From Mesotoga infera (GTDB lineage Bacteria > Thermotogota > Thermotogae > Petrotogales > Kosmotogaceae): 64,000 nucleotides of DNA. The notes under the pieces are model-generated. The model ran no database searches. It had not been told where the DNA came from and saw nothing but the letters and a program-made list of their open reading frames with translations. Below, piece by piece: positions 1 to 64,000 of this stretch. Numbering within the stretch: position 1 is the stretch's first letter; every line of letters starts with the position of its first letter. The position numbers and the translations under genes were made by a program. The DNA is taken from contig NZ_LS974202.1 of assembly GCF_900157305.1 (NCBI RefSeq), positions 124,001-188,000 on the forward strand, given 5' to 3'.

Positions 1-1442
1 GCCGAGGCATCGGTTGTTAATTGGTCTCTTACCGTCAGCAGTCCGATGTCAGTGTACAACTTTGCCGTAGTATCGTTATAATTTCCCGTGCTCAAATGAA
101 GGTAACGTTTTATACCGTCGTCTTCTTCTCTTACTATAAGTAGCATTTTCGCATGTGTCTTCAAACCCACCAGTCCATACACTACGTGGCAGCCTGCTCT
201 CTCCAGCATTTTTGCCCACTGTATGTTGCTCTCTTCGTCAAACCTGGCCTTGATCTCTACAAGCACCGTAACCTGTTTTCCGCTATTGGCCGCATGGACT
301 AGCGCATCGATGATCGAAGAATTCCCGCTGACCCTGTAGAGCGTCTGCTTTATGGCCAGTACACGGGGGTCTTCGGCCGCTTTATAGACCAGATCGGATA
401 TGTGCTTAAATGATTCGAAAGGGTGATGAAGCATTATATCTTCATCCCTTACGATCTTGAAGAGATCGTTCTGCCCGTAAAGATCGGGCGAAGCCTGCGG
501 AAGGGCCTTTGGGTATCTGAGGTTATCGAATCCTTTCAGCTGAACGAATTTCATCCATAACGTAAGATCCAGGGGAGTTCCCGAAATGTATATATCCTCG
601 TCTGTCAACTCGAGCATCTCTTTCAAATATTCTCTCAATTCAACATTCATACCTTTTTCGATTTCCAACCTCACCGGAAAGCCCCACCTACGTCTTTGAA
701 GGGATTTCTCTATCTCGATCAACAAATCATGTTCATCTTCTTCTTCGATGCTCAAGTCGGCGTTTCGCGTGATCCTGAATGCATGAATATCTTTGATGGG
801 GTATCCCGAGAAGAGCCTGTTCATGTGGGATTTCAATATGTCTCCCATGAAAGTGAAACACTGCCCTTTCTTCGAGGGCAGTTTGATCAATCTTGGAAGA
901 ACGGGAGGTATCTGAACCACAGCAAAAAGCGATTGATCCTTCTGATCAAACACCACTCCAAGATTGATGCTCTTGTTCTGGAGAAAGGGAAAGGGTCTAG
1001 ACTGATCGATCGCCATCGGTGTGACGACGGGATATACGGTGTCAGTGAAGTACCTCTCGATGTATTCTTTCTGTTCATTATCGAACTCTTCGGGCTTGAG
1101 AAAGAAGATATTTTCTTTTTTCAAAGCCGGCAGCAGCGATCTGTGAAGGCAATTGTTCTGACGCTCAACCATTTCGTGAACCTTGATCGAAATTGCCTTT
1201 AGTTGTTCTGTCGCGGTCATTCCGGATGGATCTATACCTGTGTATCCGGCCTCTTGCTGTTCTTTGAGACCGGCTACTCTAATCATAAAAAACTCGTCTA
1301 GATTAGAAGATGTGATCGAAAGAAATTTTAACCTTTCAAAAACCGGATTTTCCTTGTCGAAAGCCTCCTCAAGAACTCTTTCGTTGAAATCAAGCCAGCT
1401 AAGTTCCCTGTTCAGGTACAGATTGGGATCGTCAAGATTCAA
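1..1442 (-). CDS. ppk: Polyphosphate kinase 1, C-terminus outside the window
   Basis: PPK1 reversibly transfers the gamma-phosphate of ATP onto polyphosphate. The N-terminal signature NRELSWLDFNERVLEEA starts at about residue 11, DIMLHHPFESF follows at 335-345, and GLKTHAK carries His430, matching the phosphorylated His435 of E. coli by position and context. The reading frame stays open to base 1 at the DIGLLT motif, so about 480 of the usual ~700 residues are present and the C-terminus is missing. I chose the TTG start at 1442 because an AAGGTG site lies about 9 nt upstream and no better start keeps the signature. It overlaps the end of the upstream Ppx-like gene by 11 nt, which suggests translational coupling of polyphosphate synthesis and turnover genes. 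Confidence 0.95.
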   Translation of the reverse strand, partial: MNLDDPNLYLNRELSWLDFNERVLEEAFDKENPVFERLKFLSITSSNLDEFFMIRVAGLKEQQEAGYTGIDPSGMTATEQLKAISIKVHEMVERQNNCLHRSLLPALKKENIFFLKPEEFDNEQKEYIERYFTDTVYPVVTPMAIDQSRPFPFLQNKSINLGVVFDQKDQSLFAVVQIPPVLPRLIKLPSKKGQCFTFMGDILKSHMNRLFSGYPIKDIHAFRITRNADLSIEEEDEHDLLIEIEKSLQRRRWGFPVRLEIEKGMNVELREYLKEMLELTDEDIYISGTPLDLTLWMKFVQLKGFDNLRYPKALPQASPDLYGQNDLFKIVRDEDIMLHHPFESFKHISDLVYKAAEDPRVLAIKQTLYRVSGNSSIIDALVHAANSGKQVTVLVEIKARFDEESNIQWAKMLERAGCHVVYGLVGLKTHAKMLLIVREEDDGIKRYLHLSTGNYNDTTAKLYTDIGLLTVRDQLTTDAS

Positions 1443-2982
1443 CGGGATTCACCTTCTTCTTAAGGCTGGCTTTCAAGCCAAAAGCCTCTTCGAAAAGTCT
1501 AGCTTTACTGTTGAAAGCCCACTCCTCTAGCAGTATGTCTTCTCTCGAGTGAATGGTTAAGGAAATCTCGTTATCCTTCAGCCTTACTTTTATAACGTCA
1601 ATTTTTTCCGAATGGGATCTGTCGAGCGCATCGGCAAGCCTTAATATACCTGCCAGTTTGGAAACTTTAACTCTCTGCTCCATTGAGAGAGTTCCGAAAG
1701 CGGGATCCGATTCCGAGGGAATGATATTGCTGTGAAAAAGAGAGATCAGGGCTATTATTTCCAGATCCGCCTGACTAATACCCGGCAGATTCGACCCCCT
1801 TATGAGTTCGTAAGACCTTCTGTAATGTTCTGTGAAGTTAACGTATTTACCTATATCGTGAACTAGAGAAGCTACTTTAAGCATCAGCGCATCGTTTTCA
1901 TCCAGTCCGTAGGGTGTCTTCAATTTCTGGAAAATCGCCATAGCGTTTTTGACCACTCTGTTTCCATGTTCTTCGTCGAAGAAAAAACGTTTTCCGAGGG
2001 TCCTGGCACACTGTACTATATCTTCTCTGAAGTTTTCGAGACGTTTCTTGGTCTCTCTGGTCAGAAGAATCTCTTTCAACAAGGCATCCTGAAGGGTGAC
2101 ACGGCTGGCATATATGCACTTACTTTTTGTGAAGCTGGCAAGAAGCCTGTAGATTCCCAGAGAAGGGAGGAGTATTTCAGCGACTTCCTCTGCGATCCCA
2201 TACATCTGGGCTACCTCCGACGGTGTACAGCTCTTGAGAGTGTCGTACAGTTCGTCTAGCTTCGCGATCGGAATTTGAGTGATACCCGCTCCGGCAGGTG
2301 TTGCACATAAGGAAGCGATGATTTCTATTTCCTGACCGCATACAACGAAATGATCGATCTTTCCGAAAGGTGAGGATTTGGGTATCATTTCCTTGAAGGA
2401 GCTCAGATAATCCTCGACTATCTGGTGGAACCTGTTGGTTTTCGATTGAAGCTCCCCGAGCAACTCCGTTAATTTTAAAGATCCAAGCTTTATATTTTGA
2501 GTGCTGTACAGTCTTCCTCTCTTATACCAGGCTACTCCAAGACTGCCAGTGCCAATGTAGGCGATCAAGGCTTTGTTCTTTTGCAATTCTTCGTTTCCGC
2601 TCATCTCAGACAACATTTCTCTATAGATGATACCCTTCTCTTCCGAATCGTCGAGAATTCTGACTTTTATCCTGGTTTTGCCGACTATCTGATCGAGAAG
2701 GTAGTCGCGATTGATGGCTTCCCGGACGGCAGTTGTTGCAACCGTACGCAAAGACGCCACCTTGTACTCGCGGGTGAGCTTTTTAAAGCCTTTGATGATC
2801 TTGCATGTTTTTTCTATTTTTTCCTGGCTCACTCTTCCAGTGTTGAAGGTGTCTCTTCCTATGCTCAAAGGATATTCGAGTGATTCTAAGACTTTAATTT
2901 TTCCGGCTTTACATTCGCCGATGACTAAAAACAAGGCGTTGGATGATATATTTATTACCGCCCCGACTTTTCCATCACTCAT
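1432..2982 (-). CDS. Ppx/GppA-like protein with C-terminal HD domain
   Basis: A 516-residue protein of the exopolyphosphatase / guanosine pentaphosphate phosphatase family (actin-like ATPase fold, residues ~1-300) followed by an HD domain with HD at residues 375-376 (LVHDIGK). Ppx enzymes release phosphate from polyphosphate ends, and the position directly before ppk supports a polyphosphate role. The family hallmarks are changed. The first phosphate loop reads INISSNA where DIGSNS is usual, and the second reads YIGTGSLGV where D-IGGGS-TE is usual, so key acidic residues look lost. The VATTAVREAINRD segment is well kept. The ATG start follows a GGGAGGTAA site and lies 3 nt after the ROK gene. 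A regulatory or HD-only enzyme is a fair alternative. Confidence 0.8.
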   Translation of the reverse strand: MSDGKVGAVINISSNALFLVIGECKAGKIKVLESLEYPLSIGRDTFNTGRVSQEKIEKTCKIIKGFKKLTREYKVASLRTVATTAVREAINRDYLLDQIVGKTRIKVRILDDSEEKGIIYREMLSEMSGNEELQKNKALIAYIGTGSLGVAWYKRGRLYSTQNIKLGSLKLTELLGELQSKTNRFHQIVEDYLSSFKEMIPKSSPFGKIDHFVVCGQEIEIIASLCATPAGAGITQIPIAKLDELYDTLKSCTPSEVAQMYGIAEEVAEILLPSLGIYRLLASFTKSKCIYASRVTLQDALLKEILLTRETKKRLENFREDIVQCARTLGKRFFFDEEHGNRVVKNAMAIFQKLKTPYGLDENDALMLKVASLVHDIGKYVNFTEHYRRSYELIRGSNLPGISQADLEIIALISLFHSNIIPSESDPAFGTLSMEQRVKVSKLAGILRLADALDRSHSEKIDVIKVRLKDNEISLTIHSREDILLEEWAFNSKARLFEEAFGLKASLKKKVNPVES

Positions 2983-2985
2983 GAC

Positions 2986-3951
2986 TTACCTCCCTTGGAG
3001 TATTATTCCAAGGCCGTTTTCGATCAATGAAATAGCTCCGAAGAGACTGGCATCATCGCCCAGTTCAGATAGCTCAATACGACAAGCAGAGAAAAGACCA
3101 GGAATAGCCAGTTCACTGGCTTTGGCCTTTATTCTCTCTATCATAAGCTCTCCCATTGCTTCTATAACACCGCCCCCAAAAACCACCAGTTGCGGGTTAA
3201 GAAGGTTTATAACGGACGCGGTAGCAATGCCCAGATAATCGGCTGCCCTGTCCATGACTTCAACCGTGAGAGAATCTCCTCCGACATAGGCCTCTTTCAG
3301 GTGTGAGCTCTTCAACACATAACCTTCCCTCGATAGAAGATCTTCGAAGTAGGTCTTTCTACCCCTGGCGATCTGAGACCTGAAGATTTTTGTGATCGCG
3401 GTTTTGGAAGCGAGACTCTCAAGACACCCTCTTGCGCCGCAACCACACAACGGTCCGTCCGGTAGTACGATCATGTGACCAATCTCACCTGCTCCCCCAG
3501 TCGAACCACCGAATATTGAGCCGTTTATTACTATCCCCCCTCCGATTCCCGTACCCACGAAAAAACCTACAAGATTAGAACAACCTTTGCCGATGCCGTG
3601 TTTCCAGACGCCTAAAAGACTTACATTGGCGTCGTTTCCAATGTAAGCCGGTACGGAATAACGTTGGACCAATTTCTCTTCCAGAGGGTAATCTTTCCAG
3701 GAGAGGTTCGGACTGAAGAGAATTCTCCCGCGATCTATGACTCCGGGGACACCGGCCCCTATGGCCACAAGCCTTCCCGAATCGTCACGTAGTGAGTCGA
3801 TGACCTTGCACACCTGACCGAAGATAACTTCTTCGCCCCTATCTGCCTTGCTCTGTTTCTTGCTTCTCTTTATTATCTTCCCTTCTTCATCGAAGAGCGC
3901 CCCAAGTATCTTCGTGCCTCCGATGTCCAGACCGATGTATTGATCACTCAT
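2986..3951 (-). CDS. ROK-family sugar kinase (glucokinase-like)
   Basis: ROK kinases phosphorylate glucose or related hexoses with ATP in the cytoplasm. Visible motifs are DIGGTK (9-14, ATP binding), GNDAN (105-109, with the catalytic Asp107), GTGIGGG (133-139), GEIGHM with zinc-ligand His159, and the zinc cysteine cluster CGCGARGC (169-176). Length 321 residues is normal for the family. No N-terminal winged helix is present, so this is a kinase rather than a ROK repressor. I chose the ATG at 3951, spaced 5 nt from GAGGGGTGG; a GTG at 3960 would add three residues but overlaps that site. First gene of a ROK-Ppx-ppk operon. The exact sugar cannot be read from the sequence. Confidence 0.9.
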   Translation of the reverse strand: MSDQYIGLDIGGTKILGALFDEEGKIIKRSKKQSKADRGEEVIFGQVCKVIDSLRDDSGRLVAIGAGVPGVIDRGRILFSPNLSWKDYPLEEKLVQRYSVPAYIGNDANVSLLGVWKHGIGKGCSNLVGFFVGTGIGGGIVINGSIFGGSTGGAGEIGHMIVLPDGPLCGCGARGCLESLASKTAITKIFRSQIARGRKTYFEDLLSREGYVLKSSHLKEAYVGGDSLTVEVMDRAADYLGIATASVINLLNPQLVVFGGGVIEAMGELMIERIKAKASELAIPGLFSACRIELSELGDDASLFGAISLIENGLGIILQGR

Positions 3952-4069
3952 TTTTTCCACCCCTCAAGATGATCCTATAATAGATAATATAACAATCCAG
4001 GTGAAAAACTGAGTATATAAAGCTCTGCAAACGTTGAATTGACCGCTGCCGAAAACAGCATCACTTTTA

Positions 4070-4098
4070 TTGACAGGGGATATTTAGTATAATCTAAA
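4070..4098 (+). promoter_or_regulatory. Probable sigma70-type promoter for the regulator/phosphorylase pair
   Basis: A perfect TTGACA lies at 4070-4075. A 17-nt spacer leads to TCTAAA at 4093-4098, while a perfect TATAAT sits at 4088-4093 but only 12 nt from the TTGACA. Which hexamer is used is unclear. The region lies between divergent genes, 30 nt before the ATG at 4127, whose ribosome site is GGGGTGAT. Confidence 0.45.
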
Positions 4099-4126
4099 TA
4101 CCTACTCCATAATGGGGTGATATACG

Positions 4127-5227
4127 ATGTTTGTGGAAAAAGTGAGTTTTGTTGATTCGCTCGCCTACGACTTTCTTTTGAGTCTGATCCGTCTGAACTG
4201 CAATGAAATGATCATGGGTTCCTACGCTGATCAGGAATTCGTCAACTGGTTCAAACCTGACGCGGAAATAACGGATTGGGTAAAAGAAACCGGAAAAAGA
4301 CTGCCTCCCGATATAAAAGAGCTGCTAGATCGTTTTTTCAACTGTGAAACGTATTTCGGAATAGCGCTGTTTTCATTGATACAGGAACTGGATCTAATAA
4401 CTCCAGAGGAGCTAATTGTAGAGATAAAAAGAATTCCGGAGAAGTATCTTCTTAGTCATTTTCTGCGTACCGGGTTCGGTCCGGATGTCAAAGACAGAAA
4501 CCTTCCCAATCTGGAGAAAATTGTGGAAAAGATAACCAGCGACGACAAAGAGATGCTGATTTTCATAACCGAAAGCACAGTATTTTCCCCGTCTCAAAAG
4601 GCCAATTTGATGGAGCTTTTCTCTGATCCGGTGAAGACTAAAGAGGATTATCTTTATCTTCTGGAGTGGTATCTAGAGAACGTTTTCAATTCGATGAAAG
4701 TTCGCATTAAGAATTCGAACCAAAGGCAACTGAAGCTGCTTGAAAAATATATTACTGAAAATGGCGACGATTATTTCCAGAAGCTAGAAATAGTTACGGT
4801 GCCGGATATACTTGCCAAGGTCAGCCGAATAGAAATTGGAGTATCACAGTTTCTCGGAATCGATCAAGCCCATTCTATGGGCAATAAAGAAAGGTTTCTC
4901 TTTATTCTCGGCTACGACAGGATAGAGATTCCCTTTAGAGAAAAGGACATGCGTCTGGAGTGTATAGATGTCTTCGAAGCCCTCTCAAGTAAAGAGAGGC
5001 TCGCAATACTCAGGGCTTTGAAGAACACATCCTACACGCCAATCGCCATGTCTAAAAAGCTAAGAATCCCAGCCGGCGAACTCAACAACCATATAGAGAA
5101 ACTCAAGAAGGCCAGACTGATAGAAAGCTTCTTGGATGGTGAAAATCTGAAGTACACGGTAAATCCGCAGGAAATAAAGAAGATAGTTGACAAGTCTTTG
5201 AAGAGGCTGCTAGAGGAAGGCGATTGA
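4127..5227 (+). CDS. ArsR-type winged-helix regulator with a large N-terminal domain
   Basis: A 366-residue protein. Residues ~284-350 (SSKERLAILRALKN, then a recognition helix around AGELNNHIEKLKKARLI, then a wing) form an ArsR-like winged helix, and a short helical tail follows. The first ~280 residues are mostly helical, rich in charged residues, and I do not recognise them; they may form a ligand-binding or dimerisation module. Single-domain ArsR proteins are only ~100 residues, so the HTH here is a C-terminal add-on. The stop codon is directly followed by the ATG of the uridine phosphorylase-like gene, so the two are co-transcribed and the regulator may act on nucleoside use. That link is inferred from context only. 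Confidence 0.75.
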   Translation: MFVEKVSFVDSLAYDFLLSLIRLNCNEMIMGSYADQEFVNWFKPDAEITDWVKETGKRLPPDIKELLDRFFNCETYFGIALFSLIQELDLITPEELIVEIKRIPEKYLLSHFLRTGFGPDVKDRNLPNLEKIVEKITSDDKEMLIFITESTVFSPSQKANLMELFSDPVKTKEDYLYLLEWYLENVFNSMKVRIKNSNQRQLKLLEKYITENGDDYFQKLEIVTVPDILAKVSRIEIGVSQFLGIDQAHSMGNKERFLFILGYDRIEIPFREKDMRLECIDVFEALSSKERLAILRALKNTSYTPIAMSKKLRIPAGELNNHIEKLKKARLIESFLDGENLKYTVNPQEIKKIVDKSLKRLLEEGD

Positions 5228-5992
5228 ATGGAAAATCCTACTTATCATATTCGTATCAGTGATGCCAAGAAGATCGGCAAGTATGTGTTGCTTCCAGGTG
5301 ATCGTAGCCGTGTGGAAAGGATCGCCAAGTATTTTGAAAATCCAGTCCATGTGGCGAAAAATCGCGAGTATTTTACAATCACCGGCGAAGTTGCTGGTGA
5401 GCGAGTTTCGGTAATGTCAACCGGGATGGGAGGTCCCTGTATGGCTATTGCGGTTGAAGAACTCCGAACACTCGGTGTTCATACACTCATAAGGGTAGGA
5501 AGTGCTGGAAGCTTTCAGAAAAAACTCAAAATGGGAGAAGGGGTGATCGTTACCGGTGCTGTCAGAGATGACGGAACATCAAGTTCCTACGTTCCAGAAA
5601 TTTATCCCGCTGTCTCCCACCACCATGTTTTAAGGGCCCTTGAGAAGGCAGCTTCGATAATCGAGCACAGATGCCACATGGGTATAGTACTTTCGACCGA
5701 TTCATATTACGGCGCACGCTTCAACTGTGAAACAGCGAAGATGATCGAACTTTTAAAGAAGGCCAATACCCTATGTGTTGAGATGGAGAGTTCAACGCTT
5801 CTCACTCTGGGAGGTGTATTTGGTCTGAGGACCGGCTCGATTCTGACGATACGTGAAGAAATCGGTGAGGATGAGAAGCCTGTGACTCAGGCCGGAGAAA
5901 TCTTCGAGGATGGTCTGGAGAAATGCATACAGATATCAATAAAGGCTCTTGAATTGATAATAGAGAAGGATAAACTATTCAAATTTGATTGA
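5228..5992 (+). CDS. Nucleoside phosphorylase, uridine phosphorylase-like
   Basis: Cytoplasmic enzyme of the PNP/UDP family that splits a nucleoside with phosphate into base and ribose-1-phosphate. Motifs in order are PGDRSR (23-28, phosphate loop), STGMGGP (64-70), RVGSAGSF (89-96) and VEMES (184-188, ribose contact). Length 254 residues is typical of bacterial uridine phosphorylases, and the N-terminal YHIRIS...GKYVLLPGD pattern fits uridine phosphorylase better than hexameric PNP, but substrate is not proven. The ATG follows the regulator stop with no gap, indicating coupled translation. A hairpin at 5995-6020 ends the unit. Confidence 0.88.
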   Translation: MENPTYHIRISDAKKIGKYVLLPGDRSRVERIAKYFENPVHVAKNREYFTITGEVAGERVSVMSTGMGGPCMAIAVEELRTLGVHTLIRVGSAGSFQKKLKMGEGVIVTGAVRDDGTSSSYVPEIYPAVSHHHVLRALEKAASIIEHRCHMGIVLSTDSYYGARFNCETAKMIELLKKANTLCVEMESSTLLTLGGVFGLRTGSILTIREEIGEDEKPVTQAGEIFEDGLEKCIQISIKALELIIEKDKLFKFD

Positions 5993-5994
5993 AA

Positions 5995-6020
5995 AGGGCC
6001 GATCACTCGGAATCGGCCCT
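5995..6020. terminator. Hairpin between convergent genes
   Basis: A 9-bp perfect stem AGGGCCGAT / ATCGGCCCT with an 8-nt loop sits between two convergent genes. Read on the minus strand it is followed by TTTTC, so it works best as the terminator of the minus-strand operon ending at 6035, and it may also end the plus-strand pair. Confidence 0.75.
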
Positions 6021-6034
6021 CAATTGTTGATTGA

Positions 6035-6727
6035 TCAATAGATCCTGGTGCTTGCCCTGGGGCCAGGAGTCTTTTCGAAGGCTTCCACAAGGTGGAATCT
6101 GTACGCGAAATCGTACCTGTCTGTTTTTATCGAAGGGTCTTTGGGAAGATGAAAGAGATCGTGTATGGCGCTAACGTAAGTATAATAATCGTCTCCCCTG
6201 GGCACAAATTCGCATATCACGCTGAACATTACACTGTAACCGGTCTGGTTATCGTAGAAAAGCAGGTTGGCCCTTGGGTCTTCCAAAACGTTCTTGTAGG
6301 TTCTCTTTTTGTACATCTCCATAGATGAGAGAATGCTTCTGTCGAACGTTTCAGGATTGGAATAAAGTTCGACCAGCATACCTACCCTCTCTCTAAAGGT
6401 TCTATCGGCCCCGATATCGTAGGATTTTCTTATGAGTTCCACGGCCCTCTCCCCCAGTTCCCGAATTTTGTCGGATCTGGGAACCAGTCCGAGTCCTTTT
6501 ATGCAAGAGTTGATGCAGAATTCATTTTCGTATTCTGGTGTGTTCATAACTACGGTATGGGGAGAGAAGTTTGGCATCCCCTTCTCCTCTCCCAGAAAGA
6601 TCTTCAAACCCTTGAGTCTATTGTCTATCTGCCAGCGAAAGAACTCTTCTGGCATTTCGTGAAGTTTGTACTCGTAGTTCTTTCCCCTAAATTCGAGCTT
6701 TGCCATGTTTTCGGTGTACTCCACCAT
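6035..6727 (-). CDS. Conserved-looking protein of unknown function, last gene of a peptide ABC operon
   Basis: I do not recognise this 230-residue protein. It looks soluble: no signal peptide or membrane segment, many charged and aromatic residues, and only a few cysteines (two in FCINSC near residue 72). The C-terminal part has a YTYVSAIHDLFHLPKDPS stretch with two histidines. Its ATG directly follows the stop of the upstream permease, so it is translated as part of the oligopeptide-type ABC operon, and a hairpin follows it. A second ATG seven codons in is a possible start. A role linked to the imported substrate is only inferred from position. Confidence 0.65.
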   Translation of the reverse strand: MVEYTENMAKLEFRGKNYEYKLHEMPEEFFRWQIDNRLKGLKIFLGEEKGMPNFSPHTVVMNTPEYENEFCINSCIKGLGLVPRSDKIRELGERAVELIRKSYDIGADRTFRERVGMLVELYSNPETFDRSILSSMEMYKKRTYKNVLEDPRANLLFYDNQTGYSVMFSVICEFVPRGDDYYTYVSAIHDLFHLPKDPSIKTDRYDFAYRFHLVEAFEKTPGPRASTRIY

Positions 6728-7585
6728 CTAACTATCCCTCTCTCTCAGTCTTGGATTAAAGGTCTTTTCAAGTGCAACTCCCAGCATCATTATCGAAAAA
6801 GAGCTAAGAAAAACAGCGATGCCAGGGAATATTATCCACCACCACGCACCGAGAACCATCGCGTTGTAAGTGCGGGCATAATTCAACATCTTTCCCCACG
6901 AAACCAGCCGGGGATCTCCGAACCCCAGAAAGGCAAGACCGGCTTCTGCCAGAATCGAACCACCAGCTGCGAAGGCAGCGGTGACGAAGAGTATGGAATA
7001 AGTCGCAGGAAGCAAGTGCCTGAAGAGAATGTGGCTTTTTTTAGCTCCGGCGCATCGTGCTGCCTCAACGTAACCACGCTTTCTCTCCGAAAGAACGATC
7101 GCTCTCGTAACTCTGGCAACCGAGGCCCAGCCGAAGAGAACGAAAATCATTACCATCACCCAAAAACTGCTTCCCAAAGTTGTCATCAGCAGTATCATTA
7201 TGGGTAGTCCGGGTAACACCATTATGAAATCGACTGCCCTCATAGAAAAGAGATCGGTCAGGCCGCCATAAGTGCCGGCCATCACTCCGATGAATCCACC
7301 CATGAAGGCAATGCCGATTCCTGTGACAAACCCTATAGTCAGCGAAACTCTACTGCCGTGAATTATCTGGCTGAGTATATCAACTCCAAAGCCGTCGGTC
7401 CCGAGTGGATACTCCCTTGAAGGCGCTTCCAGCGGAAAGCCTCTCTGGGTAATGTCGTAAGGATCGTAAGGCGAAATCCAGTCCGCTGTAACGGCGAGAA
7501 AAATAAAGAATACCAGTATAAAAATACTGATTTTTCCCTCCGGAGCTTTCCAGATGTCCTTCAAAAATTTTCTGTATTTTTTCAT
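6728..7585 (-). CDS. Oligopeptide-type ABC transporter permease (DppC/OppC-like)
   Basis: A 285-residue inner-membrane permease of the binding-protein-dependent family. It has an N-terminal membrane segment (SIFILVFFIFLAVTADW), the typical DPYDI and PLGTDGFGVD motifs of DppC proteins after it, about five further membrane spans, and an EAA loop (RKRGYVEAARCAGAKKSHILFRHLLP) that docks an ATPase. The ATG overlaps the stop of the partner permease by 4 nt. It forms the second half of a heterodimeric channel for peptides or, in Thermotogota, sometimes sugars taken up by Opp-type systems. No ATPase gene lies in the operon. Confidence 0.9.
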   Translation of the reverse strand: MKKYRKFLKDIWKAPEGKISIFILVFFIFLAVTADWISPYDPYDITQRGFPLEAPSREYPLGTDGFGVDILSQIIHGSRVSLTIGFVTGIGIAFMGGFIGVMAGTYGGLTDLFSMRAVDFIMVLPGLPIMILLMTTLGSSFWVMVMIFVLFGWASVARVTRAIVLSERKRGYVEAARCAGAKKSHILFRHLLPATYSILFVTAAFAAGGSILAEAGLAFLGFGDPRLVSWGKMLNYARTYNAMVLGAWWWIIFPGIAVFLSSFSIMMLGVALEKTFNPRLRERDS

Positions 7586-8544
7586 GTGTAAATCACCCTG
7601 GGATCAAAAGCGGCCTGGAGAACATCCGCCAGAAAATTGGCCATAATAACCAGTACGATAGTCATCAGGACAGTGGCTTGAAGAAGTGGATAATCAGAAT
7701 TTTTGGAAGCCTCAAGGACCAGCAGCCCCATTCCCTTCCAGGAAAAGATGGTCTCTATCAGTACTGCTCCTCCCACAAGCCCCGCTATTCTCAGTGTCAG
7801 TAGCGAGAAAAGTGGTCCGAGAGCGTTTCTGAGTACGTGCTTGCGACGGATTTCTCGCTCTCTCAGACCTTTAGCCTTCGCCGTTATTATGAAATCTTCC
7901 CCCAGGATATTCAGCGCTATATTTCTGACCTGTATCGCAAAACTCGGCATCCCTACGATGAAAAGAGTTATCCAGGGAAGAGCGGCGTGGTGGAGTATGC
8001 TTATCACTCTCGCCATACCACTCTCCAGCGGATCGAACATACCCTGCAGAGGAAATATGTTTAGATAGAACCCCGTTCCCATGACCAGCAGAAGGGCAAG
8101 CCAGAAAGTTGGAACGGAGTTCAATCCGAAAGCGAAGAACCTCATGAAGCGATCTAGCTTCTTACCCCTGTTGAAAGCTATGAATGTTCCTATCCAGAGC
8201 GCCACGAACATACTCAAGACGGTCGGCACCACGGTTAGCATCAGCGTCCACGGGAGCCTTTCGAGAATAACACCGACCACGTCTCTGCGGTAAGTGTACG
8301 AGACGCCGAGATCGCCCCTGAATGCGTTCCCTATAAATATAAAGTACTGTGTGATCAGGGGCTTGTCGAGTCCGAAGACAGCCTTGATTTCTTCTTTGAT
8401 TTCTTCTGGCAACCTAGGATCGCCGTAATATCTCTCCGCAGGGTCCCCCGGCAGAGACCTGATAAGTATGAAACTCATCGTCACCGCCAGGAAGACCGTC
8501 AATATCATTATGATGATTCTTTTAACAAGATAGGAGAGAGTCAT
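7582..8544 (-). CDS. Oligopeptide-type ABC transporter permease (DppB/OppB-like)
   Basis: A 320-residue permease with six predicted membrane spans. The N-terminus (YLVKRIIIMILTVFLAVTMS) and the following LIRSLPGDPAERYYG segment are characteristic of DppB proteins, and the EAA loop LREREIRRKHVLRNALGP lies about residues 225-245. It pairs with the DppC-like product of the next gene. It starts 9 nt after the binding-protein gene. Substrate is unknown; peptides are the usual cargo. Confidence 0.9.
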   Translation of the reverse strand: MTLSYLVKRIIIMILTVFLAVTMSFILIRSLPGDPAERYYGDPRLPEEIKEEIKAVFGLDKPLITQYFIFIGNAFRGDLGVSYTYRRDVVGVILERLPWTLMLTVVPTVLSMFVALWIGTFIAFNRGKKLDRFMRFFAFGLNSVPTFWLALLLVMGTGFYLNIFPLQGMFDPLESGMARVISILHHAALPWITLFIVGMPSFAIQVRNIALNILGEDFIITAKAKGLREREIRRKHVLRNALGPLFSLLTLRIAGLVGGAVLIETIFSWKGMGLLVLEASKNSDYPLLQATVLMTIVLVIMANFLADVLQAAFDPRVIYT

Positions 8545-8553
8545 ATTAACTAC

Positions 8554-10086
8554 CTATTTTGATTTTAGATTCTTCAACGTCTCCGTCGACAGCACACCTT
8601 CGGTTTCCGATATAATCCAGCCTTCAAGATTCTTGCGCGAGAAGGCCTCCAACCTGTTGGGTATGCAGATGGGAACAACCGGAACAAACTCCTTGATCTG
8701 TTCCTGGAGAATGTGGAAAGCGTCTCTCTGTACATTCTCATCGAAAGCCGTCCAGATAACGTTCAGAGTCTCGTCCAGCTCTGGTATGCTCACACCTCCG
8801 TAGTTGAAGCCGGAAACCTGGCCGTTTTGCATCGTCCCTCTTGAAGAGTGGAGGTGATAGAAAGCCATTTCCGGGTGGAATCCCAGGCTGTATGTGGTGA
8901 GCGACATATCGAAATCGGCTTTCTTGAGTGCCGCAGTAACTGCTTCATGGCCTTGAGGATCTATTACAACGTTGATTCCAATTTTAGAAAGGAATAGTTT
9001 GATATATTCGGCAAGCTCCATCTGTTCCTTGCTTGTGTAAATTAGAAGTCTGATTTTTTCTCCTTTATAAGAAGACTTTGCGAGATACTCTTTTGCCTTC
9101 TCAATATTGATCGACGCGACGCCGACGCTAGAGCTGAAAACAGCCTTCGCCATCGATGGAATCAAGCCTGAAGAAGCTACATCGGCAAAACCAAGGTAAA
9201 CCCTGTCAACTATCTGGGCGTAGTCAATAGCCATTTGTACAGCTTTTCTGAAATTCAAATCCGATCCGGGTAGAGTTCTGTGGTTGAACAGCAAAGAAAC
9301 GACACTATCTCCATTAGTGACGGCCAGACCGAGGTTTTTGTATCTGTCTGGATCTTTGAGCATCTGTGTGGCCAGAGAAGGATCGAGATTCCAGTAAATG
9401 TAATCATAATCGCCTCTGACCAACCCGAGGAAGCCCATGGTTTCGTCCTGAACCAGGTTAAAGACAATGCCTTCGAGATACTGCGGGGAATCGGGATGGT
9501 TGCTGTTAGAGGAGAATGTAACAGACTGCGGCGTTATCTCTTTGAACTTCAGGGAACCGGTACCCACAGGATTATCCAGATTGGAAAACTCCATCGGGTT
9601 ACCAATGTCTTTCCATAAGCTTTCAGGGATTATAGGAATAGCCATAGGAATCGAACTCACAACGAAGGAATTGAGAACCCTGAAGTTCAATTTAACGGTT
9701 TTTTCGTCGAGAACCTCCGCTTTATTGAACCAGGCCAGTAGTGGACCCATTGGTAATCTCTTTTGAACGGTTATATTGAAAGAGTAGGCTACGTCTTCAG
9801 CCGTCACAGGTCTCCCATCGTGGAAGAGCCTGTCTTTTAGATGAAAAATTATGTACAGCTCTTCAAGGTTGACTTCCCAGGAGTCTGCAAGCATACCAAC
9901 AGCCTTTCCTTCACTGGTAGTCATCAATGTTTCGTAAAGGTAGCCTATCAACTGTCTTTCAGCACTCGAATTGATGAAGTAAGGGTTCAGAGATCTCACT
10001 TCACCGAGAACTGCTGCTTTCATGTAAACACCCATTACAGTAAGGCCGATCAGAACTGTGGCAAACAATACAAGTAGCTTCTTCAT
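8554..10086 (-). CDS. Extracellular solute-binding protein, family 5 (peptide-type)
   Basis: Exported binding protein that delivers substrate to the two downstream permeases. I chose the ATG at 10086, preceded by GAGGAGGGG with 6 nt spacing, giving 510 residues that open with a signal peptide (KK followed by LLVLFATVLIGLTVMGVYM). The mature part shows SBP family 5 features: LNPYF, LYETL, the DGRPVTAEDVAYSF motif and long lobes typical of OppA/DppA. In-frame codons upstream to 10155 lack a ribosome site and are not used. First gene of the operon, with a good promoter at 10146-10174. Confidence 0.92.
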   Translation of the reverse strand: MKKLLVLFATVLIGLTVMGVYMKAAVLGEVRSLNPYFINSSAERQLIGYLYETLMTTSEGKAVGMLADSWEVNLEELYIIFHLKDRLFHDGRPVTAEDVAYSFNITVQKRLPMGPLLAWFNKAEVLDEKTVKLNFRVLNSFVVSSIPMAIPIIPESLWKDIGNPMEFSNLDNPVGTGSLKFKEITPQSVTFSSNSNHPDSPQYLEGIVFNLVQDETMGFLGLVRGDYDYIYWNLDPSLATQMLKDPDRYKNLGLAVTNGDSVVSLLFNHRTLPGSDLNFRKAVQMAIDYAQIVDRVYLGFADVASSGLIPSMAKAVFSSSVGVASINIEKAKEYLAKSSYKGEKIRLLIYTSKEQMELAEYIKLFLSKIGINVVIDPQGHEAVTAALKKADFDMSLTTYSLGFHPEMAFYHLHSSRGTMQNGQVSGFNYGGVSIPELDETLNVIWTAFDENVQRDAFHILQEQIKEFVPVVPICIPNRLEAFSRKNLEGWIISETEGVLSTETLKNLKSK

Positions 10087-10145
10087 TGAACACCCCTCCT
10101 CAATAACCGGAAAATAGCTTTTTTTTCCACGGCATCGATAGAAGG

Positions 10146-10174
10146 ATTTTAACATAGCTGTGTTTGATGGCCAA
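10146..10174 (-). promoter_or_regulatory. Promoter of the peptide ABC operon
   Basis: On the minus strand TTGGCC (10174-10169) is followed after 17 nt by TAAAAT (10151-10146), with a TG one base upstream of the -10, i.e. an extended -10. It lies 60 nt before the binding-protein ATG. Confidence 0.65.
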
Positions 10175-10267
10175 AATGTAAGTATTTCTCAAAAAGAAAA
10201 GCTCTACCACCGACGGCTTTTTAATACTTTTCTCCTAACATGAAAGTTACCATTGGCTGCCAGGGGT

Positions 10268-10665
10268 TTACCAGTAAGTGCCGTAAAGCCCCTAGCTTCA
10301 GCTATGGGGATATAAGGCACATTCATGGTATATTATAAATAATCCATCAGTCGATGGCGACAAGCAGAAGTCGTAAAAACGTTCTTTGAAAACTGGATAG
10401 AGTATGGGGTTCTGATAGCTAATCATCTATCAGGTAAAACTCTATATGTCGTCATGTACAAGACGTAAAAACATATTAGCGGACTAATAGTCTGTGGCAG
10501 ATGGTGTAGCGTAAGCGATAGTCTGCCAGCCCTAGGAGCTAATATGCTCTGCCTAGGGACGGGCTGCTGGCACAGCCCTTAACTTGGGGTCATACTCCGA
10601 TACCAGAAACGGTCTTCGGTTTAATCACCCAAGAATCCCCTGCCTTCAGGTATGGGGAGTGTCAA
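10268..10665 (+). mobile_element. Non-autonomous IS200/IS605-like element lacking tnpA and tnpB
   Basis: Two hairpins of the IS200/IS605 end type sit in the same orientation 350 nt apart. The left one is CCCC TAGC TTCA GCTA T GGGG at 10289-10309 and the right one CCCC TGCC TTCA GGTA T GGGG at 10637-10657. They share the CCCC stem, the TTCA loop and the single bulged T. A TTAC tetranucleotide at 10268-10271, 17 nt before the left hairpin, could be the left cleavage site, and AGTGTCAA at 10658-10665 looks like the right tip. No open frame encodes TnpA or TnpB, so the element could only be moved in trans. Exact ends are inferred. Confidence 0.75.
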
Positions 10666-10685
10666 AGGAATAAAGTAAGCATTGT
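10412..10685 (+). ncRNA. Omega-RNA (TnpB guide RNA)-like structured RNA, orphan
   Basis: The element interior is a chain of stems rather than a gene: CTGATAG/CTATCAG (10412-10433), GGCAGA/TCTGCC (10496-10527), CCCTAGG/CCTAGGG (10530-10558), GGGCTG/CAGCCC (10561-10578), then the segment ending in AATCACCCAAGAA and the right-end hairpin. This matches the layout of guide RNAs made from the right end of TnpB elements, where a guide of ~16-20 nt follows the element tip; here that would be about 10666-10685. The 5' limit is not defined. A HEARO/IscB-type RNA is the main alternative. No nuclease gene is in the window. Confidence 0.6.
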
Positions 10686-10763
10686 TGATTCTGCGAAGAA
10701 GAAATTCCATTGCTCCCACTTCTCGCAATATAAGGCAACGTTAGTGTTATCAGGTCGCAGACA

Positions 10764-10772
10764 TGGTATATT
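10764..10772 (+). promoter_or_regulatory. Extended -10 promoter of the TPR gene
   Basis: TGGTATATT gives TG-n-TATATT, 28 nt before the ATG at 10801. No good -35 is visible. The same CATGGTATATT string occurs at 10324-10334 inside the left end of the IS605-like element, where it may also act as a promoter. Confidence 0.45.
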
Positions 10773-10800
10773 CTAAGAAACACGGAAAAGAGGTGGGGAG

Positions 10801-11871
10801 ATGGAATTGATTCGCCTCAAGTATGACGGTAACATCTACTCGATAACGGATACTTTGCCTTTCTCGGTAGCGATTCTCGATCAGATTTATGACGGAGACC
10901 TCAATCTCTGCCTTGAGGATCTCGGCAGCACTAAGATAGGAAAGGATCTCGAAACTCTGAAGTCTCTAATTGTGGCCTTCGAGGATATTGTCGTGCCGGA
11001 GATCTACGCTCCAATAGAGTACCTTGAGTTCATCGAGTACATGAACGAGTGTGGACTCACAGTGAAGAACTTCGCGAGAGGTACTTTCAGCGGTTTTCAG
11101 GACAAGATACTTTCCATAGCCGACCGAGGCGATTACGAAAGCGCACAGAAGTTTCTCGATCTATTAATGGATGCAAACGTTGACAAAGCCACTCTGTGCG
11201 AGCTAAAGGGCAACATCTTTCTTGAAGAAGGAAACGAAGAGGAGGGTATAAGATGGCTTCAGCAAGCTCTTATGATCGACCCCTCCCTTTTAAGTGCACA
11301 TTCCTTCCTCGGCCAGACTTATTATAACCGTGGGGAGTACGATAAAGCAGCTCAATACTGGGAACGGGAGATCTCACTGGCCCCCGATCATCTGGTAACT
11401 TATTTCATGTTGACCGACGCCTATATACAGGCAGGCAGAATAGACGAGGCGATGAACGTTCTCAGAACGCTTTCCCAGCGCGATCCCTCAAGTATCCTCA
11501 CCAAGGCAGAAATGGTTGAGCTGTGTCAGAAGGCAGGCGATTTTGAACAGGCAAGGAAGATCGAAGAGGAGATACTCAATTCCCGACCTGTCTATATAAA
11601 CGATATCGAAGTTTGGGCCAAGACTCAATTCAGGTACGGTCGTTTTGACACAGTTCAGGAGCAGGTTCTGGAATTTCTTAAGAAAGAACCGGAAAAACCC
11701 GAGCTAAAGATGCTTCTGGTGGTAACTTTCATGAAACTCAAGAACTGCGAGGAAGCCAGAAGGCTCATGAAATCCTTCGAGAAGGGTCAACTCTGGTACT
11801 TCTACGGAAAGAAGGAGCTTTTCAACGAATTCCTCACAGAAGAAGAGAGAAGACAGTGTGGTATTCTATAA
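10801..11871 (+). CDS. Tetratricopeptide-repeat protein
   Basis: A 356-residue soluble protein. From about residue 100 on it consists of TPR-like helical pairs, best seen in EEEGIRWLQQALMIDPSLL, YDKAAQYWEREISLAPDHL and IDEAMNVLRTLSQRDPSS, which usually bind other proteins. The first ~95 residues (LKYDGNIYSITDTLPFSV...) are not TPR and I do not recognise them. A strong GAGGTGGGG site precedes the ATG. The stop overlaps the start of the prepilin peptidase gene by one base (TAATG), so it is coupled to that gene and could belong to type IV pilus or secretion assembly; this is only an inference from position. Confidence 0.8.
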   Translation: MELIRLKYDGNIYSITDTLPFSVAILDQIYDGDLNLCLEDLGSTKIGKDLETLKSLIVAFEDIVVPEIYAPIEYLEFIEYMNECGLTVKNFARGTFSGFQDKILSIADRGDYESAQKFLDLLMDANVDKATLCELKGNIFLEEGNEEEGIRWLQQALMIDPSLLSAHSFLGQTYYNRGEYDKAAQYWEREISLAPDHLVTYFMLTDAYIQAGRIDEAMNVLRTLSQRDPSSILTKAEMVELCQKAGDFEQARKIEEEILNSRPVYINDIEVWAKTQFRYGRFDTVQEQVLEFLKKEPEKPELKMLLVVTFMKLKNCEEARRLMKSFEKGQLWYFYGKKELFNEFLTEEERRQCGIL

Positions 11872-12626
11872 TGCTTATCGTACCGTTTTTTTTCGTCTTT
11901 GGACTGGTTTTCGGTAGTTTTTCCAACGCCCTGATCTATAGAATACCTTCGAAGGAATACACGATATTCAAGCCCAGACGAAGTATCTGTCCTATATGTA
12001 AGCACGAGCTGGCCTGGAAGGACAACATACCAATTTTAAGCTACTTCATCCTTAAAGGAAGATGCAGGTACTGCGGTTCGAAAATATCGCCCCGATACCC
12101 GCTCGTAGAGCTTATAACGGCTTCGCTTTATGTGCTAAATGCCGTGCTCTTTCCGCTGTCTGAGGCGATTTCGCTTTCTCTTATGGTTACAGGGTTAGTT
12201 ATTTCTGCCTTTATAGATCTGGAGCATTACATGATACCCGATTCGGGAGTGATACTGGTAGGGTTGGGCTGTTTCTTCTGGGCCTTCTTCCGGGGCCGCT
12301 TCCCGGAGAATCTTATAGGAGCGTTAATCGTAACCGGTGCCATGGTAGCTTTCTTTCTTATCGCCAACCAGTTCCGGAAGGATAGTTTTGGGTTCGGCGA
12401 TGTTGAACTGCTGGCGGTCCTCTCGCTGGCTACGGGAATAATTGGTTCGTTGTACACAATAATGATAGCTTCATTGGTGGCATTAGCCGTTTACGCAATC
12501 ACATCGGCCTTCAAGAGGAGAAAGCTTGACAGGCTTGCGCAACTCCCCTTCGGCCCATTCATCGCGATGGCCGGGTATCTGACTGTATTACTGCTTGATA
12601 TTATAGAAGGACTGTACGTATTTTGA
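11871..12626 (+). CDS. Prepilin peptidase / leader peptidase (PilD type)
   Basis: Inner-membrane aspartic protease that cleaves and N-methylates type IV prepilins and pseudopilins. The 251-residue protein has the N-terminal GLVFGSFSNALIYRIP motif and the two cysteine pairs CPIC (40-43) and CRYC (65-68) of the cytoplasmic methyltransferase-type insert. The two catalytic aspartates are in AFIDLEHYMIPD (Asp116) and FGFGDVELL (Asp177). About seven or eight membrane spans follow. I chose the ATG overlapping the TPR stop (TAATG); a GTG at 11856 would add five residues. The stop overlaps the TTG of the RNase H gene (TTGA). Pilin genes are not in the window. Confidence 0.93.
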   Translation: MLIVPFFFVFGLVFGSFSNALIYRIPSKEYTIFKPRRSICPICKHELAWKDNIPILSYFILKGRCRYCGSKISPRYPLVELITASLYVLNAVLFPLSEAISLSLMVTGLVISAFIDLEHYMIPDSGVILVGLGCFFWAFFRGRFPENLIGALIVTGAMVAFFLIANQFRKDSFGFGDVELLAVLSLATGIIGSLYTIMIASLVALAVYAITSAFKRRKLDRLAQLPFGPFIAMAGYLTVLLLDIIEGLYVF

Positions 12627-13291
12627 GCACAGAAGATTGGAGAACTCTTCTGAATAAATCGGCGGATGACTTCTGCGCTTTTCTCATAGAGAAAGGGATA
12701 AAATGTACCGTGGAGGGCGGTGGTGATTATTTCGTACAGATCAGAACGATATATCCGATTAAAATATACAGTAACTCAAATGGAGACAGAAGAATCGTGG
12801 TCGAAGGCCGATCCGGACCGGTGGAAAAGGCACGTTTGATTTCGCTTTGGGAGGAGTTCAACGGCCACAGTTTCAAAGGGGTTAATATCTTCGTGGACGG
12901 TAGTAGTCGCGGCCAGGTGTCATCATATGCAGCAGTAATAATAGAAGACGGTTTAGTGATAGGAATGATCTCGGGCTGTTTCAGGGACAATACGAATATG
13001 CGGAACGTCGCTGGAGAGATCGTTGCTGTCGAAAAGGCCGTGGATTTCTGCCTTAAGAAGTCCATAACGGCAGTAAAAATTCATTACGATTATGAAGGAC
13101 TATGCGGCTGGGCTGAAGAATACTGGCAGGCGAAGACGCCGCGCACTATCGAGTACAGAAAGCATATGAGAGAAATCGCAGGAAAACTCTCGATAAAGTG
13201 GGTGAAGATAAAGGCGCACAGCGGAAGTTCTTATAACGAAATGGCCGATAAACTCGCCAGAAAGGCTCTGTTAAAGTGCAAACTGGTGTAA
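12623..13291 (+). CDS. Ribonuclease HI with N-terminal extension
   Basis: RNase HI cuts RNA in RNA-DNA hybrids. The catalytic domain spans about residues 85-218 and keeps all four acidic residues: Asp92 (VDGSS), Glu132 (GEIVAVEKAV), Asp156 (HYDYEGL) and Asp209 (NEMADKLA), with a conserved-type His199 nearby (KAHSG). The first ~80 residues form a small separate domain of unknown role, perhaps nucleic-acid binding, since many bacterial RNases HI carry such additions. The start is the TTG overlapping the upstream TGA. Clustered with the prepilin peptidase but probably unrelated in function. Confidence 0.9.
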   Translation: MSTEDWRTLLNKSADDFCAFLIEKGIKCTVEGGGDYFVQIRTIYPIKIYSNSNGDRRIVVEGRSGPVEKARLISLWEEFNGHSFKGVNIFVDGSSRGQVSSYAAVIIEDGLVIGMISGCFRDNTNMRNVAGEIVAVEKAVDFCLKKSITAVKIHYDYEGLCGWAEEYWQAKTPRTIEYRKHMREIAGKLSIKWVKIKAHSGSSYNEMADKLARKALLKCKLV

Positions 13292-13502
13292 TCTCTGCAG
13301 CACTTCAGAAATGTGTCCTGAACTTCGATTCGCGATCCCTTCTCGCAATGAACAACGCGAACCTGAATATAGCCCAAAATGACTTTTTGTGAGTCCAACA
13401 TACCGCAAGCGTAAGATCAGGCAATTAGGCACCGCACATCTTTCGACGGATAGTATTAAATGATAGCCAACTATTCTGGAAAGTAAACAAGGGGGTATTT
13501 TC

Positions 13503-14297
13503 TTGAAGGTATTTATTAGTGCAGACATCGAGGGAACGGCCGGGATAGCTTCCTGGGATGAAACAAACAAAGGTCACGCCGATTACACGTACTTTTCAAG
13601 GCAGATGACGGCCGAAGTGAACGCCGCGATAAGCGGGGCCATGAAGTCTGGAGCCTCGGAGATATTAATAAGAGATGCTCACGGTAGCGCCAGGAATATC
13701 GACCCGTCAGCGCTACCCGATTGCGTAAGGATAATCAGGGGTTGGGCCAGGGATCCTTTCATGATGATGCAGGGAATAGACGCATCCTTCGACGCCGTCG
13801 TTTTCACCGGATACCATTCGCCATCCGGGAGGGGGCTCAACCCTCTTTCGCACACGATGACAGGTGATATCTTCTCTTTGAAAATTAACGGAGAACTGGT
13901 GAGCGAATTCCTTATGAACGCAATGTCGGCAGCATATTATAAGGTTCCAGTCGTCTTTCTGAGCGGTGATGCGGGGATTGCAAAGATCGCCCGTGATAAA
14001 GTCCCGGGTATAGAGACCGTCGTAACCAACACCGGAAGCGGCTCATCGGTTGATTCGATCCATCCGGCGAAAGTCGTAAGGCTGATTGAAGAGGGCGTCT
14101 CAAGGGCTATTTCGAACGGCTCCATAAAGCCAATGACCCTTCCGGAAAAGTTTGAAGTAGAGATCGTGTACATAGAACACACACAGACCCACAGATTATC
14201 CTTCTTCCCTGGGGTTGAGAAAGCAGATGACAGGACGTTGACTTTCACAGAGAGCGACTATTTCGAGGTTTTGAGGAAGCTGTTGTTTTTGCTGTGA
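13503..14297 (+). CDS. M55 family metallopeptidase (DppA-type D-aminopeptidase)
   Basis: Zinc aminopeptidase of the DppA family, which in Bacillus releases D-amino acids from peptides and forms a decameric ring. Zinc-ligand and active-site positions are visible: Asp8 and Glu10 in SADIEGTAG, His60 in RDAHG, His105 in GYHS, and His117 in SHTMTG. Length 264 residues is normal. The start is a TTG with an AAGGGGG site; no ATG nearby gives the family N-terminus MKVFISADIEG. It is cytoplasmic, with no signal peptide. Natural substrates in this group are uncertain; a role in peptide recycling fits the peptide and amino-acid transporters in the window. Confidence 0.9.
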   Translation: MKVFISADIEGTAGIASWDETNKGHADYTYFSRQMTAEVNAAISGAMKSGASEILIRDAHGSARNIDPSALPDCVRIIRGWARDPFMMMQGIDASFDAVVFTGYHSPSGRGLNPLSHTMTGDIFSLKINGELVSEFLMNAMSAAYYKVPVVFLSGDAGIAKIARDKVPGIETVVTNTGSGSSVDSIHPAKVVRLIEEGVSRAISNGSIKPMTLPEKFEVEIVYIEHTQTHRLSFFPGVEKADDRTLTFTESDYFEVLRKLLFLL

Positions 14298-14390
14298 ACG
14301 AAACGATGCTTTTTATGGCTTAAACCCTAAGTTGTCCTATCCAGTCATACTCACAGTAAGGCTCACCGAATTTAGAAAAGGAGGTCCGTT

Positions 14391-14723
14391 ATGAACAATT
14401 ATCATGAACCGTACGAAGTGCTTAATGAAAAGGCTAGAAACATCTCCAGGGCTTTGAACAGCCTCAAGGAAGAGATCGAGGCCATCGACTGGTATAATCA
14501 AAGAGTAGAGGCTTCGTCTGACCCAGAACTGAAGGCTATCATGGCTCACAACCGCGACGAGGAGATTGAGCATGCCTGCATGGCTCTCGAATGGCTCAGA
14601 AGAAACATGGATGGCTGGGACGAGCAGCTCAGGACTTATCTCTTCACATCTGCACCGGTTACAGAGGTCGAAGAGACTGGCGGTCAGTCAGGCGATGGCT
14701 CGCTGAAGATAGGAAAGCTATAA
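14391..14723 (+). CDS. Encapsulated ferritin-like cargo protein (EncFtn)
   Basis: A 110-residue half-ferritin. Two helices carry the iron-binding pattern of encapsulated ferritins: LKEEIEAIDWYNQR (Glu27/Glu28 region) and HNRDEEIEHACMALEWL (Glu58, His61). As established for this family, it forms an annular decamer with a ferroxidase site between subunits and oxidises Fe(II) for storage inside an encapsulin shell. After a linker, the C-terminus ends in GDGSLKIGKL (101-110), the typical cargo-loading peptide that docks to the shell interior. The shell gene starts 13 nt after its stop, so the two are made together. A strong AAAAGGAGG site precedes the ATG. Confidence 0.93.
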   Translation: MNNYHEPYEVLNEKARNISRALNSLKEEIEAIDWYNQRVEASSDPELKAIMAHNRDEEIEHACMALEWLRRNMDGWDEQLRTYLFTSAPVTEVEETGGQSGDGSLKIGKL

Positions 14724-14736
14724 GGAGGAGATGAGT

Positions 14737-15531
14737 GTGGATATATTCAAAAGACAGCTCGCCCCGCTTTCGAGCGAGGCGTGGAAGGAAGTCAACAACA
14801 GAGCCGGTCAGGTTCTAAAGAACTATCTTTCGGCCAGAAGGGTGATTAATGTTGTGGGGCCGAAAGGCTGGGAGTATTCTTTCCTGCCAGAGGGAAGGCT
14901 CGATTTGATCGAGACGGGAAATGAGGTCGGCGCAGGTCTCAGGAAGGCAAAGCCTCTGATGGAATTACGAATCCCTTTCAGATTGAACCGCTGGGAACTG
15001 GACAACATAGACAGGGGAACGGCCGATCCCGATCTCGGACCGCTTGAAGAGGCCGCCAGAAAGATAGCGCTTTTCGAAGAGAACGCAATATACAACGGTT
15101 TCGAAGCCGGTATGATAAAGGGCCTTGTGAAGGAGGCCAAAACCGAGCCTGTACCACTGGGTAAAAAGCCCGAAGAAATAGTGAAGTCGCTAGCCAGGGC
15201 CGTCCAGAAATTGAAGGACAACTTCACCAGTGGACCCTTCGCTCTTGTTGTTAACCCCGAAACATTGGCAATGCTCAACTCCCACGTACAGGGTTACCCT
15301 CTTGTCAAACGTATCGAATCCTTGCTGGGTACTGACATAGTCGTGAGCAGGGTCCTCCAGGGAGGACTGCTTCTTCCTAAAGACCACGAAGACCTGGAAA
15401 TGGTAATCGGTGGAGACTTCGAAATTGGCTATCACAGTCATACCGATGAAGAAGTGGAGCTTTTCATAGCTGAATCCTTCACTTTCAGAGTTCTTGACCC
15501 GAATATCATTGTGAATATAATCGTCAATTGA
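14737..15531 (+). CDS. Encapsulin nanocompartment shell protein
   Basis: HK97-fold capsid-like protein that self-assembles into an icosahedral shell around the ferritin-like cargo. The protein aligns by eye with the T. maritima encapsulin throughout: FKRQLAPLSSEAW at the N-terminus, GPKGWEYSF, ELRIPFRLNRWELDNIDRG, GPFALVVN, and LFIAESFTFRVL near the C-terminus. I prefer the GTG at 14737 over the ATG at 14731. It lies 8 nt from GGAGG, whereas the ATG abuts that site, and it gives an N-terminus matching the T. maritima protein. Length 264 residues fits a T=1 family 1 shell. A strong terminator follows. Confidence 0.95.
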   Translation: MDIFKRQLAPLSSEAWKEVNNRAGQVLKNYLSARRVINVVGPKGWEYSFLPEGRLDLIETGNEVGAGLRKAKPLMELRIPFRLNRWELDNIDRGTADPDLGPLEEAARKIALFEENAIYNGFEAGMIKGLVKEAKTEPVPLGKKPEEIVKSLARAVQKLKDNFTSGPFALVVNPETLAMLNSHVQGYPLVKRIESLLGTDIVVSRVLQGGLLLPKDHEDLEMVIGGDFEIGYHSHTDEEVELFIAESFTFRVLDPNIIVNIIVN

Positions 15532-15534
15532 TAG

Positions 15535-15562
15535 AACCGGGGGAGCTTTTCCCCCGGTTTTT
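15535..15562 (+). terminator. Intrinsic terminator of the encapsulin operon
   Basis: A 10-bp GC-rich stem AACCGGGGGA / TCCCCCGGTT with a 5-nt loop, continuing into TTTTTG, right after the encapsulin stop. Confidence 0.92.
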
Positions 15563-15586
15563 GTCTGTCTTAAGCAAAGATAGTCT

Positions 15587-18500
15587 CTATAACGATTCCT
15601 TCGTGATTCTCTCGATCTTTATAGTTGTATCGTAACCGTTTAGATTCCATTTTGTCCCGCCCTGGATGCTATCGTCCGGAGTAAGACTGTCGGCAAGAGT
15701 CTCTTCCTTCACGTAAGCCTCAAAGACCATTATGGCCCTGACCACTTCTTCCGGCCCGGAGTAGAAAACCCTTATCCTGTCGGTTATTTCGAAGTCTGCG
15801 TCCTTCCGCATCGTCTGTATCTTGGAGACTATCTCTCTGGCCAGCCCCTCTTGCAACAAATCCGGAGTCAATTCCGTGTCGAGTATGACAAAATTGTCGG
15901 CGCTCATCTCGAAGGTGAAGCCTGCCAGTTCTTGTATCCTTATGTCCAGATCTTCTTCCATCAATTCGAAACTGTTCCCACCGATCTCGAGAAAGAGCTT
16001 TCCCTCTCGCTTTATGGTCGAGACAATGCCGGCAGCCTCCCGGGCTTTAAGTGCTGCACTTATCGCCTTGAGGTCTTTCCCGAATTTCGGACCCATTATC
16101 CTGAAGTTGGGTTTCACTTCGTATTTTACGTATTTACCCAGATCTTCTATGTACTCGATCTTCTTGACGTTGATCTCTTCGAGTATGAGTTCCCTCATCG
16201 ACTCAACGGTGGGTTTGATACCGCCATCGACAAGAATCTTGGGGAGCGGCTGTCTAACCTTTATCTGCACTTTGTTACGGCAGGCCCTTCCGAGGGTTAC
16301 CAGGTCCATAACCGTCGCCATTCTCTTTTCCAGCTCAGGCTCGATGAGAGACTCATCCATTTTGGGATAGAACTGCAGGTGGACTGAGTCTTCCTTTCCA
16401 TGCGTGAGGTTTCTGTATATCTCCTCTGCAGTGAAGGGCGCGATCGGTGCCATAAGCTTGGCCACAGTGAGAAGTATCTCGTATAGCGTCAGGTAGGCCC
16501 CCTTCTTGCTAGAGTCGAGTTCGCTCGTCCAGTACCTGTCTCTGGTCCTTCGAACGTACCAGTTAGAAACCTCCTCGATGACGAAGCCCTGTATCGCCCT
16601 GACGGCTTTGGTGAGATCGTAACCGTTCAAGAAGTCTGTTACCTGCCCTATAAGTGTATTTAGCCGGGAGATAACCCAACGGTCTATCTCTTCTCTCTCC
16701 TTCACGGGCAGCTCGAAATCGACCGGGTCGATACCATCTATATTCGCGTACATGGTGAAGAATGCGTAAACGCTCTGAAGAGTGCCGAAAAACTTGCTGT
16801 AAGTATCCTTTACACCCTCTTCATCGAACTTAGTGGGTACCCACGGCGGTGAAACGGCAAGCAGATACCACCTGAGCGTATCGGCGCCGTACTTTTCAAT
16901 TATCTCCCACGGATCAACAGTGTTACCCTTCGATTTGGACATCTTCTGACCGCTCTTGTCTAGCACCAGGTTGTTCACCAGAACGTTTTTGTAGGGTGAT
17001 TGGTCGAAGAGGAAGGCCGAGATAGACATCAGCGAATAGAACCAACCCCTTGTCTGGTCTATACCTTCGCAGATGAAATCGGCCGGGAAGAGTTTTTCCA
17101 TGAACTCCTCTCTATGTTCGAAGGGATAGTGATGCTGGGCGACCGGCATCGAGCCTGAATCAAACCAGCAATCTATGACTTCGGGGGTCCTGCTCATAGT
17201 ACCTCCGCATTCGCAGCGAAGATGTACATCGTCTACGTACGGTCTGTGGAGCTCTATATCGGGTGCTATATCTTCGATTGCTTTCTCGATGAGCTCCTGT
17301 CTTGAACCTACCGAAGTCAGTGAACCACAACTTTCACATTTCCATACGTTCAACGGCGTTCCCCAGTACCTGTCCCTGGACAACGCCCAATCAACCATGT
17401 TCTCGAGCCAGTTGCCGAAGCGACCCTCACCGACGAACTTCGGATACCAGTTCACCGTGTTGTTTATCTCTATCAGTCTGTCCTTGTAGGCAGTTGTCTT
17501 TATATACCAGGATTTTCTGGCGTAGTAAAGCAACGGCGTGTCGCACCGCCAGCAGAAGGGGTAGGAGTGGGTCAATCTTTCCTTCTTGAAAAGGAGGTCT
17601 CTGTCCTTGAGGTAACGTATGATCTGCGGGTCGGCATCTCTGACGAACATACCCGCCCATGGCGTTACTTCTTGTGTCATCTTCCCTTCTCTATCAACCA
17701 GCTGGAGCATCGGCAGATCGAATTTCTTGCCCAGTATATTGTCATCCTCGCCGAAAGCCGGTGCCATATGGACAATGCCAGAACCGTCTTCAAGCGAAAC
17801 GAAGTCGCCGGGTACCACATAGAAGGCTTTCTTATCTACCTTTCCGTAAGGAATAAGCTGTTCGTATTCCATCTTGAGGAGTTCTCTTCCTTTCATCTCC
17901 CCAACAATACTGTAATGCCCATCACTCCCGAGAAGGGCTGTCAGTCTTTCTCTGACAAGGTAGTAATACTCTCTTTTGCCTGTATCGAGCGTGACTTCGA
18001 CCTTCACATAGTTGAAATCGGGGTTTACGGCCAGCGCGACGTTGGAAGGAAGCGTCCAGGGCGTGGTAGTCCAGACAAGGAAGTATTCATTGTCTTTGCC
18101 TTTCAATTTGAACTTGACGTATATAGAATCTATCGTCTCGTCCCTGTAACCCTGCGCCACTTCGTGAGAAGCTAGAGGTGTACCGCACCTGGGGCAGTAG
18201 GGCATTATCTTGTGTCCTTCGTATATAAGACCGGCATCGAAGTACTGCTTGAGAATCCACCATACTGATTCTATGTAGTTATCGTTGAGAGTGATATAGG
18301 GATGTTCCATATCTATCCAGTAACCTATTCGCTCGGTCATCTTCTTCCACTGGCTTTCGTACTTCCATACTGATTCCTTGCACTTATGATTGAACTTTTC
18401 AATGCCGTAATCCTCTATCTCCTGCTTCGACGAAAAGCCGAGTTGCTTCTCTACTTCGATTTCGACGGGGAGACCGTGGGTGTCCCAGCCGGCCTTTCTC

Positions 18501-18745
18501 TTTACCTGGTATCCCTGCATAGTCTTAAAGCGACATATGCAGTCTTTCAGAGTTCTGGAAATAACGTGGTGAATACCGGGCTTCCCGTTTGCCGTTGGCG
18601 GCCCTTCGAAAAAGACGAACTCCGGATATCCCTCCCTCTCGTTCACGCTCCTCTCAGGGAGTGCATTTTCGCGCCAGTAAGAGAGAATCTCCTCCTCTCT
18701 CTTGGCAGCGGGACGTTTCAGGTCCACATCTTTAAACCCCGACAT
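15587..18745 (-). CDS. ileS: Isoleucyl-tRNA synthetase
   Basis: Class I synthetase that charges tRNA-Ile. The HIGH-type motif is PPTANGKPGIHH (a form common in this IleRS subgroup), the KMSKS loop is SGQKMSKSKGN, and zinc cysteine pairs appear as YCPRCG and CESCG. Length 1052 residues places it in the large, eukaryote-like IleRS type that is often mupirocin-insensitive. The start is the ATG at 18745, 7 nt after AGGAGGAG; the frame is open 25 more codons upstream but has no ribosome site there. It stands alone behind its own promoter and a ~215-nt leader that contains a short Ile-containing reading frame and a hairpin. Confidence 0.96.
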   Translation of the reverse strand: MSGFKDVDLKRPAAKREEEILSYWRENALPERSVNEREGYPEFVFFEGPPTANGKPGIHHVISRTLKDCICRFKTMQGYQVKRKAGWDTHGLPVEIEVEKQLGFSSKQEIEDYGIEKFNHKCKESVWKYESQWKKMTERIGYWIDMEHPYITLNDNYIESVWWILKQYFDAGLIYEGHKIMPYCPRCGTPLASHEVAQGYRDETIDSIYVKFKLKGKDNEYFLVWTTTPWTLPSNVALAVNPDFNYVKVEVTLDTGKREYYYLVRERLTALLGSDGHYSIVGEMKGRELLKMEYEQLIPYGKVDKKAFYVVPGDFVSLEDGSGIVHMAPAFGEDDNILGKKFDLPMLQLVDREGKMTQEVTPWAGMFVRDADPQIIRYLKDRDLLFKKERLTHSYPFCWRCDTPLLYYARKSWYIKTTAYKDRLIEINNTVNWYPKFVGEGRFGNWLENMVDWALSRDRYWGTPLNVWKCESCGSLTSVGSRQELIEKAIEDIAPDIELHRPYVDDVHLRCECGGTMSRTPEVIDCWFDSGSMPVAQHHYPFEHREEFMEKLFPADFICEGIDQTRGWFYSLMSISAFLFDQSPYKNVLVNNLVLDKSGQKMSKSKGNTVDPWEIIEKYGADTLRWYLLAVSPPWVPTKFDEEGVKDTYSKFFGTLQSVYAFFTMYANIDGIDPVDFELPVKEREEIDRWVISRLNTLIGQVTDFLNGYDLTKAVRAIQGFVIEEVSNWYVRRTRDRYWTSELDSSKKGAYLTLYEILLTVAKLMAPIAPFTAEEIYRNLTHGKEDSVHLQFYPKMDESLIEPELEKRMATVMDLVTLGRACRNKVQIKVRQPLPKILVDGGIKPTVESMRELILEEINVKKIEYIEDLGKYVKYEVKPNFRIMGPKFGKDLKAISAALKAREAAGIVSTIKREGKLFLEIGGNSFELMEEDLDIRIQELAGFTFEMSADNFVILDTELTPDLLQEGLAREIVSKIQTMRKDADFEITDRIRVFYSGPEEVVRAIMVFEAYVKEETLADSLTPDDSIQGGTKWNLNGYDTTIKIERITKESL

Positions 18746-18854
18746 AATAAGTCTCCTCCTGTCCTTATATATTTCAAAATCCGATGATTCAATTATGAAC
18801 GTTGCTCTTGAGGTTTTCATTAAGGGAAAAGTAACAAGCGGTACTCGAGAGAAA

Positions 18855-18876
18855 GGACCGGATATGATCGCGGTCC
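18855..18876 (-). promoter_or_regulatory. Hairpin in the ileS leader, possible attenuator
   Basis: On the minus strand GGACCG (18876-18871) pairs with CGGTCC (18860-18855) across a 10-nt loop, and TTTCTCTC follows. The U-run is short, so termination strength is doubtful. It lies 12 nt after the stop of a 12-codon leader frame. Confidence 0.35.
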
Positions 18877-18888
18877 ATGGAGGGAAAT

Positions 18889-18927
18889 TCAGATAGTAAT
18901 CCCCGGTTCAGTCTTTGCGTTCGACAC
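18889..18927 (-). CDS. Possible leader peptide upstream of ileS
   Basis: A GTG start with an AGGAGA site 7 nt upstream opens a 12-codon frame, read as MSNAKTEPGITI. The codons just before the stop are ATT-ACT-ATC, so two Ile codons are placed where a ribosome short of Ile-tRNA would stall before the following hairpin. It could instead be chance; the frame is very short and I found no convincing antiterminator. Confidence 0.3.
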   Translation of the reverse strand: MSNAKTEPGITI

Positions 18928-18966
18928 GATTACATCTCCTCTCGGTTCTTTCGACTCGATGTATAA

Positions 18967-18994
18967 ATAATACAATACATTGGAGCTTTGTCAA
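18967..18994 (-). promoter_or_regulatory. ileS promoter
   Basis: TTGACA (18994-18989), 16-nt spacer, TATTAT (18972-18967) on the minus strand. The predicted transcript starts near 18960, giving a ~215-nt leader before the ileS ATG. From 18995 to the isomerase stop at 19120 I see no gene. Confidence 0.8.
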
Positions 18995-19119
18995 GCCGGT
19001 AACCACCACTGAGGTCAAAAGAGCCGACTATAGCCCTCGAAGAAAGGGTTAATTATCCCAGATAGTGGATTGCCCTTCGAAAAAGCATGCCGGTTAAAAG
19101 TAAGAAATAAAAAGATCGT

Positions 19120-20007
19120 TCAATCGCAGAACTCAGGCTCCTTCTCCTCAGGGATTCCCAGCTCTTTCAGTGTCGCCCGCACCCAGGCAAGCGACCTCTC
19201 GATTAGAGGTCCGCCCATGCCTTCGCATTCCATGCTTATGTAGCCGTCGTATCCATGTTCCTTGAGCAATCGGAGTATCGTTTTGATATTTCCGGCGTTC
19301 ACCCCTTCACCGATGGCCGAGTGGCTTATCCCGATTCCCGTATCTTTTCCCCTCATAGTAGCTGCCAGGCTCTCCGATACATCTTTGATATGTACGTGCT
19401 TAATTTTTCCGATAAAGCGTTTACAGAATTCCACAGGGTCGTTGCCAGCGATGAAGCTGTTGCCCGTATCCAGATTTAGTCCTAGACGGTCACTATCGAC
19501 GAAATCGAGCATCAATTCGAGGAGGTCGGGGTTGGTAGTGAAGTAGCCGTGGACCTCTATGTTTATGTTGATCCCGTAGAGCTCAGCCGTCTCGACGATA
19601 GTACCATAGGCCCTTCTCATAAGTTCGAGGGCTTCAACGTCACTGAAGCCAGCGGGTTTCTTAAGTCCGTCGGTCGTGGCGATATTGGGGCAACCGGCTA
19701 TTTTAGCCCAGGGCAAGGACTTCAGAACGTACGGAACACCAAAATAGAGACCATCGTCACCCGAGAGCGGGAAAGCCGAATCAATTTGTGAAAGCGAAAC
19801 ACCGTAGCTCTCTAACTTTTTTCGCATTTTCATTGGGTCTTCCGCGAGCGATACGTGCGGGAAATAACCCAGACCGTGAATCCATGAGACGCCATCTATC
19901 ACTCCTGGCTCAATGAAGTGCACATCGTTCTTTTCTGCCCATTGAAGAGCCTTTTCAAAGCTGAATACTGCCGAATTGAAGGCATCTGTGTGGAAGCTTA
20001 TTTTCAT
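19120..20007 (-). CDS. Sugar phosphate isomerase/epimerase-type TIM barrel protein
   Basis: A 295-residue member of the xylose isomerase-like (AP endonuclease family 2) TIM barrel group. It shows the family's metal-site pattern: NINIEVHGYF in the middle, LNLDTGNS, KHVHIKDV and a C-terminal YISMECEG. These enzymes isomerise or epimerise keto-sugars or inositol derivatives with a bound divalent metal. It is the last gene of the sugar ABC operon, downstream of a second, distant relative, so the two probably act in sequence on the imported sugar. The exact reaction cannot be read from the sequence. Confidence 0.85.
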   Translation of the reverse strand: MKISFHTDAFNSAVFSFEKALQWAEKNDVHFIEPGVIDGVSWIHGLGYFPHVSLAEDPMKMRKKLESYGVSLSQIDSAFPLSGDDGLYFGVPYVLKSLPWAKIAGCPNIATTDGLKKPAGFSDVEALELMRRAYGTIVETAELYGININIEVHGYFTTNPDLLELMLDFVDSDRLGLNLDTGNSFIAGNDPVEFCKRFIGKIKHVHIKDVSESLAATMRGKDTGIGISHSAIGEGVNAGNIKTILRLLKEHGYDGYISMECEGMGGPLIERSLAWVRATLKELGIPEEKEPEFCD

Positions 20008-20021
20008 TGCTGTTCCCCCTT

Positions 20022-20954
20022 TTAAAGTGATCTGACTATCTCTTCCCTTTCACGGAAGTAACTCACAGAATCGCTGACCAGCCTCTCCATAACATCTACA
20101 TTACATGGTTGTGTGGATAATACGTAAGGGTCGGGGTATGGTCCAAGCGGTTCGAAGGTAAGAAATCTACCCGGTCTATTCATGCCAACCAGATAAGAGG
20201 CCATAATGACCATGTCAATGTCTATCATTCCCTTTCCCGGCGCGTCCCTGTTGCTGTCGGCGATGTGGAGGTTCATCAACCTATCGCCACATTCTAGGAT
20301 AGCCAGGCCAATGTGTCTTTCCCCGTTGAGCATGTGATATATGTCACCATTAAGATGCGCGATGGCAGGCTCATCGATTGAAGCGATATAGTCAATGGCC
20401 TCGCCCACTGTGTGAACGATGCTAACCTCTGCAGAACGGATTGGCTCTATGGCGGCAGCCACTCGGGCCGCAGAGAAGGCTTTAGCGCATGTCTTTAGGT
20501 TCTTCGCGCTCCGCTCTAATTCTTGTGAGTCAATGGCTTTTGGTCTCCCCACGGCTCCGGGTACGATTATCATGTATTTTCCGCCGAGCTTTGAGATGAA
20601 TTCGATCTCTCTGAGTATATATTCGATAGCCCTTCCAGAGATCTCCGCATCGGGACTGGAAAGGTCTCTGTCCGGTGAGAAGAGACCGCAAACGCCTGAA
20701 ATGGCCATTCCGTACCTATCGATTGCCGATCTAACCTTTTCGACTTCCATCGAAATGTCGCCTTTGAGCTCTAAAAAGCTCAATCCGTTTCTCTTAAGTC
20801 TCTCCATAGAGTTTTCGATAGGTTCAAGACCGAACATCCAGACACTCCATGATAGGTCGATTCTTCTGGCGAATCTTTCCGGTTCCCGGTGTTTTTCTTT
20901 TAGAAAAAGCTCGCGGATTCTGTCGTTTTCGATCTCGAAGTTCTGTCTTTTCAC
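20022..20954 (-). CDS. Second TIM-barrel sugar isomerase/epimerase-like protein
   Basis: A 310-residue relative of the xylose isomerase-like barrel family. Visible family features are FLELKGD near the N-terminus, YMIIVPGAVG, VAAAIEPIR (metal-ligand Glu region), IAHLNGDIYHM, LMNLHIADSNR and the C-terminal FLTFEPLG. The pattern is the same as in the downstream gene, but the two sequences differ strongly, so they are not a recent duplication. Its start overlaps the permease stop by 4 nt, tying it to the ABC operon. Tagatose/psicose epimerase-like or inosose-type activity are both possible. Confidence 0.8.
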   Translation of the reverse strand: MKRQNFEIENDRIRELFLKEKHREPERFARRIDLSWSVWMFGLEPIENSMERLKRNGLSFLELKGDISMEVEKVRSAIDRYGMAISGVCGLFSPDRDLSSPDAEISGRAIEYILREIEFISKLGGKYMIIVPGAVGRPKAIDSQELERSAKNLKTCAKAFSAARVAAAIEPIRSAEVSIVHTVGEAIDYIASIDEPAIAHLNGDIYHMLNGERHIGLAILECGDRLMNLHIADSNRDAPGKGMIDIDMVIMASYLVGMNRPGRFLTFEPLGPYPDPYVLSTQPCNVDVMERLVSDSVSYFREREEIVRSL

Positions 20955-21979
20955 CGCTTTTCATCCTTTCTTCCGAAGAAAGTTCTTATATTTCCGCGCT
21001 TGCTGTAAGTACTGAGCACGCTGATGGCCAGTGAAGCTATTATGAGAACGCCGAACGTGACAGTCTGAAAGTAGGGATTTACCCTGAGCATGTTCAGCGA
21101 GTTGGATATCAAACCCATTAGAAGCACACCGAAAAAAGTCCCGATTATTCTACCTTTCCCTCCAGAAAGTGGCGTTCCTCCAATTACGACCGCTCCGATT
21201 GCCTTGAGCTCAATCCCGCTTCCTGTTGAAGGCTGTGCCGCACCGATTCTTGATAGCAGCACCATGGATGCTATGCCTATGAAGATTCCGTTCAAGAGAA
21301 AAGCCGTAAGTTTGGACCTGTTCACGGAGATTCCAGATAGGTAGGCAGCCGAAGGATTGCTTCCGACAGCGTAGGTTCGTCTGCCCAACTTGGTGTAGGA
21401 GAGCAGAAAATGAACGATTATGTAAGCACCTATACTGATTATGAAACTAAAAGGAAGAATCTGCCAGAGACGTGTAGTTCCGATGAACTCGAACTGCCCG
21501 TATATAGTCTGGAAGGATCCTTTGGTTATTGCCAGGGCCACGCCCTGGAAAACACTGGTAAATGCAAGAGATGTTATAAATGACGGAGCTTTGAAGGCTC
21601 TTGCCGTTATACCCACCAGTAGACTGTTGAAAACGGCTAGCGCGATTCCCACGATAACCGGGAGCAGATAGCCGTTGCCGCTCTTTATCATCATGGCCAT
21701 CACACAGGAAGAGAGCCCGATATTAGCCCCGACCGATATATCTATCTCCCCGGAGATTATTAGGAGTGTCATGCCAGAGGAGACTATTCCAAGAACCGCT
21801 ATCTGCTCGAGTATGTTCATGATGTTGCTGGTTGTAAAGAACCTGGGGTTGACTATTCCGGTTATGACCGCGATAATAATCTCCGCCACTAGAAGGAAAA
21901 ACCATTGGCTCCTAAGTATCGAACTCCTCCTTCTCGAAAGTACTTTTTTTGTCTCTTGAGAAGCCTCCGTACTATTCAT
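20951..21979 (-). CDS. Sugar ABC transporter permease (RbsC-like)
   Basis: A 342-residue inner-membrane permease of the carbohydrate uptake 2 (ribose/xylose/galactose) family. It has 8-10 hydrophobic spans, the SGMTLLIISGEIDISVGANIGLS signature after the second span, and a late AIGAVVIGGTPLSGGKG motif that contacts the ATPase. It sits between the double-ATPase gene and the isomerase genes and starts 19 nt after the ATPase stop. It forms a homodimeric channel in this family. Confidence 0.92.
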   Translation of the reverse strand: MNSTEASQETKKVLSRRRSSILRSQWFFLLVAEIIIAVITGIVNPRFFTTSNIMNILEQIAVLGIVSSGMTLLIISGEIDISVGANIGLSSCVMAMMIKSGNGYLLPVIVGIALAVFNSLLVGITARAFKAPSFITSLAFTSVFQGVALAITKGSFQTIYGQFEFIGTTRLWQILPFSFIISIGAYIIVHFLLSYTKLGRRTYAVGSNPSAAYLSGISVNRSKLTAFLLNGIFIGIASMVLLSRIGAAQPSTGSGIELKAIGAVVIGGTPLSGGKGRIIGTFFGVLLMGLISNSLNMLRVNPYFQTVTFGVLIIASLAISVLSTYSKRGNIRTFFGRKDEKR

Positions 21980-21998
21980 TGCAATTACCTCCCAAACT

Positions 21999-23492
21999 TC
22001 ATTGTACTCCTATGAAGTGCTTGATAAGATCCTCTTCCTTTATCCCTGTATTGTCAAGTATCTCCACGAGCCGGCCATAGCGCATGACACCGATCCTGTC
22101 GCTCATCGAAAGAAGTTCTGGCATGTCGGAAGAGATCATGATGATACTCTTCCCCTTTTTTGCCAGTTCAGTCATCAACTCGTAAATCTGCTCTTTGGCG
22201 CCAATATCTACTCCTTTGGTTGGTTCGTCAAAGATATAGACTAACGAGTCGTCGATCAGCCAGCGTCCAATGATTATTTTTTGCTGGTTTCCGCCAGAGA
22301 GCTCCTCAATTGTTTGCGATTCGTCTTGAACGGCCACCGATAGATTGTTGACGATTTCGTTCGTTAGATTTCTCTCCTCACGTTTTTTTAGCAAAAAACC
22401 CCTGAAATTCTCGCTGTGGACTAGCGATGAATTTTCGACGATATCACGACCGTTTAACATAGCCAATTTTTTGCGGTCTTCGGTTATCAGCGCGATCCCC
22501 TTTCTAATGGCATCTCCGGGTGATTTGATTCTTAGTTTTCTTCCATTTAAAACCACTTCGCCTCTGTCTGGTCTATCGGCACCGAAGATCAGAGATACCA
22601 GTTCACTGCGGCCCGAGCCAACTAGACCACCCAGTCCGAATATCTCACCACGCTTTACAGACAAACTCACGTCTTCAACAGTGCCAGCTTTGCAAAAACC
22701 TCTTATCTCGAGCTGAGTATCTCCTATTTCGGCGGAGTCTCTTTTATAGAAAAGCGAAGCATCGCGACCGACCATCTTTCTTATGACTTCATCGACCTTT
22801 ATATCGACAACGTTATAGGTCCCCATATCCACACCATCTTTGAGGATCGTTACACGGTCTCCTATATCGAAGATCTCCTCGAGATAGTGGGAGATATATA
22901 TTATCCCGATCCCCCTCCGTCTAAGGTTTCTGACGATGTCCATCAAAGCCTGAGTCTCATCTATCCCAAGTGAGCTGGTCGGTTCATCCATAATCAGCAC
23001 TTTTGAGTCCCTGTAAAGGGCTTTGACGATCTGGAGCATCTGTTTCTGTGAAGCAGATAACTCTTCCACCAGAGCGTCCACCGGTAAGTTCATCTTCAGG
23101 GCGTCGATGATCTCCTTTACTCTTTTTTCCTGACCGCGGCTGTCAACGATCAGTGGAAACTTACCGGACTTTTCGTCGCCAAGAAATACGTTATCGGCCA
23201 CCGTGAGAGAATCTACGAGCTCGGCGTCCTGATATATTGTTGAGATACCAAGTTCTATCGACTGTCTGGGGTTGAGAGAACCGACGGCTTTTCCACAAAT
23301 AAATATCTGCCCTGCTTCTGGAGAAATAGCGCCCGAAAGAATCTTTATAAGAGTCGATTTTCCGGCTCCGTTTTCACCGACCAGACAGTGTACCTCGCCT
23401 TCCATAAGGTTGAAAGAGACGCTATCCAGCGCTCTGTGATGTCCGTATATCTTTACCAGGTTATCCATTTTAACGAGTTCTTTTCGCTCCAT
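21999..23492 (-). CDS. Sugar ABC transporter ATPase, two nucleotide-binding domains (RbsA-like)
   Basis: A 497-residue tandem ATPase that powers CUT2-type sugar import. Domain 1 has GENGAGKST (Walker A), LSASQKQM (signature) and LIMDEPTSSLG (Walker B). Domain 2 starts near residue 250 with a degenerate Walker A (GLVGSGRSE) and has LSGGNQQK and YIFDEPTKGVD. That asymmetry is normal for RbsA proteins. Located between binding protein and permease genes; a hairpin upstream probably lowers its expression relative to the binding protein. Confidence 0.94.
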   Translation of the reverse strand: MERKELVKMDNLVKIYGHHRALDSVSFNLMEGEVHCLVGENGAGKSTLIKILSGAISPEAGQIFICGKAVGSLNPRQSIELGISTIYQDAELVDSLTVADNVFLGDEKSGKFPLIVDSRGQEKRVKEIIDALKMNLPVDALVEELSASQKQMLQIVKALYRDSKVLIMDEPTSSLGIDETQALMDIVRNLRRRGIGIIYISHYLEEIFDIGDRVTILKDGVDMGTYNVVDIKVDEVIRKMVGRDASLFYKRDSAEIGDTQLEIRGFCKAGTVEDVSLSVKRGEIFGLGGLVGSGRSELVSLIFGADRPDRGEVVLNGRKLRIKSPGDAIRKGIALITEDRKKLAMLNGRDIVENSSLVHSENFRGFLLKKREERNLTNEIVNNLSVAVQDESQTIEELSGGNQQKIIIGRWLIDDSLVYIFDEPTKGVDIGAKEQIYELMTELAKKGKSIIMISSDMPELLSMSDRIGVMRYGRLVEILDNTGIKEEDLIKHFIGVQ

Positions 23493-23526
23493 GATATTCT
23501 CTTCCCCTCACAAAAGAATAAACAAA

Positions 23527-23558
23527 ATGGGGATGAAGGTCTGTCCCTCCATCCCCAT
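23527..23558 (-). terminator. Intercistronic hairpin between binding protein and ATPase genes
   Basis: On the minus strand a 13-bp stem beginning ATGGGGATG and ending CATCCCCAT, with one G-T pair and a 6-nt loop, is followed by TTTTGTTTATT. Such partial terminators or RNA-stabilising stems between sbp and ATPase genes are common and raise binding protein over transporter levels. Confidence 0.75.
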
Positions 23559-23570
23559 AATATCTCACTT

Positions 23571-24578
23571 TCAATAGAGAGAATTGTATTGCGGGAAGTA
23601 TTCTCTAGTCAGTTCGATCCAGACGGGATCGATATCCCATGGAACAACCTTCGTTTTGTCGTCGATTGTTTCAGGCGTTATCGGGGTGTTCGGTAGTAGG
23701 ATCTGTTGATCGTGCTCTTTTATCAAGCCCTGCGTGTACGCGTGTAGCGCGAGGAAGGAAACGAACCCTTCCCAACCGGGTGAAGTGGAGATCGAGTACA
23801 TTATGCTACCTTCCTTTATCAGTTCAATACCATAAGGGGCACCGTTGGTGGTTATGACCTTGATCGGATTGTTGAGCAGACCTCTCGTCTTGAGCATTCT
23901 GACTATGGCTGCGGCCATCTCCTCATTGAAGCTGAAGAGTATGGAGAAATCGTAACCAGACTCTATCAAGTCCTGGGCCTGATCTACGGCAACGGTCGGG
24001 GTGTACTTTCCGTCTCTTATAGCCACAATAGTGTTTACGCCCAGCTTTTTGACTTCCGGTTCAAAAGTACTGCGGAACATCTGGACCGGGACATGTTCGA
24101 AGAGCCCCATTATGCAGGCTATCTTCTCTCCCGGGTAGTTCTTGGCGATGTAGTTGGCAACGTTAATACCCATACCCTCCCAGTCGAAATCGATACAGGC
24201 CACTATATCGTGTTCGGACTGGAGAACCTGTCCAACGTTGTCGGTTACAACCAGCGGAATCCCGGCCATACCGGCCTCTCTAGCGGCTATAAAAGCGCCA
24301 TTCGGATTGAAAGAAAAGACGCACATTCCATCAACGCCCATGTTGACAAGAGTGTTGATATTGGCGATCTCCTTCTCAGTATCGTAGTCGGAGTTCAGCA
24401 CAACAACTTCGACGCCGACCAGACTCGCCGCGTACTGGAAGCCCTCAACATCTTTTCGGTACCATGTATCCGGACCGGGTGTCACATATCCATAGGTGAG
24501 TTTGGCATAAAGCGTGGTCCCACCCAGGAAGACCATGATCAGCATTGCCAGAATTACGGGAACTCTGACTTTCTTCAC
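23571..24578 (-). CDS. Sugar-binding protein of the ribose-type ABC transporter (RbsB-like)
   Basis: Exported periplasmic-binding-protein-fold protein of 335 residues. The N-terminus is a signal peptide (KKVRVPVILAMLIMVFLGGTTLYA), followed by a peripla_BP_4-type fold with DTEKEIANINTLVNMGVDGMCVFSFN and GIPLVVTDN. The start is GTG with an AAAGGAGGTAA site. First gene of a five-gene operon (binding protein, ATPase, permease, two isomerases). The ligand is unknown; the isomerases suggest a sugar or polyol that must be isomerised after uptake. Confidence 0.9.
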   Translation of the reverse strand: MKKVRVPVILAMLIMVFLGGTTLYAKLTYGYVTPGPDTWYRKDVEGFQYAASLVGVEVVVLNSDYDTEKEIANINTLVNMGVDGMCVFSFNPNGAFIAAREAGMAGIPLVVTDNVGQVLQSEHDIVACIDFDWEGMGINVANYIAKNYPGEKIACIMGLFEHVPVQMFRSTFEPEVKKLGVNTIVAIRDGKYTPTVAVDQAQDLIESGYDFSILFSFNEEMAAAIVRMLKTRGLLNNPIKVITTNGAPYGIELIKEGSIMYSISTSPGWEGFVSFLALHAYTQGLIKEHDQQILLPNTPITPETIDDKTKVVPWDIDPVWIELTREYFPQYNSLY

Positions 24579-25135
24579 AACGATTACCTCCTTTTAATGA
24601 TCTGCAGGAAACAAAAAGATGGAACAATACTCCTGCTGAGATATTTCTGCACTTGTAAGAATTATACCAACTTGTCAGTCAGATACGTTCGCCTGCCCGA
24701 TGACTCTTTATTGTCTTGTCAGGTATCTATGGCTTTTCAGGAACCTTCATTTGTAATATCCTGAGATTCTCTGGTCGTTGCTCCGAAATTCTATATCTAA
24801 TTGTTTTCCGCAATCAAAAATAATATATATCGTTATTACAGGTTCTCAACTCTCCTTTCGACAGCTCTTTAAGAAAGACTAATAAAAAAACCTGTCTTCG
24901 TGCAGAGTGATGCAACGACTAGTATGAACGGCGATAGATTCCAGACGGATACTATTCCCGATAAATACGATGCCCCGAGATTGAGAATCGGTATGGAAAG
25001 AAGACCGTTATCGTTCCCCTCTTCAAAGAAAAGCCAGTAGATCTATATTATAAGCGGTTCACTCAATGGAATAATGTAGACGACTCTCCACTGTGCTGAG
25101 GAGACATGCCAGCTCTGCCGTTCCGTCGAACCTGA
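24579..25135. other. Gene-poor stretch upstream of the sugar operon
   Basis: Holds the sugar operon promoter near 24661-24669 and otherwise AT-rich sequence with stops in all frames. I see no supported gene; short frames here lack ribosome sites. It may be decayed DNA linked to the transposase remnant that follows. Confidence 0.5.
24661..24669 (-). promoter_or_regulatory. Extended -10 promoter of the sugar ABC operon
   Basis: On the minus strand TGGTATAAT (24669-24661) is a perfect TG-n-TATAAT, 82 nt before the GTG start. No clear -35 is seen, which is normal for extended -10 promoters. Confidence 0.55.
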
Positions 25136-25575
25136 CACCAGTATCCGGCTAATGTTTGGTCCGCCGACTTCCTCGAGTTGTACCTGAGAGGTAGAAAGCT
25201 CAGAATCCTTATTGTGATTGACAATTTCTCAAGGCTCGTCGTTGGAACACTGGTAGATTTCTTCATCCCCGCATCCAGAGTGTTGCCGGTCATTGAAAAG
25301 TCAATAGCCCTCTATTCAAGACCGAGAATCTTCAGAACTGACAATGCTCCGAGTTCATAGAGGGGAGATTGAACAGGTTCCTCTCCAATGCCAGGATAAG
25401 GCATGAGTTCATAGAGAAGGACAAGTCACAACAGAATGGCTTCAGCGAGTCATTCAATGCCAGATTCGGGGATGGATGCCTTAGAATGCTCGATCTCAAC
25501 CTCTTATACTTGTCTCACTTTTGGGAGTATATTACATGCTCTGGTCTTTACTACTCGAACAGGTCAGAATTGACT
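25136..25575 (+). pseudogene. Decayed DDE transposase (integrase core, IS3-like)
   Basis: Fragments of a retroviral-integrase-type transposase in two frames. The first reads PANVWSADFLE (first Asp), LRILIVIDNFSRLVVG and RIFRTDNAPSS (second Asp), then a stop at 25358-25360. After a frame change, RHEFIEKDKSQQNGFSESFN continues with the catalytic Glu. The N-terminal half and the usual C-terminal end are missing, and the last homologous residues are near 25575. A 12-nt string GAGTTCATAGAG occurs twice around the break, which may explain a slippage or deletion. No terminal inverted repeats could be found. The IS481 family is an alternative. Confidence 0.8.
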
Positions 25576-25850
25576 TCCATCTCCTCGATTCCTGTTTCCG
25601 ATTCCCTTCTCTTCTTCCTTTCTATTAGCTGTTACATACACGCATTCGTGAGATCCGTAGTCTCATTTGGCTGTAAAAAATGGGCTATCAAGGAAATTTT
25701 TGCATCGCTTTCCTGGTGGAGAGATAGGTAATGTGATACGTGGTAAAGTTGCATCATTCATTTTAAATAAAGCACTCTAAAGTGGGTAGCGTTTGGACAA
25801 ATCAATGACTGTATTTTGCCTCGCAAATACTCGATTGAGCTGTGCGTTCA

Positions 25851-25881
25851 CCTTAAAAAAATCTCCCTTTCGGGAGATTTT
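25851..25881 (-). terminator. Terminator of tRNA-Glu
   Basis: Read on the minus strand: AAAATCTCCC, tetraloop GAAA, GGGAGATTTT, then a run of T. It lies 36 nt downstream of the tRNA. Confidence 0.9.
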
Positions 25882-25916
25882 ACAACAAAATTTTAGAGAA
25901 AAAAGCGATTTAACCC

Positions 25917-25991
25917 TGGCAGCCCCACGGGGAATCGAACCCCGACCTTCGGACTGAGAATCCGGTGGACTAGCCGTTATCCTATGGGGCC
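25917..25991 (-). tRNA. tRNA-Glu, anticodon CTC
   Basis: A 75-nt cloverleaf including an encoded CCA. The acceptor GGCCCCA pairs with TGGGGCT (one G-T at 1:72) and G73 precedes CCA. The D stem is GGAT/GTCC. The anticodon loop TTCTCAG gives CTC, which reads GAG (Glu). The T stem is CGGGG/CCCCG with loop TTCGATT. The first anticodon-stem pair (C27-A43) is a mismatch. It has its own promoter and terminator. Confidence 0.95.
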
Positions 25992-26002
25992 AGACGAAAA
26001 TA

Positions 26003-26031
26003 ATAATATCATGGGCTCTGGCTTTTGTAAA
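26003..26031 (-). promoter_or_regulatory. Promoter of tRNA-Glu
   Basis: TTTACA (26031-26026), 17-nt spacer, TATTAT (26008-26003) on the minus strand, 12 nt before the first base of the tRNA. Confidence 0.85.
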
Positions 26032-26219
26032 GCACCCGATTCGGCATGCAATAGATCTATCACAGGATCAGTGGATTTCCGTCTCGACTAACGTAAAAAA
26101 TATGCAAAGAGCAATCCCTGATCTTGCCCGACTCTACTGAAGAGGGATCAAATATGTAAACAACTGCAGATGTTCGACGATCAATATAGATCCAGATTCT
26201 TTTACTTCGATACACAACG

Positions 26220-26248
26220 GTGGCAGAAGGGGTTAGTATTACTATAAT
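26220..26248 (+). promoter_or_regulatory. Probable promoter of the DUF5050-like gene
   Basis: GTGGCA (26220-26225), 17-nt spacer, perfect TATAAT (26243-26248). It lies 130 nt before the start codon. The rest of 26032-26369 shows no gene. Confidence 0.5.
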
Positions 26249-26315
26249 AGCGTAAAAGCTACGAGTATAACCGTAATTTAGCGCCGGGATTGATCTATGT
26301 TATCAACATCGGACC

Positions 26316-26353
26316 CACCGTGCTGCCTGTCGGGTTTGCTAAACCCCACGGTG
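26316..26353 (+). other. Two-part hairpin in the 5' leader of the DUF5050-like gene
   Basis: CACCGTG (26316-26322) pairs with CACGGTG (26347-26353), and inside it GGTTT pairs with AAACC over a 3-nt loop. It ends about 10 nt before the AAGGAG ribosome site, so it could affect translation. No U-run follows. Confidence 0.4.
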
Positions 26354-26378
26354 ACTGTAGGCAAAGGAGATGGCGGGT

Positions 26379-27605
26379 ATGAAGATGACTTTTCTGCCCA
26401 GTTCGCGTTTGGGCAAGTGGGGTTTTGCTCTGAGTATTTCTTTCGTGATTCTGATTTCTCTCCAGATAAGATTCTCGATAATACCGGTCCCGGTCTTTGC
26501 AACGGTATCTCTGGGAGTTGCGGGATTTGTAGCAGCTATTGTAGCTTTTATAAGGAAGGACAGGTCGATCGGGATATTAATCTCTATCGTAATCGGGGCG
26601 GTTATTCTCTTCGTGTTTGGATCTATATTGCTCGACTCGACGGATTTTTTCAAAGGGTTCCAAGTAGTAAAAGACTACTCGCAACGAACTGAAGGAAGCG
26701 ACATGTCGGGAGACGGGATGAATCTGGGAGAGATTTCCCAATCGGGCGATCAGATCTATATGGTAGTTAAGAATAGACTGTATAGAGTGAATTCCGACTG
26801 GACCGGACGGACGAAAGTGACCGATTTCCTGGTCAGCTCCATATTCATTTCAGACGAATGGATATACTTCACTGACGATCCCGACATAAGCAACCTGTAC
26901 AGAATGAAAAAGGACGGGAGCGAAAGAACGAAACTTAGCGAAGACAACGTAGCGCAGTACTGTGTTTCAGGTGACATGGTCCTCTACAGTACAAAGAAGA
27001 GTTTGGCTGAGTTCAACGAGATCAAGAAGAAAGCTATGACGTCTGTAGATCTTCTACTGGAAAGCGAGGCAGGAACCATCAACAAAATGAAAACCGACGG
27101 ATCGGAAAAAATAACCCTTTGTAAAGTCTCGCTGGAGCCCTGGAAAATAGAGATTCACGGTGAATGGATATACTACGAAGATTATGGCAAACTATATAAA
27201 ATAAAAATCGATGGAACCGAACGTGCCATGATCTCGGGAAAGGGCCGGTTCGGATATGTTACCGATACATGGCTCTACTTCATAGCCCTCAGGGACACAG
27301 GAACAGACGCCTATTACAATCTCGACGTTGTCAGAATGAAAATCGACGGCAGTGAAAGAAGCACTCTTGCCTCGCTGGACAAAGTCTACTTTTTTACTTT
27401 AGACGAAGGCTGGTTATATTTCGTTTTCAAATCAGAGAAGGGACTTCACAGAATGAGACCGGATGGAACTGAGATGCAGAAACTGAACAACATAAATATC
27501 TGGGCTCTAGACGGTGTGTCGGGTAACTGGATGTATATTTCCGACTATTCGGGAGCACGCTACCGCGTGAAACTCGATAGCTCGGTGGGAACCAGAATTA
27601 ACTGA
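26379..27605 (+). CDS. Membrane-anchored protein with DUF5050-like repeat domain
   Basis: A 408-residue protein. Residues ~10-85 contain three hydrophobic segments (FALSISFVILISL, VFATVSLGVAGFVAAIVAF, GILISIVIGAVILFVFGS). After that comes an outer or soluble domain of six repeats of about 45 residues, each with a core like LYRMKKDGSERTKLS, INKMKTDGSEKITL, LYKIKIDGTERAMIS, VVRMKIDGSERSTLA or LHRMRPDGTEMQKLN, following an aromatic strand such as EWIYFTDD. This is the DUF5050 / beta-propeller-like pattern; its function is unknown. I chose the ATG at 26379, 9 nt from AAGGAG, over the ATG at 26370 that abuts the site. It precedes a lipase-like gene. Confidence 0.75.
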   Translation: MKMTFLPSSRLGKWGFALSISFVILISLQIRFSIIPVPVFATVSLGVAGFVAAIVAFIRKDRSIGILISIVIGAVILFVFGSILLDSTDFFKGFQVVKDYSQRTEGSDMSGDGMNLGEISQSGDQIYMVVKNRLYRVNSDWTGRTKVTDFLVSSIFISDEWIYFTDDPDISNLYRMKKDGSERTKLSEDNVAQYCVSGDMVLYSTKKSLAEFNEIKKKAMTSVDLLLESEAGTINKMKTDGSEKITLCKVSLEPWKIEIHGEWIYYEDYGKLYKIKIDGTERAMISGKGRFGYVTDTWLYFIALRDTGTDAYYNLDVVRMKIDGSERSTLASLDKVYFFTLDEGWLYFVFKSEKGLHRMRPDGTEMQKLNNINIWALDGVSGNWMYISDYSGARYRVKLDSSVGTRIN

Positions 27606-27657
27606 TATGAAGAGTACCCTCCGCAGATATATAATCTACTTCGAGGGGGTGTGTGCT

Positions 27658-28449
27658 TTGTTCATAAGGAAGTGGACCGCTTTAGATGCAAGGGCTAATT
27701 TGATAATCTGTCACGGGATAGGCGAACATTCCGGCAGATACGACGCTTTCGCCTTTTTCCTGACATCCAGGGGCTTCAACGTCTTCTCGACAGACCTTCC
27801 AGGGCATGGGTTGCACCATGGTCAACGAGGTTACGTAGATTCTTTCGATGATCTTAAGAATGCCGTGGTCGATCTGGCGACGGCCGTGAGAAAGGAAAGG
27901 GATGAATTGCCTCTTTTCCTCTTCGGGCACAGTATGGGCGGTCTTATCGGTTCAAGGGTGATCGAGGAAAGCCCCAATATCTTCAGGGCTGCCGTTTTGA
28001 GTTCGCCTCATCTCTACTCCGCGAAAGAGTCTGTGAAGAAGCTTCTTCCAGTAGTCAAGCTCGTCAAGAAACTGGCGCCGAAGATCACGTTCAGTAGCTC
28101 ATCCAGGTTTGAACCTTCCGATCTCTCTCACAACAAGCTTGCGGTACAGCGGTATATAGACGATCCTTATGTTCATGACAGAGTTTCTCCCAATCTTTTT
28201 CTCGGAATGGAGGAGAATATTGAGATGGCCTTTTCGGAAGCGGAAAGGATCACGATACCGACTATGATAGTTATCGGAAGCGACGACAGGGTTATTGATC
28301 CCTCCGGTGCCAGGAAGTTCTATGAAGTGTTGAGATCGGAGAAGCGGTTTCTCGAGATAGCCGGAGGAATGCACGAAATGTTCGCAGATGAAGAGAGAAA
28401 GGACACTCTTTTCGAGGGAGTGGTCTCTTTCTTCTCAGAGTTCCTCTGA
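27658..28449 (+). CDS. Alpha/beta hydrolase, monoacylglycerol lipase-like
   Basis: A 263-residue serine hydrolase of the lysophospholipase / monoglyceride lipase group. The family motifs are LIICHGIGEHSGRY (oxyanion region), TDLPGHGLHHGQRG, the nucleophile elbow GHSMGG, the acid in IGSDDRVIDP and the base in GGMHEMFAD. I chose the TTG at 27658, 6 nt after GAGGGGGTG; the frame is open upstream to 27607 but only this start has a ribosome site and gives the family-like N-terminus. It is cytoplasmic. Its end overlaps the 3' end of the convergent ribF gene by 15 nt. Confidence 0.85.
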   Translation: MFIRKWTALDARANLIICHGIGEHSGRYDAFAFFLTSRGFNVFSTDLPGHGLHHGQRGYVDSFDDLKNAVVDLATAVRKERDELPLFLFGHSMGGLIGSRVIEESPNIFRAAVLSSPHLYSAKESVKKLLPVVKLVKKLAPKITFSSSSRFEPSDLSHNKLAVQRYIDDPYVHDRVSPNLFLGMEENIEMAFSEAERITIPTMIVIGSDDRVIDPSGARKFYEVLRSEKRFLEIAGGMHEMFADEERKDTLFEGVVSFFSEFL

Positions 28450-29322
28450 GTGGAGCTCAAGCCAGCGCCGTGCGATCTTTTCATCGTGCTTTATCTGTTC
28501 TATGAGCAACTGAAGGCCGTCGAACTTAAGTTCGGGTCTTATGAATTCCAGAAACTCTATCTCGATATTTTTATCGTAGAGGTCTCCGTAAAAATCGAAG
28601 TAATAGACTTCGTATTTCACCTCTTCAGTAACTTGCACGGTCGGTCTGAACCCTACGTTTAGCAGACCGAAAAGTTCTTTGCCTTCTATGTTCGATTTTA
28701 CGATGTAAACCCCCGATTTCGGAGTTACCAGGCGTTCTTCTCCACGCGTGATATTGGCCGTAGGAAAGCCCATCTTGGAGCCGAGCTGCTGGTCACGATA
28801 TACTCTTCCTCTTATCGAGTATCTTTTACCTAGTAGCGCGTTGGCCTGACGTATTTCACCTTTCGCCAGAGCTTCACGTATCCAGCTGCTGCTTATCCTC
28901 CGACCATCCAGCATACAGTCGGGAACAGTATCTACGAAAAAACCCATTTCACTTGCCATCTCTTCAAGCAGCGCAGTGTTCCCCTTCGCACCGTTTCCAA
29001 AGGTGAAATCTCTGCCCACAACGATGCCGTTCACTCCCTGCTCGATCAGACCGGTAACGAACTCGCGGGGCTCCAGGTGCTTTATCTCGGCCATGTTGGC
29101 CGTGATCACTTTATGGATCCCGGTCGAAAGAATCAATTCGATCCTTTGGGATACCGGGTAGATTATACCCGGGAAGTTCGGAAAGTAATATGCCCAAGGA
29201 TAAATTATGGAAATAGCCGAACTTCTGACACCGAGTCTCTCTGCCAGTTCGACCGTTCTTTTCATTATTCGACGGTGACCGAGGTGAACGCCGTCGAAGT
29301 TTCCGATGCAGGTCACACACAT
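28435..29322 (-). CDS. ribF: Bifunctional riboflavin kinase / FAD synthetase
   Basis: Makes FMN and then FAD from riboflavin. The N-terminal FAD synthetase half has CIGNFDGVHLGHR, the nucleotidyltransferase motif, and GIVVGRDFTFG and ISSSWIREAL further on. The C-terminal riboflavin kinase half has LGSKMGFPTANI and KSGVYIV. Length 295 residues is normal. I chose the ATG at 29322, just after the truB stop, because it gives the family N-terminus; an in-frame start at 29355 would run inside truB. Third gene of rbfA-truB-ribF, a common bacterial order. Confidence 0.94.
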   Translation of the reverse strand: MCVTCIGNFDGVHLGHRRIMKRTVELAERLGVRSSAISIIYPWAYYFPNFPGIIYPVSQRIELILSTGIHKVITANMAEIKHLEPREFVTGLIEQGVNGIVVGRDFTFGNGAKGNTALLEEMASEMGFFVDTVPDCMLDGRRISSSWIREALAKGEIRQANALLGKRYSIRGRVYRDQQLGSKMGFPTANITRGEERLVTPKSGVYIVKSNIEGKELFGLLNVGFRPTVQVTEEVKYEVYYFDFYGDLYDKNIEIEFLEFIRPELKFDGLQLLIEQIKHDEKIARRWLELHSEEL

Positions 29323-29323
29323 A

Positions 29324-30265
29324 TCATGCCCCGAGTACCTTTTCGAGTTTTGCAACCCTCTCCCAGGACTCTTCTCTCTGTAGTGTCTTCACAAAGGATG
29401 ACGTTCTTTCCGATCTGGCAACGGCGAGTAGTTTTTCGTCATTTCCCAGTATCCTTATTATCTCGTCTTTGACGAAGCTTCCAAGTATCCCTACGACGTT
29501 TCTGGCATGGACCTGGCCACCGAGAAGTACTCTCTGACTTTCCTGCTCGTTGAGGAGAAGCCCGGGCATGAAGTCGATAGCCTCTTCCAGAGTGATTATG
29601 GACAGATCTGAAACCTCCCCGAGCTGACTTGAAGAGTCCAACGAGAAAGGTCCCTGGGCTGTTCTCCTGAGATAGGTAGTTGTAGCGCCACAACCAAGGC
29701 GGTATCCAATATCCATTACCAGAGATCTTATGTACGTTCCCTTTGAAACCCTCGTTTTGAAGGAGATTTTCCGCCCTTCGAAGGAGATCTCATCTATCGA
29801 ATAGATCTGTACGCGACTGGGCGGGAGATTGATTATATTGCCCTCTCTAGCGAGTTTGTACAGGCGTTCTCCGTTATGTTTTTTTGCCGAGTAAGCCGGC
29901 GGCGTCTGCAGTTGTTTACCAATGAAAGATTTGAGAACCCCCGATATTTCCTCAAGCGAAAGGGCCGGCACCTCTCTTTCCTCGACGAGTTTGCCTGTGA
30001 GATCGAAGGTATCGGTTATCCTACCTAGCTCCAGCTCGGCTCTATAGGTTTTATCCATGTTCAGGAAGTATTCCAGTACCCTAGTTCCCTTACCTATGCC
30101 CACTATGATAAGTCCGCTGGCAAATGGATCGAGTGTACCCGAATGACCTACTTTCTTCGTCTGAAATTTACTACGAAGCACATTCACTACATCGTGGGAG
30201 GTCATGTTACAAGGTTTGTCTACGAGTATTATTCCGTCAGTTGTCTTCTGCATCTTGCTTTTCAT
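29324..30265 (-). CDS. truB: tRNA pseudouridine-55 synthase
   Basis: Converts U55 of the tRNA T loop to pseudouridine. Motifs are GIILVDKPCNMTSHDVV, the catalytic GHSGTLDPFASG with the essential Asp, KTYRAELELGRITDTFDLTG, PPAYSAKKHNGERLY and VSKGTYIRSLVMDIG. A C-terminal PUA-like domain follows. It overlaps rbfA by 29 nt if the ATG at 30265 is used; the ATG at 30253 is possible. Length 313 residues is usual. Confidence 0.95.
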   Translation of the reverse strand: MKSKMQKTTDGIILVDKPCNMTSHDVVNVLRSKFQTKKVGHSGTLDPFASGLIIVGIGKGTRVLEYFLNMDKTYRAELELGRITDTFDLTGKLVEEREVPALSLEEISGVLKSFIGKQLQTPPAYSAKKHNGERLYKLAREGNIINLPPSRVQIYSIDEISFEGRKISFKTRVSKGTYIRSLVMDIGYRLGCGATTTYLRRTAQGPFSLDSSSQLGEVSDLSIITLEEAIDFMPGLLLNEQESQRVLLGGQVHARNVVGILGSFVKDEIIRILGNDEKLLAVARSERTSSFVKTLQREESWERVAKLEKVLGA

Positions 30266-30608
30266 TCTCTATCTGTTGAAGCAGCCGAGCCACTCTGAGA
30301 GTGGCCTCTATGCCGATATCCTCTTTGAAACGTATCTCGGGAGCTTTGAACAACCTTATATTTTTGGCGATCGCCGTTCTGAAAATACCCTTGTCTTCGT
30401 TCAATCTGTCAACGAGCATCTTTTTCTTCTCTTCTTCGCCCATTGAGCTTATGTAGATCACCGCATATCTCTTGTCTTTGCTCAGCTCGACTCTGACTAT
30501 CGAAACCATTCCGACCGAAGGATCGTGACCGGCGTAAGATGAAAGAGCCTCCGTGAGAACTTTCTTGATCTCCGATTCCAGCATTTCTCTCCTGTGGCTG
30601 CTCGACAT
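30237..30608 (-). CDS. rbfA: Ribosome-binding factor A
   Basis: Small KH-fold factor that binds the 30S subunit and helps 16S rRNA 5'-end maturation, important in the cold. The protein has the family pattern HRREMLESEIKKVLTEAL at the N-terminus, VSIVRVELSKDKRYAVIYIS in the centre and PEIRFKEDIGIE near the end. The ATG at 30608 lies 6 nt from AGGAGGTG, better than the GTG at 30617 that sits on that site. First gene of the rbfA-truB-ribF operon. Confidence 0.92.
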   Translation of the reverse strand: MSSSHRREMLESEIKKVLTEALSSYAGHDPSVGMVSIVRVELSKDKRYAVIYISSMGEEEKKKMLVDRLNEDKGIFRTAIAKNIRLFKAPEIRFKEDIGIEATLRVARLLQQIENEKQDAEDN

Positions 30609-30757
30609 AGCTCTCACCTCCTGATCAATTATAACCCACCACTGCGGGAGTTTGTGGAAGAGCAGCTTTTAGCCTTGTAAGTATATTGACCACCGCCTGA
30701 AGCTCACAGTAGAAAACTATATAATAGAAGTAGCTTATAGCGAACGGAGTGGATGTA

Positions 30758-31447
30758 TTGAAAAGAAAGATGATTATGATTATAGCTTTGCTGTTGCTGG
30801 CTTCGCTCTTAACTGCTTTCACGATATGTATAGACCCGGGTCACCAGGAGAAAGCCAATCTCTCGCAAGAACAGATAGCGCCAGGATCGAAAGAGACCAA
30901 GGCTAAGGTCTCGATTGGAACCAAGGGTGTCAGCACAGGGATACCCGAGTATGTTTTCAATCTGGAGCTCTCTTTCATTCTGAGAGACAGGTTACAGGAA
31001 GAGGGCTTCAACGTATTTATGACAAGGGAGAGACACGATGTCGATATTAGCAACATAGAAAGGGCAGAGTTCGCCAACTCCATGGCTGCCGATCTGTGTA
31101 TAAGGATTCATGCTAATTACAGTTCGGATCCTTCGCTGAAGGGAACGATGCTCCTGATACCCTCCTCGACAGCTACCTATACCGCACCCATTTATGAAGA
31201 GAGCAGGAGGGCCGCCGAGAAGATCATGGCCAGTCTCCGGGAAATAGAGGGGATAACCTCGCTCGGAATAAGGGTTAGAGAAGATATGACCGGTTTCAAC
31301 TGGTCAAAGGTCCCCGTTCTGATTTTTGAGGCCGGGTTCATGTCCAATCCGGAAGAAGACGTGTTACTGGCCAGTCAGGATTACCGCGAGGCACTGGTCG
31401 AAGCTATCGTCTCGGGAGTTGTGGATTACTTTCTGAGCCGTCGATGA
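30758..31447 (+). CDS. N-acetylmuramoyl-L-alanine amidase (Amidase_3)
   Basis: Exported zinc amidase that cuts the bond between MurNAc and the peptide stem of peptidoglycan. A hydrophobic N-terminal segment (MIMIIALLLLASLLTAF) acts as signal or anchor. The zinc ligands are His29 (CIDPGHQ), Glu64 (PEYVFNLEL) and His118 (IRIHAN), and the catalytic Glu is in LIFEAGFMSN. About 230 residues, the catalytic domain only, with no AMIN or SPOR domain. The TTG start at 30758 is 6 nt from CGGAGTGG. It is divergent from rbfA; a TATAAT is present at 30720-30725. Confidence 0.9.
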   Translation: MKRKMIMIIALLLLASLLTAFTICIDPGHQEKANLSQEQIAPGSKETKAKVSIGTKGVSTGIPEYVFNLELSFILRDRLQEEGFNVFMTRERHDVDISNIERAEFANSMAADLCIRIHANYSSDPSLKGTMLLIPSSTATYTAPIYEESRRAAEKIMASLREIEGITSLGIRVREDMTGFNWSKVPVLIFEAGFMSNPEEDVLLASQDYREALVEAIVSGVVDYFLSRR

Positions 31448-31459
31448 TCGATCTGTGGT

Positions 31460-32203
31460 TCAAACGATAGACGAGAGATCGGTCAGGAAGTCTCTGATCT
31501 CGCTGCTGGCCGATTCGAAGAACTCCTGAGGATTCGTGTCTTTCAATATTGAGCCGCCTTTCATGAATAAAACCCTTGTGGCTATATTCCTTGCGAAATC
31601 GATTTCGTGGGTGACTATAACCATTGTTCTCCCTTCAGACGAGAGCCGTTTTATGACTCTCATAACTTCCCCAACGAGCGAGGGATCTAGTGCCGAAGTA
31701 GGTTCGTCCAGCAATACAATATCTGGCTCCATCACAAAGGCCCTGGCAATCCCGACCCGCTGTTGCTGACCACCAGACAGCTGTGAAGGAAAGCTGGCAG
31801 CCTTGTCTTCCAGACCTACCTGAGAGAGTTGCTTCAGGGCGATTTCTCTGGCCTCCCTCCACTTTTTGCCCAGTACTTTTACGAGGGGGAGCGCAACGTT
31901 GTCTATCACTCTCAGGTGACTGACGAGATTGAATCTTTGGAAGACGAATCCCACTTTTGCCCTGAAGAATCTGATAGATTTCCTGTCGCTCTTCACGGTC
32001 GAGCCTTTGAAGAGTATATCGCCGTCGTCGGGAGTGATGAGATGGTTTATGCACCTCAGCAGCGTAGTTTTTCCAGCCCCCGAAGGACCGAGAATTGCGA
32101 TAACATCTCCCTGCTTCACATCGAAGGAGACTCTCTTGAGAACAGAAAGGCTGTCGAAGGATTTTGAAATTCCTCTCACGCTGAGAATTTTATTTTCTGT
32201 CAT
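31460..32203 (-). CDS. Polar amino-acid ABC transporter ATPase (GlnQ/HisP-like)
   Basis: ATPase of about 247 residues that drives amino-acid import. It shows GPSGAGKTT (Walker A), VFQRFNLVSHLRVIDNV (Q loop, typical of the GlnQ/HisP group), LSGGQQQRVGIARAF (signature), IVLLDEPTSALDP (Walker B) and VTHE (switch His). The ATG overlaps the permease TGA (ATGA), showing translational coupling. Last gene of the three-gene operon behind a probable His attenuator, so histidine or a related cationic amino acid is the best guess for the substrate. Confidence 0.94.
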   Translation of the reverse strand: MTENKILSVRGISKSFDSLSVLKRVSFDVKQGDVIAILGPSGAGKTTLLRCINHLITPDDGDILFKGSTVKSDRKSIRFFRAKVGFVFQRFNLVSHLRVIDNVALPLVKVLGKKWREAREIALKQLSQVGLEDKAASFPSQLSGGQQQRVGIARAFVMEPDIVLLDEPTSALDPSLVGEVMRVIKRLSSEGRTMVIVTHEIDFARNIATRVLFMKGGSILKDTNPQEFFESASSEIRDFLTDLSSIV

Positions 32204-32934
32204 GGTATCACCATCTTCCTTTCGAGAGCTCTGCCGACGAATGACAGAGTCGATGTTATAAGCAAGTAGCAAAGGGCTAAAGCGATGTAGGATTCAAAAA
32301 CGGCCAGAGTCTGTGTGCCGACCTGCCTGGCCCTCATTGTGAGATCTCCGAGGGCTATTACTGAAACTAGCGAACTGTCTTTAACGAGGCTAACCAGTTG
32401 CCCGATAAGGGGAGGAATAGATATCTTGAAGGCTTGAGGAAAGATGATCGAGAACATTATCTGTCGCCTGTACAGTCCCATAGCCTCGCCAGCCTCGATT
32501 TCCCCGGCTGGCACCGCTTCGATACCGGCTCTGAATATCTCTCCCACATAAGCGCCCTCAAAGAGAGAGAGAGAAACCACTCCCGCCCAGAAACGGTCGA
32601 TATTTATCGCCGATCCAAAGCCGTAGTAAACGAGCAAAATGATCACAAGGAGCGGCATATTTCTGAAGAACCACACGTACATGGTACCTGCATCTTTTAA
32701 AAACACCGAATGTGAAGTTCTCGCCAGCGACACGACTATTCCGACCACGATAGCGAAACCGAGAGCGATTACACTCAACTCCAGAGTTGTGACAAGCCCA
32801 TCCAGGAACAACTTGTAGTATCTGGGCAGCACTTTCCAGTTGAATGGATATACCTGTGAAACTGAAAAGTAGGAGAACCAAATCAGTCCGGCCACAAACA
32901 ACCCCAGCGTTATACGTGAAACCGCTCTCTTCAT
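32200..32934 (-). CDS. Polar amino-acid ABC transporter permease (HisM/GlnP-like)
   Basis: Inner-membrane permease of 244 residues with about five membrane spans. The family features are GLVTTLELSVIALGFAIVVG near the start, the LLVIILLVYYGFG segment, and the EAA-type loop EIEAGEAMGLYRRQIMFSIIFPQA. There is a single permease gene, so the channel is probably a homodimer. It starts 10 nt after the binding-protein stop. Confidence 0.93.
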   Translation of the reverse strand: MKRAVSRITLGLFVAGLIWFSYFSVSQVYPFNWKVLPRYYKLFLDGLVTTLELSVIALGFAIVVGIVVSLARTSHSVFLKDAGTMYVWFFRNMPLLVIILLVYYGFGSAINIDRFWAGVVSLSLFEGAYVGEIFRAGIEAVPAGEIEAGEAMGLYRRQIMFSIIFPQAFKISIPPLIGQLVSLVKDSSLVSVIALGDLTMRARQVGTQTLAVFESYIALALCYLLITSTLSFVGRALERKMVIP

Positions 32935-32944
32935 CTTTCTAACC

Positions 32945-33712
32945 TCAGAATTCCGGTGCGTATTCCACGAACCAGTACTGTTCGAGTTCTGTTATCTTTC
33001 CAGTTGTCTTCAGCCACTGTATGAATGTGTTCAGCCACTGGAGAGTCTCAAAATCACCTTTTGGAATGGCTACACCCAGATCTTCCATAGATAACAGTTC
33101 ATCGGTGACATCGAGCTGTTCGTACTTCTTGGCTACGAACCTCGCGTAGATCGAATCGAAGATCATAGCATCTGCCCTACCAGAGGCGACCTGAAAACCA
33201 GCTTCATCGGTTGTCTCGAAGGTGAATATCTGTGCTTTGGTCAACAATCTGTTGGCGGCTTCCGCACCAGTCGTGCCGAGCTGAACGGCTATCTTGGTTT
33301 GGCTGGTGTTAATATCTTCCAATTTTGGCGGTGTGGGGAACTTTTTCGTGTTGTAGAGAATTGCCTGTCCCACAGTTAGATAGGGATCACTGAAGTTGAC
33401 TTTCAGGGCCCTTTCAGGGGTGATGGTCATTCCAGACCATATGATATCGAATTTGTTGGACATCAGCGCAGGAATGATACCGTCCCAATTAACTATAACA
33501 AACTCAAGTTTAACACCGAGAATGGAAGCCATTTCCTTGAGTATCTCCACTTCCAGCCCTATTCTGTCTCCATCGGGATCCGTACCGTAGAGGGGCATAT
33601 AACCTGCATCCTGTCCCACCCTTAAAACTCCTCTGCTCCTTATGTCCTCCAGCAAACTTGAGAACGCGAGACTCACAACGACCAGAAAAACTACCAGCAT
33701 AACTTTCCTCAT
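32945..33712 (-). CDS. Amino-acid-binding protein, family 3
   Basis: Exported solute-binding protein of 255 residues. It has a signal peptide (RKVMLVVFLVVVSLAFSS) and the SBP family 3 pattern: RVGQDAGYMPLYG, GLEVEILKEMASILG, DIIWSGMTITPERALKVNFSDPY and IAVQLGTTG. The arginine in TPERA is typical of a carboxylate-binding pocket for amino acids. A GGAGGTG site precedes the ATG and directly follows an intrinsic terminator, so transcription of this gene depends on reading through that terminator. Confidence 0.92.
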   Translation of the reverse strand: MRKVMLVVFLVVVSLAFSSLLEDIRSRGVLRVGQDAGYMPLYGTDPDGDRIGLEVEILKEMASILGVKLEFVIVNWDGIIPALMSNKFDIIWSGMTITPERALKVNFSDPYLTVGQAILYNTKKFPTPPKLEDINTSQTKIAVQLGTTGAEAANRLLTKAQIFTFETTDEAGFQVASGRADAMIFDSIYARFVAKKYEQLDVTDELLSMEDLGVAIPKGDFETLQWLNTFIQWLKTTGKITELEQYWFVEYAPEF

Positions 33713-33727
33713 AACAACACCTCCAAA

Positions 33728-33752
33728 TAAAAAACCGGGCTTAAAGCCCGGT
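33728..33752 (-). terminator. Attenuator terminator in front of the amino-acid ABC operon
   Basis: On the minus strand ACCGGGC (33752-33746), loop TTTAA, GCCCGGT (33740-33734), then TTTTTT. It lies inside the leader, only 16 nt before the binding-protein ATG, so it is not the end of another gene. The 3' arm GCCCGGT recurs exactly at 33806-33800 in the leader peptide frame and could pair with the 5' arm to form an antiterminator. Confidence 0.85.
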
Positions 33753-33777
33753 CGGTTATCTTTTTATGAGAGCACGA

Positions 33778-33870
33778 CTAAACGGTGCCGCCTCCCACTA
33801 CCGGGCGCCACAGTTTATGATGATGAAGAGCGGATGATTCTGTTTTTAAGGTCACAGTGTATTCGTACAT
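33778..33870 (-). CDS. Leader peptide with three consecutive His codons
   Basis: A 30-codon frame with an AAAGGTGA site 4 nt upstream of the ATG. It reads MYEYTVTLKTESSAL, then HHH (CAT-CAT-CAT, 33825-33817), then KLWRPVVGGGTV and TAG. It lies between a good promoter and an intrinsic terminator. Runs of the regulatory amino acid are the hallmark of leader peptides of attenuated amino-acid operons. A ribosome stalled at the His codons would leave the GCCCGGT at 33806-33800 free to pair with the terminator's 5' arm. Function is inferred from layout; the peptide itself needs no activity. Confidence 0.65.
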   Translation of the reverse strand: MYEYTVTLKTESSALHHHKLWRPVVGGGTV

Positions 33871-33903
33871 CGCTTCACCTTTCGTCGTGTTTTCGTTGAA
33901 ACG

Positions 33904-33933
33904 ATACTAACAGCATACGGTATCGTGTGTCAA
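33904..33933 (-). promoter_or_regulatory. Promoter of the amino-acid ABC operon
   Basis: TTGACA (33933-33928), 18-nt spacer, TAGTAT (33909-33904) on the minus strand, starting 22 nt after the uvrB stop. Transcription would start near 33897, about 27 nt before the leader peptide ATG. Confidence 0.7.
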
Positions 33934-33955
33934 GTTACGTTTCTCTGAACTAAAG

Positions 33956-35950
33956 TTATTTCTTTTTCAGGCGATACATCTCGTCTCTTATTACAGCGGC
34001 ATCTTCGAATCGTAGCTCTCCGGCCGCCCTTATCATTTCTTCGTTGAGGAGCGCCATGTAATCTTCTGTATCGAGGCTCTCTTTTAGTGCGAAGACTCCC
34101 TCTATGTAAGTCGTTCTGGCCTTGTCTTCTCTGTCTTTGTCGAGGTTTTCTCCGGCGAACTCTTCGAAGATGTTTCTGTAAAGGGGTTTGACGATGCTTT
34201 CAGGGGTGATTCCATGCTCCTTGTTGTAAATGAGCTGCTTGAGTCTTCTCCTGTTCGTCTCGTTTATGGCCCTTTGCATCGAACCGGTCATGGTGTCGGC
34301 GTAGAGAACCACCTGGCCGTTTATGTTTCTGGCAGCCCTTCCTATGGTCTGTACCAGGGTGATTTCCGATCTTAGGAAGCCCTCCTTGTCGGCATCCATT
34401 ATCGCCACGAGGGAGACTTCCGGCAGATCCAGTCCCTCTCTGAGGAGATTGACCCCCACCACGACATCGATCGTGCCCTCGCGCAGCTTTCTCAAAACCT
34501 CGACTCTCTCGATGGCGTCGAGCTCAGAGTGGAGATACTCAGACTTTATACCGACTTCGTTCAGATAGTCAGAGAGCATTTCGGCGGCCTTCTTGGTAAG
34601 AACAGTAACGAGCGCTCTTTCGTTCCGTTTCTTCACGGGCTTCATCCTGGCTATGAAATCATCTACCTGGCTTTCGGTAGGATGCACGATCACTTCGGGA
34701 TCGACCAGACCTGTGGGTCTTATCACCTGATCGACGACCTGCCTGGAGAGTCCCAGTTCATACTCGGAAGGAGTGGCAGATACGAAAACTATCTGGCCGA
34801 CCGTCTCGAGGAACTCTTCGAACTTCAGCGGTCTGTTGTCGAAGGCGGCGGGCAGTCTAAAACCATAATCGACGAGATTCTTTTTTCTCGAGAAATCGCC
34901 CCTGTACATGGCCCTGATCTGCGGCACTCCTATGTGGGACTCGTCTATGAAAGTTATGAACTTCTCCCTGTCGAAGTAGTCAAGCAATGTATAGGGTTTT
35001 TCGCCTTTCCTTCTGCCGTCGAAGAAGCGGGCGTAATTCTCGATCCCCGAGCAATAACCAACACTGGAGAGCATCTCCATGTCGTATGTGGTTCGCTGTC
35101 GTAGGCGCTGGGCCTCCAGATATTTTCCCTCACTTTCCAGTTCCTTAACGCGCTCTTCAAGCTCCTCCTCGATACTCCTCATCGCACCGAGGATCTTGTC
35201 CTGGGTCGTCACGAACTCTTTGGCTGGGTATATAGTGACCATATCAAGCTCGTCCACCACCTTGCGGTTGAGCGGTTCGAAAGTCACTATGCGCTCTATC
35301 TCGTCGTCGAAGAAGTAGATCCTTATGCCGAAATCCTCGTAGGGCGGGAAGATTTCGAAGATCTCCCCTTTTACGTGGAAAACCCCTCCGGCCGAGAGGT
35401 CTTCCGATCGGTTGTACTGTATGTTTGCCAGTCTTATGGCCAGTTCATTCCTGTTGAATCTAGAGCCTCTCTGGATGTGTATGTTCATCGTCGCGAAATC
35501 TTTAGGATCTCCGCTGGCGTAGATGGCTGAAACACTTGCCAGAACGACCGTGTCGTTGCGTGTCAGTACCGACTTCAGGGTAGATACGCGCATCCTCTCC
35601 AGCGTTTCGTTTATCTCGGCCTCTTTCTCGATGTACATATCCTTCGAAGGTATATACGATTCAGGCATGTAGTAATCGTAGTAACTTATAAACAGCTCGA
35701 CCTTGTTGGTGGGAAAAAACGTTTTGAACTCCCTGTATAGTTGTGCGACTAGAGTCTTATTAGGAGAGATCACTATCGCAGGACGCTGGAGGTTCGAAAT
35801 TACGTTGGCCATGGTGAAGGTCTTGCCAGAGCCAGTTACCCCCAGAAGGGTTTGAAACCTGTCTCCTCTTGAAAGTCCCTCCGTGAGCTTTTCTATGGCT
35901 TGCGGCTGATCACCCTGAGGTTTATAAGTCGAATCGAGTTCGAACTTCAA
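33956..35950 (-). CDS. uvrB: Excinuclease ABC subunit B
   Basis: Central damage-recognition helicase of nucleotide excision repair, working with UvrA and UvrC. The 664-residue protein has [14 protein letters not shown] (Walker A, ~38-50), the beta-hairpin segment [20 protein letters not shown] that clamps [15 protein letters not shown] (Walker B), helicase motifs [12 protein letters not shown] and QTIGRAARN, and a C-terminal UVR motif ([18 protein letters not shown]) that binds UvrC. The start is a TTG 8 nt after AAGGGGG; a TATAAT lies near 35981. Monocistronic as far as seen. Confidence 0.97.
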
Positions 35951-36052
35951 TCGAAATGCCCCCTTTCAATTTCAGAACTGGCAGGCAAAGTACACTTGCG
36001 AAGTCGTTGCAGTATAATATTATATACCATTCGTTATCGATTATCTATACTT

Positions 36053-37012
36053 TTAACCCGCGATCGCATTTAGCACGAGATAAACTGTGTAAAGCATAAT
36101 AAGAAGTAAGCCAGAGAATTTGCTAAGCACTCTCTTTCTCATAACCAACAAGAAAAGGGCAATAGAAAGGCCAAAATTGAAAGCAATGTCCAGCGTAAAC
36201 TGGCGGTCCGCTTTAAGCGGAGAAGCCAAAGTAGAGGCACCGAGTACGAAAAGAGTGTTGAAAATGTTCGAACCTATCACATTGCCCATTGCCAGATCTT
36301 TTTTGTCTTTTCTTCCGGCCACCAGTGAGGTCACTAATTCCGGCAAAGATGTGCCGATAGCGACTATGGTCACACCGATCAGCATATCGCTCACACCGAA
36401 GGACCGGGCGATGTGTGAACCGGCATCGACAACCAGATCGCCTCCGACTAAAACGGCTGCCAAACCGCCAACTGTGGCTATCCAGGCCAATTTTATATCT
36501 TTACGTAAGCTCATAGTGTCTTTCTTTTCCTGAATTTGTACTGCCTGGCTTATCGCTCTATCCTGTCTGGCCATCACGAATATGTACATCATAAAGATCA
36601 CGAAAAAGGAAAGCAAGACTATCCCGTCGCTCCTACCAAGTGTGAAATCTCTTCCGAAAAACATGGCACCCGATGCGGTCGATATGATTATGATGAAGGG
36701 AACTTCGTAATACATAGTTGAGTTTGAGACTTTCAAAGGACTTATCAGAGCCGCAGCTCCGAGAATGAGGGCAATGTTTGCTATATTCGAACCAAGTACG
36801 TTTCCTATGGCTATTCCCGAGCCTTTCAGCGCAGCTTGAAAACTTACTGCCAGCTCTGGAGCGCTCGTTCCGAAGGCAACTATCGTGAGTCCTATGAACA
36901 ACTCGGAAAGTCCGAAACGTTTAGCTATGGCTACAGCTCCTTCTATAAGATAATCTGCCCCCTTTATCAGTAGAAGGAAACCGCTTCCGAGTAGAACCAG
37001 AGTCCATATCAA
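36053..37012 (-). CDS. Calcium/sodium antiporter family protein (YrbG-like CaCA)
   Basis: Inner-membrane cation exchanger of 319 residues with about ten spans and the internal duplication of the CaCA superfamily. The two alpha repeats are visible as LFIGLTIVAFGTSAPELAVS...GNVLGSNIANI in the first half and MLIGVTIVAIGTSLPELVTS...GNVIGSNIFNT in the second. The acidic residues in the PEL motifs bind the exchanged ion. It follows the kbl gene after a terminator, so it may be a separate unit. Confidence 0.93.
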   Translation of the reverse strand: MIWTLVLLGSGFLLLIKGADYLIEGAVAIAKRFGLSELFIGLTIVAFGTSAPELAVSFQAALKGSGIAIGNVLGSNIANIALILGAAALISPLKVSNSTMYYEVPFIIIISTASGAMFFGRDFTLGRSDGIVLLSFFVIFMMYIFVMARQDRAISQAVQIQEKKDTMSLRKDIKLAWIATVGGLAAVLVGGDLVVDAGSHIARSFGVSDMLIGVTIVAIGTSLPELVTSLVAGRKDKKDLAMGNVIGSNIFNTLFVLGASTLASPLKADRQFTLDIAFNFGLSIALFLLVMRKRVLSKFSGLLLIMLYTVYLVLNAIAG

Positions 37013-37029
37013 CTTTCATACCTCCCGAC

Positions 37030-37053
37030 AAAACAGCGGCTTCAAGCCGCTGT
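37030..37053 (-). terminator. Terminator after the tdh-kbl pair
   Basis: On the minus strand ACAGCGGC, loop TTGAA, GCCGCTGT, then TTTTG. It lies 40 nt after the kbl stop and right before the GGGAGG ribosome site of the antiporter gene, so read-through may set antiporter expression. Confidence 0.8.
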
Positions 37054-37092
37054 ATTGTTTATTATAATCGGAATATTGCTAAATGGAAGTGC

Positions 37093-38277
37093 TTATTTTA
37101 TTACACCAAGTTCTTTGCCTATCATCTCAAACTTCGAGATGGCAAAGTCGAGATCCTTTCTAGAATGGGCCGCACTTATCATTATTCTCAATCTCGCCTT
37201 TCCCCTCGGCACCGTCGGGAAACCTATCGAGCTGGCAAAGATTCCCTCTTCGAAGAGTCGCTTCGAAAAACTCGATGAGAGCTTTGCGTCGTAGAGCATC
37301 ACCGGGGTGATCGGGGTTTCGCTGTGTCCCGTATCGAAACCGAGAGACTTCAGTCTCTCTTTGAAGTATTCGGCGTTGTTCCATAGCGTTTTAACGAGTT
37401 CGTCCGATGATGAGAGTTTTCGTACCGCCGCTATGGCGGCCGCGGTTTCGGCCGGAGATAGGGAAGAACTGAACAGGAAGGGGCGTGCCTTTTGCTTCAG
37501 ATAATCTATAAGTGCTTTTTTGCCCGCGATGAAGCCGCCAACGAGACCGAAAGCCTTGGAAAGAGTTCCAACTTCGATATCCACCTTCCCGTGGAGATGG
37601 AAGTGATCCACGATGCCTCGTCCATTGCTTCCTAACACACCTTCGCCGTGCGCATCGTCCACCATCACTATTGCTCCGTACTTTTCGGCCTTTTCAACTA
37701 TCTCAGGCAGTGGTGCCAGGTCACCGTCCATTGAGAAAACGCCATCGGTGATGATAAGCATTCTTCTGGCACCATCGGCCTTGGCCGCTTTTAGTTGTTC
37801 TTCGAGATCGGCGACGTCCTTGTGCTTCCAGACATATCTCTTGGCTTTCGTCAATCTGACGCCGTCAATAATACTTGCGTGATTCAGTTCGTCCGAGAGA
37901 ATCGCATCTTCTTCGGAGACTATAGGGCCTATCACAGCCTGGTTGGCATTGAAACCCGACTGCACAACCAGTGTCGCCTCCACTTTCTTGAACTGTGCCA
38001 GTTCCCTCTCGAGTTCGTTGTGGAGGTCAAGAGTACCCGCGATGGACCTAACGGCGCCCGGACCCACACCCCACTTTTTTATACCTTCTATCGCAGCCTG
38101 TTTCAACTCTTCGTCGAAGCAAAGTCCCAGGTAGTTGTTGGAACACATGTTGAGCACTTTTCTGCCATCCACGTTCAGCCAGGCGCCCTGCGGAGACTCG
38201 AGAGTTCGAATTTTCACCAACAGTCCCTTTTCTTCTAGTTCTCTCATTTCGTCTTTCAAAACATCGAAATCGAACAT
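37093..38277 (-). CDS. kbl: 2-amino-3-ketobutyrate CoA ligase (glycine C-acetyltransferase)
   Basis: PLP enzyme of the alpha-oxoamine synthase family. It splits 2-amino-3-oxobutyrate with CoA into glycine and acetyl-CoA, the second step of threonine breakdown. Motifs are [10 protein letters not shown] near the N-terminus, [31 protein letters not shown] (PLP ring and Asp), and the Schiff-base lysine in [13 protein letters not shown]. Length 394 residues is typical. AONS (BioF) is the close relative, but the adjacent tdh gene decides for Kbl. The start follows a GGGAGGTGTGG site. Confidence 0.93.
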
Positions 38278-38305
38278 TTACCACACCTCCCGTTTCAACG
38301 CCGGT

Positions 38306-39352
38306 TTAGAACTGGAGTATTACCTTGCCGGAGAGCCCTTTTTCCATCAGGCCGAAACCTTCCTCGAAACGCTCGGCAGGGAACGTATGAGTCACAACCG
38401 GCGAAAGATCCACCCTTTTGCTTTTAAGAAGCTGATCCGCTATCCGCCAGGTATCGAACATCTTTCTGCCGGTTATTCCGTACATGGTTAACCCTTTGAA
38501 CGTGAAAAGATTGTTTATATCGAAGGCCAAATCTCCGGGAAATACTCCCAGCAGTGACACTATTCCACCGTTGGTGACGCTGTCGAGGCCCTGTTTTATG
38601 GCGATGACGCTTCCCGACATCTCAAGAAGAACATCGGCTCCATCACCATTGGTCAAGGATCTCACTCTGGCTGGCATGTCTTCCTCGAGTGGATCGATTA
38701 CGACATCGGCACCCATCTTTTTTGCCAGATTTTTTCTGAAATCCTTCACTTCACTCACCATAACACAGGCGGCCCCAGATGCTTTCGCCACGGCCACGGC
38801 CATTGCTCCTATGGGGCCGGCTCCGGTTATGAGAACGTTTTTACCGGTTAGATCGGTTACCAGGGCCGTATGTATTGCGTTGCCGAACGGTTCCATTATC
38901 GAGGCGTACTCCAATGGGATCGATGGATCGACTTTCCAGAGAACTATCTCTGGAACCAGAACATATTCTGCAAAGACTCCATCTCGATGAACGCCGAGTA
39001 TCTCCATATCTCTGCAAATATGCATTTTACCCGTCTTGCACTGAAGACATTTCTGACAGGGGATATGTGTTTCGGCAACCACCGAATCTCCTACGGCGAC
39101 TGTCGTGACATTGTCGCCGACCTTTATTACCTCTCCAGTGAATTCGTGGCCGTCTATCTGTGGAGGGCGGATCCTTTTCTGGGACCATTCATCCCATTTG
39201 TAGATGTGAAGATCGGTACCACATATCGAAGCGCGTTTGACCTTTACCAGAACATCGTGTGGGCCAGGTTCCCCCGGTACGGGAACTCTCTTCAGTGTCA
39301 GTCCTGGACCCGGTTTTTCTTTTACAATCGCGATCATAGTTTCCGATTCCAA
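38306..39352 (-). CDS. tdh: L-threonine 3-dehydrogenase
   Basis: Zinc- and NAD-dependent medium-chain dehydrogenase that oxidises threonine to 2-amino-3-oxobutyrate, used by the next gene product. Visible are the catalytic-zinc ligands in ASICGTDLHIYKWD and GHEFTGEV, the structural-zinc cysteines CQKCLQCKTGKMHIC, and the Rossmann motif GAGPIGAMAVAVAKASGA. Length 348 residues is normal. The TTG at 39352 is 8 nt from GGAGGG; an ATG five codons later is the alternative. tdh-kbl forms the standard two-step threonine to glycine plus acetyl-CoA pathway, which joins the C1-folate genes later in the window. Confidence 0.94.
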   Translation of the reverse strand: MESETMIAIVKEKPGPGLTLKRVPVPGEPGPHDVLVKVKRASICGTDLHIYKWDEWSQKRIRPPQIDGHEFTGEVIKVGDNVTTVAVGDSVVAETHIPCQKCLQCKTGKMHICRDMEILGVHRDGVFAEYVLVPEIVLWKVDPSIPLEYASIMEPFGNAIHTALVTDLTGKNVLITGAGPIGAMAVAVAKASGAACVMVSEVKDFRKNLAKKMGADVVIDPLEEDMPARVRSLTNGDGADVLLEMSGSVIAIKQGLDSVTNGGIVSLLGVFPGDLAFDINNLFTFKGLTMYGITGRKMFDTWRIADQLLKSKRVDLSPVVTHTFPAERFEEGFGLMEKGLSGKVILQF

Positions 39353-39762
39353 CGCAATTTCCCTCCTTCTTATCGTTAGCCGCTATACTTCAATTGTAAG
39401 TTAAACGTCAAAATTAATAAACCTTGCCACCGGGCATCTACGGACCACTGTGAATGCTTATGGCTTTTCAGTTGTTCAACACTCGCTGTATCGTATCGTG
39501 CAACTCACAATGAGTTTCAGTTATCCAACAGGTAACTGCAGATCGCCTGAGTATCGAGTTATAGTTATTAAAGATTGTGAGGTTCTTTCATGCGCTATCA
39601 CTAAAAGCATACTCCTCAATAATCGATCCTACAAAATTCGTACGCTTAACATTTATTTCCTCCCGCTCACTTATTCTTCGTTTTCCTTACGATTTTACTG
39701 TATAATCATTCCTGATCGCTTGTATAGATTCAAAATGGTGATTTTCCAGGAGAGATTCTAGA

Positions 39763-39870
39763 ATGCCAAAGTGGTATCATGATAATGGATTTCCAAGTGA
39801 TTACCACATCGGATGGCTTATTTGGTTGATTCAAATTGAAAATTTAGTAACTTGTGAACTTGGAATCTGA
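39763..39870 (+). CDS. Possible small protein, 35 residues
   Basis: ATG with AGGAGA 9 nt upstream opens a 35-codon frame with a hydrophobic centre (HIGWLIWLIQIENLV) that could span or lie on a membrane. A TATAAT is present about 50 nt upstream. I do not recognise it; it may be chance in an AT-rich spacer. Confidence 0.25.
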   Translation: MPKWYHDNGFPSDYHIGWLIWLIQIENLVTCELGI

Positions 39871-39911
39871 AGTAACTGTCTTATGAAATGTCGCCAGGTG
39901 TTTATTACTTC

Positions 39912-39939
39912 TTGACCGAAAGTCTCTTATATTTATTTT
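39912..39939 (+). promoter_or_regulatory. Possible promoter of the liv-type operon
   Basis: TTGACC (39912-39917), 16-nt spacer, TATTTT (39934-39939), about 110 nt before the GTG start at 40050. The -10 match is modest. A small GATCG/CGATC stem lies in the leader at about 40016-40029. Confidence 0.35.
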
Positions 39940-40049
39940 GCACGGTTGTCCGTTAATGCTTACGACTGTGTCTATGAGTACCATCTATTTAGTGGGGTAA
40001 TTTCAGCCTTAGATGATCGTAGACGATCACAATTGTGGAGGTGAGGTAA

Positions 40050-41177
40050 GTGAAGAGGATTCTCGTTCTGGCAGTTGTTCTGCTGTTAGGTTTCGTGTTG
40101 TTCGCAGTTGAGCCAATCGTCATTGGTGTTTTCGAACCTATGACAGGTCCTTACGCAGCCGGTGGCCAGCTTACAATGGAAGGTATTACCCTTGCAGCCG
40201 AGCAAGTGACGGAAGTCCTCGGCCGTCCGGTACAACTGGTTTTGGTCGACAACAAGAGTGAGAAAGTCGAAGCTTCCAACGCAGTTTCCAGACTGATTCA
40301 GTTCAACAAGGCATCGGTAATTATCGGGAGTTACGGAAGCGCCGTGGCAATACCAGGTAGCGAAGTGGCCAACGCCGCAGGAGTCCCGATGATCGGATGT
40401 TCACCAACCAACCCGCTCGTGACAGTTGGCAAGCCCTACGTTTTCAGAGTCTGCTTCATCGACCCATTCCAGGGAAGCGTTATGGCAAAATTCGCTATCG
40501 AAGAATTGGGAGCGAAAACAGCTGTTATTATTCAGGACATCGCTTCCGACTATTCGGTGGGGCTTTCGCACTACTTCCAGAACTCCTTCAAGAGCCTTAC
40601 GGGAAACAACAAAGCGATTAGCGGCGTCATCTCTTACCAGACCGGTGACCAGGATTTCACAGCGCAGCTTGCATACGCTCAGGGAAAGAACCCCGACGTA
40701 ATCTTCATCCCGGCCGCATCTTATGGTGAGGCTGCCCTGATAATCAAGCAGGCACGCGAACTCGGGATTAAGGCGCAGTTCCTCGGTGGAGACACCTGGG
40801 AAGTGCCGGAGTTTCTTCAGGTCGGCGGAGCCGCCGTTGAAGGAAGTTACTTCAGCACTCACTTCGACGTCGCTGTCGCACCGACTCCGAAGGCTGCCAC
40901 ATTCATCGAAGCCTTCAAGGCGAAGTACGGTGTTGAGCCAAGCGCGTTCGCGGCACTGGGATACGATGCTTTCATGCTGGCTATAGATGCGATAGTAAGG
41001 GCTAACTCCGCAGTTCCTGAAGATATCAAGAATGCCCTCAGTGCAACGGTGAATTTCGAAGGCGTTACCGGCTATATAACAATCGACGAAAATGGAGACG
41101 CCGTAAAGGACGCAATAGTCAGGAAAGTTGAAAACGGTGCATTCAAATTTGTCAGTGTTGTCAAGCCTGCCCAATAA
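40050..41177 (+). CDS. Branched-chain amino-acid type binding protein (LivJ/LivK-like)
   Basis: Exported binding protein of 375 residues. A signal peptide (KRILVLAVVLLLGFVLFA) is followed by the type I periplasmic fold with VIGVFEPMTGPYAAGGQ, LVLVDNKSEKVEASNAVSRLI, the ligand-binding VIIGSYGSAVA segment and YDAFMLAIDAIVRA. The start is GTG with GGAGGTGAGG. It opens a complete five-gene operon. Substrate may be Leu/Ile/Val, but members of this family also bind other amino acids or amides. Confidence 0.93.
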   Translation: MKRILVLAVVLLLGFVLFAVEPIVIGVFEPMTGPYAAGGQLTMEGITLAAEQVTEVLGRPVQLVLVDNKSEKVEASNAVSRLIQFNKASVIIGSYGSAVAIPGSEVANAAGVPMIGCSPTNPLVTVGKPYVFRVCFIDPFQGSVMAKFAIEELGAKTAVIIQDIASDYSVGLSHYFQNSFKSLTGNNKAISGVISYQTGDQDFTAQLAYAQGKNPDVIFIPAASYGEAALIIKQARELGIKAQFLGGDTWEVPEFLQVGGAAVEGSYFSTHFDVAVAPTPKAATFIEAFKAKYGVEPSAFAALGYDAFMLAIDAIVRANSAVPEDIKNALSATVNFEGVTGYITIDENGDAVKDAIVRKVENGAFKFVSVVKPAQ

Positions 41178-41219
41178 TCTCCAGAAGGCAGTAGTTATAT
41201 TGTAGCAGCATAGGTATTG

Positions 41220-41244
41220 GACGCAGGCCTATGCCTGCGTCTTT
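41220..41244 (+). terminator. Intercistronic hairpin after the liv-type binding protein
   Basis: A perfect 9-bp stem GACGCAGGC / GCCTGCGTC with loop CTAT, followed by TTTAC. It is a weak terminator or mRNA-protecting stem that favours binding protein over transporter subunits, as in the sugar operon. Confidence 0.75.
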
Positions 41245-41278
41245 ACTGAATTGTAGTTAAAGCAAAGGCGGTGGCAGG

Positions 41279-42166
41279 ATGAGCCCTGATGTATTTTTGC
41301 AGCACCTTGTTAACGGGATTTCTTTGGGCTTCATATTCGGACTTATAGCCATTGGATACACTCTTGTCTATGGAGTGGTCAAGCTTGTAAATTTTGCACA
41401 CGGCGACGTGTTCATGATGGCTACGTTCTTCGTTTTCTACGGTTTTACTTTGTTTATGATGCCTTGGTGGCTTGCTGTTATTTTTGGAGTAGCTGTAACG
41501 ATATTGCTTGGAGTTGGTATTGAAAGGGTAGCCTATAGACCTCTCAGGGACGCGCCGAGGATATCCTCTCTCTGTGCGGCCATAGGCATGTCGTTTTTGA
41601 TTCAAAACATTGCTGTTGTTGTATTCGGGGGAAGACAAAAATCCTTCTATGTGCCTCCTTCACTAACTACCACTTTTGTAATCGGAGGTGTAAGGATTCA
41701 GGCGATCACGATAGCCACAATAGTAGTTTCCGTAATTGTGCTTCTGCTGCTTACTTTCCTTATAAAGCGTACAAAGATGGGACTGGCCATGAGGGCTCTT
41801 TCGGTCGATTTCGATACGGCAAAATTGATGGGTATAAATGTAAATAGAACGATCGCGTTCACATTTGCTATCGGTTCGGCACTTGCGGCCCTTAGCGCTA
41901 TACTCTGGGCACTCAGATATCCTCAGATATGGCCCTTCATGGGTGTCTTCCCGGGATGGAGAGCCTTTACCGCAGCGATAATCGGAGGTATAGGAAGCAT
42001 CGTTGGTGCTCTGTTCGGTGGATTCATGCTGGGCATGGTAACGATCCTGCTCGTGGCATTTTTCCCGGAAGCGGCAGGTTACAGGGACGCGATAATATTC
42101 GTCCTCCTGGTTGTAATTTTGCTCGTTAAGCCGACCGGCCTTTTTGGCGAGAAGAAAAGTAGGTGA
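41279..42166 (+). CDS. Branched-chain amino-acid ABC permease (LivH-like)
   Basis: A 295-residue inner-membrane permease with about eight spans. Family features: NGISLGFIFGLIAIGYTLVYGVVKLVNFAHGD near the start and AFTAAIIGGIGSIVGALFGGF in the second half. It forms the channel with the LivM-like protein. The stop overlaps the next gene by 4 nt. Confidence 0.94.
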   Translation: MSPDVFLQHLVNGISLGFIFGLIAIGYTLVYGVVKLVNFAHGDVFMMATFFVFYGFTLFMMPWWLAVIFGVAVTILLGVGIERVAYRPLRDAPRISSLCAAIGMSFLIQNIAVVVFGGRQKSFYVPPSLTTTFVIGGVRIQAITIATIVVSVIVLLLLTFLIKRTKMGLAMRALSVDFDTAKLMGINVNRTIAFTFAIGSALAALSAILWALRYPQIWPFMGVFPGWRAFTAAIIGGIGSIVGALFGGFMLGMVTILLVAFFPEAAGYRDAIIFVLLVVILLVKPTGLFGEKKSR

Positions 42167-43209
42167 CTGTCATGGATCGCAGAATGAAGTTAATCCTAAC
42201 AATAGTGAGTCTTCTGGTCTTCATTTTGTTGCTCTGGCTCGCCGAAAACTATATGGATCCTTTTATCAAAAGGATCATGAATGTGGCGGCTATTTATGTA
42301 ATTCTGGGTGTCAGTCTTAACTTGATAAATGGTTTCACGGGTCAGTTCTCTCTCGGGCATGCAGGTTTTATGGCTCTGGGAGCTTATGCCTCTGCCTTAC
42401 TTTATATGTCTCCGGCGCTTAAGGCAACCAATTTTTTTATTGAGCCGCTCATCTGGCCACTAAGCGAGATACAGATCCCCTTCTTCTTTGCGTTATTAGT
42501 TGGAGGAGCCATCGCGGCGGTTGCAGGATTTGCCGTCGGCGCACCGTGTCTCAGAGTGGGGGGAGATTATCTGGCGATCGTTACCTACGGATTTGCCGAG
42601 ATAATCCGTGTAATACTCAACAATCTTCAAAATATCACCAATGGACCGCTTGGTTTGAAAGGGCTCCCGACTTACACTAATCTATATTGGAGCTGGGGCT
42701 GGGCCTTATTCACGATTTTCTTTATAAAGAAGCTTGTCGATAGCAGTTATGGAAGGGCTCTGAAATCGATAAGGGAGGACGAGGTTGCGGCCGAAGCGAT
42801 GGGAGTCAATCTCTTCAAACATAAAACACTGGCTTTCGTTATCGGGGCGTTTTTTGCAGGCATAGGCGGAGGGTTGTTGGGAAGTCTTCTCATGACGATC
42901 GACCCGAACTCTTTCAACATCTCTCTGACTTTCCAGATAGTCATGATCGTGCTGCTGGGAGGTCTGGGAAGCATAACGGGCAGTGTTGTGATGGGTGTAT
43001 CGATCGCCTTCCTGATGGAGTTCTTGAGGTTTGTTGAGTCGCCGATGACCATATTCGGCCTGACGATACCCGGAATTTCTGGCATGAGAATGTTGATATT
43101 CGCCCTCATATTGGTTATCACCGTCATATTCTTCAGGCGAGGTCTCTTTGGACAGAAGGAGTTTTCCTGGGACTGGATCTTCAGATCAAAAAGGAGGAAT
43201 GCAGAATGA
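42163..43209 (+). CDS. Branched-chain amino-acid ABC permease (LivM-like)
   Basis: A 348-residue membrane protein with about nine or ten spans. It has the LivM motifs YVILGVSLNLINGFTGQFSLGHAGFMALGAYASALL and the ATPase-contact loop LKSIREDEVAAEAMGVN, then IVMIVLLGGLGSITGSVVMG. It overlaps both neighbours by 4 nt, indicating coupled translation. Confidence 0.94.
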   Translation: MTVMDRRMKLILTIVSLLVFILLLWLAENYMDPFIKRIMNVAAIYVILGVSLNLINGFTGQFSLGHAGFMALGAYASALLYMSPALKATNFFIEPLIWPLSEIQIPFFFALLVGGAIAAVAGFAVGAPCLRVGGDYLAIVTYGFAEIIRVILNNLQNITNGPLGLKGLPTYTNLYWSWGWALFTIFFIKKLVDSSYGRALKSIREDEVAAEAMGVNLFKHKTLAFVIGAFFAGIGGGLLGSLLMTIDPNSFNISLTFQIVMIVLLGGLGSITGSVVMGVSIAFLMEFLRFVESPMTIFGLTIPGISGMRMLIFALILVITVIFFRRGLFGQKEFSWDWIFRSKRRNAE

Positions 43210-43979
43210 GTCTGCTTAAACTTGAACACGTGACGAAGAGATTTGGCGGGCTCACGGCAGTCTCGGACTTCAACCTTGATCTGCAGGAAGGTGAACTCGT
43301 AGGTCTCATAGGACCGAACGGAGCGGGGAAGACCACGATATTCAACCTCATAACAAACACTTATCTGGTGAGTGAGGGAAAGATAATCCTTGGTGGCAAA
43401 GATATAACGGGAATGAAGACCGACAAGATAACTGCAGAGGGTATAGCGAGAACTTTTCAAAATATACGTCTCTTTAGTGAACTTACAGCGTTCGACAATG
43501 TGAGAACGGCCTGTCACCTGCGTCTTAAATCTTCAGTACTGTCCGCCGTTTTCGGATTGCCCGGCTACAGAAAAGAGGAAAAAGAGATAGACGACAAAGC
43601 CATGGCCCTGCTGAAAACACTGGATCTGGAGAAGTACAAGAACGATCTTGCCGGTTCGCTTCCCTACGGGCTACAGAGAAAGCTCGAAATATCCAGAGCC
43701 CTCGCAACCAACCCGAAAGTATTGCTGCTGGACGAGCCAGCCGCGGGAATGAACCCGGAAGAGACTCTGGCACTGGCGGCCCTCATATTGAGGATAAGAA
43801 AGGAATTCAATTTAACGGTTCTGTTGATAGAACACGATATGAGTCTTGTGATGACCATTTGCGAGAGGATAATAGTTCTCGATCACGGCGTAACTATCGC
43901 GCACGGGCTTCCTAAAGAGATTCAAAATAATCCTGAAGTTATCACAGCTTACCTTGGAACGGGTGATTTGTATGCTTAA
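43206..43979 (+). CDS. Branched-chain amino-acid ABC ATPase (LivG-like)
   Basis: A 257-residue ATPase subunit with GPNGAGKTT (Walker A), GIARTFQNIRLFSELTAFDNV (Q loop, typical of LivG), LPYGLQRKLEISRALA (signature variant normal for LivG), VLLLDEPAAGMNPEE (Walker B) and LLIEHDM (switch His). It overlaps livM-like and livF-like genes. Confidence 0.94.
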   Translation: MSLLKLEHVTKRFGGLTAVSDFNLDLQEGELVGLIGPNGAGKTTIFNLITNTYLVSEGKIILGGKDITGMKTDKITAEGIARTFQNIRLFSELTAFDNVRTACHLRLKSSVLSAVFGLPGYRKEEKEIDDKAMALLKTLDLEKYKNDLAGSLPYGLQRKLEISRALATNPKVLLLDEPAAGMNPEETLALAALILRIRKEFNLTVLLIEHDMSLVMTICERIIVLDHGVTIAHGLPKEIQNNPEVITAYLGTGDLYA

Positions 43980-44676
43980 AGTCACAAACTTGAACGTTTA
44001 CTATGGAGGGATCCACGCCTTGAAGGGCATTTCATTCAACGTTGATCAGGGAAAGATCGTTGCCCTTATAGGAGCCAATGGAGCCGGGAAGTCCACCACT
44101 TTGAGGAGCATATGCGGCCTCAAAAAAGTCAGAGAAGGAGAAATAATCTTCAAATCTGAGAATATAACTGGCAAATCGACGAACGAAATTGTGAAATCCG
44201 GAATGACTCTCGTTCCGGAAGGAAGAAGGATCTTTCCAAACCTTACAGTTACTGAAAACCTTATGCTTGGAGCTTTCTTGAGGAACGATAGTGACGAAAT
44301 AGCAAAGGATCTAGAGTGGGTAAACACGCTTTTTCCAAGGTTGAAAGAGAGAAAGGATCAAAAAGGTGGCACTCTTTCGGGCGGTGAACAGCAGATGCTG
44401 GCGATAGGAAGGGCTCTCATGTCCAGACCGGACCTGCTCATGCTCGACGAACCCTCTCTTGGGCTTGCGCCAGTACTGGTCGGCGAGGTCTTCAAGGTCA
44501 TTCGAAAGGTACACCAGGAGGGCAAAACCATCCTCTTGATAGAGCAGAACGCTTTGGGAGCACTTAAATTGGCGGATTACGCTTATGTACTTGAAACCGG
44601 GAGAATTGTTCTTGAAGGAAAGGGCGAGGAATTATTGAATAACGAACAGGTAAAGAAATCTTACCTGGGCGGTTAG
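43972..44676 (+). CDS. Branched-chain amino-acid ABC ATPase (LivF-like)
   Basis: A 234-residue ATPase subunit with GANGAGKST (Walker A), LVPEGRRIFPNLTVTENL (typical LivF Q loop), LSGGEQQMLAIGRALM (signature), LLMLDEPSLGLAP (Walker B) and LLIEQN in the switch position, all usual for LivF. I chose the ATG at 43972, 8 nt inside the end of the upstream gene with GGGTGAT before it; an in-frame start at 43954 would add six residues. Last gene of the operon. Confidence 0.94.
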   Translation: MLKVTNLNVYYGGIHALKGISFNVDQGKIVALIGANGAGKSTTLRSICGLKKVREGEIIFKSENITGKSTNEIVKSGMTLVPEGRRIFPNLTVTENLMLGAFLRNDSDEIAKDLEWVNTLFPRLKERKDQKGGTLSGGEQQMLAIGRALMSRPDLLMLDEPSLGLAPVLVGEVFKVIRKVHQEGKTILLIEQNALGALKLADYAYVLETGRIVLEGKGEELLNNEQVKKSYLGG

Positions 44677-45005
44677 TTTTGTCCGGAGAGATATTCTTCG
44701 GAAGTTAAACACCTGGCGAATTTTAAGTAAAGCTAAAAATCTTTATCGAGTTACCTGATTCACTTTGGAGATCGGCGCAGAATCCTAGTTTGTCGAGAGC
44801 GTTTGTGTCGCCTATAAAGACTTACGTGAATTCTGTGCCAGTGCTACGGAGAGCTTGCGCATCTTCTAGTAAAGTCTTGCCAAATCTGGGCACTTTTCGG
44901 TTTCCCGATCTTCTTACAGCTATCCTTTAGCCTTCGAGCATATCGGTTATCGATTGCTCATCCGTAAGGGTCTCTTATGTCTTGAATGTGATATGTCCAT
45001 GATCC
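44677..45005. other. Gene-free stretch after the liv-type operon
   Basis: Right after the operon an imperfect 8-bp stem TCCGGAGA / TCTTCGGA (near 44681-44703) could be the operon end, though no U-run follows. The rest has stops in all frames and I see no gene. Confidence 0.45.
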
Positions 45006-45179
45006 ATGCGTGCGACGGAAGTTTTCAAAGGTCTTCTGTCCGGTAAAAACATGAAGCGGCTGATGGTCACTTCGGAAGATCCACTTTTCAAAGAGGGTGG
45101 TTGTTCCAAAGACAGACTGAGAGATATGGTGGAAGTGTTCGACAGGGAAAGTTTCCAGAAAGACTTTTTTGTTAGTTAA
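45006..45179 (+). CDS. Short frame, 57 codons, possible gene remnant
   Basis: An ATG-started frame with protein-like composition (TEVFKGLLSGKNMKRLM...DRLRDMVEVFDRESFQKDFFVS) ending 19 nt before the next start codon. There is no ribosome site and an in-frame stop sits directly upstream, so it looks like the C-terminal end of a lost gene rather than a live one. I do not recognise the family. Confidence 0.3.
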   Translation: MRATEVFKGLLSGKNMKRLMVTSEDPLFKEGGCSKDRLRDMVEVFDRESFQKDFFVS

Positions 45180-45197
45180 CCAAGGAGGTGGACCATC

Positions 45198-47079
45198 GTG
45201 AGATCTAAGCTTTTGTTAATTGTGGCTCTCGTTGTGCTGTGCGTTTCCGCACTGGCAGTAACTTATCCGACTTTCGACTGGACCGCGAAAGCCGACGAAG
45301 TTACCGCTGCAAGACTGATGCGCGATTTCCCGGTCGATTATCCAGAAACACATCCACTCGTAGAAGGCGTTTTCGATTGGGCGCATTATACTTCACGTAT
45401 GAAGAAGCCGTTTACTGGTGTCTGAAATGGGCCGAAGATTATCCCGACCTGGTTGATGTATACACAGTCGGAGAGTCTTTCCTGGGCATCCCCATCTACC
45501 AGATAACGATCACCAACAAAGCAACCGGTAAGGACACCGACAAGCCCGCGATGTTTGTATCAGGTAACAGGCACTCAGGTGAAGTCACGGCAAGAACTGC
45601 AGCTTTGCTTTTCGCGTACGATCTGATAAATGGCTACGGCAATGATGAAGAAATCACCTATCTGGTCGACAACTTCACGTATTACGTACGTCCGACGGAG
45701 AACCCAGATGGTGGTCAGCTCTATCTTACGACACCCTACACCAACAGATCAACCGTTCGCCCTCAGGACAACGACGGAGACGGCAAGTTCGATGAAGACC
45801 CCGGAGAAGACCTTAACGGAGACGGCTTCATCAGACAGATGAGGATCTACGTTGGAGAGGGCAAGGGCAACTACATAATCGACCCGATTGATCCCGGCGG
45901 CAGAATAATGACAAGTGTTGGGACAGGTAAGGGAGATTACCTAGTCCAGAGCGAAGGCTGGGACTGGGATGGCGACGGCAGAACTGCCGAAGACGGACCT
46001 GGCGGGCTCGATCTTCACAGAAACTACCCTGAGAACTGGAGACCGATGGCCGAAGCCACAGGCAGAGGTTACACACAGGGTGGAGCCGGCGAGTACCCGC
46101 TTTCCGAAACTGAAATGAGAGCTATGTTCCTGTGGATGGTAACCCATCCGAATATCTCGATAGTTCAGTCGATGGATACTTCCGTTCCGATGCACCTGAG
46201 ACCACCGTCAACCAGCAGAACAGACGAATCCATGTACTACACCGACAACGACTACTACTTGAAGTTCGATGCCGATGGAGTCAAGGAGTCGGGTTACGTA
46301 TGGGCCGGAGACGTGTTCTGGACCTACAGCAACAGAAACAGAATACTTCAGGGCACCGCTAGAGCCGGAAGCCCGCTCTTCGGACACAGTCCAGACTATG
46401 GTTACTTCCAGTTTGGCGCCATATGGTACGGAGATGAACTGTGGGGCAACAGGTACGACTACATATTCGATTACAACAAAGACGGCGCCGTTGATACCTG
46501 GGACTGGCTCTGGATAAAGGACAACGTAAAGGGAATGGAGAGAGCGTACTTCCTCCCCTGGACGCCTGCAGAGCACCCCGAATACGGCACGGTCGAGGCC
46601 GGTGGAACAAACCCGAAGTTCTGGTCGCAGAACCCGCCTGCTGGAATGTACCTGGAGCTGGCAGTAGAGGCTGAGAACAGGTTCAACTTCATGCTTGCCA
46701 AGTCACTTCCGAAACTCGAATTCACAGAGATCAACGTCAAGGCCAACGCAGACGGTTCGAGGACGATATAACCAACAACGGATTCCTCCCCGACGCGTTG
46801 AAGCAGGCATGGCTAGTCAAGATGGTGAGACAGTCGACGGCCAGAATAACACTGGATGGTCTCAAGCTGGCTTCCGGAGAGAGTGCAACCAAGACCATCG
46901 GCTTCTTTGCCGGTGCGCTTCCTGAGAATCCTCTCGACAGACCGTTCACCGACATTGATTCGCCGACCTGGGAAACATCCAAGACGGTATCCTGGACGGT
47001 CACTGGTACGGGAACTGCAACGATCACGTTCTCTTCTACCAGAGGCGGAGTCATCACCACGACCGTTGATCTGAAGTAA
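45198..47079 (+). pseudogene. Exported M14 zinc carboxypeptidase, interrupted by two frameshifts
   Basis: Three successive frames form one protein of about 626 residues. Frame 1 (45198 to ~45395) begins with GTG behind AAGGAGGTGG and has a signal peptide (SKLLLIVALVVLCVSALA). Frame 2 (~45395 to ~46758) holds the catalytic domain with the zinc motif NRHSGEVTARTA (HxxE), DLHRNYPENW and Asp-rich calcium-type loops such as DNDGDGKFDEDPGED and DWDGDGRTAED. Frame 3 (~46758 to 47079) gives a beta-rich C-terminal domain (GFLPDALKQAWLVKMV...ITTTVDLK). Each shift fits a single missing base, and no slippery site is visible. Where the third zinc His is expected the text reads SMDTSVPMHLRPP. Either a true pseudogene or two sequence errors. 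Confidence 0.85.
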
Positions 47080-47117
47080 GCCGTACTGTCGGTAATACAG
47101 TTTTTTGAATCAACTCA

Positions 47118-47151
47118 GGGTGCCCTCCGGATTCCGGAGGACACCCTTTTT
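47118..47151 (+). terminator. Terminator after the M14 gene
   Basis: Stem GGGTGCCCTCCGG / CCGGAGGACACCC with one mismatch and a 3-nt loop, followed by TTTTT. Confidence 0.9.
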
Positions 47152-47170
47152 CCCCTTCGGTACGTGAGGT

Positions 47171-47446
47171 TTGATGATAATATACAAAGGTCTTGCTCTG
47201 GCTCGCTCTAAAGCAAGTTACGAAGATATAGGAAGGATAAGGGCCGGCGAATTGTACGAGACGTCTTTCAGCACCGGGAAGATTTTCGATAGAATTATCG
47301 AAGAGTATCTCGAAATTTTCGGTGTTGAGAGCTACATGATTATCGACAGCTTTGTGGTTCAGGGAAATCACGATTCTTTCAACGTCTATACTATTGACTT
47401 TGCAGAATGCTATGTTGTTGGTATTTTGATGACGTTGGCTTTCTGA
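47171..47446 (+). pseudogene. Truncated paralogue of the downstream exported protein
   Basis: A 91-codon frame without a ribosome site or signal peptide. It matches the second domain of the next gene in pattern: GRIRAGELYETSFSTGKIFD against GKVLFGQLYEGEPVQDSLD, then EEYLEIFG against SDYLGGLG, and IIDSFVVQ...NVYTIDFAECYVVGIL against ILESFVKQ...YIYTLSFPGLICWAVL. The N-terminal domain and the last ~45 residues are missing. It looks like the leftover of a tandem duplication. Confidence 0.6.
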
Positions 47447-47520
47447 GATAATTAACGATGGAGAAAAGTGTAAAATCAAGACACTGGTTTTCCCATTGTG
47501 CTTTAGTCGGAGGTGTTTTC

Positions 47521-48678
47521 ATGAGAAGAACGATTTTGTTGTTGATTGTGTTGGTAGCGGGAATAACGGTGTTTGCGAGCTCGACTCTTGAGGCGGCATC
47601 TGCCAGCGTCGAAACGCCAGATCCTCTCCTTCTTTCCTTCAGAGAGGGATGGAAGGCTCCTCAAGACTCATCCTGGAACGCAATAGAAGTGGGTGAGATC
47701 TCTCTGATGCTCCCGGAAGGGTTTCGTACCTTCAAAGAGGATATATACGGTAATTTCAATGTTTTACTTTTCGATGAGAGATTTAGTCTATTTGGTCGTT
47801 TTCTGTACTTCACACCTGATTCTTCCAACCGTGAAGAGTTGCTTAAATCCTTGATTTCTTCTTATTATCGCGAGCCAGCAACAGCAGGAGAGTACAGCTT
47901 CACCGAGTTTCGGCAGTTTCAAAACGGTCTTGTAGCTTATCTAGTATCGTTGAAAATGACCGCCAGCGTTGATTATCCAGCGGTGCTCATTTATTCGCCC
48001 GGCGAAGACGCTCAGGAAATCGGCCCGGGTCGCGTTGGCTTTTTTCTTTTCGAACCTGTAGACTACGAAGGCACAGAGCTGGATCGTGCGAAGGCGATGA
48101 TGGCCGGGATCGTTGCGAGTTACATTTTCCAGCCCGAGAGCAAGCCTGAATTTCCGTCACAGGAAAAGGGTGACCATCACTCATTCATGGAGCTGGTTTC
48201 CAGGCAGCTGGAAGGAGAGGATTTGGGTGTTGTGACGGAAAACTGGACTTTCGCTCAGGGTGATTTCTTTGGGGTCATGGTTCCGCGTCACTTCACGGTG
48301 GAGTTCAGTCAAGATGTTTATGAGGCTGCTGATATCTACTTCTACAACTCCCTATTGGGGAAAGTTTTGTTTGGACAACTGTACGAGGGGGAGCCAGTTC
48401 AGGATTCACTCGATAAAGTAATCAGCGATTATCTTGGAGGATTGGGCGACTACGGAATACTGGAAAGCTTTGTAAAACAAAATGAAGAATCTACGATGTA
48501 TATTTACACTCTTAGCTTCCCCGGACTGATCTGCTGGGCAGTTCTTTATACCGAGTCAACAGACGTGGGAAACTTCGGACCCGGGAAGTTCTTCGTATTC
48601 CTCAGCATACCCGACATCGACGAACCGGATCTGTGGGCCAGATGGTACGCGGGCATATTGAAGGAAATACGTTTCTAG
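47521..48678 (+). CDS. Exported protein with two similar domains, function unknown
   Basis: A 385-residue protein starting at an ATG behind CGGAGGTG, with a signal peptide (RRTILLLIVLVAGITVFASS). Two domains of about 145 residues follow, roughly 45-205 and 240-385. They share a pattern: a LPEGF/VPRHF start, a middle LFGRFLYF / VLFGQLYE strand, an LISSYY / VISDYL helix, and GPGRVGFFLFEP / GPGKFFVFLSIP near the end. I do not recognise the family. It probably acts in the periplasm or toga space. Frames before 47521 have no ribosome site. A truncated relative lies just upstream. Confidence 0.75.
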   Translation: MRRTILLLIVLVAGITVFASSTLEAASASVETPDPLLLSFREGWKAPQDSSWNAIEVGEISLMLPEGFRTFKEDIYGNFNVLLFDERFSLFGRFLYFTPDSSNREELLKSLISSYYREPATAGEYSFTEFRQFQNGLVAYLVSLKMTASVDYPAVLIYSPGEDAQEIGPGRVGFFLFEPVDYEGTELDRAKAMMAGIVASYIFQPESKPEFPSQEKGDHHSFMELVSRQLEGEDLGVVTENWTFAQGDFFGVMVPRHFTVEFSQDVYEAADIYFYNSLLGKVLFGQLYEGEPVQDSLDKVISDYLGGLGDYGILESFVKQNEESTMYIYTLSFPGLICWAVLYTESTDVGNFGPGKFFVFLSIPDIDEPDLWARWYAGILKEIRF

Positions 48679-48749
48679 GAGTCTCGAAAACTGGAAAGAT
48701 TGGCTCAGAACTACTGAGATAACAATAAACGTAGTTCTTATAAATTGAA

Positions 48750-48780
48750 AACACGCCGGAGAGGGATTCTCCGGCGTGTT
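48750..48780. terminator. Bidirectional terminator between convergent genes
   Basis: A perfect 13-bp stem AACACGCCGGAGA / TCTCCGGCGTGTT with a 5-nt loop. On the minus strand it runs into TTTTC; on the plus strand it is followed by CGTT. Confidence 0.85.
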
Positions 48781-48782
48781 CG

Positions 48783-50273
48783 TTAAAAATACTCCTCTAT
48801 ATCGAGGGCGAGTGAGTTGTTCCTTATCAATATGCTCAGGAGATACACTCTGGTCTCAACCGAGAGTTCTCTTTCCAGGAAGACTCCCAGGGCCTTTTCT
48901 ATCTCTTCTATAGTGCCCAGTACATAATCCACAAAATCCATGCCGTAACTGCCCTGCTTCGCGTAAAAATACGCCGAATCGCTGAACATACGTTCGAGGT
49001 CCTTGAGCATGTCGTTGTAATAATCGCAGGCCACGATGGGGTCGTCACCCTTCAGTTCGTACATCATCTGAAGTATCCGGCCCTTCTTCTCGCCAGTTTC
49101 GTACAGTCTGTCCATCGCCATTTTGTAGCGTGGATCGTTTGTCAGACCCAGCATCTGGGAAAGCTCTATAAAAACGGCGTACTCTACCGGTGCAACGTTT
49201 TCGACTACACTATCGCCGAAAAGTTTTGCGGTCAAATCGGCGATCATTTCCAGTGAACTTTCTCTGCTGGCGGATGCGTCTATGAATTCTTTATAGAAGA
49301 GAAGTTCGCTGTCGAGTATCTCGAAATCGAATTTGTTGGTTTCTATATAGTTTTCGATCCATTTTACATACGCCTCGTTCCTGTAACCTTCCACGAAATC
49401 GCTGTATATATCCTCGCTGGCCGCAAGGTCGGAAAGCGAATCGATCTCCGTTCTTTCTTCGACCACTAACAGGTGGTACCCCGATAAAGTCTTCACAGGT
49501 CCGTAGAGCTCGCCCACAGGTGCCGTGAAGATGGCTTCCTCGAACTCGGCGACGGTGTCGCCTCTTTTAAGATAGTCAAGTTCTCCGCCGTTCGGGGCGG
49601 AATTGGAATCCTCCGAATACTGCGCGGCCGCATCAGTGAAGGTTACCTCCCCGTTCTTTATTTTGTTTTTCAGCGAAAGAGCCTTGGCCTCTTCGCTGAC
49701 CAATATGTGCCTGGCCTTCACCGTCTCGTACAGGTCCCGAATTGTCTCGATGTTTTCCATGAAGTAAGCCAGAAGCGATTCCTCATCGGCCGGAATGGCT
49801 TTTTCGAGAAAGCGGTTCATCTTGAGCGAATAGGTGACATATTCTTTGATCTCTTCGGCAAAGACGTCTATTGAACCGTATGCCGCTTCGATCTGCCCGA
49901 CTGTGTATGGGTCTGAAGTGTACATCGAAAGCATGGCTGCAGTCTCGCTGGCAATTTCACCCTCGGATGGAATTAGGTTGTTCTCGAAAGCGTAGTAGTC
50001 AATAAGTTTCTCATCAACCAAATACGAGATGATTATCAATTTCATGTTGTGCTCGCTCGGAATGTTCAAATTCGTGAAGTACGGGTCGAACACAACTCCC
50101 TGGCCGGCTGCATCTGAAACTGTTGCTTCGAACGCCTGCCCAAGCTCCTCTGAAGATATCCAGAACTCTTCGGGAAGAGCCTCACCATTTCTGGTGACTT
50201 TTACGGCATATTCAACAGCCAAAAGGGTGATGGAGAAAAACACCAGTAGCGCCAGCAATAAAGTTTTTTTCAT
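48783..50273 (-). CDS. Exported parvulin-type peptidyl-prolyl isomerase (SurA/PpiC-like)
   Basis: A 496-residue exported folding factor. A signal peptide (KKTLLLALLVFFSITLLA) precedes a helical chaperone-type region (~30-185). Then comes a parvulin domain (~185-275) with KARHILVSEE, FTDAAAQYSEDSNSAPNGGELDYLKRGDTVAEFEEAIF and SGYHLLVVEERTE, which are canonical PpiC positions. The C-terminal ~200 residues are helical and not recognised. Likely helps outer-envelope proteins fold. It stands alone, with a terminator shared with the convergent gene. Confidence 0.88.
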   Translation of the reverse strand: MKKTLLLALLVFFSITLLAVEYAVKVTRNGEALPEEFWISSEELGQAFEATVSDAAGQGVVFDPYFTNLNIPSEHNMKLIIISYLVDEKLIDYYAFENNLIPSEGEIASETAAMLSMYTSDPYTVGQIEAAYGSIDVFAEEIKEYVTYSLKMNRFLEKAIPADEESLLAYFMENIETIRDLYETVKARHILVSEEAKALSLKNKIKNGEVTFTDAAAQYSEDSNSAPNGGELDYLKRGDTVAEFEEAIFTAPVGELYGPVKTLSGYHLLVVEERTEIDSLSDLAASEDIYSDFVEGYRNEAYVKWIENYIETNKFDFEILDSELLFYKEFIDASASRESSLEMIADLTAKLFGDSVVENVAPVEYAVFIELSQMLGLTNDPRYKMAMDRLYETGEKKGRILQMMYELKGDDPIVACDYYNDMLKDLERMFSDSAYFYAKQGSYGMDFVDYVLGTIEEIEKALGVFLERELSVETRVYLLSILIRNNSLALDIEEYF

Positions 50274-50366
50274 AGCCTATTCCCCCTAATATAGTAGATA
50301 GTACAATGATAATACTCGCTATATGGGAATCGTCAGAACTGGTCCGGGAAACAAAAAAGCAACGGA

Positions 50367-51305
50367 TCACTCGAATGCCTGGAAATCCGGTACAAATGCT
50401 CTGAAAAGCTCCCGAACTTCCTCGAGAGAGTCACATTTCATGTATTCCTTTCTCAGATTCGAAGCATACCTGATGTTTCTGGTGTAACCGGCAAATGACT
50501 TGCGTAGATCTTTAACGGCCTGGTCCTCGCCGACCACGCCGGCCAGTCTTTCTATGTGATATAAAAAATGTTCGAGTCTCTCGTTCAAACCGAACTCCTC
50601 GTAAGTGCCGAGCTCCATTAAATCTTTAGCCTGCTTGAAGATCCAGGGGTTGCCTATGGCACCTCTGGCAACGACAACGCCGTCTACCGAGTAGTTTTTT
50701 AAGGCTTCCGCAACTGCTTGAGGTGAAAACAGGTCGCCCGAGCCGTAAGAAAGGATTCCTGCCTGGCGGAGCGTTCCGGCGATACTCTCTATCTCTTTCC
50801 AATTGGCCGAGCCGGAGTATCCCTGCGAAACGGTTCTTCCGTGGATGAAAACCGCGTCGGGCTTTGCCTCTAAGATGGGTGGGATGATCCTGTCGCTCTC
50901 GACGCTATCCCAGCCGAGCCGGATCTTCACCGATACTGGCACGCAAGACACTTCTTTTAAGGCTCTTATCATCTCTCCTATCTTGTCGGGATCTTTCAGA
51001 AGGGCACTCCCTGCACCGCGCCTGGTTACCTTTCTAACCGGGCAGCCGGCATTGATGTCGAACCACGTGGCCACATCCTTCAACTTAAGTGCGGCTTTCG
51101 CCATTCTGCGAGGATCGGAACCGAAAAGTTGTATCCTGCAGGGACTGGAGGGGATCACTTCTTCGGTCTTTTCGGTCGATCTCAGCACACCCTCTACGCT
51201 GAGCATCTCACTGAAGACGAAATCGGCGCCCCACTCGAGCGCCAGTTCGCGCATTACGCCATCGGTATAGCCCGCCATAGGCGACAGTCCTATTTCTTTA
51301 TACAT
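50367..51305 (-). CDS. dus: tRNA-dihydrouridine synthase
   Basis: FMN- and NADPH-dependent enzyme that reduces uridines in the tRNA D loop. The 312-residue TIM barrel has LSPMAGYTDGVMRELA, the catalytic-cysteine motif DINAGCPVRKVTRRGAGSALL, PVSVKIRLGWD, IHGRTVSQGYSGSANW and GVVVARGAIGNPWIF, then the C-terminal helical domain. Its start overlaps nadD by 8 nt. The DusA/B/C subtype is not decided here. Confidence 0.94.
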   Translation of the reverse strand: MYKEIGLSPMAGYTDGVMRELALEWGADFVFSEMLSVEGVLRSTEKTEEVIPSSPCRIQLFGSDPRRMAKAALKLKDVATWFDINAGCPVRKVTRRGAGSALLKDPDKIGEMIRALKEVSCVPVSVKIRLGWDSVESDRIIPPILEAKPDAVFIHGRTVSQGYSGSANWKEIESIAGTLRQAGILSYGSGDLFSPQAVAEALKNYSVDGVVVARGAIGNPWIFKQAKDLMELGTYEEFGLNERLEHFLYHIERLAGVVGEDQAVKDLRKSFAGYTRNIRYASNLRKEYMKCDSLEEVRELFRAFVPDFQAFE

Positions 51306-51870
51306 AAGTCTTTTCGACCTCTCCGATTATCGATCCTGGAACCATGCCCAGCAGAGACCTCTTCGATCTCGCCCTCTTCCTTATCTCGGTCGATGACAGT
51401 TCTATCATAGGCGCCTTCAGAAAAACCACCCCTTCCACTAACTGTGATGGCTTTTCGTTGCACGAACGTGGATACACTGCCAGTCGGGATTCCTTCAGGA
51501 GTGTTCTGTACTCGTACCAGCTTTCCAGGGCGCGGTAACTGTCCTCACCAACGATCAGGTAAGGTCTGCAGGAGTGTTTCTGCGAGAAGTACCTTATCGT
51601 GAAGAGCGAATAAGAGATACCTCCCCTCTCTTTTTCGTAATCCGAGATCACTATCTTTCCTGTCCCCTCGAAGCATTTTTCCAGCCATTTTTTTCTGAGT
51701 TCGTACGGTGCAAGGTTTACCTCTCTCTTGTGTGGAGGCAGATAGGTGGGGACGATGTACAGCCTGTCCAGTTCCAGCTCTTCCAGAGCCCTGATCGCTA
51801 TGATGATGTGACCGTTGTGGACAGGGTTGAACGATCCGCCGAACACGCCAATCCTATTCTCTAAAGACAT
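51298..51870 (-). CDS. nadD: Nicotinate-nucleotide adenylyltransferase
   Basis: Joins nicotinate mononucleotide and ATP to deamido-NAD in NAD synthesis. The 190-residue protein shows GVFGGSFNPVHNGHIIIA (nucleotidyltransferase HxGH), PTYLPPHKR, YLIVGEDSY and the ISSTEIR-type end motif (here ELSSTEIRKR). The ATG at 51870 gives the family N-terminus and lies inside the end of obg; an ATG at 51882 is also in frame. obg-nadD is a common neighbour pair in bacteria. Confidence 0.93.
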   Translation of the reverse strand: MSLENRIGVFGGSFNPVHNGHIIIAIRALEELELDRLYIVPTYLPPHKREVNLAPYELRKKWLEKCFEGTGKIVISDYEKERGGISYSLFTIRYFSQKHSCRPYLIVGEDSYRALESWYEYRTLLKESRLAVYPRSCNEKPSQLVEGVVFLKAPMIELSSTEIRKRARSKRSLLGMVPGSIIGEVEKTYV

Positions 51871-53173
51871 ACTCTCTATCATCTATCACGACGGTATCGC
51901 CCTCTTCGATACCGGCATTTTTCAATTTCGTTGTGAGTCCGCCCTTTTCCAGCTTGTCCATTATGAATCTATCCCTGAATTTCTGCGCCTTGATCTTCCT
52001 GAAGTAGAAATCTACTGCCGGTCCGGAAACTACGAACCGTCCTCTGGAATCCTTTTCGACCTTGAAGTTCTCCGGTTCTGGGGCCGTGTACACGACCGGT
52101 TCGACTACCGGCAAGGGGAGATCTTCCTCGACTTTCAGCCTGTTCAAGAAGGATTCGCTATCGCCGATAACGTTCCAGATGAGTCTTTTTAGATCCTCGA
52201 CTCCCCTGGAAGTGGCGGCCGAGATAGGCAGGATTTCCTTGCCGGTTTTTTCTTTGAAGAGTTTCACCCGCTCGTTCAACAGTTCTGGTGCGAGAAGATC
52301 GCTTTTATTACCGACAACTATCTCCGGTTTTTCCAGGAGTTCCGTTCTGTAGAACTCCAGTTCATAACGGATATCGAAATAATCCTGTACGAAATCTCTC
52401 TCCTCGGTCTGCGCTATATCCAGAAGATGGACTAGTATTTTGCATCTCTCTATGTGCCTCAGAAAACTGTGTCCGAGTCCGATTCCTTGGTGTGCACCTT
52501 TTATAAGACCTGGCACGTCGGCCACGATGTATCCTAGAAATTCCGTCGCCATTACGACTCCCAGATTGGGAGAAAGCGTTGTGAAATGATAATTGGCTAT
52601 CTTTGGTCTTGCGTTGGATACGACCGATATCAGGGTCGATTTGCCCACGTTGGGAAAACCGATGAGAGCAACGTCAGCTAGAATCTTCAATTCGAGGCGC
52701 ACATAAAGCTCCTCACCGGGTTCGCCGTTCTCCGAGGCTTTGGGGGCCTGGTTGGTGGAAGAGGTGAAACGGGCATTCCCCCTGCCGCCCTTTCCACCCC
52801 TAGCGAGAACGACCGTTTCGCCGGGTCTGTTCAAATCGGCCAGAGTCTCGCCAGTTTCGGCGTCGTAAGCGATGGTTCCCACGGGTACCAGAATAACAAT
52901 GTCCCTGCCTTTCCTTCCGGCCATGTTGGACCCTCCGCCATTTTCTCCGTCCTGCGCCAGGAATTTCCTTTTGTGTTTGAACTCGTACAGAGTATTTCTG
53001 CTGTTGCTTGCCCTCAAGAAGACGTGTCCTCCGCTCCCGCCGTCGCCGCCGTCCGGTCCGCCGTAGGGTATGTATTTCTCTCTTCTGAAGGAGACGGCAC
53101 CGTTGCCGCCGTCGCCGGCCTTGACGTAAATTCGCCCCGTATCTACGAGGCTTTCCTGATCGTTCGCGAGCAT
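51854..53173 (-). CDS. obg: Obg/CgtA ribosome-assembly GTPase
   Basis: GTPase that binds the 50S subunit and links ribosome assembly to growth state. Domains in order: glycine-rich Obg fold (1-160, GDGGNGAVSFRREKYIPYGGPDGGDGGSGG), G domain with GFPNVGKS (G1), DVPGL (G3) and NKSD (G4) up to about 340, and a C-terminal OCT domain (~370-439), present in Firmicutes- and Thermotogota-type Obg. It starts behind AAGGAGG and is divergent from remA. First gene of obg-nadD-dus. Confidence 0.96.
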   Translation of the reverse strand: MLANDQESLVDTGRIYVKAGDGGNGAVSFRREKYIPYGGPDGGDGGSGGHVFLRASNSRNTLYEFKHKRKFLAQDGENGGGSNMAGRKGRDIVILVPVGTIAYDAETGETLADLNRPGETVVLARGGKGGRGNARFTSSTNQAPKASENGEPGEELYVRLELKILADVALIGFPNVGKSTLISVVSNARPKIANYHFTTLSPNLGVVMATEFLGYIVADVPGLIKGAHQGIGLGHSFLRHIERCKILVHLLDIAQTEERDFVQDYFDIRYELEFYRTELLEKPEIVVGNKSDLLAPELLNERVKLFKEKTGKEILPISAATSRGVEDLKRLIWNVIGDSESFLNRLKVEEDLPLPVVEPVVYTAPEPENFKVEKDSRGRFVVSGPAVDFYFRKIKAQKFRDRFIMDKLEKGGLTTKLKNAGIEEGDTVVIDDREYVFRE

Positions 53174-53200
53174 CCCAGCACCTCCTTGGGTCTTCTATTA

Positions 53201-53213
53201 TGTTATAATAACA
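53201..53213. promoter_or_regulatory. Palindrome in the divergent obg / remA promoter region
   Basis: TGTTATAATAACA is a perfect 13-nt palindrome around a central A in the 66-nt gap between two divergent genes. It contains TATAAT (53204-53209) for remA and the mirrored TATTAT for obg, so it could serve as a shared -10 or as an operator. No clear -35 is seen on either side. Confidence 0.45.
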
Positions 53214-53239
53214 TCGTTGAAGGAAGGAGGAAAGTCGAA

Positions 53240-53479
53240 GTGGACCACATTGTCAATATTGGTTTCGAATCTTTTGTCGTGAAAGATAGGGTACTGGCCG
53301 TTCTTCCAGTTGCAAGCTCGGCTGTGAGAAGATTGAAGCAGCTCGGTATGGAGACTGGAAAGATCGTCAACCTGACGTTTGGTAAGAGAACCAAGGCGCT
53401 TCTCATCACCGATAGTGGTCACATCATCTTCTCGTTCCTTCCGCCAAGAAGAATCATAGAAAAACTTTTCAAGAACTAG
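53240..53479 (+). CDS. remA: RemA-like DUF370 protein
   Basis: A 79-residue protein of the RemA/DUF370 family, DNA-binding regulators that activate biofilm matrix and other operons in Bacillus. The sequence follows the family closely: [58 protein letters not shown] and [13 protein letters not shown]. The start is GTG with AGGAGG about 9 nt upstream; the frame runs upstream into obg antisense and is not used there. clpP follows 8 nt later, so it is the first gene of the long plus-strand run. Confidence 0.85.
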
Positions 53480-53487
53480 GAGGAATT

Positions 53488-54105
53488 ATGGACATAAGTA
53501 TGGCGCCTTTCGTACCCTACGTAGTTGAAGATAGAGGAAGGGGAGAGAGGATATTCGATATTTTCACCAAACTTCTAGCGGAAAGGATCGTCTTTCTTGG
53601 CTGGCAGATAGACGACGAGATCTCCAATATCGTCGTAGCTCAGCTTCTTTTCCTTGAGTCGCAGGATCCGGATAAAGACATCAATCTTTATATAAACAGC
53701 CCTGGTGGATCGATCACCGCCGGCCTGGCGATCTACGACACCATGCAGTACATAAAGCCCGATGTCTCGACGATTTGTATAGGCATGGCCGCTTCGATGG
53801 GAGCGATCCTCCTCACCGGCGGCACGAAGGGAAAGAGATATGCACTGCCCAGTTCGAGAATAATGATCCATCAGCCTTTCGGAGGCGCCGAAGGGGTCGC
53901 GAAGGATATAGAGATCAGAACCAAGGAGATCCTTTACCTGAGGGACGAACTCAACAAAATCCTGGCCTTCCACACGGGTCAGTCGATAAAGAAGATAGAG
54001 AAAGACGCTGACCGCGATTACTTCATGAGCGCGACAGAGGCGGTCGATTATGGAATGATAGACAAGGTGATAGAACCCAAGAATAGAGAGAAAGCCAAAG
54101 AGTGA
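53488..54105 (+). CDS. clpP: ATP-dependent Clp protease proteolytic subunit
   Basis: Serine peptidase that forms a tetradecameric chamber fed by ClpX, ClpA or ClpC. The 205-residue protein has [19 protein letters not shown], the nucleophile Ser in [10 protein letters not shown], the catalytic His in [12 protein letters not shown] and the Asp in [26 protein letters not shown] site precedes the ATG. A strong terminator follows it. Confidence 0.96.
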
Positions 54106-54122
54106 CTGATTTTTCTCTTATG

Positions 54123-54145
54123 GCCGGCGCAAAGCGCCGGCTTTT
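54123..54145 (+). terminator. Terminator after clpP
   Basis: A perfect 8-bp GC stem GCCGGCGC / GCGCCGGC with loop AAA and TTTT after it. It lies only 22 nt before mutS, so mutS needs read-through or its own promoter, which I do not see. Confidence 0.88.
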
Positions 54146-54166
54146 GACGTATCCGGGGTTGGTAGT

Positions 54167-56635
54167 GTGTCTGAGATAACACCTATGATGAAACAGTATC
54201 TTGAGGTCAAGAACAATTACAAAGATTGCATAGTCCTCTTCCGTCTTGGGGATTTCTATGAGACGTTTTTTGACGATGCCAGACTTGTCGCCGACGAACT
54301 TCAGATAGTGCTCACTTCACGGAACGGCAATCCCATGGCCGGCGTTCCTTACCATGCGATCGATAGCTATGTGAGAAAGCTGATCTCCGCGGGCCATAAA
54401 GTCGCCATTTGTGAGCAGACCGAAGATCCGGCCCAGGCAAAGGGATTGGTGAGGAGAGAGGTTACCCGCGTCATGACTCCGGGAACTATTATGGAGGACG
54501 AACTTCTCGCCGGTCAGGCCAACAATTATATATTGACCGTGTCCGAAAAGAAAGGTACGTTCGCGGTCGTCCTCAGTGATATTTCGACCGGAGAAGTGGT
54601 GGTTACCTCCTGTGAAAGCCTTCCGGAGCTCCTGGATATAATATCAAGTTTCGAACCGGCCCAGATACTTCTCAGAGAGAGTCTGAAAACTTTGAAAAAG
54701 GATATCATGACTGTCTCCGGCGCCTTCATAGAGATCTTCGAGGACTGGAACTTCGCGCTCTCCTCCAGTCTCAGGTATGTGAAAGAATTCTATTCTTTGG
54801 CCTCCACAGATCATCTGGAGCTTGATTCCTCACAACTGGAGGCTCTCGGCGCCCTCTTTAAATACCTTCAGACCACCAATTTCAAACCTATGAAACATCT
54901 ATCGCTGCCCAGAGTTATTAAAAGATCGGAAACAATGCAGCTGGACGCTTCCACGATAGAGAATCTCAACCTTCTGTCGAGCCAGGGAAAGGGTTCGCTT
55001 ATCGCTATAATGGACGAAAGCGTTACCGGTATGGGAAAGAGGAAGCTGAAACAGTGGCTTTTAACTCCTCTTACCGACGTTCACAAAATAGAGCGCAGAC
55101 TCGATACGGTTCAAAGCCTTTCGGAAGACCGGCTCCTTCTGGAAGAGCTCCGGGAGTATCTCGGTGGCATCTTCGATCTGGAAAGAATAGTTTCACGCCT
55201 TGCCAGTGATCGGGCCTCTCCCAGGGATCTCCAGTCTTTGAGGAACTCCCTCAGAATCCTTCCCTACATAAAGCAGCTTCTCGTGAGTAACCCTTCTCTA
55301 CGTGAGCGAGGAGAGAGGATAGTCCTTTTCTCGAAAGAACTCGAGTTGTTGGAAAAGGCGTTGCAAGACGAGCCATCCGCTTTCGTCGGCGAGGGCAAGG
55401 TGATAAGGAAGGGTTTCAGCCATGAGCTCGATGAGCTACGAGATCTTTTGGAAAATTCCGTTGAGAAACTGAAGGAATTGGAGCGGAGGGAGAAGGAAGC
55501 AACCGGGATAAGCACTCTAAAGGTAAAGTACAACAAAGTATTCGGTTACTTCATAGAATTGCCCAAAGCTCAGGCTTCGAAGGCTCCGGAAAATTACACC
55601 AGGAAGCAGACTCTAGTGAACTGCGAGAGGTACATCACCCCCGAGTTGAAGGCTTTTGAAGATAGGGTTCTCAGTGCCGGAGAAAGAATAGACTCGCTGG
55701 AAAGGTCGCTTTTCGAAAATATTTGTCGCGAGGTGGGTAATTCGGCAAAGGATCTGCAGGAGCTTTCGACCGTCTTATCGGAGCTGGATGTCCTTCAATC
55801 TTTCGCCTCGATAGCCAGAAAGTACGGGTACGTCAGGCCCGAGTTTACATCGGATGGCGCCACCAGAGTCGAAGCCTCCAGACACCCTATAGTGGAGAGG
55901 TTCGTGGGAGAATTCACCCCCAACGATATAACCTTCGGCGAGGAAGGGCGGTTCTTCATACTCACGGGCCCCAACATGAGCGGCAAGTCCACCTATATAA
56001 GGCAGATAGCGCTAATCTCTATAATGGCTCAGATCGGCTCTTTCGTTCCGGCCTCCAGGGCGGTTTTGCCTGTTTACGACCGGATTTTCACAAGGATCGG
56101 CGCCAGAGACGATCTGGCCGGCGGGAAATCGACTTTCCTTGTGGAAATGATGGAAACGGCCACTATCCTTTCAAGGGCCACAGAAGACAGTCTGGTAATA
56201 CTCGACGAAGTGGGAAGGGGAACAAGCACTTTCGACGGCATTTCGATTGCCTGGTCGGTCTCGGAATATATATATGAAGCCATCGGATGCAACACGGTCT
56301 TCGCGACTCATTTCACGGAACTGACGGAACTCTCTCAAATGTACTCAGGAATAAGAAATAAAACAGTTAAAATTATGGAGACCGAAAAGGGTATAGTCTT
56401 TCTACACAGAGTGATTGAAGGTGTTGCAAGCAAGTCGCACGGTATAGATGTCGCGAAACTGGCGGGTATTCCCAGCGTGGTTCTGGAGAGGGCCGAAGAG
56501 ATACTCAGGGTTATCTCCAAACAGTCGGCGCTCGATAAGGCCGTTCGAGTGCTGACGACAGACGATCTTGTCGAAATACGCAGAGCAAAGAAGGGCAAGA
56601 TGAACCGTAACCAGATAACGTTGTTTGACACATAG
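54167..56635 (+). CDS. mutS: DNA mismatch repair protein MutS
   Basis: Binds mismatches and small loops and recruits MutL. The 822-residue protein has the N-terminal mismatch-recognition domain with LFRLGDFYETFFDDA (the Phe-x-Glu type wedge motif), MAGVPYHAIDSYV, the clamp and lever helices, and the ATPase with GPNMSGKSTYIRQ (Walker A), LVILDEVGRGTSTFDG (Walker B) and ATHFTEL. The start is GTG (54167), with GGGGTT upstream. Length is typical of MutS1 with a short C-terminus. pepQ follows after 17 nt. Confidence 0.97.
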   Translation: MSEITPMMKQYLEVKNNYKDCIVLFRLGDFYETFFDDARLVADELQIVLTSRNGNPMAGVPYHAIDSYVRKLISAGHKVAICEQTEDPAQAKGLVRREVTRVMTPGTIMEDELLAGQANNYILTVSEKKGTFAVVLSDISTGEVVVTSCESLPELLDIISSFEPAQILLRESLKTLKKDIMTVSGAFIEIFEDWNFALSSSLRYVKEFYSLASTDHLELDSSQLEALGALFKYLQTTNFKPMKHLSLPRVIKRSETMQLDASTIENLNLLSSQGKGSLIAIMDESVTGMGKRKLKQWLLTPLTDVHKIERRLDTVQSLSEDRLLLEELREYLGGIFDLERIVSRLASDRASPRDLQSLRNSLRILPYIKQLLVSNPSLRERGERIVLFSKELELLEKALQDEPSAFVGEGKVIRKGFSHELDELRDLLENSVEKLKELERREKEATGISTLKVKYNKVFGYFIELPKAQASKAPENYTRKQTLVNCERYITPELKAFEDRVLSAGERIDSLERSLFENICREVGNSAKDLQELSTVLSELDVLQSFASIARKYGYVRPEFTSDGATRVEASRHPIVERFVGEFTPNDITFGEEGRFFILTGPNMSGKSTYIRQIALISIMAQIGSFVPASRAVLPVYDRIFTRIGARDDLAGGKSTFLVEMMETATILSRATEDSLVILDEVGRGTSTFDGISIAWSVSEYIYEAIGCNTVFATHFTELTELSQMYSGIRNKTVKIMETEKGIVFLHRVIEGVASKSHGIDVAKLAGIPSVVLERAEEILRVISKQSALDKAVRVLTTDDLVEIRRAKKGKMNRNQITLFDT

Positions 56636-56652
56636 ATCAATGGAGGTTGAGC

Positions 56653-57732
56653 ATGTCGAGAATTGAACAATTCAGAAGCAAATTGGCCGAAATGGGACTG
56701 GAAGGCTTTGTTCTTTACAACCACGAATCGAGCAACAAATCGAGTTCCTGGTATCTTTCTGGCTTTTCCGGTTCTTTTTCTGTGCTTGTTATCTCCCCGG
56801 TGGGCGAGTATATCATCACCGACTCCAGATACTATACCCAGGCTTCGATCGAGACCGATTTCAAATTGATACCCTACAAGAGCGGCGATGAACTCAAGGA
56901 CTTGATTTCAAACATACTCAAGAGTGACGGCGCTGGAAAGGTGGGTTTTGAAGAGGATACTATCAGTTACGGCCTTTACAAGAGAATCTTCGAGAATCTT
57001 GGCGTTGAGCTTGTTCCAGCCGACATTATTTTAAAGGAAATGCGAATGGTTAAGACACCGCAGGAGATAGAGAAAATAAAAAAGGCCGTAATCGTGGCTG
57101 AAGAGGCTCTTATAGAAACCCTCAACTATATAAGACCGGGAAAGAGCGAAGAGGATATAGCTGCCATTCTCGAACACGAGATAAGGACGCGCGGTGGTTA
57201 CCTCGCCTTCGACACCATAGTTGGTAGCGGTCCAAGAAGTGCGGTGGTACATGGTAAGCCTTCAGACAAAAAGCTCCGCGAGGGCGAGTTTGTGCTGATA
57301 GATTACGGTGCGAGAGTTGACGGCTACAACTCTGATATCACCAGGACCTTCTCGCTTGGAAGCCCCAGCGAGGAGATGATAAAGGTTTACGAAGTCGTCT
57401 ATGAGGCCCAGAAAGCGGCAAAAGAGGCCGCACACGCCGGAATTATTGGCAGCGACCTGCACGAAGTGGCCGCTTCGATAATAAGGCAGGCCGGATACGG
57501 TGAGTACTTCGGACACGGTCTAGGTCATAGTCTGGGAATGGATACCCACGACGGATCCGGCGGTGCAAGCCCGTCAAATAAAAACCCAATTCCCGCAGGG
57601 GCTGTGATTACCATAGAACCGGGAATATATCTACCCGAAAAATTCGGGGTCAGAATTGAGGACGACCTCTATTTTGGAGAAGATAAAACCGAGGTTCTTA
57701 CTAACCTCGATAGAGAACTCAAGATACTGTAA
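56653..57732 (+). CDS. M24 Xaa-Pro aminopeptidase / dipeptidase (PepQ/PepP-like)
   Basis: Cytoplasmic metallopeptidase of about 359 residues acting on X-Pro bonds. The creatinase N-terminal domain (SGFSGSFSVLVISPVGEYIITDSRY) is followed by the pita-bread catalytic domain. Metal ligands are visible in FVLIDYGARVDGYNSDITRTF (two Asp), YFGHGLGHSLGMDTHD (His), VITIEPGIYLPEKFGVRIEDDL (two Glu). The ATG at 56653 is 6 nt from GGAGG; the TTG at 56647 abuts it. It directly precedes efp, a frequent pairing in bacteria. Confidence 0.92.
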   Translation: MSRIEQFRSKLAEMGLEGFVLYNHESSNKSSSWYLSGFSGSFSVLVISPVGEYIITDSRYYTQASIETDFKLIPYKSGDELKDLISNILKSDGAGKVGFEEDTISYGLYKRIFENLGVELVPADIILKEMRMVKTPQEIEKIKKAVIVAEEALIETLNYIRPGKSEEDIAAILEHEIRTRGGYLAFDTIVGSGPRSAVVHGKPSDKKLREGEFVLIDYGARVDGYNSDITRTFSLGSPSEEMIKVYEVVYEAQKAAKEAAHAGIIGSDLHEVAASIIRQAGYGEYFGHGLGHSLGMDTHDGSGGASPSNKNPIPAGAVITIEPGIYLPEKFGVRIEDDLYFGEDKTEVLTNLDRELKIL

Positions 57733-57753
57733 CGATCCGGAGGTGGCTTCTAT

Positions 57754-58311
57754 ATGATAGAAGTTGGCAAGTTAAGAAAGGGAATGCCTCTACTTATCGA
57801 TGGAGAGATCTACATCGTTCTAGAGGCTAACAAACACTCCATGGGACGGGGAGATGGAATAATAAGGACACGAATGAAGAACCTGAAGACCGCTCTGGTT
57901 AGGCAATTTACTTTTCAGGCCAGTGAAAAGGTCGAAGAGGCTTCACTTTCGATAAGACACGTTCAGTACCTTTATTCCGAAGGGGATTTTTTCCATTTCA
58001 TGGATCTAGAAACGTTCGAGCAGTACACGATCGGACCCGACGAGATGGGAGACGGTCTCGACTATTTGAAGGGAAATGAAGAGGTAGATCTTCAATTCCA
58101 CGAAGATAGACCGATCGGAGTGATTCTACCCAACACCGTGGTACTCCAGGTCACCGAAACGGCACCGGCCTACAAAGGCGACACGGTTTCCGGAAGCGGA
58201 AAACCGGCCGTTCTGGAGACAGGTTTGAAAGTCACAGTACCATTCTTCGTCGAGAACGGCGAAATGATCAGAGTTGATACGAGAACCGGCGAATATATCG
58301 AAAGAGCCTGA
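57754..58311 (+). CDS. efp: Translation elongation factor P
   Basis: Rescues ribosomes stalled at polyproline. The 185-residue protein has three beta-barrel domains and the C-terminal signature [32 protein letters not shown]. The tip of domain I reads [14 protein letters not shown], so Arg stands at the position that is Lys in E. coli-type EF-P, and the usual Pro before Gly is Met. As I recall, T. maritima EF-P has a very similar tip, so this is probably normal for the phylum. No EarP or EpmA-type modification gene is in the window. Confidence 0.96.
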
Positions 58312-58331
58312 TAAGGAAAGGAGGGAGAAGA

Positions 58332-58805
58332 ATGGATTTCGAAGAAACGGATCTTGGAAGGATAGAGATCTCTGAAGCCGTGATCCGGGATATAGCGATT
58401 CACTCCTACATCGAATTCTTGAAGTTCGATCCCAGAGAAAGCAAAGCCAGAAAGGAAGCCAAATCAACCGTAGATATCGATCTGGACGAAAAAGTGGATG
58501 GAACGAAAACCGTTAAGATCACCGTGAATACGAAGATCAAATATGGGGTCTCTATTCCTTCTTATGCCAGAAAGATGCAGGAGAAGCTTAAGAACGACGT
58601 AGAGAGTTTCAGTGGTCTGAAAGTGGAAGACGTCTCGATAAGTATTGAAGATGTCTACGAAGAACCCCAGAAGCCAGCCATTATCGAAGAGGAAGAGCCC
58701 GAGCACGAAGCGGCCCTTCCCCAAGAGGCGGGCCAAGCCGTTGAAAGCCCCATTGCCGAAGTAGAAATTGAGAAAGAAGAGGAAAAGAAAGAGAAAGAGG
58801 TATAA
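58332..58805 (+). CDS. Asp23/Gls24 family protein with acidic tail
   Basis: A 157-residue protein of the Asp23 (DUF322, YqhY/YloU) family. The domain (residues ~1-115) starts with LGRIEISEAVIRDIAIHSYIEF and contains VKITVNTKIKYGVSIPSYARKMQEKLKNDVES, the usual core. The C-terminal ~45 residues are almost purely Glu, Lys, Ala and Pro and should be disordered. In Bacillus the relatives are linked to fatty-acid or envelope homeostasis. It sits between efp and nusB, the same neighbourhood as yqhY in Bacillus. Confidence 0.82.
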   Translation: MDFEETDLGRIEISEAVIRDIAIHSYIEFLKFDPRESKARKEAKSTVDIDLDEKVDGTKTVKITVNTKIKYGVSIPSYARKMQEKLKNDVESFSGLKVEDVSISIEDVYEEPQKPAIIEEEEPEHEAALPQEAGQAVESPIAEVEIEKEEEKKEKEV

Positions 58806-58812
58806 CTCCACA

Positions 58813-59256
58813 ATGACAGGTCCAAACAAAAGCCGGCGGAAGATGCGTGAGATAGTCTTCAGCGCCATATACCAGTTTGATTTCACTGAAGATGTGGAAA
58901 CTTCTTCTGCCTATCTTGAGAGGGAATTGAGCTTTTTTGCCATGGACATGGAAATGAAGCTAATGACCCGAAAGTATTTCGAAAACATACTTCGAAGAAG
59001 GGAGGAGATCGACGGGATAATAAGAAAACATCTGATGAATTGGACTTTCGACAGGCTCGCCTCGACCGACAGAAATGTATTGAGGCTCGGCACTTACGAA
59101 ATCGTCTATGAAAGTGCGGTGCCGATAGAAGTGACACTGAACGAAGCGATAGACATTGCGAAGAAGTACGGTTCGGAACAAGGAGGAAAATTCGTCAACG
59201 GAGTTCTCGATAGGATTGCCAGAGAATGTGCACCTGTCGCAAAAAAAGATTTATAA
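58813..59256 (+). CDS. nusB: Transcription antitermination factor NusB
   Basis: Small all-helical RNA-binding protein that, with NusE, supports rRNA antitermination. The protein shows SRRKMREIVFSAIYQFDF at the start and the C-terminal signature NVLRLGTYEIVYESAVPIEVTLNEAIDIAKKYGSEQGGKFVNGVLDRIA. About 147 residues, usual. I chose the ATG at 58813; the frame is open upstream, but that part overlaps the Lys/Glu-rich end of the asp23 gene and reads as a run of Lys and Arg. GAGGT lies 11 nt upstream. Confidence 0.93.
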   Translation: MTGPNKSRRKMREIVFSAIYQFDFTEDVETSSAYLERELSFFAMDMEMKLMTRKYFENILRRREEIDGIIRKHLMNWTFDRLASTDRNVLRLGTYEIVYESAVPIEVTLNEAIDIAKKYGSEQGGKFVNGVLDRIARECAPVAKKDL

Positions 59257-59269
59257 TGGGAGGGTCAGT

Positions 59270-60940
59270 ATGTTAACCGATCTAGAAATAGCTCAAAAAG
59301 CGGAACTCAAAGAAATCAGCGAAGTAGCTTCCTCGTTGTCGATACCTGAAAAATACATAAGGCGGTACGGAAGAAACATAGCCAAAATATCCCACCACTA
59401 TCTTGAAGAGCTGCAAGAAAAACCCGACGGAAAGCTCGTACTAGTTACAGCAATAAGTCCTACCAGCGCGGGTGAGGGAAAAACGACTACCTCGATAGGA
59501 CTGGCAATGGCACTCAACAAGATAGGGAAAAAGACATTTGTTACTCTGAGAGAACCCTCTGTCGGCCCTGTGATGGGTATAAAAGGCGGTGCCGCAGGAG
59601 GAGGTTATTCTCAGGTCCTTCCGATGGAAGAGATAAACCTGCACTTCACTGGCGATTTCCATGCTGTTTCTCAGGCTCACAATCTGCTTTCAGCTGCAAT
59701 CGACGCGCATATAAAGTTCGACAACAAGCTCGGCATCGATCCCGCAATGGTTTTCTGGCCGAGGACGATGGACATGAACGACCGCGCCCTAAGAGAAATC
59801 ATCGTCGGTCTCGGCGGGAAGAGCAACGGCTATCCAAGAGAGGAGTCTTTCGTCATAACGCCGGCTTCCGAAGTAATGGCGATAATCTGTCTTTCCAAAG
59901 ATATCGATGACCTCAAGGAGCGACTGTCTAGAATAGTCGTGGCGAGATCGAAGAATGGCGGCTTCATCACTGCGAAGGATCTCAAAGTCCACGGTGCCAT
60001 GGCCGCCCTGTTGAAAGATGTGCTCGATCCCAACCTTGTCCAGACCATCGAGGGGACTCCGGCCTTCGTTCATGGCGGTCCTTTCGCCAACATAGCCCAC
60101 GGGACAAATACAATAATCGCCACCAAGATGGCTTTGAAACTCTCCGATTATGTTATAACAGAGGCTGGCTTCGGCGCCGATCTTGGAGCGGAGAAGTTCC
60201 TTGATTTTGTCTCGCCTGTTGCGGGATTTAAACCGTCATCGGTCGTTCTCGTAGCCTCTATTCGCGCCTTGAAAATCAACGGCGGAGCATCGAAAAAAGA
60301 AATTAACCAGGAGAATCTCGAAGCGTTGAGGGCTGGCTTCGAAAACCTTAAAGTCCACCACGAAAACCTGAGAAAGTACGGAATACCCGTTCTGGTAGCA
60401 TTGAATGAATTCCCCAGCGATACGGAAAAGGAAAGGGAGCTTTTTGATTCTCTGTGCAGCGCTAACACCATTTCTTACGAAGTTTCCAGAGTGTGGGAGA
60501 AGGGTGGAGATGGTGGAATTGAAATGGCAGAAAAGCTAGTTCAGCTCGTTGAGAATGGCAGCAACAATTACAGGCCGATCATAGATCTCGATATGCCCGT
60601 TGAAGAAAAGATAAAGAAACTGGCCAAGGAGATATACAGGGCCGGAAAGGTTGAGTTTTTACCTGAAGCTCAGGCCAAACTCAAGCTGTTCAAGAAGCAG
60701 GGACTTGACAGATTACCGGTTATCGTTGCCAAGACACAGTATTCCATAACCGACGATGAGAAGAAGCTGGGAGCTCCATCCGGTTATACTTTCAACGTCA
60801 GAAACTTGAATCTCTCTGCTGGAGCAGGTTTCATAGTAGCCGTTTCTGGAAACATAATGTTGATGCCGGGCCTTGGAGAGGAATTCTGCGCCCAGCAAAT
60901 AGATGTTGATAAAAATGGCAAGATAAGCGGACTATTTTGA
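59270..60940 (+). CDS. fhs: Formate-tetrahydrofolate ligase
   Basis: Makes 10-formyl-THF from formate, THF and ATP, feeding purine and C1 pools or running in reverse to give ATP. The 556-residue protein has SPTSAGEGKTTTSIGLAMAL (P-loop), REPSVGPVMGIKGGAAGGGYSQVLPMEEINLHFTGDFHA and FVHGGPFANIAHG, all diagnostic. The ATG at 59270 follows GGGAGGG; the frame upstream lies inside nusB. Next to folD, so both C1-folate steps are co-expressed. Confidence 0.96.
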   Translation: MLTDLEIAQKAELKEISEVASSLSIPEKYIRRYGRNIAKISHHYLEELQEKPDGKLVLVTAISPTSAGEGKTTTSIGLAMALNKIGKKTFVTLREPSVGPVMGIKGGAAGGGYSQVLPMEEINLHFTGDFHAVSQAHNLLSAAIDAHIKFDNKLGIDPAMVFWPRTMDMNDRALREIIVGLGGKSNGYPREESFVITPASEVMAIICLSKDIDDLKERLSRIVVARSKNGGFITAKDLKVHGAMAALLKDVLDPNLVQTIEGTPAFVHGGPFANIAHGTNTIIATKMALKLSDYVITEAGFGADLGAEKFLDFVSPVAGFKPSSVVLVASIRALKINGGASKKEINQENLEALRAGFENLKVHHENLRKYGIPVLVALNEFPSDTEKERELFDSLCSANTISYEVSRVWEKGGDGGIEMAEKLVQLVENGSNNYRPIIDLDMPVEEKIKKLAKEIYRAGKVEFLPEAQAKLKLFKKQGLDRLPVIVAKTQYSITDDEKKLGAPSGYTFNVRNLNLSAGAGFIVAVSGNIMLMPGLGEEFCAQQIDVDKNGKISGLF

Positions 60941-60950
60941 GGTGGTTTCC

Positions 60951-61778
60951 ATGATACTTGACGGAAAGAGTGTCGCAGAGAAGACATACTCCGAAATAAG
61001 AGAAAAGATCGAAGGCATGGTTTCGCTACCTTCACTGGTTCTCCTCTGTGATGAGCCCGATAGTTCGAACAAGACCTACATGAAATCCATAGTGAAACAG
61101 GGTGAAAAACTTGGAATCAATGTAGTGATTGAAAACACCGGAGAGGATCCCATCGCTCAGGTACACAGGATGAATTCCGATCCCTCCATTGCCGGTGTGA
61201 TGATAATGCATCCGCTCAAAAACGCCGACGAAAAATCCGTGCTTGCCGCACTCGATCCTTCGAAGGATCTCGAAGGGCGTACTGTCTCTAATCTCGGGGG
61301 AATTGTCAACGATGAAGAGTTTTTCGCTCCTCCGACCGCTGAAGCGGTCATGGAGATGCTTTTTCAGTATGATATCAATCCTAAAGGGCGCGATGTCACG
61401 ATAGTGGGACGCTCGAACACGGTTGGTAAACCCCTCGCTCTGCTTTTACTTAAGAAAGGTGTCGACGCGACAGTGACGGTCTGTCACTCCAGAAGCAGGG
61501 ATATTGCCGAGAAAACGTTCAACTCCGATATTGTCGTGAGCGCCGTTGGAATAGCGAAGTTCCTCAAGAGGGAAATGGTAAGGCCCGGTTCCATAGTTAT
61601 AGATGTCGGAATCAACTTCCTCGATGGAAAACTGGTTGGCGACGTCGATTACGACGAAGTAAGCCAGATCGCGGCCGCTATAACCCCTGTGCCGGGTGGT
61701 GTGGGAAGTGTAACCACGGCTTTGCTCTTCAAACATTATTTGAAATCGCTTGAACGTATGGGGAGAATTGCCCGATGA
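60951..61778 (+). CDS. folD: Methylene-THF dehydrogenase / methenyl-THF cyclohydrolase
   Basis: Bifunctional NADP enzyme linking 5,10-methylene-THF and 10-formyl-THF, the step next to Fhs. The 275-residue protein has the catalytic Tyr-x-x-x-Lys segment SNKTYMKSIVKQGEKLGI, PLKNADEKSVLAALDPSKDLEGRT (PLP-type loop of FolD), the Rossmann motif VTIVGRSNTVGKPLALLLL and the ending ITPVPGGVGSVTTALL. The ATG at 60951 is about 5 nt from GAGGTGG. Its stop overlaps the dxs ATG. Confidence 0.94.
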   Translation: MILDGKSVAEKTYSEIREKIEGMVSLPSLVLLCDEPDSSNKTYMKSIVKQGEKLGINVVIENTGEDPIAQVHRMNSDPSIAGVMIMHPLKNADEKSVLAALDPSKDLEGRTVSNLGGIVNDEEFFAPPTAEAVMEMLFQYDINPKGRDVTIVGRSNTVGKPLALLLLKKGVDATVTVCHSRSRDIAEKTFNSDIVVSAVGIAKFLKREMVRPGSIVIDVGINFLDGKLVGDVDYDEVSQIAAAITPVPGGVGSVTTALLFKHYLKSLERMGRIAR

Positions 61779-63655
61779 ATGAAAGCCCTCTTTTCAGGAG
61801 ATTGAAGGATTATACATATCCGCAGCTGGCCATGCTAGCCGAAGAGATAAGAGAGACAATAACATCGGTTGTGGCAACAAACACCGGCCATCTCGCCTCG
61901 AATCTCGGGACAGTGGAGCTCACCCTGGCCCTTTACAGGGTCTTCGATCCAGATAGAGACATAATAATCTGGGATACGGGCCACCAGGCTTATACCCACA
62001 AGATACTAACCGGGCGGTACGGTTCCTTCAGATCTCTCAGAAAAAAGGGCGGTTTGAGCGGCTTTTTGAAAGTATCGGAAAGTCCTTACGATCGTTTTGG
62101 CGCCGGTCACGTGGGAACGGCACTCCCCGCGGCACTCGGTATGGAGAAGTCAGACGAGCTCTTCAGAATCTCCAGAAATATTATCGTAGTGGCCGGTGAC
62201 GGCGCCATTACTTCTGGAATGGCTCTGGAAGCATTGAATCAGATGAAGGATCTCGGTTCTAAAATAAAAGTAATAATGAACGACAACGGCATGAGTATAG
62301 GAAAGAATGTAGGCAGTCTTTCATCGGCGATGGCCGAGATGAGACTCAACCCCTTCTACAGAGAGATCAAGGGAGATCTGAAAAACACGCTTGAAACGAT
62401 GAGGCTCGGCGGCCTGGAGCAATTTCTTTCAAAGATAAAGAGCGGTCTCAAGGCCACCATTCTCGGCGGAAACGTTTTCGAAGATATGGGCTTGAACTAT
62501 ATCGGACCGGTAGGAGGACATGATATTCAGGAGATGGAAACGCTTTTCAACGCGATAAAGGAGATCGATGAACCCTTCTTCGTGCATGTAGTTACGAAAA
62601 AAGGAAAGGGACTCGAGTATGCAGAGAAGAATCCAACACGTTTTCACAGCGTAGGAAAGATAGATCCCGAAAGCGGCGAAAAGCTCTTCGACTCGGCGGA
62701 GGTATCGTACAGCGATGTTTTTGGAAGAACCCTTACAGAGCTGGCTTCTCTCGATCCTTCGATCGTCGCCATTACTGCTGCTATGCCCGACGGAACGGGA
62801 TTGTCCGGCTTCATGGAAAAGTTTCCCGCGCGTTTTTACGATCTTGGTATAACGGAGCAACTATGTACGACCTTCGCGGCCGGAATGGCAATCTCGCACA
62901 GCAAACCCGTCTTCGCGGTTTATTCTACCTTTCTACAGAGAGCCTTTGACCAGCTTGCTCACGATGTGGCCCTTCAGGATCTGCCGGTGCTTTTCGCGAT
63001 CGATAGGGCCGGAATAGTTGGTCAGGATGGTCCGACCCATAACGGTATTTTCGATATTGCTTTTCTTTCCATGCTCCCTAACATGAGAGTTCTCTCTCCT
63101 TCGAGCGTCCAGGAACTCTCGAATATGCTGTACACCCTTCTTCTGAAGAAGGGTATGGAACATCCCACCGCCATAAGATATCCTAGAGAGGCCGAGATCA
63201 TCTCTCTAGAGGAAGTTCTATCATCCATGAAAGAGATAGATCTCTGGAAATGGGAAGAGATAATGCACGGCGAAGGAGGTACGATACTGGCTACCGGCTC
63301 AATGGTGTCGCGTAGTTATGAGGTCGCTTTGAAATACGGCTACTCGCTTTACAACTGTCGCTCGATAAAACCACTAGACGAAAGCACGCTCGAATACATA
63401 TTCGGCAAGTACGATACGATCGTCTGCGTCGAAGAGGGAATCAAAAGGGGTGGTTTCGGCTCCAGTATAGCTCTTGAAGCCATCGAACGCGGTTACACAG
63501 GTAAAATCGATATTGTGGCTATCGACGATTGTTTCTCGCCCCATGGAACCCGGGACGAGATTCTATCTGAACTGGGACTCGACGCCAGGGGAATAGAGAA
63601 AACTATCTCTAAACTGAGAGGTGAAAAAAATGCAAGTGACTACGGAATTCGGTAA
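61775..63655 (+). CDS. dxs: 1-deoxy-D-xylulose-5-phosphate synthase
   Basis: Thiamine-diphosphate enzyme that condenses pyruvate and glyceraldehyde-3-phosphate, the entry to the MEP isoprenoid pathway. The 626-residue protein has TNTGHLASNLGTVELTLAL, WDTGHQAYTHKILTGR, the ThDP motif GDGAITSGMALEALN...NDNGMSI, the cofactor-activating Glu in GITEQLCTTFAAGMA, and DRAGIVGQDGPTHNGIFD, all typical of DXS rather than transketolase. The ATG overlaps the folD stop (ATGA). Its 3' end overlaps the next gene by 26 nt. Confidence 0.94.
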   Translation: MNESPLFRRLKDYTYPQLAMLAEEIRETITSVVATNTGHLASNLGTVELTLALYRVFDPDRDIIIWDTGHQAYTHKILTGRYGSFRSLRKKGGLSGFLKVSESPYDRFGAGHVGTALPAALGMEKSDELFRISRNIIVVAGDGAITSGMALEALNQMKDLGSKIKVIMNDNGMSIGKNVGSLSSAMAEMRLNPFYREIKGDLKNTLETMRLGGLEQFLSKIKSGLKATILGGNVFEDMGLNYIGPVGGHDIQEMETLFNAIKEIDEPFFVHVVTKKGKGLEYAEKNPTRFHSVGKIDPESGEKLFDSAEVSYSDVFGRTLTELASLDPSIVAITAAMPDGTGLSGFMEKFPARFYDLGITEQLCTTFAAGMAISHSKPVFAVYSTFLQRAFDQLAHDVALQDLPVLFAIDRAGIVGQDGPTHNGIFDIAFLSMLPNMRVLSPSSVQELSNMLYTLLLKKGMEHPTAIRYPREAEIISLEEVLSSMKEIDLWKWEEIMHGEGGTILATGSMVSRSYEVALKYGYSLYNCRSIKPLDESTLEYIFGKYDTIVCVEEGIKRGGFGSSIALEAIERGYTGKIDIVAIDDCFSPHGTRDEILSELGLDARGIEKTISKLRGEKNASDYGIR

Positions 63656-63977
63656 AATCGATATTTCTCTTCAGGCAATCTGCTCAATAGTAAAGAAAGT
63701 AGTTTCCGAATCTTATGGACCGGTTAACGTAGGAGCACCACAGACTGGCTTTCTGGCCAAATTGTTTGGAACTGCCGAAGATACAAGAAAGGGAATTAAA
63801 GTAACCGAAGAGATCGATGGCACTCTGGAAATCGACGTGGATCTGATCCTCGAATACGGTGTGAGGATTCCTACTGTTGTGGAAAACATACAGGAGAACG
63901 TCTTCCATAAACTTAAGGAACTCACGGAAGCCACGAATATCAAAGTGAATATACATGTTGTTGGCTTACAGGATTGA
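63630..63977 (+). CDS. Second Asp23/YloU-like protein
   Basis: A 115-residue Asp23-family domain protein without the acidic tail of the first copy: MQVTTEFGKIDISLQAICSIVKKVVSESYGPVNV, then DGTLEIDVDLILEYGVRIPTVVENIQENVFHKLKELTEATNIKVNIHVVGL. I chose the ATG at 63630, about 7 nt after GAGGTG and inside the end of dxs. In many bacteria the yloU gene is followed by the fatty-acid-kinase-type gene yloV/fakA, which the next start codon may belong to. Confidence 0.85.
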   Translation: MQVTTEFGKIDISLQAICSIVKKVVSESYGPVNVGAPQTGFLAKLFGTAEDTRKGIKVTEEIDGTLEIDVDLILEYGVRIPTVVENIQENVFHKLKELTEATNIKVNIHVVGLQD

Positions 63978-63992
63978 CAGGAGGCTTTAGCG

Positions 63993-64000
63993 ATGAAACG
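63993..64000 (+). CDS. Start of a further gene, cut by the window end
   Basis: An ATG at 63993 with an AGGAGG site about 10 nt upstream follows the YloU-like gene by 15 nt. Only two codons are visible. By the usual yloU-yloV order it could be a DhaL-domain (FakA/YloV-like) gene, but nothing in the window shows this. Confidence 0.4.

Follow-up and report, generated by a model that had tools for sequence, protein, structure and literature searches.

The leader analysed here precedes an amino-acid ABC transporter operon within a window of 64,000 nucleotides from Mesotoga infera, and the sequence argues, with a probability of about 85%, that it is a ribosome-mediated transcription attenuator raising the uptake of cationic amino acids, histidine first. 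The bases of this reading are the anatomy of the leader, its conservation, a pair of mutually exclusive RNA pairings, a switch point located at the His codons and the absence of the His biosynthesis genes looked for, hisG and hisD. In particular, four elements of such an attenuator were found, namely a promoter followed by a translatable short ORF with its ribosome binding site, the regulatory codons at the control point, a terminator and an antiterminator dependent on the position of the ribosome.

Anatomy and conservation of the leader

All the elements of the leader lie on the minus strand, where the upstream gene uvrB, transcribed in the same direction, ends at 33956. A sigma-70-type promoter (33904-33933) follows it, composed of TTGACA (33933-33928), an 18-nt spacer and TAGTAT (33909-33904), with 10 of 12 positions matching, and a TTGAC(A)/TA..AT pair was seen at the corresponding site in most of the orthologous leaders. 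The leader peptide has its own ribosome binding site, AAAGGTGA (33875-33882; anti-SD duplex of -8.0 kcal/mol), and its ORF of 30 codons runs from the ATG at 33870 to a TAG (33778-33870), encoding MYEYTVTLKTESSALHHHKLWRPVVGGGTV. The regulatory codons CAT CAT CAT (His3; CATCATCAT, 33817-33825) are followed by a Lys codon, which is Arg in relatives, and, according to a scan of ribosome positions, a stall keeps strand A free up to these codons and not beyond. This strand A (GCCCGGT, 33800-33806), the 5′ strand of the antiterminator, is within the leader ORF and begins exactly 10 nt past the last His codon. Strand B (GGCGGCACC, 33784-33792) is able to pair with the A region (GUGGCGCC) and so to sequester A, according to folds and covariation, and strand C (GTCGTGC, 33772-33778) pairs in folds with B, or with the His-codon region in Kosmotoga-like and other relatives. 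Strand D (ACCGGGC, 33746-33752) is both the 5′ arm of the terminator and the alternative partner of A, while strand E (GCCCGGT, 33740-33734) and a U-tract reaching about 33728 form the 3′ arm and tail of this intrinsic terminator (33728-33740). The binding-protein gene then has its ribosome binding site, GGAGGTG, at 33718-33724. The first-pass annotation had already described the promoter, the leader frame with its own ribosome binding site, the three CAT codons, a terminator about 16 nt before the ATG of the binding-protein gene, and the repeat of GCCCGGT at 33806-33800 with ACCGGGC as its partner, and a base-by-base check found every one of these as it had been placed. The hairpin was rejected as a terminator of uvrB, being located after the promoter and the leader ORF. 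Two further strong terminator-like hairpins occur in the window within 30 nt upstream of a gene, one at 37033 (minus strand) before a Na/Ca-exchanger-like gene and the other at 54141 (plus strand) before a MutS-like gene; both possibly belong to the preceding gene.

The nested pattern GCCCGG-N20-50-CCGGGC-N3-12-GCCCGG had a single occurrence in the 2.97-Mb genome, and its reversed controls had none. Compared with dinucleotide shuffles, the antiterminator helix A:D of the window leader was marginal (p = 0.09), which is unconvincing alone, so that comparative evidence had to decide. The median p-value over the 31 leaders tested, that of the window included, was 0.007, and it is the 30 others that carry the case.

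Relatives of the binding protein were present in 54 out of 103 Thermotogota genomes, the upstream regions of which were read. A total of 33 leaders of the window type were found in 30 genomes of four Thermotogota families, here f1 (Mesotoga-like and Kosmotoga-like), f8 (genus g26), f7 and f2 (genus g9); three of the f2 genomes had two binding-protein genes each, every one with its own leader. The encoded peptides were 22 to 36 codons long in all 33 cases, with a clear ribosome binding site before nearly all of them. Leaders lacking the His run had been proposed as a refutation of the attenuator, and at least one His codon was present at the predicted position in 33 of 33. Moreover, all 68 His codons fell within one 3-codon window, with none elsewhere among the 956 codons of the set. 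This window sits in a block of the form [K/R/H]-H-(H)-x-[K/R], exemplified by LHHHKL, LHHHRL, KKHVK, IKHHAK, KKHHVK, LRHHSR and KHHHFR, and K, R or H made up 139 of the 231 residues in the 7-codon block versus 76 of the 692 outside it. The N-terminal halves of the peptides were unrelated between families, and the rest of the peptide outside the block was likewise not conserved. In the Kosmotoga-like leaders a single His stands beside two Lys codons. Furthermore, close relatives had Lys or Arg following the His run through the unrelated codons AAA, CGT and AGA, a pattern suggestive of selection on the peptide or on the codons read, and not on the RNA alone. As a separate observation, the Kosmotoga-like genomes of genus g4 (G003-G005), whose leaders read KKHVK, were without dapD and without a lysA over the cut-off; the mix of codons may track the set of lost pathways, imperfectly, as genome G002 has both dapD and lysA and yet the block KKHVK.

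Alternative pairings and ribosome position

In every leader, strand A begins about 2 to 16 nt past the last His codon and forms an A:D helix of 7 to 14 bp. A missing alternative pairing was the other outcome named in advance as counting against the attenuator; instead, a helix A:D overlapping the 5′ arm of the terminator was found in 33 of 33 leaders, so that antiterminator and terminator are mutually exclusive. The A/D sequences differed by family, being GCCCGGT/ACCGGGC, TACAGCCCGGTT/AACCGGGCTGTG, GCCCGGTGGA/TCCACCGGGC and GGTGTGGCCTC/GAGGCCACACC. Within families, double-sided changes in A:D were detected at columns 23/99 (AU to GC) and 34/85 (CG to UA), and the A:B helix showed three pairs with double-sided changes, in eight such cells, its covariation score being reached by none of 500 shuffles. 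Since GCCCGG is nearly invariant, the covariation within the f1 and f8 alignment is limited, and the support comes from the differences between families and from A:B.

Minimum free energy folds of the whole transcripts nearly always gave the terminator and cannot discriminate between the states, the informative transcripts being those ending before E. The probability of A:D was computed on such transcripts for a ribosome at each codon, covering 9 nt beyond the codon in the A site. In all 33 leaders this probability was high for a ribosome with the His block in its A site and fell to about zero just past the block, and the switch point was at most three codons from the last His codon in 33 of 33. 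With strand A searched over the whole ORF, it was at most two codons away in 32 leaders, compared to 6.2 expected for a random codon, although these leaders are related by descent and are fairly counted as four or five lineages differing in RNA sequence, rather than as 33 independent trials. Assuming a cover of 6 or 12 nt moved the switch point by one codon. In the same kind of scan, used as a control, E. coli trpL peaked at its Trp codons and hisL over its His run.

In untranslated RNA, before E is made, equilibrium folding favoured A:D in most of the leaders (0.8-1.0, against 0.00 in E. coli), and thus the outcome without translation rests on the kinetics of folding. Furthermore, placing the ribosome on the stop codon re-exposed A (about 0.9) in the Mesotoga-like and some f8 leaders, where termination would need either quick release of the ribosome or the pairing A:B.

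The proposed mechanism is as follows. Transcription would start at the promoter adjoining uvrB, with the leader ORF of 30 codons being translated by a ribosome close behind the RNA polymerase. With plentiful charged tRNA-His (and possibly tRNA-Lys or tRNA-Arg), the ribosome would clear the His block and cover strand A as D emerges or, alternatively, it would be released and A would pair with B. In either event D:E would then form, ending transcription some 16 nt short of the binding-protein gene. Under His shortage, the ribosome is predicted to stall on CAT CAT CAT with its front edge just short of A, in which case A:D would pair, the terminator would be blocked and the transporter operon would be transcribed, readthrough in vivo being a prediction of the model in the same way as the stalling. 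Such a switch would boost the uptake of cationic amino acids, with His in first place, in an organism that has neither hisG nor hisD.

Substrate, sensed signal and rival readings

The operon comprises, on the minus strand, a substrate-binding protein of the polar/cationic amino-acid type (32945-33712, ATG at 33712; TIGR01096 at 137 bits, below the cut-off of 256), a permease of the HEQRo type (32200-32934; TIGR01726 at 86.8 bits, over the curated cut-off of 42.2) and an ATP-binding protein of the GlnQ/HisP type (31460-32203), none of the three matching an NCBIfam equivalog over its cut-off. Among PDB sequences, the binding protein was closest to AncCDT-1, described as an ancestral binder of cationic amino acids that is able to bind arginine (PMC7683729), and to another ABC binding component, 3k4u, and it resembles proteins of the Arg/Lys/ornithine/cystine type. 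Moreover, six Thermotogaceae genomes (genera g32, g33 and g36) had a lysine riboswitch (RF00168, 99-106 bits) at the orthologous transporter, the loci being L043, L045, L046, L048, L050 and L086; most of these genomes were without a lysA over the cut-off, and hisG was seen in none. One transporter with a His-codon leader in some lineages and a lysine riboswitch in others points to a cationic amino-acid substrate. The first-pass annotation had predicted histidine or a His-linked amino acid, of which His as the main starvation signal is retained. Given the block of His plus Lys/Arg, the binding protein of Arg/Lys type and the riboswitches of the orthologues, the substrate is better put as probably a cationic amino acid, and not exclusively His, and the signal as His first, with Lys/Arg perhaps in addition.

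Regarding the pathway, hisG and hisD were absent from all 30 attenuator genomes, that of the window included, and both present in 34 of the 73 others (Fisher p = 4e-7, for genomes that are phylogenetically clustered). Within f2 and f8, the genera keeping the his genes were without a leader-bearing transporter, and those having this transporter were without the his genes.

The attenuator might, alternatively, sense the whole cationic pool (Lys, Arg and His), so that starvation for Lys or Arg would also derepress a transporter mainly importing these two, a reading that we consider a real possibility, clearly below even odds. The form of the block speaks for it, with KKHVK in Kosmotoga-like, KKHHVK in f7 and KHHAK in f8 leaders, and in the position scan the Lys codons preceding His were as permissive as His itself; the riboswitches on the Thermotogaceae orthologues and the closeness of the binding protein to the arginine binder AncCDT-1 agree with it too. 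However, His appears in every leader, while most f2 leaders and several of the Mesotoga-like ones have no Lys ahead of the block, and a Lys or Arg following it came out as no more than borderline permissive (0.4-0.6). In addition, lysA exceeded its cut-off in most attenuator genomes, none of which had hisG or hisD.

The conservation of basic residues as peptide, with K/R kept through different codons, would also fit an arrest of the nascent chain in which the cationic block, inside the exit tunnel, senses Lys, Arg or ornithine in the style of TnaC or SpeFL. Arrest peptides stall with their recognition residues in the tunnel, tens of nucleotides upstream of the A site, whereas the switch point here coincides with the block itself in the A site. 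Besides, the peptide outside the block varies between families, and the sister leaders described below exchange the block for WWW or KK according to the downstream pathway, as codon sensing predicts, and arrest is accordingly rated very unlikely. We give marginally less credit still to the idea that RNA structure produced the His codons as a by-product, the region being a plain terminator or a riboswitch for a metabolite. A terminator is indeed present upstream of the gene, and in folds of the free RNA the codon block pairs with C in Kosmotoga-like, f7, f8 and f2 leaders, but the His codons persist where this pairing was lost (Mesotoga-like) or rewritten (f2), the terminator is inside the transcription unit, downstream of promoter and leader, and RNA sequence and structure vary between families, unlike an aptamer. 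No Rfam family matched the leader at gathering or permissive thresholds; in the window, neither the lysine riboswitch RF00168 nor a T-box riboswitch, rejected on this ground, had a covariance-model match, and the His_leader family RF00514 had none even at E-values up to 10, with the E. coli control scoring 131.6 bits.

Sister leaders and comparison with known systems

A covariance model (R1) of the f1 and f8 leaders led to further leaders in Thermotogota, together with many weak matches at chance level. The his operons of His-prototrophic Thermotogota, Thermotoga-like ones included, had leaders with HHH or HHHH, such as MRIQRRIIKMFASIHHHHRFGPAVSPPGVWR (loci L108-L127, the Thermotoga-like being L123 and L120). 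The genes dapD, dapA and asd had Lys-rich leaders, for instance one ending in EMKNAKKCNRPVITLGGVHVL, with the block KK in dapD (L128-L134, L139 and L141 being loci with antiterminators), and the dapD leaders share with the His transporter leader the scaffold CGCCCGGT...ACCGGGC. Moreover, trpB2 (TIGR01415) had WWW leaders in most of the Thermotogota loci examined, among them one in the genome of Mesotoga infera itself, outside the window (L206, C1:2801900-2803200), with the peptide MTNGLSSYILNKFWWWVSPFDGG and an antiterminator of 15 bp. The switch point was at the W codons for trpB2 (22 usable leaders), at the K codons for dapD, dapA and asd (8) and at the H codons for the his operons (9), in a scan less strict than that of the transporter leaders, as the search for A began after the regulatory codon and not over the whole ORF. 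In several f2 his-operon leaders, a simple search found no usable antiterminator. A further leader, MIINSLYLKNNNHVHHNLVAR, with the GCCCGG/CCGGGC pairing, was observed at L137 (G001:C80:6900-8174), upstream of a gene at the end of its contig.

That the codons of these sister systems fit the downstream pathway is strong indirect evidence that the transporter leader reads His. A broader picture is moderately probable, in which attenuation is phylum-wide and possibly ancient, with one kind of RNA scaffold and exchangeable codons (His for his, Trp for trpB2, Lys for dapD, dapA and asd), the His version now controlling the transporter where His biosynthesis was lost and the Thermotogaceae using a lysine riboswitch at the corresponding site. 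That a His attenuator may have relocated to the transporter from a his operon is in itself an attractive idea, convergence being the alternative. Attenuation on biosynthetic genes and a transporter across a deep-branching, largely thermophilic phylum would make its age and repeated origin testable, and the leader codons would give a clue to transporter substrates that is readable from sequence. Furthermore, these orthologous operons would offer a clear case in which the loss of biosynthetic pathways was accompanied by the exchange of a codon-reading sensor for a metabolite riboswitch.

The closest parallel is hisL of E. coli and Salmonella (RF00514), alike in its short ORF with a His run, its intrinsic terminator, its alternative pairing set by position and its behaviour in the scan. 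It has seven His codons and controls hisG, whereas the window leader has three and controls a transporter; unlike hisL, leaders of the window type have strand A inside the ORF, a free RNA favouring the antiterminator and conserved Lys/Arg neighbours. The geometry of the stall codons relative to the antiterminator is shared with trpL (RF00513), of which the Thermotogota trpB2 leaders would be the functional analogue, although RF00513 gave no match, and the free RNA of E. coli trpL is without the antiterminator (P = 0.00) while the Thermotogota leaders mostly favour it when untranslated. The lysine riboswitch of Thermotogaceae is alike in serving the orthologous gene from a matching position with a terminator at its end, but it senses the metabolite directly through an aptamer, without a leader ORF.

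Outside Proteobacteria, His leader peptides have been described on hisS/hisZ in Bacilli (Naville & Gautheret 2010, PMC2965389) and on the his operons of the B. cereus group, Peptostreptococcaceae and Erysipelotrichales (PMC9413887), and leader-peptide attenuation has been reported as confined to Proteobacteria, Actinobacteria and a few Firmicutes (PMC2965389, PMC9413887). No description of it in Thermotogota or Thermotoga was found in the open-access papers searched, an older subscription paper being possible. The Firmicutes leaders resemble that of the window as non-Proteobacterial attenuation, in their His codons just before alternative hairpins and in the documented swaps of sensor at orthologous genes, but they serve hisS/hisZ or His biosynthesis, whereas the window-type leader would serve an ABC transporter for cationic amino acids in Thermotogota auxotrophic for His. 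The mechanism is known, while its use in Thermotogota and on a cationic amino-acid transporter appears to be new in the open-access papers searched.
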